NCBI RefSeq assembly: GCF_949769195.1
Contig: NZ_OX458333.1
Location: 2,976,001 to 3,040,000, forward strand
Length of the DNA: 64,000 nucleotides
DNA from: Methylocaldum szegediense
Lineage (GTDB): Bacteria; Pseudomonadota; Gammaproteobacteria; Methylococcales; Methylococcaceae
Direction: 5' to 3'
Shown here: in pieces, positions 1 through 64,000 of the stretch
Layout of the letters: every line of letters starts with the position of its first letter
Position numbering within the stretch: position 1 is the first letter of the stretch
Program-made: the position numbers and the translations under genes
The notes under the pieces: generated by a model
Databases searched by the model: none
Told to the model about the DNA's origin: nothing
The model's input: only the letters and a program-made list of their open reading frames with translations

Positions 1-606
1 CAGATAGCGCTGAGCCATAACGAAGCGCGCGTTGTGCCGGGTCATGGTTTCCAGGATGACGCTCAGGTTGGGATCGTTCTCCGCTACGCGGAAAATGGAG
101 GCACCGCCCATGCCGTCCAGAGGTTTCAGGATGATTTCGCCCTGTTCGTGCAGGAACTCCCGAATCTTCCGTGCTTCCCGCGCCACAAGGGTCGGCGGAC
201 AGCAATGCGGAAACCAGGAGGTGAATAGCTTTTCGTTGGCGTCGCGCAGCGAGCGAGGCTTGTTGACTACGTAAAGTCCCCGATTTTCCGCGCATTCCAA
301 TAGATAGGTGGCGTAGATGTATTCCTGGTCGAAAGGGGGGTCTTTGCGCATCAGTACCACGTCCAGCGAGTCCAGCGGAGCTTCGGTCTCGCCAAAGAAG
401 CTGAACCAGGACTGTGGCTGGCGCTGCACGCTCAGTCGTCGCATCCTCGCGTAAGTGCGTCCGTCGCGCAAGTAAAGATCGTTGAGCTCCATGTAGTAAA
501 GCTCGTAACCCCTAGACTGGGCTTCCAACAGCATGGCGAAGCTGGTGTCTTTCTCAATTTTGATGTTCCCGATGGGATCCATAACGATCCCGAGTTTCAG
601 ACACAT
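1..606 (-). CDS. gshB: glutathione synthetase, C-terminal part beyond window
   Basis: Ligates gamma-glutamylcysteine and glycine with ATP to make glutathione in the cytoplasm. The first 202 residues are visible, starting MCLKLGIVMDPI at an ATG on the minus strand; family members are about 315 residues, so roughly a third lies beyond the window's left edge. The prokaryotic GSH-synthase N-terminal domain is seen (LMRKDPPFDQEY near 86-97, VNKPRSLRDANEK near 114-126). The start of the ATP-grasp domain is also seen (ILKPLDGMGGASIF, 159-172). It is divergent from rpmB across about 100 nt. Family identity is clear; the gene is incomplete only because of the window edge. Confidence 0.93.
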   Translation of the reverse strand, partial: MCLKLGIVMDPIGNIKIEKDTSFAMLLEAQSRGYELYYMELNDLYLRDGRTYARMRRLSVQRQPQSWFSFFGETEAPLDSLDVVLMRKDPPFDQEYIYATYLLECAENRGLYVVNKPRSLRDANEKLFTSWFPHCCPPTLVAREARKIREFLHEQGEIILKPLDGMGGASIFRVAENDPNLSVILETMTRHNARFVMAQRYL

Positions 607-635
607 ATCGGTATTTCCCTACAGAATAGCGCGGC

Positions 636-665
636 TTGACTTGAAAACCTCGAATCATATATAAA
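636..665 (+). promoter_or_regulatory. sigma-70-type promoter of rpmB-rpmG
   Basis: TTGACT at 636-641 is followed, after 16 or 18 nt, by TATATA (658-663) or TATAAA (660-665). It sits about 40 nt upstream of the rpmB start and reads toward the ribosomal protein pair. This is a motif match only; no start site is proven. Confidence 0.6.
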
Positions 666-705
666 GCCTAGTTTCCGTTCCAGCTAGGCGAGTTAGAGGT
701 TTATC

Positions 706-942
706 ATGCCGAGAGTATGCCAGGTGACGGGCAAGCGCCGTATTGTAGGCAATAATGTCTCGCACGCTAATAACAAAACGAAGCGCTTGTTCAATCCGAA
801 TCTGCACCAACACCGTTTTTGGGTCGAGAGCGAAAACCGTTGGGTGACCCTTCGTGTTTCCAGCCACGGTATGCGCATCATCGACAAGAAAGGTATAGAC
901 GCCGTTTTGGCGGAGATCCGTAAGCGTGGTGAAAAAGTCTGA
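706..942 (+). CDS. rpmB: 50S ribosomal protein L28
   Basis: Structural protein of the large ribosomal subunit. The 78-residue length is exactly that of gammaproteobacterial L28. It opens [11 protein letters not shown] and carries the typical [12 protein letters not shown] segment (16-27) and the central block [16 protein letters not shown]. It is followed 14 nt later by rpmG, the usual two-gene operon, served by the promoter upstream. Confidence 0.97.
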
Positions 943-956
943 TCGAGGTGTGAATC

Positions 957-1112
957 ATGCGCGACAAAATCAAATTGGTATCCAGCGCCGGCACCGGCCA
1001 TTTTTACACGACCACCAAGAACAAGCGGAACATGCCGGAAAAGATGGAGATCAAGAAATTCGATCCCGTCATCCGCAAGCATGTCCTGTACAAGGAAGCG
1101 AAAATCAAATAA
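957..1112 (+). CDS. rpmG: 50S ribosomal protein L33
   Basis: Small large-subunit ribosomal protein of 51 residues beginning [17 protein letters not shown] and ending [11 protein letters not shown]. The Cys pairs of zinc-binding L33 forms are absent, so this is the zinc-free (C-minus) type, typical of gammaproteobacteria. It is co-transcribed with rpmB, 14 nt downstream. Confidence 0.96.
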
Positions 1113-1379
1113 TCCGTGATTTGTCCGGGTCGCGGACCTCAACGATATCCGTGATCCGGCTCATCGCTACCCGCCCCGCCTAGACGGTCAACCCGCCTTT
1201 TCGGCTCTACTCAAGATTAGCCTATTTGCTCGGCGACATAATCCAAGAAAGGCTAACGCCTCGTTTTTCGACTCGCTCGAAGCGGTTCGAAAAATCTTGG
1301 AAGTGTCGGTCGGCATTTCCAGCCATATACGCGGTCACGGCGAAAAGCTCTCGAGGAGCACAAGGAAACTTCGCTCTGA

Positions 1380-2330
1380 CTAGAGTGGCTCGAAAAAAGC
1401 GCTAAGCTCCTCCAGTAACGCCCGCTCCTGCTCAACCCGTTCCGGATAATCGGAGTGCCCGGCTTTGAGAACGAACAAGCGCTTGGGTCCCGGTAGCGCA
1501 TTATAGATGGCGAATTGGCCGGGTGGCGCAACGAAAGGATCGGACAAGGCCGCCGCAACATGAACGGGAATCCGAATGTGCCGCGCAGCGCAGGCAGCGT
1601 CGTAATAGCGTAAGGTTTCCAGCACAGACCCGTGCCGGCGCTCGTAGCGTCGGACGGCTTCCCCACTCCCTAAAGTGGGCAAGGTAAGCCTCAAGGGCTG
1701 GTGGCCGAAGGTCGGAACGTTCAGATGGGCGATTTGAATGCGCGGCTCCCAGGGTAGTGCCAAAGCGCCGATGCCGCCGCCGAAACTGATTCCCGAGTAG
1801 GCGATATGCCCTTCGACTTGCGGAAAGATGTGCAGCAGCACCGAAACCGCCAGCCATAAATCCTCGACGCAGCTGCCTAGGATGTAATGATCACGCTGGT
1901 CAATGCCGTGCAGGACGTGACGAGCAGGGTCGTCCGGCAGGCGCGGATCGCGGCTCGCGGAAAGCCCGCGGAAGCAGGGAAACAAAACCGCCGCCTCCCG
2001 GACCGGCAGATCGAAATCAGGACCCTCCCGGCCGCCATAGCCATGCCCTACCACCAGCCCCCGCCGAACCGGTCCACGCTTCGGACGGACCAGCCAGCCG
2101 CCGATGACGAAATCGTCCGTCGACCGATGCCGGATAGCGTAAACATCGAAATCCGGATGATCGTCTTTGCTGCGAGATAGCTCTGGGCTCGGGTCAACGC
2201 TCAGCGCGCGTCGGTAGCGAGCTTCCCAGAACTCGACGAAATCGCTGGGTTCCTCCGGGCAGCCGACCTGAAGCAACGACTCTAGGGTGTAGCCGTAGGT
2301 GGGATCGAACGGGAGTTTGACGGAGATCAC
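1380..2330 (-). CDS. acetylxylan esterase / cephalosporin-C deacetylase family hydrolase
   Basis: Alpha/beta hydrolase of the AXE1 family, whose members remove acetyl groups from xylo-oligosaccharides or related small esters. The 316-residue length matches the family. The oxyanion region VVGHGYGGREGP (93-104), the nucleophile motif GISFGGG with Ser182, the acid Asp264 in ALSDPFVAPP and the base His292 in KAGHSDYP are all in order, so the triad is complete. There is no signal peptide, so it is probably cytoplasmic. It stands alone, with no sugar-utilisation genes nearby, so the natural substrate is unknown. Confidence 0.85.
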   Translation of the reverse strand: MISVKLPFDPTYGYTLESLLQVGCPEEPSDFVEFWEARYRRALSVDPSPELSRSKDDHPDFDVYAIRHRSTDDFVIGGWLVRPKRGPVRRGLVVGHGYGGREGPDFDLPVREAAVLFPCFRGLSASRDPRLPDDPARHVLHGIDQRDHYILGSCVEDLWLAVSVLLHIFPQVEGHIAYSGISFGGGIGALALPWEPRIQIAHLNVPTFGHQPLRLTLPTLGSGEAVRRYERRHGSVLETLRYYDAACAARHIRIPVHVAAALSDPFVAPPGQFAIYNALPGPKRLFVLKAGHSDYPERVEQERALLEELSAFFEPL

Positions 2331-2385
2331 CGTAATCTATTTCTGAATGATGCCAATTTGCAGCGGCTTCGGCGTATCAGGGCGT

Positions 2386-2656
2386 TCACCGCGCCAATCC
2401 AGCCGCCACATCGCGGAACGCGGCCAAGGCCGCTTCCAGATGGTCGATGATTTCCTGTTGTAACACATCCGGCGGCGGTAAGTCGTCTAGGTTATCGAGG
2501 CTGTCGTCCTTGATCTAGAAAATGTCCAGGTTAGCCTTATCGCGGGCGATCAACTTCTCGTATTCGCGGTTGCCAAACAGCAGGTAGTCGGTCGGGCCAG
2601 TATTGGTCAGGCATTGGCGCACCATAACATCCAGCGCTGCGCCGGGGTTAAAGTCT
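2386..2656 (-). pseudogene. decayed 3' fragment of a type I methyltransferase (HsdM-like)
   Basis: One frame on the minus strand reads IKDFNPGAALDVM, then TDYLLFGNREYEKLIARDK, ANLDIF, an in-frame TAG, IKDDSLDNLDDLPPPDV and HLEAALAAFRDVAAGLAR, ending in TGA at 2386. The LDIFW-x-KDDSL block and the acidic tail before the stop resemble the C-terminus of type I restriction-modification M subunits. The TAG falls where those proteins have Trp. No start or catalytic NPPF motif remains. The HsdM assignment is from memory of the family tail and is moderate; that it is a non-functional fragment is clear. Confidence 0.5.
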
Positions 2657-2856
2657 TTAATGGTCTAGTACCGTGTCATCAAAGATCAGACACCCTTCGG
2701 CGACCGGCATGAACAGTACTTGGATGTTGTCCCAGATCAACCTCGGGATGATCCGTTCCCCCGCAGGTAGCGGTTAATGGTGTCATGGCTGATGTTCTCA
2801 GTATGGTCCGCGAAGTTCGTTAGCGTATAGTTGCTCTGGCTAATCAACAGTGCCAT
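2657..2856 (-). pseudogene. remnant of IS transposase N-terminus (IS701-like)
   Basis: Reading from 2856, the minus strand gives MALLISQSNYTLTNFADH, then ENISHDTINRYLRG. After a frame change it continues RLIWDNIQVLFMPVAEG and CLIFDDTVLDH before a stop. The phrases SHDTINRYL and LIFDDTVLDK-like are characteristic of the N-terminal part of DDE transposases of the IS701/IS4-related group. Only about 65 codons survive, with a frameshift, so it is inactive. It overlaps the last codons of jetD and abuts the HsdM-like fragment. Confidence 0.65.
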
Positions 2857-4036
2857 GTTCCGTCTGCAGCCGATCCAGCGCCATTTCAATCCACCCGAAG
2901 CCGATTCGTTCCTGTTCGAGGCGGAGGGCTGGACGAATGCGGTTGTGGCGGAGGTCGTCGTAAAGCACTTGCTCCTCGCGGGTGAGTTGGGGGAGATCAC
3001 GGCGGACCGGCCGGGGTTCGGTTAACCATTGAGACGAGTGGGCCATGAGGGTTTCGCGGTCCATTAGGAAAGATTCTGTATGGGGAAAATAGGTCCGCAA
3101 TTGGTCCAGGATGGCGAAGCCGTGAGTGTCGATATCGCCCCAGTAGTGGATCGCGCAGCGGTGCAGCCAGGCGGCTTGAGCCAACCTATCGAATCCATAG
3201 CCGGCGCCGAATACGACCATGCTGCGAGGCAGGTTCGGGAAGGCGAGAAAGTTGGTTTCGTTTTCGGTGATGAATACCCGGTCGACTTTGGCGTCCAGCA
3301 GGGCGAAGGTGTCGTGGTCCAGGGTGATGTCCTGGTCGGCGGTGCCGGGAAGCAGGGCGAGTTCGGGATCGAGGATGCGGAATCGAATTCGGACCGGCTT
3401 GTCGCGGAATCCGTAGCGGCGGCAGAACTGGCCGAGGCCGACGGCGTCGGCGTCGAACGCGTCGGGCGGCAGGGTGAGGTCCAGGAGCTCCGACAACACC
3501 GAGCGATGGGTTTCGATGAACTTGGTATGGATGCCCGGAATGTCGATTTGTCGGAGATAAACGCCGGGACGCGGATGGGCCTCTATCCAATCGACGATGT
3601 CGAGGAGCATCGGCCAGCGGTCGGCCAGTTCCAGGGCTTTGAGGGGATATTTGACCAGCCAGGGGAGCACGGCGGGCCGGCGATTCCGGGTGGTCGCCAC
3701 CACTTGGGCAAAGCGCTCGGCGTCGCGGCGTTTTCCGATCAGGGCCAGTGCATCGTCCAGCGTGTCGACCCAGATTTCATCGGGAATCTGGTTCGCCCCG
3801 AGGACGCGGTGCCGCACTTCGCGCATCACCACCCGGTAGTGCGAACCGCGCCTGAGATCGGCGATCCAGCTTCGGACCTGATCGAAACGGTCGGTGAGTT
3901 CGGAGGAAGAAGGTCCCTTGAGCGTGAGTCGGCGCGGGAACACGGTCTCGCCGCCGGCCAGGCTGGCCAGGATCAGTCCTTTGTCCCAAAGTTTTTGTAC
4001 CTGGGCGCGGAGGTCGGCAGGCGTGGTCCAGGTCAT
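2840..4036 (-). CDS. jetD: Wadjet anti-plasmid system nuclease JetD
   Basis: Nuclease subunit of the type I Wadjet system, which cleaves closed-circular plasmid DNA after the SMC-like JetABC complex has extruded it. The 398 residues hold an N-terminal DUF3322 region and a C-terminal DUF2220 topoisomerase-VI-A/Toprim-like region. The Toprim acidic residues are visible: FITENETNFLAF (Glu258/Glu260) and HYWGDIDTHGFAIL (Asp301, Asp303, His305). It is the last gene of the operon but is separated from jetC by about 200 nt holding a palindromic element, unlike the other tightly packed genes. Its last codons overlap a transposase remnant. All key residues are intact, so it is probably functional. Confidence 0.9.
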   Translation of the reverse strand: MTWTTPADLRAQVQKLWDKGLILASLAGGETVFPRRLTLKGPSSSELTDRFDQVRSWIADLRRGSHYRVVMREVRHRVLGANQIPDEIWVDTLDDALALIGKRRDAERFAQVVATTRNRRPAVLPWLVKYPLKALELADRWPMLLDIVDWIEAHPRPGVYLRQIDIPGIHTKFIETHRSVLSELLDLTLPPDAFDADAVGLGQFCRRYGFRDKPVRIRFRILDPELALLPGTADQDITLDHDTFALLDAKVDRVFITENETNFLAFPNLPRSMVVFGAGYGFDRLAQAAWLHRCAIHYWGDIDTHGFAILDQLRTYFPHTESFLMDRETLMAHSSQWLTEPRPVRRDLPQLTREEQVLYDDLRHNRIRPALRLEQERIGFGWIEMALDRLQTEHGTVD

Positions 4037-4062
4037 GCTTGACTCGTATTTGGTTGAAGTGC

Positions 4063-4158
4063 GTCACCCCAGTAGGGATTGCCGGGGTCCAGATTACAGA
4101 GACATGGACGCCTTGCCATCCTTGGCTCCTAGATTCCGGCAATCCATGTCGGAATGAC
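4063..4158. repeat. palindromic miniature element (REP/MITE-like)
   Basis: A 96-bp element bounded by imperfect 30-nt inverted ends: GTCACCCCAGTAGGGATTGC on the left, and on the right CCGGCAATCCATGTCGGAAT, continuing to GAC. The core gattgccgg/ccggcaatc is perfectly paired. It fills the jetC-jetD gap. The ATTCCGGCAATCCATG-type end is familiar from dispersed repeats in proteobacteria. Only one copy lies in this window. Confidence 0.6.
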
Positions 4159-4234
4159 GGTGTTGGGGACTTGTGTAGGCACCTGTGTCCGGCGGGGTAG
4201 AGTTCCTAAAATTTCTTAGCTGCATGGAACGACG

Positions 4235-7200
4235 TCATGCCCTGGCCCTCGCCTTTTCCGCGCGATAGTCCTCGATGGTGAGGTTGCGCAGCTTGGAGGC
4301 GCGGCCGTCCTCGTTGTGCACGAAGCCGACGCTGGCAACGAAGGGTTCGATGATGTGGATCTTCTGCAACGGCGTGACGATCAGAAGTTGCAGATTGAGC
4401 TGCTGAAACAGTTTCAATCCGTATTGGGCCGATTCGTCCGAACCGCGGCCGAAGGCTTCGTCGATGACTACGAAGCGGAAGGAACGGGAGCGCACCGCAC
4501 CCCATTCTAGGCCGAACTGGTAGGCCAGGCTGGCGGCCAGAATGGTATAGGCGAGTTTTTCCTTCTGCCCGCCGGATTTGCCCCCGGAGTCGGAATAGTG
4601 CTCGTATTCGGTTCCATCGGCGCGCCAGCGTTCCGAGGCGGCGAAGGTAAACCAGTTGCGAACGTCGGTGACCCGTGCCGTCCAGCGCCGGTCCATCTCG
4701 GCCTGCCCTTCGCGTCCACGGAAACGCTCGATGATCTCCTTCACTTGCAGAAACTTCTCTTCCGAGTACTGTGTATCGTCCGAACCGGTCAACGCGCCTT
4801 CGGTGCATTTGCGCAAGGCGGACTGGAAGTCGCGCAGGTCGTTGTCCTGAGACAACTGCGCTTCCAAAACAATGTAGCGACCGGGGTTGTAGTCGATCTG
4901 ATTGAGCGAGGCGTTGATCTGGGCGATCCGCTCTTTGATGGTCTCCCGCTCGCGGTTCAGCTGCGATTGGAAATTGGCGACCTCACGGATGGTGTTCTCG
5001 TTGAGCAGTTCCTTGAAGCGCGCCTCGAAGCGGGGCAAATCGTCGGCCTCCAGTTTCGCCAGCATCTCGCGGTACTCGTGGGCGGCTTCGATGCTGACGT
5101 CCACGTCCTGGGTCTCCAGCTTGAAAGCGTCCTTGTATTCGGCCATGGCCTTGATGATCTTGTCGCGGAGACGGCTGAGCTTGCCATCCTCCGCATCGAT
5201 GCGTCCCTGCAGCCATTTGCGCATGTCCTGCTCACGCGGGTCGCAGTTTTCGACTTCGAGACGATGTTCGCCCAGGGCTTCCGCACGCATCGCATCCAGT
5301 AACGGGAAGTTGGCCGTGTGGACGGCATTAGCCGGATCGTCGAGCATGGCTTGGATTTGCGCGCGCAAAGCCTCGGCATCGTTCCTCCTCTGTTCGGCTC
5401 GCGCTCGATCGTCCCTGCGTTCGATGAGCCGGCGTTCGGTTTCTTCCAGAGCGAGCACCACGGCGTTCAACCGCTCGCCGAGTTGCTTGAGCACGTCCGA
5501 GGCCGCTTCGAGCCGGCGTTTTTCATCTTGCAGCCGGGCTACTTCGCTCGCCAGGGGACGCCAGTCGAGTTCGCGGAAGTCGCGGTAGACCTCGAGTTTG
5601 GACAGCGTTGTGAGCCGCGCGCGGATCGCCTTTTGTTCGGCGTCAAGCGCGGCGAGGCGGCTACCCAGTTCGCCCAGCCGGGTTTCGAGCTGCCTTGCCC
5701 TGGATTCGAGGGCCGCGATCTTGGCGGCATTGGACCAGCCGAGCACGTAGCGGCTACGGTCGTCCAAGCGATGCCGGTCGTCTTTTTCGTGGCGTTCGCC
5801 GGGTGCCTTGATCTGGCCGGCGCGGGTAATGGCCTTGGGCTCGCGACGGAATTGTTCCTGCGTGACGCAGCAGGCGTAGTCGAAACGGTGGGCGAGCTCG
5901 CGTTCCAGCCAGTCGTAAAAGACCGAATCGGGTTTGACGGCGAGCTTGTGCACCAGCGAGTCGGAGTGAAGACTGGGTAGCTCGCCGCGCTGGCTCTCCC
6001 TCACTCGGAAGTAAACCAGCCGTCCTTTGAGATGGGTGCGGTCCACCCACTCCGCGACCCGAGTGTAATACACGTCCGGTACCAACATGGACAGGCCGAA
6101 ATTGCGCAGCAGGCGTTCCGCCGCCCCCTCCCATTCGCGCTCCTCTTCGCGCACTTGGATCAGCTCGCCCGCAAAAGGCATCTCGTCCTCGGACAGGTTC
6201 AGCGCCTGGCACAGCGCGGCGCGCATGGCAATCTGCTGGGCGTCGATATTACTGCGGCGGGCCTTCAGGCTCTCGATCTCATCCATCAGAGCCTTGTGTT
6301 CCTCCCGGCCTTGGGCGAAGGCAAAGTGCACCTCGTTTTGCTCGTTCTGGAGTTCCGCTTCGCGGGCTTCGGTTTGCTCCTTCAAGGCGGCGAATTCGCG
6401 TTGCTGGGCGAGAAAGGCGTCGTCGTCTTCGGGCGGAACAAGCCCCAAGGAGCGCACCAACTCGGCGTAATCCTCGGCTTTCTTGCGCCGCCGAGCCTGT
6501 TCTTCCTCTTTCTGGCAGATTTCCTCGCGAATGCGCTCGATGCGGTCGCCGCCGTTCTCGGCGATGCTGCGCCGAAGTTCCCTCTCTTCGGCCTGCTGCC
6601 CTTGCTTTCGTTCTTCCAGCCGCGCCACCTGCGTATTGAGTCGCACCAGTTCGTTGTCGAGCGCAGCGATGCGTTTTTCCAGCAAACCGAGTTTCAGACG
6701 CGCGAAATAAGGCTTCAACGCCTCGCGGCAAGCGCGCAGTTCCTCGCAGCGAGCGGCGATTTCCGTATACCGGTCGCAATCGGCCACCAGCGGCGTGAGC
6801 AGTTCCACCTGGCGCTTCGCCTTGAGCACCGCTTCATGGGCGCGGTTGAGGTCGTCGAAGTGAGCGATCAGGGCGGTGATGCGCGGGGCGACATCGAAGG
6901 GCTCCAGCATGTGGCTGCGCACGAAATCGGTCAGATTCCCCACCGATTTCATCGAGACGGTTTGGTGAAACAGTTCCAGCGCCTGTTCGTTGTCGATGCC
7001 GAAGCGGCGGCGGAACCAGGCGCCATACGGCGGGAAGCTGTCGAAGATTTCGACGCCCGAGTTGCGCAACCGTTTGCGCAAGGCACCTATGTCCGAGCCG
7101 AAATGGGCGAAGTCCTGAGCGATGGAGAGCGCGCGTTCGGCGCCGACGAAAAAGCGCGCAGGTTGTCCCTGCGGCTCTTTCATCCAGAAGACCTGGGCCA

Positions 7201-7600
7201 GGGTCACTGTCTGATCGTAGCCGGCGTTATGAAACACGCCGAGAATGACCGAGTAGCTGTTGTGATCGCGTAGCGCGACTGGCTTGGCGGAGCCGGTCGT
7301 GTCGCTGCGCTCGGACTTGTAATAGCCCAGCACGTAGGAGCGCAGCGTGCGCTCCTTGGCGTCGGCCCCGGCCGCCTTGTTGTAGGCGATGCGATGGGCC
7401 GGCACCAGCAGCGTGGTCACTGCGTCGACCAGGGTGGATTTGCCGGAACCGATATCACCGGTGAGCAAGGCATTCTTACCGTCGAGATGCAGCGTCCACA
7501 CCCGGCCATCGAAAGTACCCCAGTTGAATACTTCCAGGCGGTGCAGGCGGTAGCCGGTGAGCGTGTCGTCTCCGGTGAAATCCAGACTCAGCGTTTCCAA
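4235..7600 (-). CDS. jetC: Wadjet system SMC-like ATPase JetC
   Basis: Motor of the Wadjet condensin-like complex (COG4913/MukB-like), which loops plasmid DNA using ATP. The 1121 residues show Walker A GDIGSGKST (48-56), two long coiled-coil arms rich in Glu/Arg/Ala (about 260-420 and 610-960) around a hinge. They also show the ABC signature SGGQKEKLAY (from 1009) and Walker B FRFVVIDEAFGRG (IDE at about 1046-1048). It starts 5 nt after the stop of the small gene upstream, so translational coupling is likely. There is no frameshift or missing ATPase motif. Confidence 0.93.
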   Translation of the reverse strand: METLSLDFTGDDTLTGYRLHRLEVFNWGTFDGRVWTLHLDGKNALLTGDIGSGKSTLVDAVTTLLVPAHRIAYNKAAGADAKERTLRSYVLGYYKSERSDTTGSAKPVALRDHNSYSVILGVFHNAGYDQTVTLAQVFWMKEPQGQPARFFVGAERALSIAQDFAHFGSDIGALRKRLRNSGVEIFDSFPPYGAWFRRRFGIDNEQALELFHQTVSMKSVGNLTDFVRSHMLEPFDVAPRITALIAHFDDLNRAHEAVLKAKRQVELLTPLVADCDRYTEIAARCEELRACREALKPYFARLKLGLLEKRIAALDNELVRLNTQVARLEERKQGQQAEERELRRSIAENGGDRIERIREEICQKEEEQARRRKKAEDYAELVRSLGLVPPEDDDAFLAQQREFAALKEQTEAREAELQNEQNEVHFAFAQGREEHKALMDEIESLKARRSNIDAQQIAMRAALCQALNLSEDEMPFAGELIQVREEEREWEGAAERLLRNFGLSMLVPDVYYTRVAEWVDRTHLKGRLVYFRVRESQRGELPSLHSDSLVHKLAVKPDSVFYDWLERELAHRFDYACCVTQEQFRREPKAITRAGQIKAPGERHEKDDRHRLDDRSRYVLGWSNAAKIAALESRARQLETRLGELGSRLAALDAEQKAIRARLTTLSKLEVYRDFRELDWRPLASEVARLQDEKRRLEAASDVLKQLGERLNAVVLALEETERRLIERRDDRARAEQRRNDAEALRAQIQAMLDDPANAVHTANFPLLDAMRAEALGEHRLEVENCDPREQDMRKWLQGRIDAEDGKLSRLRDKIIKAMAEYKDAFKLETQDVDVSIEAAHEYREMLAKLEADDLPRFEARFKELLNENTIREVANFQSQLNRERETIKERIAQINASLNQIDYNPGRYIVLEAQLSQDNDLRDFQSALRKCTEGALTGSDDTQYSEEKFLQVKEIIERFRGREGQAEMDRRWTARVTDVRNWFTFAASERWRADGTEYEHYSDSGGKSGGQKEKLAYTILAASLAYQFGLEWGAVRSRSFRFVVIDEAFGRGSDESAQYGLKLFQQLNLQLLIVTPLQKIHIIEPFVASVGFVHNEDGRASKLRNLTIEDYRAEKARARA

Positions 7601-7605
7601 AACTG

Positions 7606-7854
7606 TCAGGCCGTCGCTTCTTTCCGCTTAGGCCGCAGCAATTGTTTTTCCAGATCGATATCCGCTAATCCGATTTCGGCCGGATCGACTCCTAGCAACT
7701 CGGCTTGTTCCTTGGCGATGTTCAAGACGTCGTAGTACGCCATGGCCAGGCCTTTGTCGAATTCCCGCTCGCCGCGAGCAGCTTCCGCACCGTGTTCTTT
7801 GGCCGCGTTCACGATTTCCTCGAGTATTACTTGCAAGTCGATTCTATTTGCCAC
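7606..7854 (-). CDS. small protein embedded in Wadjet operon (82 aa)
   Basis: Unrecognised 82-residue acidic, mostly helical protein beginning MANRIDLQVILEEIV. A possible core helix is KGLAMAYYDVLNIAKEQAEL (49-68 approximately); the tail is LLRPKRKEATA. Its ATG overlaps the preceding small gene by 11 nt and its stop is 5 nt before jetC, so it is an integral cistron of the Wadjet operon. No DNA-binding, catalytic or membrane motif is visible. It could be an adaptor, an assembly factor or an immunity-type regulator of the complex; none of these is shown. Confidence 0.8.
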   Translation of the reverse strand: MANRIDLQVILEEIVNAAKEHGAEAARGEREFDKGLAMAYYDVLNIAKEQAELLGVDPAEIGLADIDLEKQLLRPKRKEATA

Positions 7855-8188
7855 GTCTGCGTTCCTCCAAGATTCCGATCATGATGTCCCGCTCCTCTTC
7901 CAAGCGGAGAATATCGGCCGGCCACTTTCGCTTCACGAGATAATCGATTTCGATATCGCTCAGTTCGTTGCTGACCGTCAGCGTTGGATCGATGATCCAG
8001 GCGCGATGCTCCTCGATGCGTTTATTGTACGTCCGAATCGCGCGCTCTATGAGGTGATCGGGATCGTTTCTGTAGCGTTTCAGCAAACCGGCGTGCTTCT
8101 TTCCTGCTTTTGCTTCTTGATAAGCTTTGCTGACCTGGGTGGCGGTGTCCGTAACCGCTTTTCCATCACCAAACGTAGTTTCATTCAT
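7844..8188 (-). CDS. small protein embedded in Wadjet operon (114 aa)
   Basis: Unrecognised 114-residue charged protein beginning MNETTFGDGKAVTDTATQ, with a basic middle (KKHAGLLKRYRNDPDHLIER) and an acidic/basic helical end (DILRLEEERDIMIGILEERR). The chosen ATG at 8188 overlaps the jetB stop by 8 nt. A 16-residue longer reading inside jetB is possible but less economical. The gene overlaps the next small cistron by 11 nt. The packing jetA-jetB-this-next-jetC argues for co-translation with the Wadjet proteins. Function is unknown; it does not look like the canonical JetA-D domains. Confidence 0.8.
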   Translation of the reverse strand: MNETTFGDGKAVTDTATQVSKAYQEAKAGKKHAGLLKRYRNDPDHLIERAIRTYNKRIEEHRAWIIDPTLTVSNELSDIEIDYLVKRKWPADILRLEEERDIMIGILEERRRGK

Positions 8189-8822
8189 CGCCTTGGTAAT
8201 CCTGCCGGTTTTCGAGCAACAGCGCCTTGTAGGCATCCAGTCGCTGATCGAATTCCGCCAGCCACTGCGCGTCGATGAAGGCTTTGAGGATGCGGCGCAC
8301 CTCGAACATCGCCTCCTGTCCGGCAGCTGTCTTCAGACGCCGCAGGAAGCCGAGCTCCACAATCTTGTTGAGATGCGCGTCGACCTGGTCGATCAGTCTG
8401 GCCTCGTTGCTGCCTTCGGGTAGGAACACGCGGATTAACTCGACCGCCTCGCTACGTGAGATTACCTGGCGGGTGTCGCTGCCGCTGGCGTCGAATTCGG
8501 CCAGTTTCTTGCGGAGCAGCGCTAGCAGCAGGCTGACCGGGAAAGAAAGCGGGCGCCGAGCAATCAGACGCGGCGTCTTGGCCTTGGCCTCGTCCTCGTC
8601 GTCGGCACGCGAGCGTAGGAAGGCGTAGCCTTCGGCTTCGTCCAGCATCAGCTCCAGCCCGAGCACGGCCACGTAGTCGCGCACGCGGCCTTGGAGATTG
8701 AGCAGCGCGTTCCACAGCGCGGGATCGCTTTCCTGGTAAATCACGCCTTTCAGCAGCGGCACCACTACAGCCGAGAGCTCGGGCGCGGCGTTGTTCGACG
8801 TTTCGATGTCTTGTTCCGTCAT
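8181..8822 (-). CDS. jetB: Wadjet system subunit JetB (DUF4194)
   Basis: 213-residue DUF4194 protein, the MukE/kite-like accessory subunit that bridges the JetA kleisin and the JetC ATPase. Winged-helix-like helices are visible around VSLLLALLRKKLAEFD (96-111) and in the segment around HLNKIVELGFLRRL, a typical recognition-helix and wing pattern. It starts 2 nt after the jetA stop and its stop overlaps the next small gene. Position in the operon and length agree with type I Wadjet. Confidence 0.88.
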   Translation of the reverse strand: MTEQDIETSNNAAPELSAVVVPLLKGVIYQESDPALWNALLNLQGRVRDYVAVLGLELMLDEAEGYAFLRSRADDEDEAKAKTPRLIARRPLSFPVSLLLALLRKKLAEFDASGSDTRQVISRSEAVELIRVFLPEGSNEARLIDQVDAHLNKIVELGFLRRLKTAAGQEAMFEVRRILKAFIDAQWLAEFDQRLDAYKALLLENRQDYQGDE

Positions 8823-8824
8823 CC

Positions 8825-10267
8825 TTATCTCACAAAAATCACTCGCGGCAGCCGGGCTTGTTTCATGCTTCCGTCGTCGTACTGCCAGACGATGATCTCG
8901 GTTACCTCTTCGTCCACCACGGACTTGAAGGTTTCACTCGCGAGTTGCAAGTAGGCAATCAGTTCAGCTAGGCCCTGCTTCAAGGGGTATTTCTCGCACA
9001 GCTCGCGCAAGGTGATTTGCGAGCGTTCCTGCAAGGCATGGCGGATGTGGCGCGACAGGGCCGTTTTGTTGACCACCACCTGGGAGAACAGCGCAGCGGC
9101 GTCCACTTCGGCGTCGCCCGTTTCCAGCACTAGATCGGCGATGCGCGGCTTGATTGGGGGAACATAAAGCGGCCTTTCCATGGGCAGCTCGATAGTCGCG
9201 GCAGTATCGGCGACAGTCATGATGTCGCCCGCGGGCGGCGAGTCGCGCAGTTCTAGCGCCTTGGCCTCGATGTTGCGGAGGATATCCATGATGCGCCGGT
9301 TTTCGAGCCAGGCTTTGTCGTCCAAAAAACGTCGCAACTGCTGCGAAAGCTGGGCGACCGTGCGCTGGGTGTGCTCGCCCGCTTCCAGCCAGTCGTAGTG
9401 AATGCGACGGATGCGAGCGTCCGGCCGAAGTTCGGCTACCGGCGGCAGGCTCAGTACCCGGTCCAGCAATTCCGTCAGCTCCTCCTGGCGGCGGCTGGAC
9501 ATGAGGAAGTCCCAGAAGGCTCGGAAGCTTCGGCCCTGATCCGAGCCGGCGATGGCGTCGCGCTCACCCATGATCTCTTCCAGTAGGGCTCCCTTGCCGC
9601 CGTCCCACAGCGCGATACGCTCCCGGACCCGACGGTCCAGCGCGCGGAAATTGTGTTCGACTTCGCGGAAATCGGTGAGGAGTTCGCGGGCCAGCGCCAT
9701 AAACTGCTGAAAGCGGTCCTTCAGCGCCGTGTCGTCCAGCAGCGGGATGTCGCCGGACTGGACGCGCGCAATCTCGGCGTCGATCTCGTCGCGACGCCTC
9801 TTAAGTTCCGCGATGCGCGCCTCGGGATTAGTTTCGGAGCCTTCGCTCATCTGCCTGAGCAGTTCGAACAAGGTAAGCAGCCGCGATTCGGTGCCGACGA
9901 AGGTTCGTTCAGTCAGCGTGCCCAGCCAGGCGATCGCTTTTTCGGTGGACGGTGTCAGATCGAAATGCGGTTCATCCGAGCCTTGTACGTAAAACTTGCG
10001 CAGCCAGGCTTTGTCGTTGCCGGCCCAATCGTTCAGGTATTCGTGCGCAGACTTAGGAAATGCTTCCTCACCCAGCCGCTCGCGCAGTCCGAACAGCTCG
10101 TCCTCCAACGCTTCCACTAGATCCGACTGCGCCATCACCCGCACATTGGGTGCGATGAACACCCGATGCAGAAAACTCGCCACTAGCGGCGCATGATCCG
10201 AGCGCAGCAAGCGCCAGGCCGGGTGGTTTTGCCGAAGGAGGTCGAGGGTGGCGTAATCGAGGCTCAT
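8825..10267 (-). CDS. jetA: Wadjet system kleisin-like subunit JetA (DUF3375)
   Basis: First gene of the Wadjet operon. 480-residue DUF3375 protein, the MukF/kleisin-like component that closes the SMC ring. The N-terminus YATLDLLRQNHPAWRLLRSD and the segment ALEDELFGLRERLGEEAFPK are family-typical. A helical middle region (about 165-340) is followed by a C-terminal winged-helix part (VNKTALSRHIRHALQE, then ITLRELCEKYPLKQGLAELI). There is no obvious promoter motif, but about 100 nt upstream are free for one. It lies convergently away from nothing; the next gene upstream, RNase T2, points the same way. Confidence 0.88.
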   Translation of the reverse strand: MSLDYATLDLLRQNHPAWRLLRSDHAPLVASFLHRVFIAPNVRVMAQSDLVEALEDELFGLRERLGEEAFPKSAHEYLNDWAGNDKAWLRKFYVQGSDEPHFDLTPSTEKAIAWLGTLTERTFVGTESRLLTLFELLRQMSEGSETNPEARIAELKRRRDEIDAEIARVQSGDIPLLDDTALKDRFQQFMALARELLTDFREVEHNFRALDRRVRERIALWDGGKGALLEEIMGERDAIAGSDQGRSFRAFWDFLMSSRRQEELTELLDRVLSLPPVAELRPDARIRRIHYDWLEAGEHTQRTVAQLSQQLRRFLDDKAWLENRRIMDILRNIEAKALELRDSPPAGDIMTVADTAATIELPMERPLYVPPIKPRIADLVLETGDAEVDAAALFSQVVVNKTALSRHIRHALQERSQITLRELCEKYPLKQGLAELIAYLQLASETFKSVVDEEVTEIIVWQYDDGSMKQARLPRVIFVR

Positions 10268-10363
10268 GTGAATCGCGGAGGCATGCCTGTTCTCGGCGTG
10301 TTTGTAAGATCGAAACGCTCAGTGTAGCGGATTCAGAGAGCCAATGATTTTCGCGTCTCGACT

Positions 10364-11035
10364 CTACCGCGCTCCGGTTACCGTGACGGTTTTTTGCGTC
10401 CGGCAGGTGTCGCGGATGTTCTCGCAGCGGGTGAAGGCGTGAGTGTCGCGGTCGAAGCAAATAATCACTTCGTCTAAGGTCTTGGCGCTGCTTCTTTCAC
10501 CGTTTGTGGCGCAGGACAATACGATTTCGTCCTCGTCGAGCCCAGGATTTTCTTCCATGAACAGTCGCTCGATCTCTTCCGCTTTGGCGGTTTCGGCAAG
10601 TCTGGGCAAATTCAGTTTCCGGTAGAGCAATTCCGTCAGCTCGAAATACTCGCTACGGGACAGTGCGGTGCAGGTTCCGTGAGCTTTCCACTCGTGACGG
10701 ATCAAATAGTCTGATGGCATGAAGGCGTAAATCTTGCGCTTGTCGATCCGGTCAGGGCGTCCACCGTATCGGTACTCCCGCGGAGCGGCGTTTTCGCACT
10801 GAGGCCAAAGCCCGTGGACGATGAACCGGCGATTTTCCCGACACTGCGGCTCGTTCCGAAGATCGGGATGGGAACGGCAGAACTCCGGCGACCAGGATAG
10901 AGCGAGCGCATAATATTTAAATTTGCCGGCCACATTGTTTTGGCAGGCCTGCTCGTCTTCGGGACGCCAATAATCGGCGTGAACCGATAGAGCGGAAAAG
11001 CTCAATACGAACGAGATGATCTTTCTCAAAGTCAC
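10364..11035 (-). CDS. rna: secreted ribonuclease, T2 family (RNase I-like)
   Basis: Endoribonuclease of the RNase T2 superfamily, which cleaves RNA via 2',3'-cyclic phosphates in the periplasm or outside the cell. The 223-residue protein has a signal peptide (MTLRKIISFVLSFSALSVHA). Both catalytic signatures are intact: CAS1 FIVHGLWPQC (about 71-80) and CAS2 HEWKAHGTCT (about 114-123), each with its His. Eight or more cysteines suggest disulfides. It is single-cistron, about 100 nt upstream of jetA. The degradative family is certain; a link to defence is speculation. Confidence 0.9.
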   Translation of the reverse strand: MTLRKIISFVLSFSALSVHADYWRPEDEQACQNNVAGKFKYYALALSWSPEFCRSHPDLRNEPQCRENRRFIVHGLWPQCENAAPREYRYGGRPDRIDKRKIYAFMPSDYLIRHEWKAHGTCTALSRSEYFELTELLYRKLNLPRLAETAKAEEIERLFMEENPGLDEDEIVLSCATNGERSSAKTLDEVIICFDRDTHAFTRCENIRDTCRTQKTVTVTGAR

Positions 11036-12127
11036 TCACCATTCCCCCTTGAGGTGATTGCGCGCGTAGCCGCACTTGGCGACCAGCGCGATGGCAAAAG
11101 GAAGCGGAATCGTACCTTAGGTCGTTGCATGAGTCACCGGAGGGCAAACAAGCCGTGGCGACACTCGGCTGCATCATGCTCAGCGGTAGTGTTCGAGGAA
11201 GCCGGTAGTCGGGAAAACGTTCTCGGCGTCGAATGTAATGCTTGGGGGAGAGAACCACTGAGAACAGTCGACGTGCATATTTCTGTTCCGTGAACGGCAA
11301 CGCAGTTCGATTGAGTACACCGCGGGCTTCGGGATCAATTTCGGTGCGTTTCCCGAGGCTCGGCGAACCACAACGGTAGCCGTAGGCGCTGTCTCGAATC
11401 CCGCACGGGAAACGGGGTCGGCGATTGCCATCATTGACGCCAGACAAAACGGGCCGCGTAATAGCGGAACTGTGGTCAATCCAATCATTGACTGTGTCAA
11501 AAGCACATCGTCGAACAGGCCCGCTCGCCGTTAATAATATTTGAGAATTCAAGTAATTAATCGGATACGTCATATCTATGGCGTCAATATGACATCACGC
11601 AGTTGGCCAGTTCCGGTGTGCCGTTTCAAAGCTCGGATTCATTTTCAGCGAGTTACAGGTTGGCACCGATCCTGCCAGTAATTTAGTCGACATGGCCGGC
11701 GAGAAGACGGACGGAAATTGGCCATATCCGCAGATAAGCTGCTGTTCGGGTGTAATCCCGAAATCTCGGCGTTCTCGTACCTCATCGCCTCGCGATGATG
11801 GTGGTCGAGCATGGTCCAGAGCCCATCGTGGCAACCGTGACTGCCTAATTCTGACGCCGCTTTGGCCGAACTGTATGGAGAAATTCAGCCGCGCCCGTCG
11901 TCGGAGCGGGACGGCAAACCGCAAATAGGTCGACGATTGGTCGGCGGAATGAATGCCCTTGTCCGCTGGGTCGGACGGCTGGTGTGGGACGGAATGCGAC
12001 CGCGTTGTCCCCCGATGCTGTCGTGAACGAACGTGTCGACCGTCGGGCCGTCTCCGCGCAAAAGAGTCCAGAAGATGCACATCGGCAACGTTATTCAAAG
12101 GCGTCTCTTAACTCGCTTGAGGAGTGC
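11036..12127. other. 1.1-kb stretch without a supportable gene
   Basis: Open frames here (for example minus 11180-11506 and minus 11595-12098) have odd composition, no recognisable motif and no convincing ribosome binding site. No tRNA, tandem repeat or transposon end was seen. It may hold the RNase T2 promoter near 11036-11110 and decayed coding sequence. Base composition resembles its neighbours. Confidence 0.5.
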
Positions 12128-12523
12128 ATGGAAAAAGAAACTATAAAACGAAGTCTGACTGTGCTGGTTCTACTGGTTATCGCTTTGCAAGTCGATACCG
12201 TTCTATCGCTCCTGCTGGAAGGCATACATATCTTGGTGGAGGTCGTGGAACTCGCAGCGGAACACTTGTTGGAAGCGCTCTTTGGGCTTACTACACGAGC
12301 CTCGCAAGTGGTCACCGCCTGGCTGGGGTTTGCGGTTTTTTTGGCCGCTCTGCCCTTCATCGTTCGAAAAATCAAGGCGTTGCTGAGCCGGCTTAAAGTA
12401 GCCGCGGTGGAACAGTGGCGGACACGATCCGCCGTAGCTCGAGAGTGGGCGAGGACAGTTCACGCGAGACGCTGGGTCGTCGCGAGCGTCATCCTAATTG
12501 CGACCTACACAATTTTCTTTTAG
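12128..12523 (+). CDS. small three-helix membrane protein of unknown function
   Basis: 131-residue protein starting MEKETIKRSLTVLV, preceded by a good TTGAGGAG ribosome site 4 nt away. Hydrophobic segments lie at about 9-32 (LTVLVLLVIALQVDTVLSLL), 61-77 (VVTAWLGFAVFLAALPF) and 115-130 (WVVASVILIATYTIFF), with a basic cytoplasmic-type loop between the second and third. No family is recognised. Its last 30 nt overlap the 3' end of norR on the opposite strand. It could relate to the NO module, but only proximity supports that. Confidence 0.72.
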   Translation: MEKETIKRSLTVLVLLVIALQVDTVLSLLLEGIHILVEVVELAAEHLLEALFGLTTRASQVVTAWLGFAVFLAALPFIVRKIKALLSRLKVAAVEQWRTRSAVAREWARTVHARRWVVASVILIATYTIFF

Positions 12524-14074
12524 TGCCGTGCCGCACCGTCCCTTTTTCAGACCCAGACGCCGCGCAAGTTTGTGCAGATTGCTCGGATCCACGTCTAGGC
12601 GGCGCGCGGCTTTCGCCCAGTTGCCGCCACACAGGCGAAGGGCATCTCGTATGCAGCGACGCTGACTTTCCTCGACCGCGGCCCGCAGCGTCGAGACCGT
12701 TGTCGGTCCGGCTTTGGGAGGCGTTAACCGAGCATTGGGATCGGATACGAATTGATTGAGGTCGAGATCGAGTAAATCGACGGGCAGGGTGACGATATCG
12801 TTTCGATCCACGCCGCGACTCATTATCTTCAAGGCGGCGCGGCTGATTGCGTGCTCGAGTTCACGCACATTGCCCGGCCAGTGGTATTGCCTGAGAGCGA
12901 CCTCGGCTTCTGGAGCCAGCCTCAGGCTGCGTAAGCCCAATCGTGCGCGGTTGCGTTCGAGAAAACGGCCCGCCAAGAGTAATACGTCGTTGTCGCGCTC
13001 GCGGAGCGGCGGTATATGCACTGGATACACGGAGAGACGGTGATAAAGGTCCGCTCTGAACGCTCCATCACGTACGTGGTCGCGTAGGTTGCGGTTAGTT
13101 GCGGCGATCACCCGGACGTTCACGCGCCGTGGCTGATCCTCGCCGAGGCGCTGAACCTCGCCGTTCTGCAGGGTGCGCAAGAGCTTGGCCTGAACCGCGA
13201 GCGGCAATTCGCCAACTTCGTCGAGAAACAGCGTGCCGTTTTCGGCGGCCTCGAAGCGGCCCGGCCGATCGACCGACGCTCCGGAGAACGCTCCCTTGGC
13301 ATGACCGAAAAGCTCGCTTTCCGCTAGCGACTCGGGCAAGGCCGCACAATTAACGTGGACCAAAGGTCCGGCGCGGCGGCGCGAGAGACGGTGCAGCCTG
13401 CGCGCGAACAATTCCTTGCCCACACCGGTTTCGCCCAACAACAGCACCGGAAGTTCGGAGTCGGCCACTACATCCAGTTCCCGCAACAATTGCGTGATGG
13501 CCTGGCTCTGGCCCACGATCTCGCCGTCGTCTTCGAACGGAGATGCAGCGAGCGGCCCCTTTTCTTGAGCGAGGCGCAGCGCACGGATTTCGGCTTCCAA
13601 TCGGGCCACCCGTATGGAGGCCTCAATCAGAGCCTTGTATTGGCGTAGACAATTCTTAGCGGCTTCGTCGAAAACCCCGACCTGCAAGGAATCTAGCGTA
13701 ATCGCGCCCCATTGCTGGTCTTCCACGTACAGACTGATGCCCATGCAATCGTGCACCGGTAATGGCTCGCCGACATGTGTCTCGATCAGGCCGTCGTAAG
13801 GGTCAGGCAGGGTACTGTCGTTATCGAAGGACGTCAGATCGCGGCGGGAAAGAATGGCGGCGAGACGCGGATGCTCACTCATCGCAAAACGCCTGCCCAA
13901 GGCATCGCGCACTAGGCCGTCGACAGCGACGGGACGCAAATGGGCCTCTTCCAAACGCAATAAGGCCACAGCGCCGCAACGGAACTGTGCTCTCAAGGCG
14001 GTTACCAGTCTTTGTAAGCGCACGGCCTGCGGCAAATCGGTTGCCAGGTCGGCGATCAACATGGTCTCAATCAT
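12494..14074 (-). CDS. norR: nitric-oxide-responsive sigma-54 activator NorR
   Basis: Enhancer-binding protein that senses NO and activates sigma-54 promoters of NO-detoxification genes. Domains: N-terminal GAF (about 20-165), with Cys110 and Asp128 spaced like iron ligands of E. coli NorR; central AAA+ with GETGVGKE (214-221), GAFSGA (261-266) and Walker B LFLDEVGEL (282-290); and a C-terminal HTH (AKAARRLDVDPSNLHKLARR). The sigma-54 contact loop reads GAFSGA rather than the usual GAFTGA, a conservative change. It is divergent from a YtfE-like gene across a region with three GT-N7-AC sites. Family assignment is strong. Confidence 0.9.
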   Translation of the reverse strand: MIETMLIADLATDLPQAVRLQRLVTALRAQFRCGAVALLRLEEAHLRPVAVDGLVRDALGRRFAMSEHPRLAAILSRRDLTSFDNDSTLPDPYDGLIETHVGEPLPVHDCMGISLYVEDQQWGAITLDSLQVGVFDEAAKNCLRQYKALIEASIRVARLEAEIRALRLAQEKGPLAASPFEDDGEIVGQSQAITQLLRELDVVADSELPVLLLGETGVGKELFARRLHRLSRRRAGPLVHVNCAALPESLAESELFGHAKGAFSGASVDRPGRFEAAENGTLFLDEVGELPLAVQAKLLRTLQNGEVQRLGEDQPRRVNVRVIAATNRNLRDHVRDGAFRADLYHRLSVYPVHIPPLRERDNDVLLLAGRFLERNRARLGLRSLRLAPEAEVALRQYHWPGNVRELEHAISRAALKIMSRGVDRNDIVTLPVDLLDLDLNQFVSDPNARLTPPKAGPTTVSTLRAAVEESQRRCIRDALRLCGGNWAKAARRLDVDPSNLHKLARRLGLKKGRCGTALKENCVGRN

Positions 14075-14075
14075 G

Positions 14076-14130
14076 GTGCTTTTTACCCGGTATGGTTGTT
14101 ACAACCCTATCACAATAGGGTAAAAAGTAC
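14076..14130. promoter_or_regulatory. three NorR-type enhancer sites (GT-N7-AC)
   Basis: Three 11-bp matches to the NorR consensus: GTGCTTTTTAC at 14076-14086, GTTGTTACAAC at 14095-14105 (a perfect palindrome) and GTAAAAAGTAC at 14120-14130. They lie 42-96 nt upstream of the sigma-54 element, an arrangement like the three-site enhancer of norVW. The first site abuts the norR start codon, so NorR may also control itself. Confidence 0.75.
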
Positions 14131-14171
14131 CTACTATCCTCTAAGTGTCGGAGTTCTTAGCAAACTTACGG

Positions 14172-14187
14172 TGGCGTGCAACTTGCT
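14172..14187 (+). promoter_or_regulatory. sigma-54 (-24/-12) promoter of the ytfE-like gene
   Basis: TGGCGTGCAACTTGCT carries GG and GC with exactly 10 nt between, matching the RpoN consensus. It lies about 35 nt upstream of the ytfE-like start and downstream of the NorR sites. Confidence 0.82.
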
Positions 14188-14221
14188 TGGGAAATATCGA
14201 GAATTTTTGATGGAGCTGACC

Positions 14222-14905
14222 ATGAACACACTCGAGCAATCCCCTGGGGGTCTTGCCGGGGCAACCCGGAGCTCACGACCTTACACACCGGAATCGCGCC
14301 GCAGCGTTGGACAAAATTTGCATGGGGTGGTCCTGGCCCCGGCCAAAAGGCAGTGGGCACAAGAAATCAACGAAGAGCTCGAGAAGAGCGCGAGCCAGCC
14401 AACTTCGGAAGCCGGCAGGTGGAAGGATGCGCCACCCTCGGAACTCGTCGCGCATATTCTCGAACACTTTCACCAACGACACCGCCAACAATTGCCGGAA
14501 CTGACCCGCCTGGCGCGGATGGTCGAACGTGTACACGGCGAACATCCCGCATGCCCGCGCGGCCTAGCGGACACTCTCGATAGCCTGCGGCACGAACTTG
14601 AAGATCACATGCAAACGGAGGAGCAGGTGCTGTTCCCGCTCATAGCTCGTGGTGAAGGAACCTCGGCGCGCACACTGATTCTGGTCATGCGCATGGAAGA
14701 TCACCACCACGCCGAAGCCCTCAAGCGCCTCGACAAGTTGACCCGCGGCTTCACGCCGCCGCCTGTGGCCTGTAGTACTTGGCGAGCACTTTATCTCGGG
14801 CTTTCGGGGTTATGCGTGGATCTGATGGAGCACGTGTATCTTGAGGACAACGTCCTTTTCCAAATCGCGGCACCAACACGTAAACGGGAGACGTCGCATG
14901 GGTAG
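14222..14905 (+). CDS. YtfE/DnrN-like di-iron (hemerythrin) protein, atypical N-terminus
   Basis: Hemerythrin-fold protein of the RIC (repair of iron centres)/YtfE/ScdA group, which responds to NO and helps repair damaged Fe-S clusters. The 227 residues carry His/Glu ligand blocks: ILEHFHQRHRQQLPEL, LRHELEDHMQTEEQVLFP, MEDHHHAEALKRLDKL and LMEHVYLEDNVLFQ. The ATG at 14222 has GGAG 7 nt upstream; an in-frame ATG at 14210 is the alternative. The ScdA_N domain normally has an FCCGG-type Cys pair. Here the first 60 residues lack it and read SSRPYTPESRRSVGQNLHG. Control by the upstream NorR/sigma-54 region is very likely. Confidence 0.82.
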   Translation: MNTLEQSPGGLAGATRSSRPYTPESRRSVGQNLHGVVLAPAKRQWAQEINEELEKSASQPTSEAGRWKDAPPSELVAHILEHFHQRHRQQLPELTRLARMVERVHGEHPACPRGLADTLDSLRHELEDHMQTEEQVLFPLIARGEGTSARTLILVMRMEDHHHAEALKRLDKLTRGFTPPPVACSTWRALYLGLSGLCVDLMEHVYLEDNVLFQIAAPTRKRETSHG

Positions 14906-14984
14906 TTACCGAAAGCTTCCGAGTTACACTGATAGGCTTTCTCGCCGTGCTGGTGCTGCCGTGTTGCGTCCGGAGCAGGTCTAG

Positions 14985-15240
14985 CGAACGACCGATGAAG
15001 ACGGGATTCTGGGAATGCAGGTTTGGTGCTGATGGTCGCCACTCGTTTGCTGTTGATTGGTTTGTTCCAGTTCCATGCCAGTGTTAGGTAAGGGCTGTAG
15101 TGTGGAGCGTAGCGAAGCCTTTCCTGCAGCAACCCTAGCTCGAAACCTTATGCTGGACGCGCACTTTCGGCGATCTGGTCTTCATCGTCGGCGCACTGTC
15201 GATCGCGTGGCGAGTCGCCAACAGCTTCTTGCAGCGATCG
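14985..15240 (+). pseudogene. relic of quinol-dependent nitric oxide reductase (norB/norZ) 3' end
   Basis: Across shifting frames the plus strand reads ERPMKTGFW, NAGLVLMVATRLLLIGLFQF, HASV, GL (then a stop), RS, FLQQP, a stop, LETLCWTRTFGDLVFIVGAL and SIAWRVANSF. This is the order of the last transmembrane helices of single-subunit NO reductases (NAG-LMVATSLLPIGL, ASVEHGLWYARSAEFLQQP, LRWTRTFGDVVFI). At least two stops and two frame changes make it dead. It lies just downstream of the NorR-controlled gene, where a working norZ would be expected. The assignment rests on recalled family sequence. Confidence 0.65.
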
Positions 15241-15456
15241 AGTCAGCTCTTGGCTACAGGACGAAGAGCCGGTACTCGCAAGGGACCGAAGGTGATACCA
15301 AGAGAAACGCGGACAATCGCTAGCAGACCGACACGCGTCGGCGGGTTTGCCGTATGGCTAACAGCCACTGATGTGGATGCGTGAAAATTGGGCGCGACCG
15401 ATCTCCGTGCACGAGGGGCGGTATCGCGAGAGCGGTCGCTATCGCGGCGGCGGCAG

Positions 15457-15939
15457 TCAATCCCGGAAATTGACATACTGTAGCGGCAATTCCAGCTTCG
15501 CCTCTCGCAGTAAGGCGATGACCTGCTGCAGATCGTCCTTTTTCTTGCCACTCACCCGAACCTGCTCCCCCTGAATCGCGGCTTGCACCTTGAGCTTACT
15601 GTCCTTGATCAGCTTTACGATGGTCTTGGCGAGAGCCGAATCGATTCCCTGCCGCAAGGTTACGGTTTGACGGGCCTCTTTGCCAGAAACCTGAGGCGGG
15701 TCGATCTTGAGACAGGCGATATCGACCCCTCTCTTGGCCTGCTTGGTCTGCAGAATATCCAGCATTTGCTGCAGCTGGAATTCCGTCTGCGCGTGCAAGG
15801 TTACGACGGTCTCGGAAAGATCGTAACGGGCGTTGGAGCCCTTGAAATCGAACCGGGTGCTGACTTCGCGGTTGGCTTGGTCGACCGCATTGCTCGCTTC
15901 GTGCAGATTGACTTCCGATACGATGTCGAAAGATGGCAT
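15457..15939 (-). CDS. yajQ: YajQ family nucleotide-binding protein
   Basis: 160-residue protein beginning MPSFDIVSEVNLHEASNAVDQ, full length for UPF0234/YajQ. Two ferredoxin-like (RRM-resembling) halves are seen: STRFDFKGSNARYDLSE near 27-43 and LKVQAAIQGEQVRVSGKKKD toward the C-terminus. Homologues bind nucleotides, including cyclic di-GMP in Xanthomonas, and act as translational or transcriptional modulators. It is a single gene followed by the norB relic. Identity is certain; whether it binds c-di-GMP here is not known. Confidence 0.94.
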   Translation of the reverse strand: MPSFDIVSEVNLHEASNAVDQANREVSTRFDFKGSNARYDLSETVVTLHAQTEFQLQQMLDILQTKQAKRGVDIACLKIDPPQVSGKEARQTVTLRQGIDSALAKTIVKLIKDSKLKVQAAIQGEQVRVSGKKKDDLQQVIALLREAKLELPLQYVNFRD

Positions 15940-15984
15940 GGCGTATCCTCAATTAGGAATGTGTTCGAAATGTACCGCTAGTGC

Positions 15985-16812
15985 TTAAAGCTTGCGGGAT
16001 TTGGCGATGACCTCATAAGCGCTGCGGATTTGCTGGGTTTTCTCGGTGGCTCGTCTGAGCATTTCCTCGGTTGAACCGTTAGCGGCCAATTTGTCGGGAT
16101 GGTATCGGCTCATGAGCCTCCGGTAGGCGCGTCTGATGTCTTGATCGCTGGCTGAAGGCGTAATGCCGAGAATGGCGTAGGCTTCACTCGGCGAAGGCCG
16201 GCGGGCACCACCTGCCGGTTCTCTATGCCGCCAGGACGAGTGGCTTCCGGTGCGGCTGAACGGCGTTGCCGTCTCGAAGCGCGCCTTGATGTCGTGAAAC
16301 AGGAAGCGAGAGACCTGCAGCCTGTCGCAGATCCGAAGCAGCAACTGTTCCTTGGCGGCATGAAGGCCGCCATCCGCATAGGCCGTTTCCAGCTGAAACT
16401 CGATGAACAGACGTATCAGCGAAGACCGCTGATGACATTCAGCCCGAAATTGGTCCAGCGTGTTCTCGAGCGGAAAATCGGGGCGCTTGCCCTGGTTGAA
16501 CAGACGGATAGCCGTTTTGCGTATCTCTTCGGAAAGTGCCATCCGGTCCATGATGGTCCGAGCGATCTTGATCTCAGCCTCCGATACCCGCCCGTCGGCT
16601 TTGGCGACATGCCCCATAACCGAAAACGTGGCGGTGAAGAACGCCATGTGTATCCGGTCATGGGCGCCGGTGCCAAAATCGGTTTGCAAAAGACCAGCAT
16701 TGGCCATGACTCGGTCGAACTGGTGTCCCAGAGCGGCGCCAAGGACGCCGAATAGCGGTCCCCCCACTAATAGGCCGAACGTTCCGCCGACTACTTTGCC
16801 GAGCCAAGTCAT
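15985..16812 (-). CDS. djlA: DnaJ-like membrane co-chaperone DjlA
   Basis: Inner-membrane anchored J-protein that stimulates DnaK. The 275 residues have an N-terminal Gly-rich transmembrane helix (GKVVGGTFGLLVGGPLFGVL), a TerB-like domain (about 55-170, MGHVAKADGRVSEAEIKIAR) and a C-terminal J domain (about 208-272) with the HPD tripeptide in MSRYHPDKLAA. The order TM-TerB-J is diagnostic of DjlA. It starts on the opposite strand from purC with about 165 nt between. Confidence 0.93.
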   Translation of the reverse strand: MTWLGKVVGGTFGLLVGGPLFGVLGAALGHQFDRVMANAGLLQTDFGTGAHDRIHMAFFTATFSVMGHVAKADGRVSEAEIKIARTIMDRMALSEEIRKTAIRLFNQGKRPDFPLENTLDQFRAECHQRSSLIRLFIEFQLETAYADGGLHAAKEQLLLRICDRLQVSRFLFHDIKARFETATPFSRTGSHSSWRHREPAGGARRPSPSEAYAILGITPSASDQDIRRAYRRLMSRYHPDKLAANGSTEEMLRRATEKTQQIRSAYEVIAKSRKL

Positions 16813-16978
16813 GATGCCAATGGTCTATTGTTCTTGCAGTGAAAGCCACAACGTTACATGATTCACAGTTGTTCATAAAGCCTGCAATGGCCGCACAGGC
16901 TGCAAGTGCGGCGCGTCCAAATACAAGCCCATCGGGCCTAAGCCCAAGCGCCTTTTTAACGATTACTACCGAAGAGGA

Positions 16979-17875
16979 ATGATGAAAGCCCCGGACATCT
17001 TGTACGAAAGCTCGCTGCAAAGCTTGCGGCTTCGCGGTCGCGGTAAGGTCCGTGACATTTATGACATCGACGATAACCACATGTTGATCGTCACGACCGA
17101 CCGTCTGTCTGCGTTCGATTGCATTCTACCGGACCCCATCCCGGGGAAAGGCCGGGTGCTCACTGCGGTTTCCAATTTTTGGTTCGCTAAGCTCGAATCC
17201 ATCGTCCCGAATCATTTGTCCGGCCTTGCGCTGGACGACGTCCTCGCCGATCCCGGCGAATGCGCACAGGTGGAAGGACGGGCAATCGTCGTCAAGAAGC
17301 TCAAGCCGCTTCCGGTTGAAGCAGTCGTGAGGGGCTATCTGATTGGCTCGGGCTGGAAGGATTATCAAAAGACCGGCGCCGTTTGCGGCATCTCGCTACC
17401 GGCAGGGCTGCAGCTTGCGGAGAAATTGCCAGAGGCCATTTTCACGCCCTCGACCAAGGCAGAGTCCGGTCAGCATGATGAGAACATCAGCTTCGAGAGA
17501 ACCGTCGAGCTGATAGGTAAAGACTTAGCGGACGAGGTGCGCCGCATCAGTCTCAGGCTCTACACGGAAGCGGCGGCCTATGCCCTCGATCGGGGCATCA
17601 TCATCGCTGATACCAAGTTCGAATTCGGTTTGGACGCCACTGGCCGCCTCTACCTGATCGACGAGGCATTAACGCCTGATTCGTCCCGTTTCTGGCCGGT
17701 CGATCAATACCGGGTCGGCATCAGTCCGCCCAGCTTCGACAAACAGTTCGTGCGGGATTATTTGGAGAACTTGGCTTGGAACAAACAGCCTCCCGCCCCC
17801 CATCTGCCGCCCGAGGTGATCGCCAAGACCGCGGAGAAATACAGGGAAGCGGAGGAGCGCCTGACCAGATCCTAG
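16979..17875 (+). CDS. purC: phosphoribosylaminoimidazole-succinocarboxamide synthase
   Basis: Purine biosynthesis enzyme joining CAIR and aspartate with ATP to give SAICAR. The 298-residue SAICAR synthetase is of the longer type, with [20 protein letters not shown] at the start, the signatures [18 protein letters not shown] and [11 protein letters not shown], and [12 protein letters not shown] near the end. AGAGG lies just before the tandem ATGATG start; either ATG may be used. The reading frame stays open upstream for about 100 nt without a start codon. Confidence 0.96.
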
Positions 17876-17952
17876 CTCATCGTGAAAGCGGGTTGACCCA
17901 GATAGTTTTGACCCGATAATACCTGGCTTGCTTTCAAGAAACAGGGTACACG

Positions 17953-18666
17953 ATGAAATATCGATCGAATCAGCGTCTCCGCTGGCTAGTGCCGGCCATG
18001 CTGCTTTCCGCTCCGCAACTTGCGTCAGCCGAATCGCTCGAAGATTTCCAAACCTGGGGCAATGTTACCGCCGTCGGCAGCTTCGGGTTTATCGACCCGA
18101 AGTTCAAGAGTTTCCGCTTTTGGTTGGAAGGTCAAGGACGCTTTGGGGAGGACACCTCCCGCTTGTCGCAAAGCATGGTGAGGCCCGCGCTGGGGTACGC
18201 GATCAACGAGAACGCGAGTGTCTGGCTGGGGTATGCGTGGATTTTCACCGACCGGCCTTTCACCGGGCGTCGCTTCGACGAGAATCGTATCTGGCAGCAA
18301 TTCCTGTGGACGCAGAAAACAGCCCTCGGTACCTTCACCAGCCGGACGAGGCTGGAACAGCGTTTTGCCGAAACCGGCAGCGATGTGGGCTGGCGCTTTC
18401 GCCAGTTCGTGAAGTTGTCGGTCCCACTCGACTTTGCCCCCGACTTCAGCCTTGTGGGATGGGAGGAAATCTTCGTCCGCATCAACAAAGCGGATTGGAG
18501 TGGGGATGACGGGTTTGATCAGAACCGGGTCTTCGTAGGTCTGGGATACAACCTCAATAAAGAAATCCGGACCGAAGTCGGTTACATGAATCAATATATT
18601 CGGAGGGCCGAAGCACCGGACCGGATCAGCCATATCTTATCGGTGAATCTTTTTTTGAATTATTGA
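17953..18666 (+). CDS. DUF2490 outer-membrane beta-barrel protein
   Basis: 237-residue exported protein with a signal peptide (LVPAMLLSAPQLASA, cleavage about residue 28). It has alternating beta strands throughout and ends LSVNLFLNY, an aromatic C-terminus typical of outer-membrane barrels. It matches the DUF2490 pattern (FQTWGNVTAVGSFGFIDPKFK; RTRLEQRFAETGSDVGWRFR; VFVGLGYNLNKEI). Function of the family is unknown. The gene stands alone between purC and the convergent flavin reductase. Confidence 0.83.
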   Translation: MKYRSNQRLRWLVPAMLLSAPQLASAESLEDFQTWGNVTAVGSFGFIDPKFKSFRFWLEGQGRFGEDTSRLSQSMVRPALGYAINENASVWLGYAWIFTDRPFTGRRFDENRIWQQFLWTQKTALGTFTSRTRLEQRFAETGSDVGWRFRQFVKLSVPLDFAPDFSLVGWEEIFVRINKADWSGDDGFDQNRVFVGLGYNLNKEIRTEVGYMNQYIRRAEAPDRISHILSVNLFLNY

Positions 18667-18688
18667 GAGTCGCGGGCGCGAGCTTATC

Positions 18689-19216
18689 TTAGGAGAAACG
18701 GTCGGGAAAGATTGCAGCCGCGCCGTCCATATCGCCGGTTTCCCGGTAAGTCAGCGGCTCAGCATCTGGTTTTAGCAAACTGCCGTCGATGACGCGGCCG
18801 AGCACCAGAACGTGATCTCCGGCGGGATGGTCTTCAATCAAGTCGCATTCGAACCAGGCCAGCGCCTCGGTCAAAAGAGGCGTGCCGCGCCGACCTTTGC
18901 GCCATTTCACGGATGCTAGTTTGTCCGCGTCGGCGGGTTTGCCGAAATGTCCCGCCAAATCCATCTGTTCCCGACTCAGGACGTTCACGGAAAATGATCC
19001 GCCTCGCTTGAGCAGTTCATAGGAGGAATGACGGGGATTGATGCTCAGCGCCAACAGCAAAGGATCGAAGGAAACGGGCATAACCCAGGCCGCCGTGAAG
19101 GCGTTGTGGCGGTCGCCCGCAGCGACGCCGACGACATAGACGCCGCAGGTGATTCGTTTGAATAAATCCGCCATGGCTTGACTCATAACCCGGAAATCCT
19201 CCTTCGGTGCCGGCAA
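18689..19216 (-). CDS. flavin reductase family protein (FMN-binding split barrel)
   Basis: 175-residue flavoprotein-reductase-like protein. Visible are the core [20 protein letters not shown], the substrate strand [20 protein letters not shown], and the family helix [25 protein letters not shown]. Members reduce FMN/FAD with NAD(P)H or serve as partners of flavin monooxygenases. It is transcribed divergently from moaC with about 50 nt between starts. The partner enzyme is not identifiable nearby. Confidence 0.87.
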
Positions 19217-19268
19217 AATCGGGGGGTTGCGATTCTATAATACGTCTTTCGATCCAGATTCTCCCATC

Positions 19269-19757
19269 ATGAGTAAACTCACGCATTTCAATGAATCGGG
19301 CGCCGCCCATATGGTCGATGTGGGTGCTAAGCCTATGACACAGCGGGTGGCGGTCGCCGAGGGTTATATCGAAATGCGTTCCGAAACCCTGGACTTGATC
19401 ATGCAAGGCGGCCACAAGAAAGGCGATGTCCTTGGAATCGCCCGTATTGCCGGGATCTTGGCCAGCAAGAAGACCTCGGAACTGATCCCGCTCTGCCATC
19501 CGATACCGATCACGAACGTCGACCTCGTGCTCGAACCGCAGCGGGAACGCGGGCGTGTGTATTGCCAAGCGACGGTCAAGACGGTCGGACAAACCGGGGT
19601 CGAAATGGAAGCGCTCACTGCTGTGCAGGTCGCGCTCCTGACCGTTTACGATATGTGCAAGGCAGTGGATCGCGGGATGACGATTCAGTCGGTCCGCCTG
19701 CTTGAGAAAGCGGGCGGGCGTTCCGGACATTGGCAGCGGGAAAAGGATCAGGCGTAA
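19269..19757 (+). CDS. moaC: cyclic pyranopterin monophosphate synthase
   Basis: Second step of molybdenum cofactor synthesis, converting the MoaA product to cPMP. The 162-residue MoaC carries the hallmark segments [35 protein letters not shown], and [20 protein letters not shown], then [11 protein letters not shown]. All conserved His/Lys/Asp residues appear present. The start ATG at 19269 (MSKLTHFNE) was chosen over an upstream frame extension. It is convergent with folA. Confidence 0.96.
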
Positions 19758-19781
19758 GCGGAAACGGAACGCCTGGAGCAA

Positions 19782-20312
19782 TCAATCGGGCAATCGCTTT
19801 TCACCGCGGTTGTCCGTTTTCCTTTCGAGGATTAAAAAACTGTAGCTCAATCCACTGTCGGGATCGTCCTCTACGTCAAGACGTTCGATTTCGGTCCATT
19901 CATCCCACTTGATCTGAGGAAAGAAGGTGTCGCCCGTGAACGCTCGGTGAATGAGCGTGAGATAAAGGCGATCGGCCGTCGGCAGTAGCTTCTCATACAA
20001 GGACGATCCTCCGATGACCATGACTTCGTCCGCGTTGGCCTCTTCGAGAGCGTCCTCCAAGCTGTGTGCCACGACGCAGCCCGGTGCGGTGTACGTGCGG
20101 TCCGTTGTTAGAACGATATTCTTTCGGCCGGGCAACGGCCGACCTATGGATTCATGCGTCCGTCGCCCCATGATCAACGGCTTCCCCATAGTGATGCGTT
20201 TAAAGCGCTTGAGATCGGAAGACAAATGCCAAGGCATTCGATTGTCGACCCCGATCACCCGATTCTCGCTCATGGCGACGATAAGCGAAATCTTCATTAC
20301 GCGATTCTTCAT
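19782..20312 (-). CDS. folA: dihydrofolate reductase
   Basis: Reduces dihydrofolate to tetrahydrofolate with NADPH; it works with ThyA, encoded 4.3 kb away. The 176 residues show ISLIVAMSENRVIGVDNRMPWHL, with active-site DNRMPWHL, and GKPLIMGRRTHESIGRPLPGR, IVLTTDR and VMVIGGSSLYEKLLP. The start ATG overlaps the stop of the upstream flavoenzyme gene (ATGA), indicating translational coupling; a second in-frame ATG is 15 nt inside. It has about 15 extra C-terminal residues compared with E. coli FolA. Confidence 0.95.
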   Translation of the reverse strand: MKNRVMKISLIVAMSENRVIGVDNRMPWHLSSDLKRFKRITMGKPLIMGRRTHESIGRPLPGRKNIVLTTDRTYTAPGCVVAHSLEDALEEANADEVMVIGGSSLYEKLLPTADRLYLTLIHRAFTGDTFFPQIKWDEWTEIERLDVEDDPDSGLSYSFLILERKTDNRGEKRLPD

Positions 20313-21463
20313 CCCTCGTCGATCGCCGGCATCGGCTCCTGACCTCTCAGCTGTCTGAGCGTCGGATAATCCACGTAGCCTTCGGCACCGCCACCGTAGA
20401 AGGTGGATTCGTCGGGAAGGTTCAATTCGGCGTTCTGTCGAAAACGTTCGGGAAGATCAGGATTGGCGATGAACAGACGTCCGAACGCTACCAAATCCGC
20501 CCGGCCTTCCTCTATACACGCCGTAGCCTTGCGTTGATCGTATCCACCGCAGACGATGAGCGTACCGCGATATCGGGTGCGAATCAGTTTCATGATCGCG
20601 GGTCCTCGTACATCGAAATTCGGGGACGCGGGATCGCGGGCTACCTCGGGCTCCACGACATGAAGATAGGCGAGGTTGAAGGCATTCAACCGTTCCGCCA
20701 CGTACCCGAAAAGCGCTTCAGGATCGTCATCGCCCATGTCGTTAAAAGTGCCTAGGGGCGATATACGTACCGCAACGCGTTGCGACCCCCAAATTCGGCA
20801 AACCGCATCCACGACTTCCATAAGGAGACGCGCACGATTCTCAACGGAACCTCCGTATTGATCGTTGCGGCGGTTGGAACTTGTGTTGAGAAACTGGTCC
20901 AAAAGATAGCCGTTAGCGGCGTGAATCTCGACACCGTCAACGCCGGCTTTTAACGCATTGCTTGCACCATGTGCGTATTGCTTCACGATATACGGCATTT
21001 CCTCGGTAGCTAGCGCTCGGGGAGTCACGAAAGGGACCCGTTCAGCTTCTCCCCGCTCGTTAACGATGAAAGCCGTACCGGACGGACGAATGGCGGAGGG
21101 AGCCACCGGGAGTTGTCCGTCTGGCTGCAAGGCCGGGTGCGAAATTCGACCCACGTGCCAGAGCTGCATAAAGATGAGGCCGCCAGCCGTATGAACGGCG
21201 TCAGCAATCGATCTCCAGCCTTTGACTTGGTCGAGGGTATGAATGCCGGGTGTCCATGCATAGCCTTGGCCTTGCTGGGAGACTTGTGTGGCTTCGGAGA
21301 TAATGAGTCCGGCGGATGCGCGTTGCGCATAATAACGGGCATTGAGTTCGGTAGGAATATTGCCCGGTTGTCCGGCGCGGCAACGCGTCAAAGGCGCCAT
21401 CACGATGCGGTTTTTCAGCGTATAAGGCCCTAAGGTATAGGGTTGGAAAAGTATGTCGCTCAT
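20309..21463 (-). CDS. alkene reductase, old yellow enzyme family (NemA-like)
   Basis: FMN-dependent NAD(P)H oxidoreductase that reduces activated C=C bonds or nitro compounds. The 384-residue TIM barrel has KNRIVMAPLTRCRA near the N-terminus, FMQLWHVGRISHP, the substrate-binding pair in GVEIHAANGYLLDQFLN (His-x-x-Asn) and SNRRNDQYGGSVENRARL. The C-terminal phosphate-binding region LVAFGRLFIANPDLPERF is also present. It is co-transcribed with folA through a 4-nt overlap. Confidence 0.93.
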   Translation of the reverse strand: MSDILFQPYTLGPYTLKNRIVMAPLTRCRAGQPGNIPTELNARYYAQRASAGLIISEATQVSQQGQGYAWTPGIHTLDQVKGWRSIADAVHTAGGLIFMQLWHVGRISHPALQPDGQLPVAPSAIRPSGTAFIVNERGEAERVPFVTPRALATEEMPYIVKQYAHGASNALKAGVDGVEIHAANGYLLDQFLNTSSNRRNDQYGGSVENRARLLMEVVDAVCRIWGSQRVAVRISPLGTFNDMGDDDPEALFGYVAERLNAFNLAYLHVVEPEVARDPASPNFDVRGPAIMKLIRTRYRGTLIVCGGYDQRKATACIEEGRADLVAFGRLFIANPDLPERFRQNAELNLPDESTFYGGGAEGYVDYPTLRQLRGQEPMPAIDEG

Positions 21464-21674
21464 GGCTCTTCCCTGGTGAGGAACGGGTTAATGAATCAGA
21501 AAATCGAGGCTCCAACTAGTAAACAGGGTGTTTGTCTCGGTCGAGTGGTGTCCTGGTTCTATGTTTGTTCTGTTTGACGGCGGTAAAACAGCCAGGTTGT
21601 GTTGCTTTTTTTTTGACAGAAGACCTGCAGTAGCATTGATTTGGATTGGACAAAATTGTCTGGATGAAGCTTAT

Positions 21675-22310
21675 GTGTATGGAGCGAGCAAAAGATATAG
21701 GGTTCGGCTTTACAGAGATCAGCATCTCCCGCCTGGAGGACATCTCTGCTATATCTACAGCGATGAGCAGGAACATGCCCGCACGATGGCGCAATTCGTC
21801 GAGAGCGGTTTGGCGTCTGGCGAAAAGGTTGCCTATTTAGCGGATGTTTTGTCGCGCGAGGAACTCGAACAGTATATCGCAAAATTGGGCGTGAATTTTC
21901 CTGCCGATCTCCGACCGGGGCAACTTATCGTACCTCCGGCGGAAGAAACGTACTGCCCGGACGGCACTTTTCAGCCGGAAAGGATGATCGAAACCTGGCA
22001 CTCGATGTACCGTCAAAGCGTAGACGAAGGATTCCCGGGCATACGGGTTACGGGCGAGACCGGCTGGACTTGCAATGAGCATCCCGGGCTGGATCGGTGG
22101 TTCGAATACGAATCCATGCTCAATATCGTCGTAGAGGACGTCCCTTTCAGCAGCATTATTTGCCAGTACGATGCTAACCGGTTAAGCGGCGTGAATTTGT
22201 ACGAGGTTCTAAGAGTGCATCCCCTGATGATTGTTGGGGGACAAATTCTACACAACCCGTATTACGAAGTACCTGCGCAGTACCTGGCCCGGCGCCGTGC
22301 GTCAGCGTAA
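21675..22310 (+). CDS. MEDS (DcmR-type sensory) domain protein
   Basis: Single-domain protein related to the MEDS domain of DcmR, the dichloromethane-responsive regulator of methylotrophs; it is also found in archaeal and methylotroph signalling proteins. The domain runs from GGHLCYIYSDEQEHARTMAQ to SIICQYDANRLSG. It has the spaced sections GLASGEKVAYLAD, YCPDGTFQPERMIETW and GIRVTGETGWTCNEHPG. The start is uncertain: a GTG at 21675 is used here, while the frame stays open back to an ATG at 21528. It lies 97 nt upstream of a histidine kinase and probably signals with it. Confidence 0.78.
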   Translation: MYGASKRYRVRLYRDQHLPPGGHLCYIYSDEQEHARTMAQFVESGLASGEKVAYLADVLSREELEQYIAKLGVNFPADLRPGQLIVPPAEETYCPDGTFQPERMIETWHSMYRQSVDEGFPGIRVTGETGWTCNEHPGLDRWFEYESMLNIVVEDVPFSSIICQYDANRLSGVNLYEVLRVHPLMIVGGQILHNPYYEVPAQYLARRRASA

Positions 22311-22406
22311 ACCGGACCCGAACGCAGACTTTTCCTCGCGCGATACGGCTCGCTCTTGACGGGCGTTGAGTTGCCCCACGATCCGCCTGACGGTGGAAAC
22401 TGTGCT

Positions 22407-24512
22407 ATGACAAACTTTAAATTTCGCGCTCCTCAGCCGCAGCCCGAAGTCTTGGGAAAATTGTTGATCGTACAGCAGACGCTTGGTGTTTTGGCGTCCA
22501 AGGAGGAACAGGCGGCGTTCCTTTGCCGCGCACTCGGCGATATCCCAGGGGTCGAAGATGTCCATTTCTGTTTTTTCGGATCGTTCGTACCGGAGCCCAT
22601 CAAGCTAGCCGGGGACGCGGTATGCGGATATTGTACGAACACCTCGCCTTCATTCGAGATAAGGCGCTGCTGCGCAGTGACGAACGGCTGCAAGGAATCT
22701 ATCGCCTTGCGGGCATCCTCGGGGCTGTACGGATTCTTGATCCTTGGGATCAACAGCCGATCCGCGTTCGCGCCTTACGCGCCGTACGTCGCCAACACAG
22801 CCAATTTCCTCGCGACGTTGCTTGAAAAGCGGCAAACCAAGCAACGCTTGCAGCAAGTACTGAGTGATCTGGAAGATCAGGTCGCGGCCCGTACGGCTGA
22901 TCTGGTCGAGAAAAACGCGCGCCTGGAAGCAGAAATCGCAAGGCGAGAAGCCGCCGAGGCAGCGCTGCACGAGGCATACGAACAGCTCGAACGCAGAGTC
23001 GAGGAGCGTACGGCCGCTTTGAAATCGAGCGAGGAACGACTTCAGAGTATCATTACGACCGCTGTAGATGGGATCATCACTACCAATAGCGCCGGCGTCA
23101 TTGAGCTTTTCAATGGTGCGGCGGAACGCTTGTTCGGCTATAAGGCCAGCGAGGTTATTGGGCAACACGTGCGTATTTTGATGCCGACGATGGAGTGCGG
23201 ATACGATGCAAATCCCATCGAAGCTTTTGTTGGTGCTGATCAGGGGGATATCGCATGTTTGCGTAGGGATGTCGCGGCGCGGCATAAGAACGGATCGGTT
23301 TTTCCGGCGGAGCTGACCGTCAGCGAAATGGAGATCGGAGGGGAGAGAAAGTTTACTGGCATCATACGCGATATCAGTGAACGGAAATGGGCAGAAACGG
23401 CTCTTAGGGAAAGTGAGGCACGGTTTCGGGCCATGGCCGAAACCGTACCAGATATTCTGTTCACCAGTGACGCCTACGGCCGCATCGAGTATGTCAGTCC
23501 TCGTTTCTACGAGCTCACCGGCTTGACCGAGAATTCCGGGGGCACGGATTGGGTTAGGGCGATACATCCCGATGACTGCGAAAACGTGCGGGTACGGTGG
23601 CGGAAATCGGTCAGAACGAAGGAACCGTTTCAAGCGAAGTTTCGTCTTCGTGCGGTGGATGGTGGTTATCAATGGTTCCAGGTTCGGGCCCGCCCTATTT
23701 ACGACGAGGGGAATTGTGCAAGCAAATGGTTCGGGACCTGTTCGGATATCGACGAACTCGTCCGCATTCAGAGTGCGCTCGAGGAAGGCGACCGCCGAAA
23801 GAACGAATTCTTGGCGATGCTTTCCCATGAGTTGCGCAACCCTCTGGCGCCCATATGCAACGCCGTTCAGGTGTTAGGCCTGTTAGATCTTCCGGATCCG
23901 CGGCTGCGCTGGGTGAAAGAGATGATCGAGCGCCAGGTCAAGCATTTGGTTCATTTAGTCGACGATCTCTTGGATGTGTCGCGCTTTACCCGCGGAAAGA
24001 TCACGCTCAAGCAGGAAGCGATAGAACTGTCGGAAGTCATCGAGCGCGCGGTAGAAGCGACTGAGGGCATCATCAAGGCCCAGGAGCATCAGCTTTCGAT
24101 CTCCTACCCGGACGAGCCGGTATGGCTAAAGGGAGATAGCGTCAGGCTGGTTCAAATATTGACCAATCTCCTGAACAATGCAGCCAAATACACACCGCAT
24201 GGCGGGCGTATCGATCTTACGGCGGTCGTAGATCACGGCAAAGTCGTAGTCTCGGTTAGCGACACTGGGATCGGTATTCCGCCGGAGCTTTTGCCTCATA
24301 TTTTTGACCTTTTCACGCAGGCCGATCGCTCCTTGGACCGGTCGCAAGGGGGCCTCGGAATCGGCCTGACCCTGGTGCGAAAACTGGTCGAAATGCACGG
24401 CGGGAGTATCGAAGCTTCGAGCAAAGGCCCGGGTCTGGGGAGTGAATTCGTGGTGAGGTTGCCGCGCATGGATATCACGGAATTGAGGACCCAGCGCGGC
24501 GGGGCGAAATAG
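22407..24512 (+). CDS. PAS-domain hybrid-free sensor histidine kinase
   Basis: 701-residue cytoplasmic kinase with no transmembrane segment. Order: a GAF-like N-terminal region with several cysteines (CGYCTN, IRRCCAVTNGCKES, about 65-100), and a coiled coil (about 135-210). Next come PAS1 (IITTAVDGIITTNSAGVIEL) and PAS2/PAC (AETVPDILFTSDAYGRIEY). The transmitter has phospho-acceptor His in FLAMLSHELRNPL, N box ILTNLLNNAAKYTP, and G boxes VSDTGIGIPPE and GGLGIGLTLVRKL. There is no receiver domain and no adjacent response regulator. The clustered cysteines resemble a metal, heme or redox site. ATG at 22407 is preferred over TTG at 22356. Confidence 0.87.
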   Translation: MTNFKFRAPQPQPEVLGKLLIVQQTLGVLASKEEQAAFLCRALGDIPGVEDVHFCFFGSFVPEPIKLAGDAVCGYCTNTSPSFEIRRCCAVTNGCKESIALRASSGLYGFLILGINSRSAFAPYAPYVANTANFLATLLEKRQTKQRLQQVLSDLEDQVAARTADLVEKNARLEAEIARREAAEAALHEAYEQLERRVEERTAALKSSEERLQSIITTAVDGIITTNSAGVIELFNGAAERLFGYKASEVIGQHVRILMPTMECGYDANPIEAFVGADQGDIACLRRDVAARHKNGSVFPAELTVSEMEIGGERKFTGIIRDISERKWAETALRESEARFRAMAETVPDILFTSDAYGRIEYVSPRFYELTGLTENSGGTDWVRAIHPDDCENVRVRWRKSVRTKEPFQAKFRLRAVDGGYQWFQVRARPIYDEGNCASKWFGTCSDIDELVRIQSALEEGDRRKNEFLAMLSHELRNPLAPICNAVQVLGLLDLPDPRLRWVKEMIERQVKHLVHLVDDLLDVSRFTRGKITLKQEAIELSEVIERAVEATEGIIKAQEHQLSISYPDEPVWLKGDSVRLVQILTNLLNNAAKYTPHGGRIDLTAVVDHGKVVVSVSDTGIGIPPELLPHIFDLFTQADRSLDRSQGGLGIGLTLVRKLVEMHGGSIEASSKGPGLGSEFVVRLPRMDITELRTQRGGAK

Positions 24513-24609
24513 GAAACAATTGGAAGCCGGAAACAGCCGGTTAACCGACAGCCGAGCTCCGTAACAGGGCTCGACTTTTCGAGCGCGATTGAGGATCGGT
24601 CGGCTGCGG

Positions 24610-25506
24610 TCAGACTGCCACGTCGGCTGGTATGTGAGGATGAGGGTCGTAGCCCTCGATCTGAAAATCGTCGATCCGGTAGCTGAACAGATCGGTGGGT
24701 TTGCGCTTGATATGTAGCCGCGGGAACGCGCGCGGCTCGCGTTCGATCTGGAGCCGCGCTTGCGGGATGTGATTCAGGTAGAGGTGCACGTCGCAACCGA
24801 ACCAGACGATTTCTCCGGGTGCGTAACCACATTGGTGGGCGAGAAGGTGGGTCATCAAGGCGAGATTGGCGATGTTCCAACCGAGGCCCAGATAGGCGTC
24901 GGCTGAGCGCTGCATTAACGCACCGGACAAGGTGTTCGTCGCTTGGCAGACGAAGAATTGGTAGGTCTTGTGGCAGGGTGGAAGCGCCATATCTTCCAAC
25001 TGAGCGACGTTCCAACCCTCGAAAAGTAAACGGCGGGAACTGGGGTCGTTTTTTAATCCTTCGATCAGTTGCTGAAGCTGGTCGATTTCTTTGCCGTCGT
25101 AAGTCGGCCAGTGACGCCATTGATAGCCATACACGGGTCCGAGGTCGCCCCAACGGGCGGCAAACGCGGCGTCGCTCATGATCCGTCGCTCGAATTCATC
25201 TTGACTCACCTGCTCGCCGGTTGCGTCACGGTATTTTTTTAAAGGCCAGTCGGTCCATATCCTTACATTTTGCTCCAATAGCTCGCGGATGTTCCGTCCT
25301 CCCGACAACATCCATAAGAGTTCCTTGAAAGCCGTTTTCCAGAAGATCCGCTTGGTGGTGAACAGCGGAAATCCGGCGCTAAGGTCGAACCGCATGGTGT
25401 AGCCGAACAACGCGCGGGTGCCTACGCCGGTTCGATCGACTCGCTCATCCCCTTCGGTTATTAGGTTGCGAAGCAAAGTGAGATACTGCTCTTCTGGATG
25501 AGGCAT
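24610..25506 (-). CDS. thyA: thymidylate synthase
   Basis: Methylates dUMP to dTMP using methylene-tetrahydrofolate. The 298-residue protein has the nucleophile Cys178 in ALPPCHKTYQFF, DRTGVGTRALFG near the N-terminus, and the dUMP-binding RRLLFEGWN and RSADAYLGLGWNIA. It is about 35 residues longer than E. coli ThyA because of a mid-protein insertion seen in many bacteria. ATG at 25506 is used; a TTG 15 nt upstream is possible. It lies downstream of lgt in the common lgt-thyA order. Confidence 0.95.
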   Translation of the reverse strand: MPHPEEQYLTLLRNLITEGDERVDRTGVGTRALFGYTMRFDLSAGFPLFTTKRIFWKTAFKELLWMLSGGRNIRELLEQNVRIWTDWPLKKYRDATGEQVSQDEFERRIMSDAAFAARWGDLGPVYGYQWRHWPTYDGKEIDQLQQLIEGLKNDPSSRRLLFEGWNVAQLEDMALPPCHKTYQFFVCQATNTLSGALMQRSADAYLGLGWNIANLALMTHLLAHQCGYAPGEIVWFGCDVHLYLNHIPQARLQIEREPRAFPRLHIKRKPTDLFSYRIDDFQIEGYDPHPHIPADVAV

Positions 25507-25563
25507 GGTGTCGGGTCTCAAGTTATCGAGAGTCGTGCTTTGCGCAGTGACCGTAGAGGGTTT

Positions 25564-26373
25564 TCAGGAGTTGTCGGTACTCAAAATGGATGTGATCGGG
25601 CGACGATAAGCGAGCACCAAAAGGAGAATTCCGACGATGATCATAGGGAAACTCAATATCTGCCCCATGGTGAGCCAGCCGAATGCAAGATAACCGATAT
25701 GTGCATCGGGCAATCGCACGAACTCGATCAGGAAGCGGAAGATACCATAGAGCAGAAGAAACAGCCCGCTTACGGCCATGGTTGGGGGCGAGCGGCGGCT
25801 GAAAAAATGGAGTGCGGCGAAAAGGACGATTCCTTCGAGAAAGGCCTCGTATAGTTGAGTCGGATGGCGTGGCTCGGGGCCGGCATCGGGAAATACCATC
25901 GCCCAAGGGACGTTGGTCGGTTTTCCCCAAAGCTCACCGTTGATGAAGTTACCGATTCGACCAGTAAAGAGGCCTATCGGCACATAGCGGGCGACGAAAT
26001 CGGTAACCGCAAAAAAAGGCGTGTTCTGGCGTCGAGAGAAAATCCACATCGCGACCAGCGCGCCTAGCAATCCGCCGTGAAAAGCCATACCGCCTTCCCA
26101 AACTCGGAACAGCATCAAAGGGTCTTGGAGGAAGGCAGGCAAGCTATAGAACAGCATGTATCCGACTCGGCCGCCGACCACGAGGCCGAGCGCGGTATAA
26201 AAGACGAGGTCTTCGACCTGGGCGGGACTCCAAGGAAGCCCGGGCTCTTTTGCACGGCGCCGAGCCAGCCACCATGCACCGCCGATGCCGATGACATACA
26301 TAAGCCCATACCAATGAATCTTCAAGGGACCGATGCTGATAGCCACTGGATCGATTGAAGGATAGGGCAACAT
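25564..26373 (-). CDS. lgt: prolipoprotein diacylglyceryl transferase
   Basis: Inner-membrane enzyme that transfers diacylglycerol from phosphatidylglycerol to the lipobox Cys of prolipoproteins. The 269 residues begin [26 protein letters not shown], with about seven hydrophobic helices. The Lgt signature is [20 protein letters not shown]; the H-x-Q motif is [13 protein letters not shown]. The start at 26373 is chosen because the open frame further upstream (to 26517) is composed of non-family sequence overlying a parS-like site. Followed 57 nt later by thyA. Confidence 0.95.
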
Positions 26374-26665
26374 TTGGGTGTCTCTCCGTGAATAGGATTC
26401 GGATGTGTTCGGGAAAAAAAGTGGTACGAATCGGAAACGCTCGGAAGCTCGGCGAAGAAGTATACCGGGAATGCGGGTCGGGGTGGGTAACCAGGCCAGC
26501 TGTTCCACGTGGAACATTTGCGTATGGCTTCAACGGTTCGAGCTTTTCCGAGCGATTGGAAAGGCCCGCTGCGAGAGGGGCCGGTTTCTAGATCGGCCGA
26601 GATGGCTAGAGCTCGGAAAGCTTTTTCCAGTCGGATAGGAACATTTTCCGACTTTGGGTTAGCGG
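26374..26665. other. 292-nt gap between lgt and gyrB, holding a parS-like site
   Basis: No gene is supportable. The stretch contains the perfect 16-bp palindrome at 26501-26516, and presumably the lgt-thyA promoter and the gyrB 3' end signals. No clear intrinsic terminator was seen. Confidence 0.6.
26501..26516. promoter_or_regulatory. parS-like centromere site
   Basis: TGTTCCACGTGGAACA is a perfect 16-bp palindrome matching the ParB-binding parS consensus in its Pseudomonas-like form (TGTTCCACGTGGAAC). It lies in the lgt-gyrB gap, about 6.4 kb from the DnaA boxes. An identical copy is in recF. Confidence 0.85.
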
Positions 26666-30179
<3,514 letters not shown>

Positions 30180-30252
30180 CGGTCACCCATGACACCGTGC
30201 ATGGATCGGTCCGAAACCGCTCCGCACCATGTTGGCGAAACATGCCTCGCAC

Positions 30253-31356
30253 TCAAAGGCGCATAGGCATGACGATGAATTTGAACTGCCTGTCCTCGCA
30301 ATCTTCGATTAGGCAGCTGTTGGCGCTCTCGGTGAAGGATAGCTTGACGCTTTCGGAGTCCACATTGTTGACGGCATCCAAGAGATAGGACGCATTGAAT
30401 CCGACCGAAACTCCCTTGCCGTTCAGTTCGACCGCAATCCATTCTTCGGCCTCTTCGTGCTCAGGATTCTGGGCTTTGAGGCACATCGTTCCTTCTTCGC
30501 TGACTTCCATGCTGACACCCCGGTATTTTTCGTTCGACAATACAGAGACGCGCGTCAACGCCCCCTTGAATGCGGTCTTTTCAACGAGGACCACTCGCGT
30601 CAAATCACGCGGCATCACACGCTGATAATCCGGAAATCTCCCTTCGATCAACTTAGCGGCAAAGCGAACTGTTCCCAGATCGACGCGCAGACTGTTGGGT
30701 GCGATTTGAATCGTGACCGGATTCTCTCCCTCGTCCAACAACCGATTCAATTCCAGTATGCCCTTTCTGGGAACGATGATCTGTCGTCCCTCTTCCGGCC
30801 CGTTCTCCAGCGGCTGCTCGAAATACGCCAGACGATGTCCGTCCGACGAAACCGCTCGAAGCATTTGGGCATCCAAATCCAGCAACAATCCGTTCAGATA
30901 ATAACGAACGTCTTGTTGCGCCATCGCGAAGATGGTCTTTTCGAGTGCACGTTTCAAGCAATCGCGAGGAACAGCAACCTCGACTTCCGGCGTTCCCGCC
31001 TCGAACTCCGGATAATTTTCCGCCGGCAGGGTGCTCAAATTGAAACGGCTGGATCCGCACTGGATTACGAATTTTTCTTGCCTGCACTCGAGATTGACCA
31101 CGCTTTTCTCCGGCAGAAGGCGGAAAATATCCAGGAACTTGCGCGCCGGCACCGTAACCGAGCCCGCCTCGCCACTTTCTACTAGTGCTTTGGTAACCAG
31201 CTGGACTTCCAAATCCGTACCCGTCAGCTCCAAAACGCCATCGGAAAGCTTCAGAAGCACGTTGGACAGAATCGGCAGGGTTTGGCGTCGTTCGATGACG
31301 CCGACCACCTGCTGCAAGGGGGTCAGCAAATTCTCCCGGCTTATCGTGAACTTCAT
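30253..31356 (-). CDS. dnaN: DNA polymerase III sliding clamp (beta)
   Basis: Ring-shaped processivity clamp of the replicase. The 367 residues begin MKFTISRENLLTPLQQVVGV and end FKFIVMPMRL, the signature C-terminal tail lining the partner-binding pocket. The characteristic RQTLPILSNVLL (24-35) and the segments ENYPEFEAGTPEVEVA and EGRFPDYQRVMPRD are present. It is second in the operon, 74 nt after dnaA. Confidence 0.97.
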   Translation of the reverse strand: MKFTISRENLLTPLQQVVGVIERRQTLPILSNVLLKLSDGVLELTGTDLEVQLVTKALVESGEAGSVTVPARKFLDIFRLLPEKSVVNLECRQEKFVIQCGSSRFNLSTLPAENYPEFEAGTPEVEVAVPRDCLKRALEKTIFAMAQQDVRYYLNGLLLDLDAQMLRAVSSDGHRLAYFEQPLENGPEEGRQIIVPRKGILELNRLLDEGENPVTIQIAPNSLRVDLGTVRFAAKLIEGRFPDYQRVMPRDLTRVVLVEKTAFKGALTRVSVLSNEKYRGVSMEVSEEGTMCLKAQNPEHEEAEEWIAVELNGKGVSVGFNASYLLDAVNNVDSESVKLSFTESANSCLIEDCEDRQFKFIVMPMRL

Positions 31357-31430
31357 AATGAGCTCATGTGTTGGATGCTAAACGCGTTAGACCAAAGGTG
31401 CCGACACTTCAAGCCACGGCTCCGTCAGGG

Positions 31431-32756
31431 CTAGTTCGATAGGGTACGCATGAGGTTCGAGTAGTCCTCTGCAAACTTGCTATCGCTTTCTTTCAGTTCC
31501 TGGACCTTACGACACGCGTGCAAAACGGTGGTATGGTCCCGCCCGCCGAACTGCTGTCCGATTTCCGGCAAGCTGTGATTGGTCAGCTCTTTGGCCAACG
31601 CCATGGCGATTTGCCGAGGACGCGTCACCGACCGGGTCCGTTTGTTCGCAAGGAGGTCCGCCACTCGGATCTTGTAGTATTCCGCAACCGTCTTCTGGAT
31701 GTTTTCGATATTGATCATGCGATCCTGAAGCGCGATCAAATCCCTAAGCGCCTCTTTGGTAAATTCCAGCGTAATCGGCTTGCCGGTGAAGTGGGCATTG
31801 GCGATAACGCGCCGTAACGCCCCTTCCAATTCGCGGATGTTCGAGCGGATCCGCTTGCCGATAAAGAACGCCACTTCCGGCGACAAATCGACACCAGCGT
31901 GCTGTGCCTTGCTCATCAGAATTGCCACGCGGGTTTCCAAATCCGGCGGCTCGATCGCCACGGGAAGGCCCCAGCCGAAACGCGACTTCAATCGCTCTTC
32001 GAGACCCTTGATTTCCTTGGGATAACGGTCGCAGGTCAAGACTACTTGATGTTTGTTTTCCAGAAGGCTATTGAAGGTATGAAAGAATTCCTCCTGGGAT
32101 CGCTCCTTGCCGGCGAAAAACTGAATATCGTCGATCAGTAAGGCATCGACCGTCCGATAATACTCCTTGAATGCGCCGATCGCGTTATGCTGCAAGGCCT
32201 TGACCATGTCCGAAACAAAGCGTTCGGAATGCAGATAGACGATGTTGGCCGAGGCATTCGCCCGAAGAATTTCGTTCCCGATGGCGTGCATGAGATGCGT
32301 TTTGCCGAGACCTACGCCTCCGTAAATGAACAAGGGGTTGTAGGCCCGCCCGACATTTTGCGCCACCTGCATCGATGCGGCTTTCGCCAGTTGGTTGGAT
32401 TTTCCTTCTACGAAGTTGTCGAAGGTAAAGGCCGTGTTGAGGTTATTTGGAAGCCCTTTCTTGACGCTCGTCGATCGCCTGATCGTCGGCGCGATAGGAG
32501 ATGCTTCCTGCGGCTTTCGGGTGCCGATTTCCAGAACGACGTGCAGACCGGGCTGCGTCTTCTGATCTGATAAGACTTCTTCGATCTTTCCGATAAAATG
32601 CTGTTTTACCCAGTCAAGTACAAACCGGTTAGGAGCCAGCAGTTTCAGTTCCGACCCATTTTCTACTGCCTGTAAGGGCCTGATCCAGGTGTTGAACTGT
32701 TGCGGGGGCAGCTCGCCTTCGAGCTTCCTCATGCACTGATTCCACAGCGCGCTCAT
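31431..32756 (-). CDS. dnaA: chromosomal replication initiator DnaA
   Basis: Initiator ATPase that binds and opens oriC. The 441-residue protein has domain I ([20 protein letters not shown]), linker II (about 85-110) and AAA+ with [19 protein letters not shown] and [20 protein letters not shown]. Its C-terminal DNA-binding HTH signature is [19 protein letters not shown]. It heads the dnaA-dnaN-recF-gyrB cluster and diverges from rpmH across a 184-nt region with DnaA boxes. Confidence 0.98.
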
Positions 32757-32940
32757 GGTGCGACTCCCTTATCGTACTCGAGGAATAGAACATAAGGCAT
32801 AGACGATAGATGCGTGAGCGCTTCAACGGAATTGGTTATCATACCGTAAGACGCGACTTATCCACAGCATTGACACGCTATCCACACTAAATTACGATGC
32901 ATAGCTTTGTATTTTCTTTGCGGAATTCAACAGGTGCCTT
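32757..32940. other. dnaA-rpmH intergenic region, candidate oriC part
   Basis: Contains the consensus DnaA box TTATCCACA (32858-32866), a one-mismatch box CTATCCACA (32878-32886) and a weaker TTATCATAC (32836-32844). At 184 bp with few boxes it may be an auxiliary or dnaA-autoregulatory cluster rather than the whole origin. No AT-rich unwinding element of tandem 13-mers is obvious. Confidence 0.6.
32870..32898 (+). promoter_or_regulatory. rpmH promoter with DnaA box in its spacer
   Basis: TTGACA (32870-32875), a 17-nt spacer and TACGAT (32893-32898) form a near-consensus sigma-70 promoter for rpmH-rnpA. The one-mismatch DnaA box at 32878-32886 lies in the spacer, so bound DnaA could block the promoter. 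Confidence 0.65.
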
Positions 32941-33075
32941 ATGAAAAGAACCTATCAGCCCAGCAAGATCAAGCGTGCTCGTACCCACGGCTTTCGCGCG
33001 CGTATGAAAACCCGCGGCGGACGTTTGGTTCTGAGTGCGCGCCGTGCAAAAGGTCGCAAACGGCTTACCGTCTGA
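32941..33075 (+). CDS. rpmH: 50S ribosomal protein L34
   Basis: 44-residue very basic protein [20 protein letters not shown], continuing to [11 protein letters not shown], the universal L34 sequence. It starts the rpmH-rnpA-yidD-yidC-mnmE operon next to the dnaA region. The rnpA start codon follows 3 nt after its stop. Confidence 0.97.
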
Positions 33076-33078
33076 CGT

Positions 33079-33474
33079 TTGGCGTCGCCTCGCTACGGCT
33101 TCCCCCGAACGCGCCGCTTAAGTAGCGCCGCCGATTTTCAGCGCGTTTTCGAGCAGCCCTGCAAGTCTGCAGACCAATACTTAACCGTGCTCGCGCGAAC
33201 CAACGGTCGTGACTATCCGCGCCTCGGGTTGGCAATCGCCAGACGACAAATCCGTAACGCTGCCGATCGCAACCGTATTAAGCGTATCATCCGCGAAAGT
33301 TTCCGTTTACGGCAGCCTCTGCTCGGCGGAATCGATTTTGTGGTCATGGCGCGCAGCGCCGCAAGTCAGGCAGACCATGAAACACTCCGACGCTCTTTGC
33401 ATAAGCACTGGGAAAACCTGGTGAGGCGATGCAAGCCATCTTGGTCTTCCTCATCAGATTCTATCAGTACCTGA
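33079..33474 (+). CDS. rnpA: ribonuclease P protein component
   Basis: Protein subunit of RNase P, which matures tRNA 5' ends with the M1 RNA. The 131 residues open (M)[13 protein letters not shown], with the RNA-binding signature [25 protein letters not shown]. The only start in frame is TTG at 33079, 3 nt after the rpmH stop, so coupling to rpmH is probable. Its 3' end overlaps yidD by 46 nt, a long but recurring overlap in this operon type. Confidence 0.94.
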
Positions 33475-33653
33475 TTAGTCCTTGGGTGGGGCAGCATTGC
33501 CGTTTCCACCCGACGTGCTCCAGTTACGCCTTGACCGCCATTCAGCGGTTCGGACCTCTTAGGGGATCTTATCTTGCCGTAAGGCGACTGCTGCGATGCC
33601 ATCCATGGCATGAAGGCGGTTTCGATCCCGTCCCAGACCAATTCGGAAAATAA
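33429..33653 (+). CDS. yidD: membrane protein insertion efficiency factor
   Basis: 74-residue YidD, which assists YidC/Sec membrane-protein insertion. The family signature is complete: [20 protein letters not shown], then [12 protein letters not shown], and [18 protein letters not shown]. It overlaps the end of rnpA and is followed 2 nt later by yidC, the conserved arrangement. Confidence 0.96.
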
Positions 33654-33655
33654 GA

Positions 33656-35290
33656 ATGGATAATTTAAGGTTCGTTCTCTTCGTCTTATTCGTATTTCTC
33701 AGCTTCATGCTATGGCAGCAATGGCAGGTGGATTACGGGCCCAAGCCTGAACCCACGGCGCAGACCGAGCCGACGGTGCCGGCCGCGCCTGGCGACGTAC
33801 CCGAGGCCACTCGGAGCGTCGACGACATCGCCAAGACCCCTGAATCCACGGTTGCGGCCGTCGAACATCCGCGCGTCACCGTTACGACCGATGTCATACG
33901 CGCCGAGATCGACACCAAGGGCGGCGATCTGCGCATACTCGATCTACTCGAATATCCCCAGAGCAAGGACCATCCCGATCAGCCGGTTCGGCTGTTCAAT
34001 GACCAAGACCAATTTTTCATTGCACAAAGCGGTTTCCTAGGGGAAGAAACCCAGGCCCCGACCCATCACAGTATCTGGCGTGCCGAAGCCGACACGTACA
34101 CTCTGGCAGAAGGCCAAGACACCCTGCGCGTCCCTTTCACCTGGACCAATGACCAGGGCGTCAGAATTACCAAGACTTTGATCTTCGCCAAAGGCAGCTA
34201 TCTGATAGAACTTGAGCAACAGGTCGTCAACCAGTCCGGAACCGACTGGAAAGGGCGCCAATATGTTCAATTGCAGCGCAAGAATCCCGAAAACCAAAGC
34301 GAAGAATCTTTCGTTCGGACTTATACCGGAGGCGTACTGTACACCCCGGAAGACAAGTACGAAAAGATCACGTTTAAGGACATGGCCGACTCGAACCTGA
34401 ACCGGAAAGCCAAGGACGGCTGGATTGCCATGATCCAGCACTATTTCCTTGCCGCTTGGATTCCGAGCGCGGGCGAAGAGCACAGCTTCTACACCAAAGC
34501 CCTCTCCGACGATCATTTCGTCATCGGGACCTATTCGCCCATGCTTGACGTCAAGCCGGGCGAAGAAAAAGTCTTCAAAGCGCAGCTGTTCGCGGGTCCT
34601 AAGCTTCAGCGCGTCCTGGAGAAAACCGCTCCCGGCCTGGAGCTGACGGTGGATTATGGTTCCTTGACCATCATCGCGAAACCCATTTTCTGGCTGCTGG
34701 AGCAGTTCCACAAGCTCTTCAATAATTGGGGATGGGCGATCGTTTTCGTCACCATCACGCTAAAGGCCTTGTTCTATAAGTTGTCGCAAGCCAGCTACCG
34801 TTCCATGGCCAAAATGCGTAAGCTCCAGCCCAAGCTTCAACAGCTCAAGGAACGCTACGCGGACGATAAGCAGAAATTCAACATGGCGTTGATGGAGCTG
34901 TATCGGAAGGAAAAGGTAAATCCGCTGGGAGGCTGTCTGCCCATTCTCGTCCAGATCCCCGTGTTCATCGCCCTGTACTGGGTTCTGATCGAAAGCGTGG
35001 AAATGCGTCAGGCACCGTTCATCCTTTGGCTGAACGATCTCTCGGCCAAAGATCCTTACTTCATTCTCCCGCTGATCATGGGCGTCTCTATGTACATCCA
35101 GCAGAAGCTCAATCCGCCACCGACCGATCCGGTGCAGGCCAAGGTGATGCAGTTCTTCCCGCTTATTTTCACCGGCTTCTTCGCCTTTTTCCCTTCGGGA
35201 CTCGTGCTTTACTGGGTGGTCAACAACATTCTGTCCATTCTCCAGCAGTGGCACATCACCCGACAGATCGAACGGAGCGCCCACGCTTAG
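33656..35290 (+). CDS. yidC: membrane protein insertase YidC
   Basis: Inner-membrane insertase/chaperone for membrane proteins. The 544-residue gammaproteobacterial form has TM1 at MDNLRFVLFVLFVFLSFMLW, a Pro/Thr-rich linker, and a large periplasmic beta domain (about 60-330). The conserved C-terminal five-helix core runs from GWAIVFVTITLKALFYKLSQ through CLPILVQIPVFIALYWVL to LVLYWVVNNILSILQQWH. The conserved Arg-containing core follows ASYRSMAKMRKLQPK. Confidence 0.97.
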   Translation: MDNLRFVLFVLFVFLSFMLWQQWQVDYGPKPEPTAQTEPTVPAAPGDVPEATRSVDDIAKTPESTVAAVEHPRVTVTTDVIRAEIDTKGGDLRILDLLEYPQSKDHPDQPVRLFNDQDQFFIAQSGFLGEETQAPTHHSIWRAEADTYTLAEGQDTLRVPFTWTNDQGVRITKTLIFAKGSYLIELEQQVVNQSGTDWKGRQYVQLQRKNPENQSEESFVRTYTGGVLYTPEDKYEKITFKDMADSNLNRKAKDGWIAMIQHYFLAAWIPSAGEEHSFYTKALSDDHFVIGTYSPMLDVKPGEEKVFKAQLFAGPKLQRVLEKTAPGLELTVDYGSLTIIAKPIFWLLEQFHKLFNNWGWAIVFVTITLKALFYKLSQASYRSMAKMRKLQPKLQQLKERYADDKQKFNMALMELYRKEKVNPLGGCLPILVQIPVFIALYWVLIESVEMRQAPFILWLNDLSAKDPYFILPLIMGVSMYIQQKLNPPPTDPVQAKVMQFFPLIFTGFFAFFPSGLVLYWVVNNILSILQQWHITRQIERSAHA

Positions 35291-35414
35291 TACGCTCTAC
35301 AGCGAGATACGGTCGGCCACCTAGGTCGGCCGCGTGCTTCTTGCCTTATGACGGCACACTACGCCCCTCTTCCCACTTTGAGCCGGAACGACTATTGGTT
35401 CCGGTGTCCATACA

Positions 35415-36761
35415 ATGAACATCTCATCCCGAGACACTATAGCCGCCATTGCCACGCCTCCAGGCCGAGGCGGCATCGGCGTGATCCGTCTCTCGGGTGA
35501 TGAGGTTCGAACCATAATGCGCGAGCTTCTCCGCAAGGAACTCCAGCCGCGCTACGCCCACTATGGTCACTTTTACGACCGGGACGGTTCGGTTCTCGAT
35601 ACCGGTATCGCTTTGTTCTTTTCTTCGCCGCATTCGTTCACCGGTGAAGACGTCCTCGAGTTACACGCGCACGGCAGCCCGGTCCTCCTCGACCTGCTGC
35701 TCCGCCGCGTTCTGGATTTGGGCGCTCGATTGGCACGGCCGGGAGAGTTCAGCGAACGAGCCTTCCTCAACGACAAGATCGATCTGGCGCAGGCCGAAGC
35801 CATCGCCGATCTGATCGAAAGTACGACCGAGCAGGCCGCCCGATCCGCCCAACGCTCTCTTCAAGGTGAGTTCTCCACCCGCATCCACCAATTGGTCGAA
35901 GACTTGATCGAGCTCAGGCAGTACGTGGAAGCATCCATAGACTTCGTGGACGAGGACATCGATTTCCTGTCCGAAGGCCGTATCGCCGAAAAACTCTCGG
36001 ATTTGCGCGCGACTCTTCGGCATATCCGCCACTCCGCGCGGCAAGGTTGTTTGTTGCGTGAAGGCATGACAGTCGTCATCGTCGGCCGCCCGAACGCGGG
36101 AAAATCCAGCCTTCTCAATCGGTTGGCCGAACGCGAAGCCGCCATCGTCACCGAGATCGCCGGTACGACCCGCGATACCTTGCGCGAACATATCCAGATC
36201 GACGGCATGCCTCTCCATCTTGTGGACACCGCGGGCCTCCGGGAAAGCGAGGACGTCGTCGAGCGCGAAGGCATCCGCCGCGCGCGGGACGAGATTCATA
36301 AGGCCGACCGATTATTGCTTTTGATCGATGACTCCAGCCCGGAAGAGGGTGAAGCCCTGCTTTCCAGCCTTCCCGCGGAGATCCCGGTTACCCGCGTCTA
36401 CAACAAGATCGATCTCACCGGAAAACCGGCCGGCTTCGTCGAAGACCGCCGCGGTCCCGCGGTATATCTTTCCGCCAAGACCGGCGAGGGGATTGTGCAC
36501 CTCAAAACACACCTCAAAACTTCGATGGGCTACGACAGCGAGGCGGACGATATCTTTATTGCCCGCCGCCGTCATCTTGATGCGCTCAGCCGAGCCGAGA
36601 GCTTCATCGAGAGCGCGGAATCCCAGCTCAAGATCCGCGCCGCCGAACTGGTCGCCGAAGATCTCCGCGAAGCCCAAACCGCCCTGTCGGAAATCACCGG
36701 CGAGTTCACCAGTGAAGACCTCTTGAGCCGGATATTCTCGAGCTTTTGTATCGGCAAGTGA
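35415..36761 (+). CDS. mnmE: tRNA modification GTPase MnmE
   Basis: With MnmG, installs carboxymethylaminomethyl at U34 of certain tRNAs. The 448 residues have the folate-binding N-domain ([20 protein letters not shown]), helical domain and an inserted G domain with [19 protein letters not shown] and [20 protein letters not shown], then NKID. The C-terminal CIGK is the conserved Cys-x-Gly-Lys. All GTPase motifs are intact. It is the last gene of the rpmH operon. Confidence 0.97.
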
Positions 36762-36845
36762 GCCCAGGCCATGCTCGAGCGCTGATCTCGTCTCAAGACG
36801 GCAATCCCAAAAACCAGCGCACACTGACAGAGACCAAGGGAAGAT

Positions 36846-38147
36846 ATGTCTTTATTTGCGTCCACGAGCTCGGCTCTTCGTTATCGCGACTTTTCGTTTT
36901 ATCTGTGCGCCCGGTTTTTCGGGGCGGTCGCAGTACAAATGCAGAGCGTGGCCGTAGGCTGGCAAGTCTATTCATTGACCGGCGAGGCACTCGACCTCGG
37001 ACTCATCGGCCTCGCTCAATTCCTGCCCTTCGTACCGCTGGTGTTGATCGCCGGCCAGATGGCGGATCGCTTCGACCGCCGCCGCATCATCACGCTCTGC
37101 TACGCCGTAGAAATGCTGTGCGGCCTGTTGTTGATCGGATTCACCATAACAGGGCTAAAGATCGTTTGGCCGGTATTTGCCGTCATGGCGCTTTACGGGT
37201 CGGCGCGAGCCTTCATGATGCCGTCCAGCCAAGCGATCGTCATTAATCTGGTGCCTGCCGAAGCTTTCGGCAATGCCGTCGCGCTCAGTTCCTCCAGCTT
37301 TCAACTGGCGGTGATCCTAGGTCCCGCGCTCGGCGGCCTACTCTATCTGGCGGGGCCTCTGACCGTTTACACGACAGTATCAGCGCTGCTTGGACTTTCC
37401 GCTGTCTTGATGCTTTCGATGCGCGGTTTTCCTCGCCGAACCGAGCGTCGGGAGCCCGTTAGTTGGGACAGCATTTTGGACGGTTTGCGGTTCGTGCGAT
37501 CACGTCCCACCGTATTCGGCGCCATTTCGCTCGACCTGTTCGCCGTTCTGTTCGGCGGCGCCACGGCTTTGCTGCCTGCTTATGCCAGCGAAATTCTGCA
37601 CGTCGGTCCGACCGGGCTCGGCCTGCTTCGCACCGCACCGGGAGCCGGCGCCGCCCTGACGGCTTTGCTGCTTGCCTTTACCCCCATCTCCCGGTACGTC
37701 GGGCGATGGATGTTCGGCGGGGTTGCTGTGTTTGGAGCTGCCGTCATCGTGCTCGGTCTGTCTACCAGTTTTCCTCTGTCGCTGTTTGCGCTTTTCCTAC
37801 TGGGTGCCGGAGATATGGTCAGCGTTTACATCCGCCACCTGCTGGTTCAGCTTGAAACCCCCGACGCCATTCGTGGACGGGTGAGCGCCGTCAACTCGGT
37901 TTTCATCGGCGCTTCCAACGAACTGGGCGAGTTCGAATCCGGTCTCACCGCCGCATGGTTCGGACTCATCCCCGCGATCATCGTCGGAGGAGCGGTCACA
38001 CTGGCCGTCGCTATCGTTTGGATGTACGCGTTTCCCGAGTTGCGAACGATGGATCGATTTCCACCTCCTGTTGGCGAAACGCCATCTTTCGAGAAAGGTC
38101 ATGGCAGCAAGCCACGAAACCGCGCGGGCAAAGGGCGAGGTTCTTGA
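36846..38147 (+). CDS. MFS transporter, EntS/DHA3-type exporter
   Basis: 433-residue major facilitator protein with about 12 hydrophobic helices. MFS signature motif A is visible as GQMADRFDRRRIITLCYAVE. Other landmarks are YGSARAFMMPSSQAIVINLV and ARFFGAVAVQMQSVAVGWQV, typical of the EntS-like exporter branch (siderophores, macrolides). The C-terminal tail after WMYAFPELR is hydrophilic. A good AGGGAAGA ribosome site precedes the ATG. The substrate cannot be read from sequence. Confidence 0.87.
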   Translation: MSLFASTSSALRYRDFSFYLCARFFGAVAVQMQSVAVGWQVYSLTGEALDLGLIGLAQFLPFVPLVLIAGQMADRFDRRRIITLCYAVEMLCGLLLIGFTITGLKIVWPVFAVMALYGSARAFMMPSSQAIVINLVPAEAFGNAVALSSSSFQLAVILGPALGGLLYLAGPLTVYTTVSALLGLSAVLMLSMRGFPRRTERREPVSWDSILDGLRFVRSRPTVFGAISLDLFAVLFGGATALLPAYASEILHVGPTGLGLLRTAPGAGAALTALLLAFTPISRYVGRWMFGGVAVFGAAVIVLGLSTSFPLSLFALFLLGAGDMVSVYIRHLLVQLETPDAIRGRVSAVNSVFIGASNELGEFESGLTAAWFGLIPAIIVGGAVTLAVAIVWMYAFPELRTMDRFPPPVGETPSFEKGHGSKPRNRAGKGRGS

Positions 38148-38286
38148 GTCACAGGGCGGCCGAGAGATGCTTTCCGGAACGCCGCCATAAGGAAGCCTAG
38201 ATAAAGTCCTCCGACTGGCCTGTCCTAACCCTTCTAGCTGCCTAAGGGTATGGATGGCCAGGGATATCGCTTCGGCAAGCACGTAC

Positions 38287-38311
38287 CGCCCGAAGCGGAG
38301 TTCTTCGGGCG
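38287..38311. terminator. hairpin between convergent genes
   Basis: CGCCCGAAG and CTTCGGGCG pair perfectly (9 bp) around a 7-nt loop in the 289-nt gap between the MFS gene and the convergent small secreted-protein gene. There is no T-run, so it may be a Rho-independent-like or merely processing structure. The rest of the gap holds nothing recognised. Confidence 0.4.
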
Positions 38312-38436
38312 TCGCTGGATACCACGGTCGTTTTCGAAGCCTTACACCCAAGCTCCTTAGCTAACCCCCATTGTGACTCGACTCTTATTCCCCCCGATCA
38401 TGTCGTGACCGTTACGTCGATCCGACCGTTGGGGGC

Positions 38437-38766
38437 CTATCTGAAGTAATCCCAGGGGTATTCCGGACGCAGAATCGGCCGAAAGCCGGCGGGCATAGGG
38501 AAAGGGGCCGTAACGAACTCATAGACTCCAGCCAGCTCGCGCGTCACGGTCATGCCGAGGCCGTAAGCGAGGCCGATCGGAATGCCGATCGGGCCCTGCC
38601 GTTGCGTCTCTTTGACGATGTTTCCCGGCAGTTCCAGAATACCGCAGGTCATGCCGGCCAAACCGCGGCCGAATTTCTGCGCAGCGGTCTGCGCCTGGGC
38701 TTGGGAAGTGGTTAGCAAAAGGGCTGCCAGGCAGGCACACAGAATAAATGGGCGAGTTTTATACAT
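38437..38766 (-). CDS. exosortase-system-associated TIGR04073 family protein
   Basis: 109-residue exported protein: signal peptide MYKTRPFILCACLAALLLTTS with cleavage near AQA, then KFGRGLAGMTCGILELPGNI, GLAYGLGMTVTRELAGVYEF and a Pro-rich end FRPILRPEYPWDYF. These phrases match the TIGR04073 family noted near exosortase loci. GAGGAGAAGAAA directly precedes the ATG; longer upstream reading is rejected. No exosortase gene is in the window. Function is unknown. Confidence 0.8.
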   Translation of the reverse strand: MYKTRPFILCACLAALLLTTSQAQAQTAAQKFGRGLAGMTCGILELPGNIVKETQRQGPIGIPIGLAYGLGMTVTRELAGVYEFVTAPFPMPAGFRPILRPEYPWDYFR

Positions 38767-39222
38767 TTTCTTCTCCTCGGGTTTCTGCGCTCGGGAACAG
38801 AATATCCCGGCGCAAGAGATCAGCGGGATTCTCGCCTTTTGCCGCGGCGGGGGCAAGCGAGGGCCGCCATCCGCCGCCTTCTCGTTCTTGGTCAGAGGAC
38901 GTTCTCGTATCCGATTCTTGCGGAGAAAGAACCACCGAAACGCGAATCCTCCACTGCTCGACGACACTTCCTGACGAATTCATTCAACGCGGCATTCATA
39001 AGGAGCCATAGGCAAAGGAGGGGCATTGTGCTAGAGTGCGTAAACCTGACACGTTCCTTCCGCGGCATTTGGTAATTCCTTCCTGGATCCGGCGTCGTTC
39101 GCTCCGTCCCCGAAGTCCTCGCCTCATACCTCAAGAAGTAACTCGTAGGTTTGTTCGGGGCCTCTTAAGGCCGTCTTGTTAGTCGATGTTCCGGCGCGGG
39201 CCGGAGCTGGAGTTATTTTCGA

Positions 39223-39516
39223 ATGAAAAACATTTACGTAGGTAATTTATCGTTCCAGACCACGGAAGACGAGCTTCGCAGCTTGTTTGCCCAATATGGC
39301 GAGGTTCAATCAGCGAATTTGATCACCGATCGGTTTACCGGACAATCCAAGGGCTTCGGCTTCGTCGTGATGGACAGCCGGGGTGCACAGGAAGCCATCG
39401 AAAAATTGAATCAAACGCAATTCGGCGGCCGTTCCATTACCGTAAACGAGGCTCGTCCCCGCGAAAACAACCGCGGCGGGTCCACTCAGCGCGGTGGCAA
39501 GCGTCGCGATTACTGA
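39223..39516 (+). CDS. RRM-type RNA-binding protein
   Basis: 97-residue single RRM protein with RNP2 KNIYVGNLSF and RNP1 KGFGFVVM intact and a Gly/Arg-rich tail (ENNRGGSTQRGGKRRDY). Such proteins are widespread in cyanobacteria and proteobacteria and often cold-induced; they bind single-stranded RNA. A GGAG precedes the ATG. A hairpin lies 21 nt after the stop. Confidence 0.92.
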   Translation: MKNIYVGNLSFQTTEDELRSLFAQYGEVQSANLITDRFTGQSKGFGFVVMDSRGAQEAIEKLNQTQFGGRSITVNEARPRENNRGGSTQRGGKRRDY

Positions 39517-39537
39517 CCGAGAAACGCCCCAAGGAGC

Positions 39538-39560
39538 GTTCATGCGCTATTCGCATGAAC
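39538..39560 (+). terminator. hairpin downstream of the RRM gene
   Basis: GTTCATGCG and CGCATGAAC form a perfect 9-bp stem with a 5-nt loop, 21 nt after the RRM stop codon. A T-tract is missing, so termination efficiency is uncertain. Confidence 0.5.
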
Positions 39561-40498
39561 ATGAAAGTGGGATGGGTGATGGGTAGAGTGGGGCAAAAAC
39601 CCGTCGACGGTGGATTAGTCGCTCGGCACTGCATAACCCACCGATTCGAGCTGTTTGGTGGGGTACGCCGCGCCGAACTTGGTGGAATCTCGCGAAAATG
39701 CCTGATTTGCCCTCGGAGACGCATGCCCGATTAAAAGCGAATTGTGGAAGGACCTTGCTGTGCACGCTCCGAGAGTCGTCTCGTGCCGAGCCCTAGGCCG
39801 GTTCAGGAACGGTTTCGGGATCAGCAAAAGCAAACCCGCCAACCAGTGGCTTTCGGCCACCGCGCGGGAGATAGCAGTAATCGTCAGTTATACGGGCTTA
39901 AAAGCCCGAGGTCGGGCTGAATTCCGCCCTTACCGGCTATTTGCGGATGGCCGGTTTGCGTTCGTAGGATTTAGCGCAGGTGGGAACATCCCTGTTCAGG
40001 GTCGACATCCGCTGTCATTGAAATACGAAACTTGGTCCGCTGAAGAATCTCGGATCAGAATGCCCCGCTTCCCTTCGAGACATCCCGAGTCCGTTCGGAA
40101 AATCCCTTTCCTATCGCGATATCCCTAAGATCCGTTCGCGTTCCACATCCTACACGGAATTTTCCCTATTCCGTTCGGAACCTCCTGTTCCTTGCGACAT
40201 CCCTAAGTCCCTTCGCAACATCCTAATCCTTACCGGAACGTCCGCTGTTCCGGACCTGAAACTGGAACCTTGGGGTAGCCGTGCTCCGGTTTCAGGTGGC
40301 TTCATTAAAACCGCATATGTGCCGAAGACAAATACGTACCGCTTCGTATGTACGCAAGCTTGACAAGGGGCGATGCCCAAGCGGCCGTTTTATCGGGTCT
40401 CTTTGCACTTCGGGAGAGCATCCGAGAGTCCATCTCGGTAGGTCAATAGGCCCGAGCGTGTCGCAGGGTTTTGGGACTTCTGGGATAGGATTTCAAGG
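39561..40498. other. gene-free stretch of about 0.9 kb
   Basis: No supportable coding frame: open frames such as plus 39742-40128 have no family resemblance or ribosome site. Within it, 40051-40250 is a degenerate 20-nt tandem repeat, described separately. The first 150 nt contain G-rich GGGTGGG-like phrases of the kind seen in dispersed proteobacterial repeats. Confidence 0.5.
40051..40250. repeat. degenerate 20-nt tandem repeat, about 10 units
   Basis: Units of 19-21 nt line up on the consensus CCTTCGGAACATCCCTAAGT. For example, units start at 40071, 40091, 40111, 40132, 40151, 40171, 40191, 40210 and 40230. Every unit keeps a TTCG- or CGG-like head and an ATCC/TCCC-like middle; identity between units is roughly 50-75%. 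There are no spacers, so it is not a CRISPR. Confidence 0.65.
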
Positions 40499-40607
40499 AG
40501 GTTGTTGCAAAAGTTTAAGCTGGAATGCAAAGGAACCCCACAACCGACTGAAAATGCTGGGTTTTGTCCCCGTCGGAGTCTACATTTTCGACTTTTTGCA
40601 ACAACCT
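40499..40607. mobile_element. 109-bp inverted-repeat element (MITE or IS end remnant)
   Basis: It begins AGGTTGTTGCAAAA and ends with the exact complement TTTTGCAACAACCT; 14 bp are perfectly inverted. The interior of about 80 nt has no coding capacity. This looks like a miniature transposable element or a collapsed IS. No clear target duplication was identified. It lies directly before the 3' end of the MCE-like gene. Confidence 0.6.
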
Positions 40608-40625
40608 CATATGTATGAATCGGTC

Positions 40626-41285
40626 TCAGATCGTCTCTGGTTCTTTTTTCGGTCGTGCCTCGAGAGACCGAAGCTGGTCCTCCAGCCGCTGCATCTCCTT
40701 CTGCAGCTTAGGCAGCAAATCCTCCTTAATAGAGTCCTCTGTAGCCGCCCGTGCGCTCTGGAGCTCGTCCAATAGCCGGGCCCACTCTTTCCTCAGCTTG
40801 TCCATTTCTTCGGATTCCGGCAACCGCCGCATTTCAGACTCGAAACGTTTCACCTGATCCCGAAAAATTCCCAATCCTTCGGCAAAACCACGGAAAATCT
40901 CTCCAAGCGGAAAAAGCGGCATCTGTCTCACAGAGCCCTGGACCGTGTCCCCGTCCGCCAAAGGGGGATCGTCGGCATTCCCCGGCAGGATCTCGACCCG
41001 ACGCCTGTCCGGATTGTCTGGATCTTCGTCGACGAAGAAACGGGCGCTCTGCGTCACTGTCCCCGTCTGAGAATTATCCAGCTCCAGCATCGCAACGTAA
41101 CTGTTTTGCCCAGCCGTTTTCACCGCGGTAACCCGGCCTACCGTCCGGCCTTGAATGACGACGGCATCTCCCGGCTGCAATCCTCCCGAGGTGTCGAGTT
41201 GCAGCTTCAACTCGAGTTCGTCCTGACTACAACCGACTAGGAGTAGAATCAATGTGATGATGAGCGGAATGTATTTGAGGGGCAT
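40626..41285 (-). CDS. MCE/MlaD-like lipoprotein with coiled-coil tail
   Basis: 219-residue lipoprotein: lipobox LLLVGC with Cys19, then a single MCE-like beta domain (about 25-110, GGLQPGDAVVIQGRTVGRVT and NSYVAMLELDNSQTGTVTQ). A helical coiled coil follows (about 135-212, rich in E, R, L). MCE proteins bind lipids in transport across the envelope. There is no permease or ATPase gene beside it, so a stand-alone role is unclear. The domain identity is moderate because the sequence is short. Confidence 0.75.
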   Translation of the reverse strand: MPLKYIPLIITLILLLVGCSQDELELKLQLDTSGGLQPGDAVVIQGRTVGRVTAVKTAGQNSYVAMLELDNSQTGTVTQSARFFVDEDPDNPDRRRVEILPGNADDPPLADGDTVQGSVRQMPLFPLGEIFRGFAEGLGIFRDQVKRFESEMRRLPESEEMDKLRKEWARLLDELQSARAATEDSIKEDLLPKLQKEMQRLEDQLRSLEARPKKEPETI

Positions 41286-41441
41286 GAGCGTGTCTCTCTG
41301 GTACTACGAATACCTGGCATGATAAAGCAAAGTGTCGACTTGAGCGGTAAGAATCACGCGTTGAAGAAACCAAGCATTTCGATCCCCAGTCTCAGAATTA
41401 GACTTCCCGGTGGTGAAAAACAGATCTGAAAGGAGGACGTT

Positions 41442-42893
41442 ATGGCGATAGATCCGGAGGGAAAACGTTTGCCCATCAAACTGGATACCGCCACCAACGG
41501 CGAATATTTGCCCATGCCCTTGCCCTATCCGGTATTGGTCGCAAAACGGCTGGCCCACGATCAAGCTTCGAACGTGTCGCGGCGGCTCGGCATGACCCGC
41601 CGGGCGTTTCTCAAGTCGGCATCAGGCGCCGCGATGACGCTGCTCGCGATGAACCGCGCATTCGCGGCGTTCGGCAAAACCGGCGGTCGCTACGAAGTCC
41701 CGGACTTGGCAGCCTACGAACCGGAGCTCGCCGAAGCGGCCATAGGCGGAAAGGAGTTTATCTTCGATATTCAGGGACACCACGTTAACCCCAAGAGGCC
41801 TTGGCGGCGACCGACCAATCGCTGGACGTACAGCCTCCGCTTCTTTCCCCAGGCCGATTGTGGCGATGGCGCCATCGAGTGCTTTTCGGCGGAGCATTAC
41901 ATCCGCGAAGTATTCCTCGACAGCGACACCACCATGGCGGTGCTCTCCGCCGTTCCGGCCGCCCCGGGCGACGATCCGCTGACCACGGAAGACGCTGCAA
42001 CGACCCGAGCTATGGTCGATGCGCTGGAGGGCTCGCACCGGCTGCTGATTCACGGCTTGGTTCGTCCCAACCTGCCGGGCGAGATCGACGCGATGTCCAT
42101 GCAAAAGGAAAAGTACGACGTTGCCGCCTGGAAAACCTACACCCAGTGGGGACCTTCCGGAAAAGGGTATTGGTTGGACGATCCTGATGTCGGAATTCCT
42201 TTTATCGAAAAGGCCCGCAGCCTAGGCGTCAAGGTCATTTGCATCCATAAGGGGCTTCCCCTCTTCGGCCTCGACTATGCACATTCGACCTGCCGCGATA
42301 TCGGCGTGGTGGCCAAGCGGTTTCCGGATGTCGCGTTCATCGTTTACCACTCAGGCTACGAACCCAAACGCAAGGAAGGACCCTACGACCCCAAGAATGC
42401 CTCGGGCGGCGTGGATTCTCTCATCAAATCGCTCCAGGACAACGAGATTCCACCTAATGCTAATGTTTACGCCGAACTCGGCAGCACCTGGAAGCTGCTG
42501 ATGCGCGACCCCGACCAAGCTGCCCATGTGCTCGGCAAGTTGTTCAAATACGTCGGCGAAAACAATGTCCTCTGGGGCACCGATTCAATCTGGTACGGCA
42601 GTCCGCAAGACCAAATCCAGGCGTTTCGTGCGTTCCAGATCGCCGAGTCTTTGAGGGAGCGCTATGGATATCCAGAGATCACCGCGGAATTACGCGCCAA
42701 GGTGTTCGGCTTGAACGCCGCCAAGCCTTACAGAATATCGACAGATGAGATCAAGAGCCGCACCGCTTCCGACCGGGTCGCGAACATCAAGCGCGTTTAC
42801 TCCGAAGACCCGGACCCGAGTTTCGCCAGCTACGGACCGAAAACGAGGCGGGAGTTTTTCGATCTGCTAAGGTACAGGGGAGGCCCCGTGTAA
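41442..42893 (+). CDS. Tat-type amidohydrolase family protein
   Basis: 483-residue amidohydrolase (amidohydro_2-like TIM barrel). A strong AAAGGAGG precedes the ATG. It carries a twin-arginine motif MTRRAFLKSASGAAMTLLAM at 51-70, after an unusually long 50-residue leader, so periplasmic export is likely. Barrel motifs include FIFDIQGHHVNPKRPW (metal-site His region), RLLIHGLVRPN, VICIHKGLPLFG, FIVYHSGYEP and WGTDSIWYGSP (late Asp). The reaction is unknown. It follows the MCE-like gene divergently. Confidence 0.8.
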   Translation: MAIDPEGKRLPIKLDTATNGEYLPMPLPYPVLVAKRLAHDQASNVSRRLGMTRRAFLKSASGAAMTLLAMNRAFAAFGKTGGRYEVPDLAAYEPELAEAAIGGKEFIFDIQGHHVNPKRPWRRPTNRWTYSLRFFPQADCGDGAIECFSAEHYIREVFLDSDTTMAVLSAVPAAPGDDPLTTEDAATTRAMVDALEGSHRLLIHGLVRPNLPGEIDAMSMQKEKYDVAAWKTYTQWGPSGKGYWLDDPDVGIPFIEKARSLGVKVICIHKGLPLFGLDYAHSTCRDIGVVAKRFPDVAFIVYHSGYEPKRKEGPYDPKNASGGVDSLIKSLQDNEIPPNANVYAELGSTWKLLMRDPDQAAHVLGKLFKYVGENNVLWGTDSIWYGSPQDQIQAFRAFQIAESLRERYGYPEITAELRAKVFGLNAAKPYRISTDEIKSRTASDRVANIKRVYSEDPDPSFASYGPKTRREFFDLLRYRGGPV

Positions 42894-42932
42894 CCATTTG
42901 TTCTGTCAGGAGCTAGAGGCTCAGAAAAAGAC

Positions 42933-43076
42933 CTACAATAGGACCATCAATACGACGATGACCAAAATGACGGCTATGATCCCGCTTGGGTAATAACCCC
43001 ATCCTCTGCTGTAGGGCCAAGTAGGCAAAAGCCCGAAAATCAGCAGAATCAGAACGACCAGGAGAATCGTTTCCAT
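42933..43076 (-). CDS. DUF3309 mini membrane protein
   Basis: 47-residue protein METILLVVLILLIFGLLPTW, then PYSRGWGYYPSGIIAVILVI and VVLMVLL. Two hydrophobic helices flank a Tyr/Trp/Gly-rich turn, the DUF3309 signature. The stop and start are both clear on the minus strand. Family function is unknown; members are frequent in methylotrophs and other proteobacteria. Confidence 0.85.
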   Translation of the reverse strand: METILLVVLILLIFGLLPTWPYSRGWGYYPSGIIAVILVIVVLMVLL

Positions 43077-43167
43077 AAAAGCTCCTTAACTCCTCGGTTG
43101 AACATCCCTTTACGTTCTACGGTCAGGACCGGACGTAGGATTCGCTCGCAAGGGTTCGTCCCTGAGC

Positions 43168-43542
43168 TCACCACGAGATCCTGACTTTTCTCTCGCCCCA
43201 GGCTACCGCCTTTCGAACCCTCTTACCCATGTGTATATCGATTCGCCGCTCCCATCTGTGGTGCATTCTGTCCAGCACGACGAATTCTCCCAGGCCGTGC
43301 ACTTTGACCTTCGTTCCGCAGTTCAGTCCCATCTCGAATAGATCCCGCGAGACGGCAATGGCGTTCTGGATAGACGTGATAGGTACATTGCAGGCGCCGA
43401 TGTCAGGCGTACTATCGGTTTGCGCAACGACGGAGTTGTAAGCGGTAGCGGTTACGGTCATCGATCTCGCTTCCAAGGGATCGGCCCACCATAACTCCGC
43501 TCCAAGTATGAGCGCACCGAAGGATGCCCGTTTCGTATCCAT
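43168..43542 (-). CDS. 3D-domain (double-psi beta-barrel) cell-envelope protein
   Basis: 124-residue protein whose body matches the 3D domain: TVTATAYNSVVAQTDSTPDI, then AIAVSRDLFEMGLNCGTKVK and FVVLDRMHHRWERRIDIHMG. The fold is related to lytic transglycosylase MltA and RlpA. The N-terminal ALILGAELWWADPLEA is a possible signal region, weakly hydrophobic. Probably a peptidoglycan-associated protein; the catalytic Asp of lytic members is present in VVLDRM. Confidence 0.8.
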   Translation of the reverse strand: MDTKRASFGALILGAELWWADPLEARSMTVTATAYNSVVAQTDSTPDIGACNVPITSIQNAIAVSRDLFEMGLNCGTKVKVHGLGEFVVLDRMHHRWERRIDIHMGKRVRKAVAWGERKVRISW

Positions 43543-43655
43543 ACCCGAGACCTTTCAGCGAATCCTTCCCGCCCTTTTTGCGAGGGCTATAACCAAATAG
43601 ACAGCGCTTCTTTACTCAGGTTCGTCCTTTCGAAACGGCGCAATCGAAATGATGG

Positions 43656-44207
43656 TCACGCTCGTCGAAACACCTCGGCTTCCCGCCATTCGCCGGGTTT
43701 GATGTCGGCCAGTATCCAGGGCCCGACTGCCCAGCGGACAAGACGCAAAGTGGGAAACCCTACTGCCGCGGTCATGCGCCTAACCTGCCGATTGCGCCCT
43801 TCACGCAAAGTCAGCTCTATCCAGGTTGTCGGAATCGCGGCGCGATAGCGGATAGGCGGATTGCGCGGCCAAAGACCTGCAGGCTCCTGGATGATTCTTG
43901 CCTTGGCCGGCCGAGTCATGCCGTCCTTCAGCAGCACTCCGCGACGCAAACGTTCCAAGGCCGCTTCGTCCGGAACGCCTTCGACCTGCGCCCAATAAAC
44001 CTTGGCCATCTTGTGACGCGGATCGGCGATGCGTGCCTGCAAGCGCCCGTCGTCGGTCAGCAGCAATAGCCCTTCGCTGTCCCGATCCAGCCGACCCGCG
44101 GGGTATACGTTCTTGAGCGGGATGTAATCGGCGAGCGTCGCGCGCCCGTGAGCGCGGTCGGTGAACTGGGACAGAACGCCATAGGGCTTGTTGAAGAGTA
44201 TCAGCAT
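43656..44207 (-). CDS. rluE: 23S rRNA pseudouridine synthase, RluE-like
   Basis: Isomerises a uridine (U2457 in E. coli 23S rRNA) to pseudouridine. The 183-residue RsuA-type synthase lacks an S4 domain, as RluE does. The catalytic Asp is in [17 protein letters not shown], with the [20 protein letters not shown] and [20 protein letters not shown] blocks. RluE rather than RluB/F is favoured because of the short length and absence of S4. Confidence 0.9.
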
Positions 44208-44923
44208 ATAGGTTCAAAGAGGTTCTTTATCTTCCGATTCAGCAGCCGAATGTTTAAAACGAATTTTCCCTGCAGGCGTCCGCTGCTGTTTCTCTACTTT
44301 GGCGCATTTTTCCAGGCACAGAACCGAAATCATTGAAGCGCAACTTATCATGCTAGCTGCAACGTAACTTGCGCGAGTTACAACCGCTTCGCCCATTTGG
44401 AACAGCGTCTTGAAATGTTGGAAGCCTGGGCCTCGATTTGGATGGCCTGAAATCAGGCGCGAACATTGTTCCGATCCGCAAAAGAGGCTTGATCCCGAAC
44501 CGGTGCGGAGGGACGTCAGAAAACTACGGGCGGCATGAGCAGGCCGGAATGGTGTGGCAACAGTAAACCGACCCTAACCATGCCTCACCTATCTGAGAAC
44601 CTGTCTTCAAACAGCGTAGCGCCGCAGCAAGGACTAAAAAGCATGTGGTCCACAGACGGAAGTTGTCATGTACTGAACCGATCTCATGACTCTGGATCGA
44701 CCCTTACAAGCCCAAGATCAGTTATGAGATGAGTTTCAACCGCCACTTCTATGTTTGTCTATGTTCGAGCCGCCGCGCCCATTGGCAGGGATCGACGCTG
44801 AGTTGAAGAAGTGCACCGACTGCATTATTGGTTCGATTCAGGAATTAGGGGCTCAATTTAAGCTTGATTGCTTATTATTGTAAAATAAGTCAAATATAAA
44901 AGACTTATTTCTTAATTTTAAGC
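44208..44923. other. 716-nt stretch without a supportable gene
   Basis: Open frames here are short and unrecognised. The last 50 nt are strikingly AT-rich and contain the inverted repeat at 44883-44910 and the promoter region of the downstream ATPase gene. No tRNA or repeat was seen in the remainder. Confidence 0.5.
44883..44910. promoter_or_regulatory. AT-rich inverted repeat before the ATPase gene
   Basis: AAATAAGTC and GACTTATTT form a perfect 9-bp inverted repeat with a 10-nt AT spacer, ending 13 nt before the ATPase start codon. It could be an operator or a hairpin over the ribosome site; a ribosome binding site is otherwise poor here. Confidence 0.5.
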
Positions 44924-46378
44924 ATGGAAATCCCTAAATCCGAGCTTTATTCCGTCTTGCAGGAGTTCAATCCATGGTGGTCCGGCCAACCCTTGGCTGA
45001 CTTGCCGGAATGGGAGCGGTCGGCTGTCAAGCAGGTGTGGAACTGGGCAACCGCCACGGACTCTCGTCGGGCATTACTGCTGTCAGGTGCGCGGCAGGTT
45101 GGCAAAACTACGGTCTTTCGCCAGACCATACGAAAGCTGCTGGCCTCGGGGCGGCCTCCCACTCACATTCTTTATGCTACCTTCGATCATCCGCTGCTCA
45201 AATTGGCGGGATTGCAACAAACCCTGCAAGCCTGGGAGGAGCTTTTTCCGCCTGTATCGTCGGAACCCACACGTATGCTATTTCTGGACGAAATTCAATA
45301 TGTCCAGGATTGGCAGACCTGGGTAAAGCACCAGGTCGATTTTCATCCCAGCTCGCGCGTGGCTATGACAGGGTCGGCCGATCCTCTTCGGCAAGGGACC
45401 GTGGAGTCCGGCGTCGGGCGATGGGAAACCCTGCCCCTGCCCACGCTTTCTTTCGCCGAATACCTTCGGTTGCGCCGGATCGATATTCCCGAGCTTCCTA
45501 TGGTGCGTTCTCTGCGCCAATTATTCGAATGGCACGACGCCGAATTTGCGCTGACCGCCGCCGCCGCGCGGCCCCTGATGGCGCATTTTCATGAGTATCT
45601 GCTGCGCGGCGGATTCCCCGAGCCGGCCCTGGCCCACGATCTTGCCCGCTGCCAGCGGCTGTTGCGGGAAGACATTGTCGACAAGGTGTTGAAGCGAGAC
45701 ATGACCGCTTTTTACGGGGTACGCCGCATTCTGGAAGTTGAAAAAATCTTCCTCTATCTCTGTTACCACGACGGCGGCATCCTCGATATTCCAACCCTGA
45801 CTCAGCAGCTGGAGGGCGTCAACCGGCAAACCGCGCTCAATTTTCTCGACCTGTTTGAGTCTACCCATCTAATTTATCGGCTCAAGCCTTACGGTTACGG
45901 TAAGGAAGTCCTACGGGGACGGGACAAGATCTATCTTGCCGACGCTGCATTGCCTGGCGCTGTGCTGCTGCTCGGGAGAAAACTGCTGGAACAGCCGGAG
46001 CGGCTCGGTGCGGCAGTGGAAACTGCTTTTTTCAAGCACGTTTTTATCCGTTACTACAGCCAGAGCCCCCGATTCGCCTACTGGCAGGATAGGAAGAACC
46101 GAGGTCTGGAAGTCGATCTCATCGCCGAGGCAGGCGAGCGCCTCGTGCCTTTCGAGGTAAAGTATGACGACGGCGAAATCACGCCGAAACGGCTCCGGGG
46201 TTTGCGGCTATTCATGGAGGAGCGCGGTGTCGGCGAAGGTTATGTCATCACCCAGCGTTGGGATGATTTCAAGGTGCTGGATGTAACCAGCGCGCGGCGT
46301 GGTGATACCTCGTCCGCGTCCATTGGCCGCATCATGGCCATACCCGCACCGTTGGCTTGTTATTGGTTGTCGGTATGA
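44924..46378 (+). CDS. AAA_14/DUF4143 ATP-binding protein
   Basis: 484-residue predicted ATPase: Walker A SGARQVGKTTVF (about 55-66), Walker B RMLFLDEIQYVQDW, sensor TGSADPL, then DUF4143. A C-terminal restriction-endonuclease-like part, ENRGLEVDLIAEA to LVPFEVKYDD (Asp...Glu-x-Lys), follows. Such proteins are scattered accessory genes of unknown function, sometimes grouped with archaeal-type ATPases and toxin-antitoxin-like loci. It is preceded by an AT-rich tract with an inverted repeat, unlike its GC-rich neighbours, which suggests acquisition. Confidence 0.87.
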   Translation: MEIPKSELYSVLQEFNPWWSGQPLADLPEWERSAVKQVWNWATATDSRRALLLSGARQVGKTTVFRQTIRKLLASGRPPTHILYATFDHPLLKLAGLQQTLQAWEELFPPVSSEPTRMLFLDEIQYVQDWQTWVKHQVDFHPSSRVAMTGSADPLRQGTVESGVGRWETLPLPTLSFAEYLRLRRIDIPELPMVRSLRQLFEWHDAEFALTAAAARPLMAHFHEYLLRGGFPEPALAHDLARCQRLLREDIVDKVLKRDMTAFYGVRRILEVEKIFLYLCYHDGGILDIPTLTQQLEGVNRQTALNFLDLFESTHLIYRLKPYGYGKEVLRGRDKIYLADAALPGAVLLLGRKLLEQPERLGAAVETAFFKHVFIRYYSQSPRFAYWQDRKNRGLEVDLIAEAGERLVPFEVKYDDGEITPKRLRGLRLFMEERGVGEGYVITQRWDDFKVLDVTSARRGDTSSASIGRIMAIPAPLACYWLSV

Positions 46379-46663
46379 ATTTTTCGAGATACTCAAGCTA
46401 TAAGTACAGCGATGTGGAATGGCTGGAGGAAGTGCCAGAACATTTCAGCACGCCTCATTAAGGGGTGTTTGTCGTCACATTATCGAGGTTTCGAAGTCTC
46501 TGTGAGCGATATAGTCCGGCCGGTACCTGTAGGTGCGAAACACCGTTTCAGAAAAAGCGTTATCGCTCCCCCATGGGCGGCCGTAGAAAGGCTTAATCCC
46601 TTAGGAAACATCTCCACCTCGATATAATGCCGCCCCGGAAGTATTGCCAACTTAGGGGGGAGC

Positions 46664-48160
46664 ATGAAAGTTAAGCTCTGGGCGGCCATCATCCTGCTGT
46701 GCCTTTGCACGCCGGTTTGCGCCGAAATCGTTCCCATTACGTTCCTACAACTCAACGACGTTTACGAAATCACGCCCGTAGCCGGTGGTCAACAAGGTGG
46801 AATGGCGAGGCTAGCTACCCTGCGCAAGCAACTCCTGAAAGCCAATCCTCACACCTACACGATTCTGGCCGGTGATTGCCTCAGCCCGTCAGCGCTGGGT
46901 ACGGCTGTAGTGGATGGGGAAAAGTTGGCCGGCCGACACATGATCGCGGTCATGAATACCGTCGGCTTCGATTTCGCGACCTTCGGCAATCACGAGTTCG
47001 ACGTGACGCGCGAGCAGTTTCTCCAGCGAATCGAGGAATCGAAGTTCACGTGGTTTTCCGGGAATGTCGTGGACGCTGAAGGCCAGCCTTTTTCCCACGT
47101 GAAACCCTATGTCGTGTTCACGGTCACGGGTGAGAGCGGCGGTAACGTGCGCATCGGTCTTATCGGCGTCACCCTAGACAGTAACAAGGCGGCCTGGGTG
47201 CGTTATCGCGACCCGCTAGCCACCGCCGTGCAGCAGGCGCGGGAACTGCGCGGCCAAGTGGATATCCTCGTCGCCGTGACCCACCAGAGCCTCGAAGCCG
47301 ACCAAAAGCTAGTGGCTGCAGCGCCGGAAATCGATCTGGTGCTGGGTGGACACGAGCACGACAACGTGCAGCAATGGCGCGGGTTACGGTTCGCACCGAT
47401 CTTCAAGGCCGATGCCAATGCTCGCTCGGCGTATGTCCTGGACCTGGAATACGACACCGGTCAGCGGCGCCTAGTAAAAATAGAGCCGCATTTTCGTAAG
47501 ATCACCAGTGCCCTCCCTGAGGACCAGGAGACGGTGAAGGTCGTGCAGGATTGGGTGGAACGCGGCTATGCGGCTTTCCGTGCCGACGGCTTCGAGCCCA
47601 ACCAAGTCGTCGCAAACACACCGGAAGCTTTGGACGGACTAGAGGGAACGGTGCGCAACGGTCCAAGCAACCTGACCGACCTCATCGCGACGGCCATGTG
47701 GGCGGCAGTGCCGGGCGCCGACCTCGCCATATTCAACGGCGGCATGATACGCATCGACGACGTGGTACCGCCGGGGCCCATCACCCAATACGACGTGTTG
47801 CGCATGATTCCTTTCGGCGGCCAGATTCTGCGAGTGGATATGCGCGGCGACCTCCTGAACCGGGTGCTGAACCAAGGTCTAGCCAACCGGGGCAAGGGTG
47901 GATATCTGCAAACCGCCGGTGTCGTCCGTCACGGTGACGGTTGGACCGTCGGGGAAGCGCCGCTCGATCCCAAGCTCGTTTACAAGGTCGCGATTCTCGA
48001 TTTCCTGATGCAAGGCAAGGAACAAGGGCTGGAATTTCTGAACGAAAAGACACCGGGTGTGGAAGCAATCGCTCCGGTGACCGACATCCGGTTCGCGGTG
48101 ATCGAGCACATGCGGACGCAATGGGGCGCACCGAGTAATACCGTAAAGGCCCAATACTGA
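46664..48160 (+). CDS. 5'-nucleotidase/metallophosphatase (UshA family)
   Basis: 498-residue periplasmic enzyme that hydrolyses nucleotides or similar phosphate esters. Signal peptide MKVKLWAAIILLCLCTPVCA. The metallophosphoesterase domain shows LQLNDVYEI (first metal), ILAGDCLSPS, FATFGNHEFD, VAVTHQ and VLGGHEHDN. The first-motif residues (Asn-Asp for the common Asp-x-His) differ slightly from UshA. The C-terminal substrate domain is NGGMIRIDDVVPPGPITQYD with GGQILRVDMRG. Full length. Confidence 0.86.
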   Translation: MKVKLWAAIILLCLCTPVCAEIVPITFLQLNDVYEITPVAGGQQGGMARLATLRKQLLKANPHTYTILAGDCLSPSALGTAVVDGEKLAGRHMIAVMNTVGFDFATFGNHEFDVTREQFLQRIEESKFTWFSGNVVDAEGQPFSHVKPYVVFTVTGESGGNVRIGLIGVTLDSNKAAWVRYRDPLATAVQQARELRGQVDILVAVTHQSLEADQKLVAAAPEIDLVLGGHEHDNVQQWRGLRFAPIFKADANARSAYVLDLEYDTGQRRLVKIEPHFRKITSALPEDQETVKVVQDWVERGYAAFRADGFEPNQVVANTPEALDGLEGTVRNGPSNLTDLIATAMWAAVPGADLAIFNGGMIRIDDVVPPGPITQYDVLRMIPFGGQILRVDMRGDLLNRVLNQGLANRGKGGYLQTAGVVRHGDGWTVGEAPLDPKLVYKVAILDFLMQGKEQGLEFLNEKTPGVEAIAPVTDIRFAVIEHMRTQWGAPSNTVKAQY

Positions 48161-48603
48161 CCCGGTTTGGCATTAGGATCTTTGGAGTCCGTGCTGGTCA
48201 TGTTGTTCTCTGGTCCATCCGGAGGTTTCCATGACGTGCGCGGCGGAGCTGCTTCGCCGCGGCCCGAGCGAGATGGAGCAATGCCGTCTCAAGACTTGTC
48301 GCGCTCACGGCCATGTCGAGCGGCATCGTGGCTGCATTGGTTTCTTTACTTTGATAGAGATAGGGGGATGCCCTTGTGGGTGCTTCCCTCCCATGCCACT
48401 CGGCATGCGGATCCGCACTGGGCGGTTGACCTGATGTAGGTTGCCAATGGATCAAATGTGGAGATGCCCAGGTAGTTACTTGTCCAAGTCTCCTGACGAT
48501 GCTTCCGGCTCATTATCCGAGCACTATGGGCAAGTTACGGCACTGAAAAAAAGACCGGACCGTATGAGATGATGTGAAGTCATATTGAATCGATTGGCTC
48601 CAT
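48161..48603. other. 443-nt gap with one weak small frame
   Basis: The only feature noted is a 67-codon frame at plus 48231-48434 behind a GGAGG 5 nt before its ATG. It is Cys-rich (six Cys, one pair GCPCGC) but matches no family I know. It is listed here rather than as a gene. Confidence 0.4.
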
Positions 48604-49068
48604 ATGCCGCTGCTTCTCAAGATCGTATCCGGAGGGCAAACCGGCGCGGACCGCGCGGCCTTGGATGCGGCCATCGAGCATGGCGCTTCATGCGGTGGTT
48701 GGTGTCCGGAAGATCGGCTTGCGGAAGATGGGCGGATCCCGGATCGTTACCCACTTCAGGAACTCCAAGGCGGAAGCTATCGCGAGCGGACATTGCAGAA
48801 CGTCCTCGACAGCGATGGAACCGTCATTTTTTACTTCGGCCGGCCGAAAGGAGGCACCGAAGCAACGCTTCTCTTTTGTATCGAGAAAAGAAGGCCCTAC
48901 CAGTTGATCGACGGGAACGAAATTCGAGCCGATCGCGCCGCGGACATCATCCGGAAGTTTGTCGCCGAATTCGACATCGCCGTGCTGAATGTGGCCGGTC
49001 CCAGGGCTAGTGAAGAATCACGAGCCTACCCCTATGTTCTGGAAGTGATCGGCGCCGTTGTTTCGTAA
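48604..49068 (+). CDS. LOG-like putative molybdenum-carrier family protein
   Basis: 154-residue Rossmann-like protein. KIVSGGQTGADRAALDAAIE (6-25) and GGWCPEDRLAEDGRIPDRYP, then GTVIFYFGRPKGGTEATLLF, match the family annotated as putative molybdenum carrier (MoCo_carrier, pfam12694), a relative of SLOG/LOG nucleotide-binding proteins. The family name rests on a structural resemblance; ligand here may be a nucleotide. Single gene, no Mo-transport neighbours. Confidence 0.8.
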   Translation: MPLLLKIVSGGQTGADRAALDAAIEHGASCGGWCPEDRLAEDGRIPDRYPLQELQGGSYRERTLQNVLDSDGTVIFYFGRPKGGTEATLLFCIEKRRPYQLIDGNEIRADRAADIIRKFVAEFDIAVLNVAGPRASEESRAYPYVLEVIGAVVS

Positions 49069-49210
49069 GTCCCGATCATGAAGGCTTGGTGCAGATCGTC
49101 CGAGTAGGCGAAAAGGAGGGTACCGACAAGATCACGCGGCTCCCCGACACGGTAGAACCGATGTACAACTGACGATCAACGAAAGTTTCGCTCATCGGTT
49201 CGCTGAGTGC

Positions 49211-50458
49211 TTACAGTTTGCCCTGCGCGTGTTCCCGGAAAAACCGGACCATCTCCACCGAGGCGTCGGGTCCCTTTGGCTCGGTATAAGAGCCCTCCAG
49301 ACTTCCGCCCGACCAGCCGTGGCCTGCCCCATGAACCAGCCACTGCTCCATGACGACCTGACCGCTCGCGTCGTGATAGATGGAGTGGGTGTAGGAATGC
49401 CCGTGAGGCACCTGACCCCGGCTCACGGTGACCCGCAATTTTCTTCCCGTACCTGAGTGTAGCGTCGCCCACTGCGCTAACACCTGATCGCCATTGCCGG
49501 GGTGAACCGTAGTATCCCGGTCCCCATGAAAGACGATGGTGGGGACAATCCGGCGTGCTTTCAGCGCCGCCGGAAAGCGGCTGTCTCGTTGCAGCAGGGC
49601 GGCTGTTTCCCCTTGCTGCATGGCCGCGAACGCGGAGGGAAGATCATGGGCCACGCCGTAAGGGAGTCCGGAATGGACGCCGATGGCGGCGTAGAGCTCC
49701 GGGTAGTTCACGCCCATGACCATGGCCATCGCGCCGCCGGCCGAGAGTCCCGCCACGTAGACCCGCCCGGCGTCAAGGCCGTAGGTGTTCACGATATGCC
49801 GGGTCATGTCGGCAAGGATGGATGGTTCGCCCTGATCTCGGTGCTGGTCGCTGGCTTTGAACCAGTTCCAGCACCGGGACGGATTAGCTTGGGGCGATTG
49901 CTCCGGGTACAGCACGAAAAAGCCTTCTCGTTCCGCCTGGACATTCATGCGGGTGCCCGCGGCGAAATCGTCCGGGTTCTGAGAGCAGCCATGGAGCATG
50001 ACGATGAGCGGCAGGGCTTGTCCATGGTAGCCGCTGGGAATATAGAGCTTATAGGCGCGGTTTCCGGCCGGGTTGGTGAAGGAACCTGTCATGAACTGCC
50101 CTCCTGCCTGAGTGTCCGGGTTAGCCTGGCGCGGTTTGGGTATTATCGATTCGAGTCCGGTTCGAAGCGAACGAAACCGAGCCTCGAAGGCGGGCGACGG
50201 TGTGAAGGGGCCCGCCTCGTGCCGGCTCCCATGCGCCGATGCCGCGCTTTTCTGTCGTCTGAGTTGGGGAATGTCGTCGATAACGCGGCACGTGTTGTCA
50301 ATCGGTTCCTGACCGGAAGCGTCGGAGGTCGTCGAGGACATATCGGGTGCGAAACCGCACCGGAGCGTGTGCCGGATGAGGGCGGCGGCTTCATCGAGCC
50401 GGCCCGCGCGGGTGAGCCGGGTGGCTTCGGCCATTACGGCGTGCAGTGCGTCGGTCAT
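49211..50458 (-). CDS. poly(3-hydroxybutyrate) depolymerase-like esterase
   Basis: 415-residue alpha/beta hydrolase of the extracellular type-1 PHB depolymerase group. The catalytic domain (about 120-410) has the oxyanion motif MLHGCSQNPDDFAAGTRMN, nucleophile Ser239 in VAGLSAGGAMA, acidic HGDRDTTVHPGN and His380 in GAGHGWSGG. The first 110 residues form a Ser/Pro-rich helical leader with no signal peptide, so it may be intracellular despite its family name. A CopG-type regulator gene is 110 nt upstream on the same strand. The leader is atypical. Confidence 0.85.
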   Translation of the reverse strand: MTDALHAVMAEATRLTRAGRLDEAAALIRHTLRCGFAPDMSSTTSDASGQEPIDNTCRVIDDIPQLRRQKSAASAHGSRHEAGPFTPSPAFEARFRSLRTGLESIIPKPRQANPDTQAGGQFMTGSFTNPAGNRAYKLYIPSGYHGQALPLIVMLHGCSQNPDDFAAGTRMNVQAEREGFFVLYPEQSPQANPSRCWNWFKASDQHRDQGEPSILADMTRHIVNTYGLDAGRVYVAGLSAGGAMAMVMGVNYPELYAAIGVHSGLPYGVAHDLPSAFAAMQQGETAALLQRDSRFPAALKARRIVPTIVFHGDRDTTVHPGNGDQVLAQWATLHSGTGRKLRVTVSRGQVPHGHSYTHSIYHDASGQVVMEQWLVHGAGHGWSGGSLEGSYTEPKGPDASVEMVRFFREHAQGKL

Positions 50459-50571
50459 AACCTGAGGTCTCCTTTGGCGAATGTAACAGCGGCCATGGTT
50501 CGGTACGAGGAGATGTGGGCTGTCAATCGATTTCCACCGGCGGGGCGGGGAAAAAGCCGGGAGAACCAGGT

Positions 50572-50961
50572 CTAGCGGATGCGGCCAGCCAAAGCCGATT
50601 TGACGTCCGCGCTGGCCCGCAAGGCACCCAGTACCGTGATGGACTCGATGGTATCCAGCGCCAGTTCGGGAGAGACATCATCGGCGATGATGACGAGGCC
50701 CAGCACCTGAATGTGCAACCTCTGTCTGGCCGTCCGAATCGCTTCCAGATCGCGGCGGGTGTACTCCTGTAGCCCGAGAACCAGGGTCTTGCGGGCCACG
50801 GTTTGTTTCACCACCTCCGCGTGGGCGGCAAGCTGGTTACGTATCGCGGTGCGAATGAAGTCGGTGCGGTTGGAATAAAAGCCTTCCTGTACCAGCAAAT
50901 CGATCTGCCCGAGGTCCACGAACCCTAAGTTGATCGTAATTTTCTCGGTTTCCCCTGCCAT
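50572..50961 (-). CDS. CopG/ribbon-helix-helix regulator
   Basis: 129-residue protein with an N-terminal RHH fold: EKITINLGFVDLGQIDLLVQ then EGFYSNRTDFIRTAIRNQLA, resembling CopG/NikR-type DNA-binding domains. The C-terminal half (TRRDLEAIRTARQRLHIQVL, then VIIADDVSPELALDTI) resembles a small ligand-binding or dimer domain, and ends in basic ADVKSALAGRIR. It is immediately upstream of the depolymerase-like gene. Its own 5' region has a symmetrical operator candidate, so autoregulation is likely. Confidence 0.8.
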   Translation of the reverse strand: MAGETEKITINLGFVDLGQIDLLVQEGFYSNRTDFIRTAIRNQLAAHAEVVKQTVARKTLVLGLQEYTRRDLEAIRTARQRLHIQVLGLVIIADDVSPELALDTIESITVLGALRASADVKSALAGRIR

Positions 50962-50972
50962 GCCCTCTCAAT

Positions 50973-51001
50973 ACCATCTTATAACCATCTGTATGGATGG
51001 T
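50973..51001. promoter_or_regulatory. operator-like half-site array before the RHH gene
   Basis: ACCATC at 50973-50978 and 50984-50989 (11 bp apart), then GATGGT at 50996-51001, an inverted copy. The three half-sites lie 12-40 nt upstream of the RHH start codon, the expected geometry for RHH dimers binding cooperatively on one DNA face. Confidence 0.65.
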
Positions 51002-51226
51002 ATGCTACGCCGAAATGTGGAATTGTCAAGGGTGTCCGCGGCCTAAAGGTTTCATGGCCGAGAGTTCCCTCACAAACATTACTCAGCGCGGTAGATTCGG
51101 ATTAAGCCGATCGCTTGAAAATACCGTTACCAGTTGATTGTTAAGCTTGGTGGTCGCGGCGCGAGCCGCGCCATAGACAGTCTTTTTGACGAGATCCGAC
51201 TTCACTATTTCGACGGGCCCGTTCCT

Positions 51227-52279
51227 TCACTCGAAGGTACTTTCTCGGGAACTCCATTCCTGAAACGAGGTATAGGCGATCGCGAGCAAGGTTGGACCCA
51301 AAAAAATCCCGAGGAAACCGAAGGCCATTACGCCTCCTAACGTTCCCAAAAACACCAGGATGAAGGGCAGGCGGCTCCCTTTGCCGATGAAATAAGGTTT
51401 CAGAAAATTATCAATGAGACCCACTACCAGAAGTCCCCAGACCACGAGAAAGATGGCCCACCCCATTGCGCCTTTTTGAAACAGCCAAATGGCGGCAGGC
51501 ACCCAGATCAGCGGGGGACCGACGGGAATCAAGGACAGGACGCACGTCAGCGCGCCGAGCAACAAAACACGTGGGACGCCCGCGAGCCACAGCCCGATAC
51601 CGACCAAAAACCCCTGAATCAGGGCAGTGCCGATAATGCCGTATACAACGCCTTTGATCGTGGCTCCCGCCACCTGAAGCAAGGCCGGCGCCCGTTGGCC
51701 GCCGACCCGGGCGAATAAAGGCTCCAGTCTTGCCGACAACGCGGCGCCGTCGCGGTAGAGAAAAAACGCAATGAACACACTGAGGCTTATGTATAGGAGG
51801 CTTTCCCCGAGGTTTGCCGCGCTGCGAAGTGCCCAGTTCCGTAAAGGCATGAGGTATTTCATCAGCGCTTCGGTCAACCGGGCACCGCTCCCCGCCATCT
51901 CTTGCCAGCGGTCGTGTATGCGCGAACCCACGATCGGCAGTTTCGCCACCCACTCGGGCGGGGACGGCGGTCCCTCGCTGAGGAGTTGCCCTGCCATCTC
52001 AACCAGCGCGGTGACGTCTTCGGCCAAACTGGTGCCGAGGAGAGCCAAAGGAACAATCAATATGGCGGCCACTGCCACGACCATCAGTCCACTCGCCAAT
52101 CCTTTCCGGCCCGCGACGGCCGATTCGATCCTACGATAGGTGGGCCACGTGGAAAAGACCAGGATGACGGACCACAAGATCGCCGACAGAAAAGGGCGCA
52201 GCGCGACGAAACAGCCCAGAATCAATACGAGCACTACGGTGATCCCGACCCATCGATCGACACGGTTTTCGCTCAGCAC
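51227..52279 (-). CDS. AI-2E family transporter (PerM/YdiK-like)
   Basis: 350-residue inner-membrane protein with about seven to eight helices. Recognisable: LRPFLSAILWSVILVFSTWP near the N-terminus, FIAFFLYRDGAALSARL, GLWLAGVPRVLLLGALTCVL, then PVGPPLIWVPAAIWL, and NFLKPYFIGKGSRLPFILVF near the end, the classic UPF0118 signature. Family members export autoinducer-2 or act as Na+/H+ antiporters. Substrate undetermined. Confidence 0.9.
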   Translation of the reverse strand: MLSENRVDRWVGITVVLVLILGCFVALRPFLSAILWSVILVFSTWPTYRRIESAVAGRKGLASGLMVVAVAAILIVPLALLGTSLAEDVTALVEMAGQLLSEGPPSPPEWVAKLPIVGSRIHDRWQEMAGSGARLTEALMKYLMPLRNWALRSAANLGESLLYISLSVFIAFFLYRDGAALSARLEPLFARVGGQRAPALLQVAGATIKGVVYGIIGTALIQGFLVGIGLWLAGVPRVLLLGALTCVLSLIPVGPPLIWVPAAIWLFQKGAMGWAIFLVVWGLLVVGLIDNFLKPYFIGKGSRLPFILVFLGTLGGVMAFGFLGIFLGPTLLAIAYTSFQEWSSRESTFE

Positions 52280-52761
52280 AGCGTTTTCTCAAGTAGGCTG
52301 AATTTCTGACACGATGGGATGGCGTTTCAGTGCTGGATGCGCAAGAACAAACCGGCCATCATGACGTAGGTCGATCCTCGAACGATCCTGATCAGCGCCG
52401 CCCCGGAAAGCGAGAAGATCGAGTCGATCACGGAACATATTCCTCGCTAGAAATGGGGGAACAAGATTTCTTTAGCTCATCGACTGAGAGCGAGTAGGGC
52501 AAAGAAAGTTTTTGCAGCAATGCCCCCTCGCCTCACAGGTCCGCTTGCACTCTGCACGACGCCCTGATTCGACATGCTTCGCGATAGCGTGCTGGAAAGC
52601 CGCCGCGTTGTCGACAATATCATTCGAAGTATTTGGTAAGGCAAAACGTCCGAAGGATTTTGTCGTACGTAGTTAAGTGAACGACGCTTGTAGGAACATC
52701 AAGCATTTTTGGTGTCTCTATGTGTATGAGGTTGGAGGCACGTCGTTAAAGGAGCAGGGAT
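52280..52761. other. 482-nt gap without a supportable gene
   Basis: No coding frame, repeat or RNA was recognised. The right end must hold the promoter of the hemolysin III gene. The sequence AAAGGAGCAGGGAT before 52762 is its ribosome site. Confidence 0.5.
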
Positions 52762-53487
52762 ATGGAACGCGGCCACGGTCAACAGCGACGCCCATCGCCA
52801 AGGATCTTATCCACTGCGGAGTTTGTCAGATGTTTATCTCATTTCTTGCGAGATATGGCTGATAAAGGGGTGGCAGGGACGGAGCTATTCAATGCCGTCA
52901 GTCATCTGCTGGGTGCGATAGCCGCAGTCATAGGCCTTATCGTCCTGATGGTACTGGCAGTGCACCAAGGCGATGTGTGGAAGATCGTTAGCTTCAGTAT
53001 TTACGGGCTCACGCTGATGCTGGTTTACACCTGTTCTACGCTCTATCACGGCGTGCAGGGTGAACTGAAAGCGATCTTCGCCAAACTCGATCATCAGTCG
53101 ATTTATCTTTTTATTGCCGGTACCTATACCCCTTTTGCCCTGGTTACCCTTCGCGGTGTCTGGGGCTGGTCCATATTCACCGCTGTCTGGGGTTTAGCAA
53201 TCCTGGGCGTTATGCTGGAAACATTGCCCCGGAAGGGGCCGCGAGTGCTGCCAGTGGTGATTTATCTCGTTATGGGGTGGATCATTCTGATCGCCCTCGA
53301 ACCTTTGTTACAAACCTTGCCTTCGGTGGGCTTCGCCTGGCTTCTTACGGGAGGTTTGTTTTATACCGTAGGCGTCGTCTTTTTCGCGTTGGGTAAAAAA
53401 TTGAGTTATTGCCATAACATCTGGCACGTATTCGTCCTGGCGGGTAGTGCAAGCCACTATTGTTCGGTGCTCTTCTATGTTGCCTGA
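52762..53487 (+). CDS. trhA: hemolysin III family membrane protein (TrhA)
   Basis: PAQR-superfamily seven-helix membrane protein linked in E. coli (YqfA) to membrane lipid/energy homeostasis; the haemolysin name is historical. 241 residues: NAVSHLLGAIAAVIGL near 50, STLYHGVQGELKAIFAKLDHQSIYLFIAGTYTPF in two parts (metal-ligand His-x3-Asp-His), and NIWHVFVLAGSASHY near the end with two His. AAAGGAG supports the ATG at 52762; an internal ATG at 52855 would give a 210-residue form without the 31-residue polar leader. Confidence 0.87.
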   Translation: MERGHGQQRRPSPRILSTAEFVRCLSHFLRDMADKGVAGTELFNAVSHLLGAIAAVIGLIVLMVLAVHQGDVWKIVSFSIYGLTLMLVYTCSTLYHGVQGELKAIFAKLDHQSIYLFIAGTYTPFALVTLRGVWGWSIFTAVWGLAILGVMLETLPRKGPRVLPVVIYLVMGWIILIALEPLLQTLPSVGFAWLLTGGLFYTVGVVFFALGKKLSYCHNIWHVFVLAGSASHYCSVLFYVA

Positions 53488-53654
53488 GCGGGAGTCCATG
53501 AGCCCACAATATGATCCAACCTTGCCGTGCGTTTCTTGCACCTGGCGGAATCTATACTCATCGAGCTTATCAAGCGGACCATGGGCCTCGGTTCGCCTAG
53601 GATTGGGCGAAATGGATAGAATGAAAAAACGCAACACCACCAAGCGCTGCTCCT

Positions 53655-54566
53655 GTGTCCAAACCGAAAACCTCCCGACCTTCCTCGGACCACTTGCCCC
53701 TCCAGGCACGCGCGTCTAAACGCTTACAGACAGAGAAACCGATCGCCCACCCGTCTGAGCGAACGGTTCGAATCGCCGGACTGCCCGCCGTGACTGCCTT
53801 GTTCCGACGCGATCCAGACCGGGTTTTGCGGTTTTTCTATGAGGAACGCATGGTGCCTTTTGTAGGCGAGTTCTGTGCCTATATGGCGCGGGTCCGCCGT
53901 CCCTACCGCATGGTCGAAGACGAAGAGTTGGCGCGCATCGCCGGCTCCATGTTGCATGGCGGCATTGTCGCGGTAGCCGAGCCGCAGCCCATACGGCCTT
54001 TCGATCTTGCGGAAGCCCGTCGTTGGGCCCGGAGCGGACAGACGCTGTTCATTCTGGACGGCGTCAGCAATTCCCACAACCTCGGCGCCATTGCCCGCAC
54101 ATTGGCTTTTTTCGGGTTTCGGCATTTGCTGATATCCGACCACCCGGCCCAGACGGGGCTGTCCGACTCGGCTTATCGCGTTGCCGAGGGCGGGCTCGAA
54201 TATGTGCAAGTCTATAAGGCCACGTCCTTGCCCGACGCGCTGCAACGCCTGAGGCATGATTATCGTGTCGCAGGTACCGCCCTGGGGCGCGGTGTTCCGC
54301 TGGAGACGCTCGAGCAAGACCCACGCCCCATTGCCCTGGTTCTCGGCAACGAAGAACAAGGAGCCCCGGCCGCGACGCTTGCGGCTTGCGAAACCATCGT
54401 TACTCTGCCTGGCTCGGGCCAGATACAATCTCTCAATGTGTCGGCGACCGCGGCGATCCTGGCATACGCCTTACGGCCTAAAACCAACGAAAACCGGCGT
54501 GTACATTTTCCGAATCCCCTGAAAGAGAAGCCAAAACGTGTGGTTGCCAGAAAACGCACCGGATGA
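53655..54566 (+). CDS. SpoU/TrmH family rRNA/tRNA 2'-O-methyltransferase
   Basis: 303-residue SPOUT methyltransferase using SAM. Three family motifs are in order: motif 1 NSHNLGAIARTLAFFG, motif 2 PIALVLGNEEQGAPAA and motif 3 LPGSGQIQSLNVSATAAI. The N-terminal domain (about 35-125) matches SpoU substrate-binding domains. A basic C-terminal extension (KPKRVVARKRTG) may bind RNA. Start is GTG at 53655. Closest to YfiF/TrmH-like proteins; substrate RNA not determinable. Confidence 0.88.
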   Translation: MSKPKTSRPSSDHLPLQARASKRLQTEKPIAHPSERTVRIAGLPAVTALFRRDPDRVLRFFYEERMVPFVGEFCAYMARVRRPYRMVEDEELARIAGSMLHGGIVAVAEPQPIRPFDLAEARRWARSGQTLFILDGVSNSHNLGAIARTLAFFGFRHLLISDHPAQTGLSDSAYRVAEGGLEYVQVYKATSLPDALQRLRHDYRVAGTALGRGVPLETLEQDPRPIALVLGNEEQGAPAATLAACETIVTLPGSGQIQSLNVSATAAILAYALRPKTNENRRVHFPNPLKEKPKRVVARKRTG

Positions 54567-54850
54567 GCGAGAGAGGCGGCTCGAGCGTTGGCGGCCTTGC
54601 CACGCTTTGATTGTCCAGTAAAGGACTTGCCTCCAGCAGGCTATGCACACCAATCCGTTGTCGGAGCGTTCACTGACAGCGAACCAAGTCCTGCCTCTCT
54701 ACGCCGGATCGGAACGGTGTGATCGAATCCTCGGCTACGACGGGTTTCCGTTTCCCTTGAGAAATCGCATTTGAGCCGCCGCAATGCGATTCGATAATAA
54801 ATCTTTACTCCGTGTCGGATCTTTGCTCGGTTTCACAAGGAGAGGACAAC

Positions 54851-55924
54851 GTGAAAAGACTGATCTTTTGCCTACCGTTCATAGTGGGAAACGCATGGGC
54901 GGCTGAGGAACTCATGCAGAAAGCGCAGGCGCTCTTCAAGCCTATTCCCACGGAACCTCCCTCCATACGAGGCGCGGTCCTGACGCCAGAAAAGATCGAA
55001 TTAGGCAAGATGCTCTACTTCGATCCTCGTCTTTCGAGGAGCTGGCTGATCAGTTGCAACAGCTGTCACAATCTGGTGCTGGGCGGCGTCGATCTCGAGG
55101 AGACTTCAATCGGACACGGCTGGCAGAAAGGGCCCCGCAACGCTCCCACAGTGCTGAATTCCGTATTCAATGTCGCCCAGTTCTGGGACGGACGGGCAGC
55201 TGATCTTCAAACGCAAGCGAAAGGCCCCTTGCAGGCGAGCGTCGAAATGAACAATACCCCCGAGCGGCTCGAAAAAACCCTGAGTACCATTCCAGGTTAT
55301 GTGGAACGCTTCAAGCAAGCTTTCCCGGACGACCCCAAGCCGGTGAGCTTCGACAATGTGGCGAAAGCGATCGAAGCTTTCGAAGCTACCTTGATTACGC
55401 CGAATTCCAAGTTCGACCGCTATCTCAAAGGCGACGACAAAGCGCTCAACGATGCGGAAAAACAAGGCTTGGCACTGTTCATGGACAAGGGCTGCTCGAA
55501 CTGCCACAACGGCATCAATATCGGCGGCAACGGTTATTTTCCTTTCGGCGTCGTAGAAAAACCTGGCTCGGAAATATTGCCGGAGAAGGACAAAGGGCGC
55601 TTTACGGTCACCAACACCGCAAGCGACGAATACGTCTTCAAAGTACCCTCGTTACGGAATATCGCGCTGACGCCTCCTTATTTCCATTCCGGCCAGGTGT
55701 GGGATCTCAGGCAAGCGGTTGCCATCATGGGCACGGCGCAACTGGGCGCCAAGCTGACAGATTCGGAGATCGATTCTGTCGTCACCTTCTTGCACACCTT
55801 GACCGGCGATCAGCCGAAAGTCGTTTTAACCAGTCTTCCGCCTCACGGCAAAGATACACCCTTGCCTATCGTGGAAGTCACACCGGAAGGCACGGTAAAG
55901 CCCGAAGGCACAAGGACACATTAG
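54851..55924 (+). CDS. diheme cytochrome c peroxidase, MauG/CcpA family
   Basis: Periplasmic peroxidase (H2O2 reduced by cytochrome c) or MauG-like oxidase. The 357 residues begin at GTG (AGGAGAGG 5 nt upstream) with signal peptide MKRLIFCLPFIVGNAWA. Two heme-c motifs: CNSCHNL (69-73) and CSNCHNG (215-219). Typical segments YFDPRLSRSWLISCNSC, FWDGRAADLQTQAKGP and VPSLRNIALTPPYFHSG surround them. A Pro-rich tail (PEGTVKPEGTRTH) is unusual. A 14-bp hairpin follows in the gap to cytochrome c4. Confidence 0.92.
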   Translation: MKRLIFCLPFIVGNAWAAEELMQKAQALFKPIPTEPPSIRGAVLTPEKIELGKMLYFDPRLSRSWLISCNSCHNLVLGGVDLEETSIGHGWQKGPRNAPTVLNSVFNVAQFWDGRAADLQTQAKGPLQASVEMNNTPERLEKTLSTIPGYVERFKQAFPDDPKPVSFDNVAKAIEAFEATLITPNSKFDRYLKGDDKALNDAEKQGLALFMDKGCSNCHNGINIGGNGYFPFGVVEKPGSEILPEKDKGRFTVTNTASDEYVFKVPSLRNIALTPPYFHSGQVWDLRQAVAIMGTAQLGAKLTDSEIDSVVTFLHTLTGDQPKVVLTSLPPHGKDTPLPIVEVTPEGTVKPEGTRTH

Positions 55925-56025
55925 TACATCGACTTAGTACATCGACGAACGTATGACACAGGCGGGGTCAGTCTGTCCTGACCTGAGCCGAAGAACCGGT
56001 TCTGGGCTTCACCAAAAGGGAGAAG

Positions 56026-56068
56026 CCGTTTGCGGCTGGAAAATGCGGGTCGAGCCAGCCGCAAGCGG
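56026..56068. terminator. hairpin between convergent peroxidase and cytochrome genes
   Basis: CCGTTTGCGGCTGG and CCAGCCGCAAGCGG pair at 13 of 14 positions around a 15-nt loop. It sits in the 192-nt gap between convergent genes, fitting a bidirectional terminator, although no T-run is present. Confidence 0.5.
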
Positions 56069-56116
56069 ATAGGCCTGGTCTAGCAAACGCTGCTACCGCG
56101 AAAAGAGGAAAAGGGA

Positions 56117-56773
56117 TCAGCGTTCCAAACCGGCGTAATAACGCGCTAATTGCTTGATCTCGTCGTCGCTGAGCTGCTGGACGATCAGGCGCATGCGCTT
56201 GTAAATATCGTTGTGGCGCGCTTCCGATTTATAAGCCAGCATGGTCTGTTCGAGATACGCGGCTTTTTGAGCGGCAAGAACCGGCGTGTCGAGGACTTGG
56301 CTTTCTCCTGCCCGGCCGTGACAGACCGAGCAGGGCGGGATGATGCGCGCTCCGTCGCCGCGATCGACGAGCTTTCGGATCCTGTCCGGAACCTCTTCTT
56401 CCTTCTTTGCGGGGGGCGGGGGTTGCCGGCTGTACCAGGCCGATACGTCCGCCATGTCTTGATCCGACAGACCGGCGCTTATGCCCACCATGATCTCGTT
56501 CGAACGGCTGCCGCTTCGGTAATCGTGAAGCTGCTTATAGAGATAGGTCGCCGTCTGTCCTTGAAGGTATGGGAATTCGCTTTCGGCGTTTTCCGGCGTC
56601 GCGGCATGACAGGCATCGCAGCTTTCCGCGATTGCCTTGCCCTTCTCGGGATCGCCGTTCCTGACGAATTTCAGGGTTTCCGGGGTCCACGCCACCTGAG
56701 TCGAAGGTTCCGCCAGCACCTGGCCGCCAATCGCCGCGAGTAGGATCCCCGCGAGAACATAGCCCATTTTCAT
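56117..56773 (-). CDS. cytochrome c4
   Basis: Diheme periplasmic or membrane-attached cytochrome, a likely electron donor to the neighbouring oxidase. 218 residues: signal peptide MKMGYVLAGILLAAIGGQVL, heme motifs CDACHAATPEN and CSVCHGRAGES, each followed by a distal Met-containing helix. The two heme domains are tandemly related as in c4. The start codon lies 2 nt from the stop of the oxidase subunit I gene on the same strand, so it is the last gene of the cbaDBA-like cluster. Confidence 0.9.
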   Translation of the reverse strand: MKMGYVLAGILLAAIGGQVLAEPSTQVAWTPETLKFVRNGDPEKGKAIAESCDACHAATPENAESEFPYLQGQTATYLYKQLHDYRSGSRSNEIMVGISAGLSDQDMADVSAWYSRQPPPPAKKEEEVPDRIRKLVDRGDGARIIPPCSVCHGRAGESQVLDTPVLAAQKAAYLEQTMLAYKSEARHNDIYKRMRLIVQQLSDDEIKQLARYYAGLER

Positions 56774-56774
56774 G

Positions 56775-58403
56775 TCAGTACCCCCATGCTACTGAACCAA
56801 AGGTCTTGATCACGAAAAACTGGGCGATCGGGTAACCGAAATTCGCCAGCATCAGCAGCGCGAGAGCGATATTCCACACCTTGAAACCGTTCAACAACGG
56901 GTGTACCCGAGTCACCGGTTCCAGTGGTTCCGCGTATTCGATTTCGCCGGTCTGAACTAGGCTGGTGTCCGGTCGTCGATAGGACTTTACGAGGATGTAG
57001 ATGAACAGCGCAGCAGAAAACGTCAACACCGTTCCCCCGACCACCATGGTCAATATGTAGGGATCCCACGCGAAGGTGAGAGGACTATTGTAGGTCACCG
57101 TCGAAATCCGGCGCGGCTGGCCGAGCAAGCCGAGAATGTGCCAGGCGGTCGTCAGAATCACGAATCCCCAAAACCACGACCATAGCTGCACGAGCGGTAG
57201 CGTGGACGAACAAAGCGGCTGGCCGGTCAACCGTGGCCAGAGATAGTAAGCCGTGGCCATGTACAGAATGATGGTGGTTCCGCCGAAGATCAGATGGAAA
57301 TGGCCGGCTACCCAAGCGGTATTGTGGACCATTGCGTTCATCGCATAGCTTGCGTTGACCAGGCCGCCGAAACCGCCCAAGACCAACATGGCTGCCGCGA
57401 GTATCCCTGCGAGCACCATGGAGTTCCGCCAGGGCAAGGCGCCGATCCAGCCGAACAGTCCCGTGCTGCCCCTGGAACGTCCCGCGAACTCCAGCGAGGC
57501 GGAGATCGTGAAGGCGGTCATCAATGTCGGCACCGCCACCAGGAACGTGAGTGTACCGTGAGACAGCTTGAAACCGGCGCTTTGCTCGGGATCCATATAA
57601 AGGTGATGAAAACCGATCGGCAGACTGAGCACCAAGAGCATGACGAAGGCGACACGCCCGAGTTCATCACTGAACAATTTGCCGCCCGCGGCCTTGGGAA
57701 CGAAACCGTAAAGAGCGATATAAGCCGGAATCAGCCAGAAATAGACGATCGGGTGCAAGGTCCAAGCAAAAAGCGTCCTGGCAAGACCGGGATCGATCGT
57801 GTCTTTCAGTCCCAAGGACCAGGGAATGAGCTGGAACACGACTTCCGAAGCGACGCCCGCGCTAGTCCAAAGCCATAGGATGGCGTTGGCCGTAGTGGCA
57901 AACATCGGTAGCGGAACGGGTTCGCCCGGATGGGCTTTTTTCCACTGCCCATGCATGAGGATCATGATCACCGCCCAGAACCAGGAGCCCACCACCAATA
58001 ACGCCGCGCCGATATAAAACAGCGCATGCGCCTGCACCGGCGGATAAAAGGTGTAGAGCACCGAGGCGCGTCCGAGCAGCAAGGGAAGCGCGGCGAGACC
58101 GGTTCCGACTGCGCTGGTCCAAAACCCAATCCAAGCCCATCGCGGATTCCAGAGCGGCATCTTCAGGCTAGATACGGCCGTGACATAGCCGAACCCCATG
58201 ATGAAAAAGGTGGTCAGCACGTAGGCCATCAACACGCCATGCGTACTGACGGATGCGAAGTACACACTGGGCGAATGCAGGGCCGGGATCAAGTCGCTGC
58301 GCGCCAGCACTTGGTAAAACCCCATGACCGCAGCCAGACCGAAGGCCCCGAAAGCAACCGCGAAATGGCTCAGCGCGAGCTTTCTGATTTCCACTGTGAG
58401 CAT
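56775..58403 (-). CDS. cbaA: ba3-type cytochrome c oxidase subunit I
   Basis: Heme-copper oxidase core, O2 reductase coupled to proton pumping. 542 residues with about 13 helices. Ligand regions: STHGVLMAYVLTTFFIMGFG (heme His), WTLHPIVYFWLIPAYIALYG (CuB His-Tyr region), GFHHLYMDPEQS (two CuB His) and VHNTAWVAGHFHLIFGGT (heme a3/heme His). It belongs to the B-type (ba3/cbb-like) class. The upstream subunit II has its stop 4 nt from this start codon. Confidence 0.9.
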   Translation of the reverse strand: MLTVEIRKLALSHFAVAFGAFGLAAVMGFYQVLARSDLIPALHSPSVYFASVSTHGVLMAYVLTTFFIMGFGYVTAVSSLKMPLWNPRWAWIGFWTSAVGTGLAALPLLLGRASVLYTFYPPVQAHALFYIGAALLVVGSWFWAVIMILMHGQWKKAHPGEPVPLPMFATTANAILWLWTSAGVASEVVFQLIPWSLGLKDTIDPGLARTLFAWTLHPIVYFWLIPAYIALYGFVPKAAGGKLFSDELGRVAFVMLLVLSLPIGFHHLYMDPEQSAGFKLSHGTLTFLVAVPTLMTAFTISASLEFAGRSRGSTGLFGWIGALPWRNSMVLAGILAAAMLVLGGFGGLVNASYAMNAMVHNTAWVAGHFHLIFGGTTIILYMATAYYLWPRLTGQPLCSSTLPLVQLWSWFWGFVILTTAWHILGLLGQPRRISTVTYNSPLTFAWDPYILTMVVGGTVLTFSAALFIYILVKSYRRPDTSLVQTGEIEYAEPLEPVTRVHPLLNGFKVWNIALALLMLANFGYPIAQFFVIKTFGSVAWGY

Positions 58404-58407
58404 ACGC

Positions 58408-58929
58408 TTATCTCCCGATCGATTGCGTATCCGGTGCCGCAGGCCAGTTTTCCTTCGCGACCACGGTCACCTTGCTCCACATGTGATCGTGCCCGAGTCC
58501 GCAGTATTCGTTACAGAGCATGGGATATTCACCCGGCTTGGGAAAACTGGTGGTGATCTCGGAGACATAACCCGGCACCACCATCGTGCCCATATTGGTC
58601 ATCGGGATATGGACGCCGTGCAGAACGTCGGCGCTGGCGATACGGAACGTCACGGGCGTTTCGGCGGGCAACAGGATTTCGCGGGGATAGAACCCGTAGC
58701 GGGCTGCGACTAGAGTCACTCGGATCGTGCCGTCCGGCTGGGTCCAAACGCCCAGTTTGTCCTCGGCGAACTCTTCGCTCAAATGGAGACGCGCCGAGTC
58801 TATGGTCTCGATGTGACTCGGCGGGTGGATGTTCCGAACGAGGGCGGTATAGAAAATGGCGGCGAGAAATAGCCCGATAACCGCCAGGACCAGATAAATC
58901 CATTTTTTTTCGAGCGGGTGGACGTGCAT
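58408..58929 (-). CDS. cbaB: ba3-type cytochrome c oxidase subunit II
   Basis: CuA-bearing subunit that receives electrons from cytochrome c. 173 residues: one N-terminal TM helix (IYLVLAVIGLFLAAIFYTAL) and a cupredoxin domain. The CuA motif is DVLHGVHIPMTN plus LCNEYCGLGHDHM (two Cys three residues apart, then His and Met). It lies directly upstream of subunit I; the small subunit gene lies upstream of it. Confidence 0.92.
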   Translation of the reverse strand: MHVHPLEKKWIYLVLAVIGLFLAAIFYTALVRNIHPPSHIETIDSARLHLSEEFAEDKLGVWTQPDGTIRVTLVAARYGFYPREILLPAETPVTFRIASADVLHGVHIPMTNMGTMVVPGYVSEITTSFPKPGEYPMLCNEYCGLGHDHMWSKVTVVAKENWPAAPDTQSIGR

Positions 58930-58937
58930 GGCTCACC

Positions 58938-59090
58938 TCATTGCACGCCGCCGCGTGGCAGAAACACGCCGAAGTAAAGGAACAGCCAGGCCACCGCCAT
59001 GCCTGCAATGATCAGGCTGAGTAGCGTCCAAGTGCCGATCGGCGTGAATTTCGAGGGATCAAAACGTTCTTCTTCATTCTTGATGTCCAT
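58938..59090 (-). CDS. ba3 oxidase small subunit IIA-like protein
   Basis: 50-residue single-helix protein: MDIKNEEERFDPSKFTPIGT, WTLLSLIIAGMAVAWLFLYF and the tail GVFLPRGGVQ. Position before subunit II and the F-P-x-G-T motif match subunit 2A of ba3 oxidases (CbaD type), which completes the second helix of subunit II. First gene of the oxidase cluster. Confidence 0.83.
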   Translation of the reverse strand: MDIKNEEERFDPSKFTPIGTWTLLSLIIAGMAVAWLFLYFGVFLPRGGVQ

Positions 59091-59476
59091 ATTTGTCCCC
59101 TTGACAAATTAGCCGTGCCTCAACTCTCGTCGAGTGTGCCCCGCCAGCCCTTCAAACGCAAGCGTCATTCCGTTGCAATTCGACCGTAAAGCAACAGACC
59201 TTAGCCGAACACGCGACAGCGGCGATGGCCGGGTGTCGCGGGCATACGCTTGGAGGTTGCAAAAAACTTGCCAAGGGAGTGGCGAAGCAATCAGTCTCGT
59301 CCTCGAGCGACCGTTATACGGGAATGCATGCCGTCATTTGCCCGGCTCAACCGAGAGGCACTTGCATGTCGGAGAAGCCTCCCTGGCGAACTCGACGACG
59401 GAAGGGGAAAAATTGTCCGGGAAATAGAGACTATGAGCCGTTCTCGTGCTTTTTCGGATCGCCGAAGCGGATCGAA
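59091..59476. other. 386-nt gap between oxidase cluster and rsmE
   Basis: No gene recognised; several overlapping frames on the plus strand (59134-59512) lack a family match. The oxidase-operon promoter presumably lies near 59100-59160. Confidence 0.5.
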
Positions 59477-60205
59477 TCAGCCCAGATCGCCCCAAATCGC
59501 CTGAATCGCTGACAGCGCCGCGAGTACGGCGGTTTCCGTCCGGAGAATACGCGGTCCCAGCCTGACCGGGATGAACCCCGTTTCCCGGGCCAGGATCCGC
59601 TCTTTCTCGGCGAAGCCGCCCTCGGGCCCGGAAAGAATGCTTATGGTACCTTCTGGCTGCGGCAAGTCCTTCAGGCCGGCCATGGCTTGCGGGTCGAAAA
59701 ACAGCCGCAGTCCCTCACTTCCGACAACCCAATCCCTGAGTTCGATCGGTTCCGCGATTTCGGGCACCCGATTCCGGCCGCATTGCTCGCAGGCGCTGCG
59801 CGCCACTTTTTGCCAGTGCTGGCGCCGGCTTCCACGCCTTGCCTCATCGAGACGAACCACGCAGTGCTCGGTAAACAAGGGTGTAATTCGGCTGACGCCG
59901 AGTTCCACCGCTTTTTGGATCGCGAGGTCCATGCGTTCGCCTCGTGAAATGCCGAGGCCGATGTGGATGGTGAGCGGGGATTCGACATCCCGGCTCCGGC
60001 CGGTGCCTATTTCAACCTGAACCCCATCGCGCCCTATCGTCAAAACCCGAGCCGAATATTCGCGGCCGTCGCCGTTGAACACGATCAGGTCCGCGCCTTT
60101 CTTGAGGCGGAGCACGGTGCGGAGATAATGGGCGCTTTCCTCATCCAGCTGGAGGACGGCGCCTTCTTCGAGCGTTTGCGGAAGATAAAGCCTGGACACA
60201 CGCAT
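59477..60205 (-). CDS. rsmE: 16S rRNA (uracil(1498)-N3)-methyltransferase
   Basis: SPOUT methyltransferase for U1498 of 16S rRNA. 242 residues begin MRVSRLYLPQTLEEGAVLQL, with the PUA-like domain ESAHYLRTVLRLKKGADLIV, family segment KAVELGVSRITPLFTEHCVV and the knot motif ILSGPEGGFAEKE, then LGPRILRTETAVLAALSAIQ. The start at 60205 was chosen over a longer frame that runs back into bioA. It is 2 nt from bioA's stop, so co-transcription is likely. Confidence 0.95.
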   Translation of the reverse strand: MRVSRLYLPQTLEEGAVLQLDEESAHYLRTVLRLKKGADLIVFNGDGREYSARVLTIGRDGVQVEIGTGRSRDVESPLTIHIGLGISRGERMDLAIQKAVELGVSRITPLFTEHCVVRLDEARRGSRRQHWQKVARSACEQCGRNRVPEIAEPIELRDWVVGSEGLRLFFDPQAMAGLKDLPQPEGTISILSGPEGGFAEKERILARETGFIPVRLGPRILRTETAVLAALSAIQAIWGDLG

Positions 60206-60207
60206 GG

Positions 60208-61557
60208 CTAGTCTTTGGTGGCGATATCGATGGCTTCGCCCGCGACATCCGCCATGAAGCGGATCTCGCCGGGGGTGATGACATAAGGCGGCATGAAATA
60301 AACGACGTTGCCCAAGGGACGCAGCAATACGCCCCGCGACAAGGCGTGACGATAGACGCGAAGCCCGCGCCGCTCCTGCCAGCGATAAGGTTCGCGATCG
60401 GCCTTGTTCTTGACCAGCTCGATAGCCAGAATCATTCCCGTTTGGCGGATTTCGGCGACATGCGGATGATCCTCCAACGCCGCTGTCGATTCTGCCATGG
60501 CCTGTGCCAGTCGCTTGTTGGCCTCCAACGTGTCTTCTTTCTCGAACAAATCCAGCGTTGCCAGGGCAGCCCGGCATGCGAGAGCATTTCCGGTGTAGCT
60601 GTGAGAGTGGAGGAAAGCCTTCAGTTTGGTGTACTCGTCGTAAAACGCCGCATAGACGGCTTCGGTGGTCAGCACGCAGGACAGCGGCAAGTAGCCGCCC
60701 GTCAGCCCTTTGGATAGGCACATGAAATCCGGCCGGATATCCGCCTGCTCGCAGGCGAAAAACGTACCGGTACGTCCGAAACCGACGGCGATTTCATCGG
60801 CGATCAGATGCACGCCATAGCGGTCGCAAGCTGCCCGTAGGAGCTTAAGATAAACGGGGTCGTACATGCGCATGCCGCCTGCGCACTGAACCAGGGGCTC
60901 GACGATGACAGCGCAGGTCTCCCGCGCGTGTGTCTCGAGCACCCGTTCCATCTCGGCGAATTTTCGCCGCGAATGATCCGCCCAGGTTTCTCCCGGCTCC
61001 CGATGATAGCAGTCGGGACTCTCGATGGTGATGGGTTTCAGCAAGAGCGGCTCGTAGGTCTTCTTGTAAAGTGCCACGTCCCCTACGGCCAAGGCGCCCA
61101 GGGTTTCACCGTGATAGCTGTTGCTCAGGGTAATGAAACGGGTCTTCTCCGGTTTCCCAGCGTTTTGCCAGAAGTGGAAGCTCATTTTGAGCGCGATTTC
61201 TACAGCGGACGAACCATTGTCGGCATAGAAACAGCGGGATAATCCGTTCGGAGCGAGGCGAGTCAATCGCTCGGCTAGCCGTACCGCCGGCTCGTGAGTG
61301 AATCCGGCTAGAATCACATGTTCCAGTGATTCAAGCTGGTCCTTGAGCGCGGCGTTAATGTAAGGATGGCCGTGTCCGAACAGATTCACCCACCAAGAGC
61401 TGATAGCGTCGAGATAACGGTTGCCGTCGAAATCTTCCAGCCACACTCCCTGCCCGCGCTTGATCGGTATCGGCGGCAGGGTTTCATGGTCCTTCATCTG
61501 CGTGCAGGGGTGCCAGAGTACGGCGAGGTCGCGTCTGGACCAGTCGTGGTTATTCAT
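60208..61557 (-). CDS. bioA: adenosylmethionine-8-amino-7-oxononanoate aminotransferase
   Basis: PLP aminotransferase of biotin synthesis, making DAPA from KAPA with SAM as amino donor. 449 residues. The N-terminus is RRDLAVLWHPCTQMKDHETL; then YLDAISSWWVNLFGHGHPYI, FYADNGSSAVEIALKM, the PLP-Lys region LIADEIAVGFGRTG and LSKGLTGGYLPLS (Lys in SKGLTGG), and HSHSYTGNALACRAAL. Divergent from the Uma2 pair. Full length. A truncated copy of its 5' end lies at 62901-63053. Confidence 0.95.
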   Translation of the reverse strand: MNNHDWSRRDLAVLWHPCTQMKDHETLPPIPIKRGQGVWLEDFDGNRYLDAISSWWVNLFGHGHPYINAALKDQLESLEHVILAGFTHEPAVRLAERLTRLAPNGLSRCFYADNGSSAVEIALKMSFHFWQNAGKPEKTRFITLSNSYHGETLGALAVGDVALYKKTYEPLLLKPITIESPDCYHREPGETWADHSRRKFAEMERVLETHARETCAVIVEPLVQCAGGMRMYDPVYLKLLRAACDRYGVHLIADEIAVGFGRTGTFFACEQADIRPDFMCLSKGLTGGYLPLSCVLTTEAVYAAFYDEYTKLKAFLHSHSYTGNALACRAALATLDLFEKEDTLEANKRLAQAMAESTAALEDHPHVAEIRQTGMILAIELVKNKADREPYRWQERRGLRVYRHALSRGVLLRPLGNVVYFMPPYVITPGEIRFMADVAGEAIDIATKD

Positions 61558-61611
61558 GGTCGAATACAGGAATTAACTGAAAATCGCGGTAATCTCATAG
61601 GAGAGATATTC

Positions 61612-62181
61612 GTGAGCCGGCCTCATACTCTGATGACTCGGAGCCCTTACGAACGCTTGCTTGCGCTGCCGGAAAACCTGGTTGGCGAGGTGCTCGACGG
61701 CGAGTTATACACTCAGCCTCGCCCCTCGGGGCGTCATGGTTTGGCCGAAACGGCTCTCAGTGCCAAGATCCAGACGCCGTTCGGTTTCGGCGAAGGCGGG
61801 CCGGGCGGTTGGTGGATCTTGATGGAACCGGAAGTCCACTTCGTTCGTGACACCGAAGTCGCCGTGCCCGATCTCGCCGGCTGGCGACGGGAACGAATGC
61901 CGACGCTGCCCGAAGACCATCGCTTCGAAGTCGTACCGGACTGGGTGTGCGAAATTCTTTCGCCCTCGACCGAGCAGAAAGACCGTGCCCGAAAGCTGCC
62001 ATTGTACGCCCGTTACGGGGTTTCCCACGTCTGGCTGGTCGACCCACTAGTGCATACCTTGGAAGCCTTCGCGCTGCGTGAAGAAGGCTGGCTACTCATC
62101 GCCACGCTCAAGGACGACGACCCGGTCAAGGTTCCACCCTTCGACGCGATCACTTTCTCGCTGGCGGATTTGTGGGCGTGA
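61612..62181 (+). CDS. Uma2-type (DUF820) endonuclease, copy 1
   Basis: 189-residue putative restriction-endonuclease-like protein. GTG start with TAGGAGAGA upstream. Visible PD-(D/E)xK elements: VRDTEVAVPDLAGW (Asp), PDWVCEILSPSTEQKDR (Glu then Lys) and ARYGVSHVWLVDPL. Uma2 proteins abound in cyanobacteria and often sit in arrays; function is uncertain. Tandem to copy 2 with 25 nt between. The copies differ mainly in residues 39-59; copy 1 reads SGRHGLAETALSAKIQTP there. Confidence 0.82.
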   Translation: MSRPHTLMTRSPYERLLALPENLVGEVLDGELYTQPRPSGRHGLAETALSAKIQTPFGFGEGGPGGWWILMEPEVHFVRDTEVAVPDLAGWRRERMPTLPEDHRFEVVPDWVCEILSPSTEQKDRARKLPLYARYGVSHVWLVDPLVHTLEAFALREEGWLLIATLKDDDPVKVPPFDAITFSLADLWA

Positions 62182-62206
62182 CACTCAGATTGCATAGGAG
62201 ATATTC

Positions 62207-62776
62207 GTGAGCCGGCCTCATACTCTGATGATTCAGAGCCCATACGAACGCTTGCTTGCACTGCCGGAAAACCTAGTTGGCGAGGTGCTCGACGGCGAGT
62301 TGTATACCCAGCCCCGTCCTGCAGGGCGTCACGCCGCGGCGGAGTCCGGTCTGCAGAGCAAACTCGGTGGGCCGTTCCGCTACGGCGAAGGCGGGCCGGG
62401 CGGTTGGTGGATCTTGGTGGAACCGGAAGTCCACTTCGTTCGTGACACCGAAGTCGCCGTGCCCGATCTTGCCGGCTGGCGGCGGGAACGGATGCCGACG
62501 CTGCCCGAAGACCATCGCTTCGAAGTCATACCCGACTGGGTGTGCGAGATTCTTTCGCCCTCGACCGAGCAGAAAGACCGTGCCCGAAAGTTGCCATTGT
62601 ACGCCCGTTACGGGGTTTCCCACGTCTGGCTTGTCGACCCTCTGGTGCATACCCTAGAGGCCTTTGCGCTGCGCGAGGAAGGCTGGCTGCTTATCGCCAC
62701 GCTCAAGGACGATGATCCGGTCAAGGTTCCGCCTTTCGACGCGATTACTTTCTCGCTGGCGGACTTGTGGGCGTGA
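62207..62776 (+). CDS. Uma2-type (DUF820) endonuclease, copy 2
   Basis: 189-residue near-duplicate of copy 1, also beginning at GTG after CATAGGAGA. Residues 39-59 differ from copy 1: AGRHAAAESGLQSKLGGPFR replaces that block. Outside it only a handful of substitutions occur (residues 9-10, 71 and one Val/Ile near 105). The catalytic core is kept, so both copies are probably active. The repeat includes the ribosome-site region, indicating duplication of the whole cistron. Confidence 0.82.
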   Translation: MSRPHTLMIQSPYERLLALPENLVGEVLDGELYTQPRPAGRHAAAESGLQSKLGGPFRYGEGGPGGWWILVEPEVHFVRDTEVAVPDLAGWRRERMPTLPEDHRFEVIPDWVCEILSPSTEQKDRARKLPLYARYGVSHVWLVDPLVHTLEAFALREEGWLLIATLKDDDPVKVPPFDAITFSLADLWA

Positions 62777-62795
62777 GGCTCAGTCCGCCGTAATC

Positions 62796-62885
62796 CCGAG
62801 ATTCCGCTAAACCGCCAGCACTGCTTCAGCCCGATTCAGGGTATAGAAATGCAGCCCTGGCGCACCCTGCTCCAATAGGCGTCGA
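62796..62885 (-). pseudogene. duplicated metF 3' fragment
   Basis: The minus strand encodes RRLLEQGAPGLHFYTLNRAE and AVLAV, then a stop. The genuine metF C-terminus at the window's right end reads RRLLEQGAPGLHFYTLNRAE AVLGI at 63800-63880. Identity in this block is almost complete. It is a severed copy with an early stop, joined directly to a bioA fragment. Confidence 0.82.
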
Positions 62886-62900
62886 CATAAAATAAAGATG

Positions 62901-63053
62901 GCCTTGTCCGAACGGATCCACCGACCAGGAGCTGATAGCGTCGAGATAGCGGCTGCCTCGGTATCGGCGGCAGGGTTTCATGGTCCTTCATCAGCCTGCT
63001 GGGATGCCAAAGCACAGCGAGCTCGCGGGCGGCCCAATGTGAATGGAACATGC
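62901..63053 (-). pseudogene. duplicated bioA 5' fragment
   Basis: Minus strand: MFHSHWAARELAVLWHPSRL, MKDHETLPPIP, then RRYLDAISSW-like residues after a deletion and frame slip, ending SVDPFGQGH. It mirrors the intact bioA N-terminus (RRDLAVLWHP, MKDHETLPPIP, YLDAISSWWVNLFGHGH). About 14 codons between the two halves are missing. It lies upstream of the metF scrap, giving a bioA'-metF' chimera. Confidence 0.82.
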
Positions 63054-63097
63054 TCGGGCAAAAAAGCATCGAGAACGCCAGGCCGTAGCAGGCGGAA

Positions 63098-63565
63098 CTA
63101 GGGGCGCGGAATACGGATTTTCTGACCTACGAAAATCTTGTCGGGATGCTTTATGACTTCCCGGTTGGCTTCGAAAATCTTCGGGTAAAGGCTGGCATTC
63201 CCATAAAAGCGTTTGGCCAGTGCAGACAGGGTGTCACCCTTCTGGATGACATAATAATCGACTTCGGCTCCGGCACTCGATGGATTGAGTTCTTTCGGCG
63301 CCTTGTCGGCGGATTCCTCAACCTGTATCTCACTGATGACTCGCCCCACGCCCTTGACGTTGCCGGCCATCAGGATCGCCTTCTCAACCGCTTCCCAGCT
63401 TCGGCTGGTGCCCCGCAGGGTCACGAAACCTTTCTGGTAGACGACTTCCAAATGCTCGATGCCTGGGTTGTCGGCCTCGATGTGCGCCTTGATAGTCTCG
63501 GCTGCCTTATCGTCGGTACGGAATAACGCATTGCCGATGTCGCTGACAAAGTCGAATAAGCCCAT
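63098..63565 (-). CDS. BON-LysM envelope protein (Kbp/YgaU-like)
   Basis: 155-residue protein: BON domain (about 20-85, EADNPGIEHLEVVYQKGFVT) and a C-terminal LysM (about 103-155, VIQKGDTLSALAKRFYGNAS, EANREVIKHPDKIFVGQKI). E. coli Kbp binds K+ and the LysM domain binds peptidoglycan-like glycans. Start MGLFDFVSDIG has a GGAGG 9 nt upstream; an ATG 6 nt earlier is the alternative. It lies between the metF/bioA scraps and metF. Confidence 0.9.
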   Translation of the reverse strand: MGLFDFVSDIGNALFRTDDKAAETIKAHIEADNPGIEHLEVVYQKGFVTLRGTSRSWEAVEKAILMAGNVKGVGRVISEIQVEESADKAPKELNPSSAGAEVDYYVIQKGDTLSALAKRFYGNASLYPKIFEANREVIKHPDKIFVGQKIRIPRP

Positions 63566-63776
63566 AATCATGCCCCTCCGGGTTGCCAAAAATGCAGGCT
63601 GATGAAGGATGCGGGCTGTCGCTCGCATCCTTATAACGGACTACAGTAACACAAAGCCCGTCCAGCGCCGCAAGCGTTCTTCTCCGCTGCCAGAGAATTC
63701 TACGTCCGCTATCCCTTCTGCCGCGGTTATAACATCGAAGGACTGAGGGGGCCGGGTATCAACTTCTATGAAGGTA

Positions 63777-64000
63777 CTAGCTACGGTCCAGTCCTAAATT
63801 CCTCCAAATCCCTAACACTGCCTCGGCACGATTCAACGTGTAGAAATGCAGTCCGGGCGCGCCCTGCTCCAACAGACGCCGGCACAGGTCGGTCACCACT
63901 TCTAGACCAAATGCGCGAATCGACTTGCGGTCGTCGCCGAATACCTCCAGCCGTTTGCGTATCCAGCGCGGGATATCCGCACCGCAGGCATCGGAAAACC
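63777..64000 (-). CDS. metF: methylenetetrahydrofolate reductase, C-terminal end (window edge)
   Basis: The visible 74 residues end FSDACGADIPRWIRKRLEVF, then AFGLEVVTDLCRRLLEQGAP and LHFYTLNRAEAVLGIWRNLG, the C-terminal barrel end of MetF, which reduces methylene-THF to methyl-THF with NADH via FAD. TAG stop at 63777-63779. The rest lies beyond the window's right edge. Confidence 0.87.
   Translation of the reverse strand, partial: FSDACGADIPRWIRKRLEVFGDDRKSIRAFGLEVVTDLCRRLLEQGAPGLHFYTLNRAEAVLGIWRNLGLDRS

Follow-up and report, generated by a model that had tools for sequence, protein, structure and literature searches.

The type I Wadjet system is reportedly made up of four genes, jetA, jetB, jetC and jetD; this canonical description is said to be that of Doron et al. 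in 2018, and it agrees with the PADLOC models. Other described systems are also relevant here. In the MuF toxins of temperate phages a small gene follows 89.4% of 191 muf toxin genes, according to PMC5576092. Polymorphic toxin systems have been described as also including toxin cassettes that stand alone (PMC3482391), and PMC3150448 is a related source for RHS/HINT polymorphic toxins and stand-alone toxin/immunity cassettes. We will describe a locus of Methylocaldum szegediense in which features of these systems meet. The whole stretch analysed, a 64,000 nt portion of contig NZ_OX458333.1, will be called the window. It contains a complete Wadjet operon with two additional small genes, s1 and s2, between jetB and jetC. 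We hold with good confidence that they are an orphan toxin/immunity cassette of the polymorphic toxin type, recently inserted at this place, and that they are not subunits of Wadjet.

All the genes of the operon are found on the minus strand. The genes jetA (DUF3375, 8825-10267), jetB (DUF4194, 8181-8822), jetC (SMC-like, 4235-7600) and jetD (DUF3322 + JetD_C, 2840-4036) are intact, and the four proteins match their own families strongly in Pfam and PADLOC (the JetC1 model at 1714 bits). The four families are together in one operon, which is the definition of a type I Wadjet. The first small gene, s1 (7844-8188, 114 aa), has its ATG at 8188, within the final bases of jetB, and a longer frame with a start at 8236 is also possible. 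The second one, s2 (7606-7854, 82 aa), a putative immunity or antitoxin gene, has a GTG start at 7854. The spacings are +2 nt between jetA and jetB, -8 between jetB and s1, -11 between s1 and s2 and +5 between s2 and jetC; a first-pass annotation, made from the letters alone, had given exactly the same values. A single message with translational coupling is probable, given that the start of s1 falls within the end of jetB, that s1 and s2 share 11 nt and that only 5 nt separate s2 from jetC. The placement of the genes thus supports another proposal of that annotation: jetB, s1, s2 and jetC are probably co-translated.

The origin of the additional genes becomes apparent in a comparison with three further genomes of the same genus (G827, G828 and G829). 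Two of them, G827 and G829, have the same Wadjet operon, in loci L150 and L151. The identity to the window is 94.6% for JetA, 93.0% for JetB, 96.3% for JetC and 89.5% for JetD in L150, and 93.1, 90.1, 93.8 and 88.7% respectively in L151. Both operons lack s1 and s2, and in both of them jetB directly overlaps jetC. By the ends of the BLASTN match, the stop of jetB and the start of jetC are separated by 2 nt in L150 but by 581 nt in the window (7600-8180, minus strand). The left edge of this stretch is the jetB stop codon; its right edge is the jetC start, which is TTG in the window versus the second ATG in L150 and L151. The ATG of s1, in the last bases of jetB, stands in the place of the jetC ATG of these two relatives. 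In the third genome, G828, there is a distant Wadjet (JetA 29%), whose jetB and jetC are contiguous, and elsewhere a jetA fragment with 90.6% identity (L159, L161). The operon region of G827 has a peculiarity of its own: a piece from the 3' part of jetD is repeated further along, with 86% identity (L150:9849-10138, reverse complement).

The inserted stretch also differs in composition: its G+C is about 0.53, as compared with 0.61-0.62 in jetA, jetB and jetC, and its GC3 is 0.61-0.62, as compared with 0.76-0.78 in the jet genes. It contains no transposase gene, and a search of its edges found no direct or inverted repeat which brackets it; three short repeats, internal or half-internal, were taken as chance. 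None of the four Jet genes of the window is interrupted, and their dN/dS values against L150 and L151 are 0.06-0.22; such values show purifying selection since the lineages split and say nothing on function after the insertion. From these sequence comparisons it appears that the insertion of s1 and s2 between jetB and jetC is probably recent. The tight packing and likely co-translation could also be taken as signs that s1 and s2 are accessory subunits, chaperones or regulators of Wadjet, but they are absent from these operons of the same genus, which are 90-96% identical in JetA, JetB and JetC.

A wider survey of Wadjet loci leads in the same direction. We searched for JetA (DUF3375) in 369 genomes of the class, 38 of the family and 398 of the phylum, and found a match in 42, 12 and 41 of them (the genome of the window included). 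JetA was also sought in nine genomes with s1-type matches, among which G656 is weak. The loci examined, apart from the window, are 83: 82 from the samples (37 class, 13 family and 32 phylum) and L194, the Wadjet of G751. Matches below the family cut-off were left out, as were G197:C25, G159:C69, G179:C120 and G616:C25; a few genomes contribute two loci, and several loci are incomplete because they reach the end of a contig. jetB and jetC are paired in 73 of the 82 loci, a number which falls to 72 because the jetC match of L044 is its jetA frame and the pairing is false. All of these junctions but one are contiguous (71/72, from -101 to +103 nt), including that of L185, where jetC seems to be split; the remaining one, L046, contains 2.9 kb. 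Together with L194, which is also contiguous, there are 73 readable junctions.

When the 83 other type I Wadjet loci were searched in six frames with profiles, every one of them was negative for both s1 and s2. The same search detects the window and L113 at E < 1e-28, as expected, because both sequences are in the profiles. Short matches of s2 in antisense frames of L150 and L153 had been seen before; they are absent from this later search and were rejected as chance. The first-pass annotation had seen in s1 and s2 a candidate for an undescribed variant of Wadjet and had proposed to count their homologues between jetB and jetC: the count is 0/83, with the junction readable in 73 loci. This is the outcome, absence from other Wadjet loci, which the annotation itself had named as refuting its idea. 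The two genes are not conserved with Wadjet loci as subunits of the system should be, and their homologues are tied to polymorphic toxins and to a prophage head protein. It is thus highly improbable that they are subunits, chaperones or regulators of Wadjet, and the idea of a Wadjet variant is not supported by the comparison with the closely similar operons of the same genus. A search of the PMC literature by title gave no article on genes similar to s1 and s2 or on toxin-antitoxin (TA) insertion in Wadjet operons, which is weak evidence of absence.

Other genes were found in the surveyed operons. One family of the phylum sample (f207) has a recurrent gene of 187-251 aa between jetA and jetB (L176:1628-2188, L168:1654-2397, L181:7499-8254 and L185:7717-8280), with homologous pieces in L171 and L175, so that six of the 83 loci match. 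It had no Pfam match in the two members tested. We consider this gene a better candidate than s1 and s2 for a lineage-specific accessory gene of Wadjet. A Uma2-like gene is found between jetA and jetB in L045:2978-3385, and an AlbA_2/HATPase_c_4 protein between jetC and jetD in L168:6376-7785.

The nature of s1 is best appreciated from its homologues, which are found at the C-terminus of several unlike carrier proteins, in the position of a toxin tip. In a plasmid of Leptospira weilii a protein with an RHS core and a pretoxin HINT domain has s1 as its C-terminus (tblastn E 3e-3); a family member from L083 used as query finds the same place at E 1e-20, and the gene next to the RHS-HINT protein matches s2. 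In a Methylomicrobium prophage a head-morphogenesis/minor-head protein of 486 aa ends in s1; it is followed by an s2 gene and has a terminase upstream. We read this head protein as MuF-like from its PHROG matches; it is also represented by an IMG/VR contig. In a Simkania plasmid s1 is the C-terminus of a protein with TPR repeats, with an s2-like gene adjoining; the piece of this protein across the origin of the record begins, in our reading, like a signal peptide. The last carrier is a 799-aa protein (L114:5031-7430) which ends in s1 and has no Pfam, NCBIfam or PHROG match. The gene ahead of it, at a distance of 11 nt, encodes an 899-aa protein with a HerA/DUF87-like match. Searches of phage records with three queries gave no match. 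Since s1 is found at the extreme C-termini of RHS/HINT and MuF proteins, with s2 behind it, we read the two genes as a toxin domain and its immunity protein, and not as the accessory subunits or chaperones which had been suggested for them.

In other loci, too, s2 has the arrangement of an immunity gene: it is a small gene directly downstream of s1, and it is retained or duplicated where s1 decays. In L009 there is a stop inside s1 and s2 is kept, whereas in L086, from a genome of Rhabdochlamydiaceae, s1 is a remnant and s2 is doubled; this is as expected of immunity genes. In one set of 16 loci s2 adjoins s1 in 15, the exception being L121, the weak match of G656; a second piece of s1 is found without s2 in L119. 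Both genes are joined in a single open frame in L083:1023-1616 (a genome of Syntrophomonadaceae), and in L084 (Methylococcaceae) a stand-alone pair is found ahead of a phage virion-morphogenesis gene. It is unlikely that s1 and s2 are chance reading frames, judging from the homologous pairs which occur in other genomes in the same order and usually overlapping. The first-pass annotation had called them unrecognised genes, and they are indeed real and unrecognised: even at E values up to 1, Pfam and NCBIfam give no match for either of them, and PHROG gives none below E 0.2.

The search was extended to 22 members of the s1 family, but no described toxin domain family was matched in Pfam (best E only 0.0011). 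The most frequent model is DUF4635, which appears in four members with a best E of 0.002. There is no recognised toxin or antitoxin family for s1 or s2 by which they could be placed among type II toxin-antitoxin modules. Two weak PADLOC matches of s1 were obtained, with E 0.003 and 0.03; the first one, PDC-M13B, was dropped, as only one of the 22 members matches it, equally weakly. Only His61 and Trp89 (numbering of the window) are invariant in the 22 members, and no catalytic motif is evident in s1. The predicted model of s1, built on five aligned sequences, is confident and all-helical (mean pLDDT 85.5, pTM 0.73), with helices in residues 21-27, 33-39, 44-66 and 78-113 and a disordered region in residues 1-16; as far as s1 is concerned, this prediction bears out its earlier description as strongly helical. 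A profile search of the PDB gave no convincing relative of s1. The matches with vinculin (E 0.03) and with a designed helical repeat (E 3e-5), no stretch of which passes on its own, were taken as helical chance.

The simple helical model, the absence of a catalytic motif and the lack of a match to known toxin families would also fit a different role, in which s1 is a tip domain for trafficking or structure and s2 acts as its chaperone. However, the places of s1 behind HINT and at the end of a phage head protein are those of the toxins in polymorphic toxin systems. The small gene which comes after it is also found after most muf toxin genes, in the proportion quoted above (PMC5576092), and stand-alone pairs without any carrier protein are frequent. 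We judge a tip domain with its chaperone to be quite improbable, and continue with the reading of s1 and s2 as toxin and immunity genes.

The family of s1 and s2 is rare and patchy. A search with the single protein at E 0.01 gave s1 matches in five of 369 genomes of the class, two of which (L004 and L005) are weak and were left out of the family. A profile search at E 1e-4 gave matches in 3/266 genomes of the class; another, in the phylum, gave two among 398 genomes, one of them weak. The weak match of G656 (E 9e-4) was left out of the family. In Competibacteraceae, the family of G199, profile searches gave matches in 7/39 genomes, and in Methylococcaceae, the family of the window, in 5/38. 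Stand-alone pairs are scattered in these two families, and G751 has four copies and a partial fifth one. This rarity, together with the decay of s1 in L009 and L086, could be understood if the pair were an inert passenger, either because s1 has lost its activity or because both genes are left over, without effect, from prophage or polymorphic-toxin DNA. In the window, on the contrary, both frames are intact and of full length, and s1 keeps the invariant His and Trp. An inert passenger is in our opinion unlikely.

The closest relative that we found is L113 in G751, with 60% identity in s1 over 96 columns (support 99/95) and 59% in s2; it adjoins an NTase/HEPN pair. The Wadjet of this genome, L194, is on another contig and has neither s1 nor s2. 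The same is true of G829, from the genus of the window, where a pair and a Wadjet are both present on different contigs. The pair therefore moves independently of Wadjet. Stand-alone pairs are found 11-39 nt after genes which we read as galU-like, ruvX-like and argA-like, although s1 is broken in the pair after the ruvX-like gene. In L118:849-1392 the pair is placed between a DNA methylase (15 nt) and a ResIII gene (0 nt), a second capture of s1 and s2, this time inside a probable restriction operon. In L116 it comes just before genes of methylase/ResIII type and in L145 it adjoins type I restriction genes; in others of the 19 neighbourhood loci the pair is further from its neighbours or beside genes of the opposite strand. 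Tight junctions of this kind are thus also seen outside Wadjet.

Two further possibilities of mobility were considered and rejected. The methylases of L116 and L118 share only a stretch of 57 residues and their res genes do not match, so no empty site is claimed for these type III restriction genes. Beside the s1/s2 copy of G829 there is an integron integrase (L146:4989-5813) which matches its model from position 41 on and is possibly truncated. No attC-like site was found by eye next to this copy and its flanks carry a repeated stretch; we did not retain a gene cassette of an integron as an explanation.

The history of the locus could then be as follows. The cassette, in effect a toxin-antitoxin pair, would have entered a complete type I Wadjet operon precisely at the junction of jetB and jetC, and the start of s1 would have come to lie around the stop of jetB, where jetC begins in the relatives. 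The product of s1 would be a helical toxin of small size which acts in the cytosol and is neutralised by s2. A cell which lost the cassette would also lose this protection; in this way the cassette, a hitch-hiker in the defence operon, might ensure its own persistence in the chromosome and, secondarily, that of the surrounding operon. The pair may have undergone some adaptation to the operon.

A related proposal, which overlaps with ours and differs in the reason for keeping the pair, is that it acts as a guard or addiction module. The pair would be kept because it protects Wadjet, a costly anti-plasmid system which is thereby retained: a lower expression or a loss of the operon would leave the toxin unneutralised and harm the cell, by analogy with CreTA, which guards CRISPR-Cas. 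The position of the pair inside the operon with overlapping frames is in accordance with a guard, and four of the 83 further Wadjet loci likewise have genes of TA type within or next to the operon. In L046:3503-6380, between jetB and jetC, there are two nucleotidyltransferase genes, and behind each of them stands a gene with a weak likeness to NTase_sub_bind, below the cut-off of that family. An NTase and an NTase_sub_bind gene, above cut-off, lie between jetA and jetB in L182:7631-8367, and the jetA of this locus has an internal stop. Directly after the jetB of L050 (3694-5397) we find a Phd-type antitoxin and a HigB-like toxin above cut-off, together with a RelE-like protein which falls short of its cut-off; no jetC is seen before the end of this contig. 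Finally, L044:1-415 has a Phd-type antitoxin directly after jetB, at a contig end.

These cases may leave room for a guarding role, yet they also fit an ordinary accumulation in defence loci. As TA genes commonly accompany defence islands as passengers, finding them repeatedly does not have to reflect selection. Of the four cases, three (L044, L046 and L050) come from a single family, f12, jetC is not seen in two of them, and the jetA of L182 is interrupted. Furthermore, s1 and s2 are found in the Wadjet of one genome only, while Wadjets of the same genus persist without them, and the other copies of the pair that we examined stand outside Wadjet operons. Seven of the nine genomes with s1-type matches have no jetA over cut-off, G751 apart, and G786 has only a match below it. 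We consider a guard rather unlikely. It is also doubtful that Wadjet operons repeatedly capture TA or toxin/immunity cassettes at their internal junctions and that such captures guard the defence. If this were true, the loss or silencing of an anti-plasmid operon would be lethal once a cassette is inside, and the window would be its newest step, in which the toxin tip of phage heads and RHS proteins has become a translationally coupled guard of Wadjet.

With the cassette as our preferred explanation, the finding is ordinary in kind but informative. The comparison with the empty site removes the false lead of two new Wadjet subunits. Instead, s1 and s2 form a toxin/immunity-like family which is new to the libraries used, outside our copies of Pfam, NCBIfam and PHROG, and whose members occur in cellular operons, in a prophage head protein and in RHS/HINT toxins. 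The finding also raises the question whether TA cassettes in defence operons merely hitch-hike or lock the defence in place.

We can now return to the known systems. The host operon is a complete and typical type I Wadjet JetABCD, from which the window differs by the s1/s2 pair, present in none of the 83 other loci. Type II TA modules resemble the pair by their two small overlapping genes, their patchy distribution, sometimes in several copies, and the vicinity of some copies to NTase/HEPN or restriction genes; s1 and s2 differ by the order with the toxin first, by the lack of a recognised family and by their kinship with polymorphic-toxin and phage-head tips. CreTA guards of CRISPR-Cas are also toxin-antitoxin units tied to a defence locus (PMC10097628), whereas s1 and s2 presumably act protein to protein, have no known regulation by the defence complex and are found there in a single genome. 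The RHS/HINT toxins are closer, since s1 is the C-terminus of the Leptospira weilii RHS-HINT protein with s2 adjoining; the pair of the window differs by sitting inside Wadjet and by having no Pfam, NCBIfam or PHROG family for either gene. The MuF toxins (PMC5576092) show the same arrangement as the Methylomicrobium prophage, with s1 at the C-terminus of a head protein and then the s2 gene. In the window the carrier part is absent, and the tip and its partner are found alone in a chromosomal defence operon.
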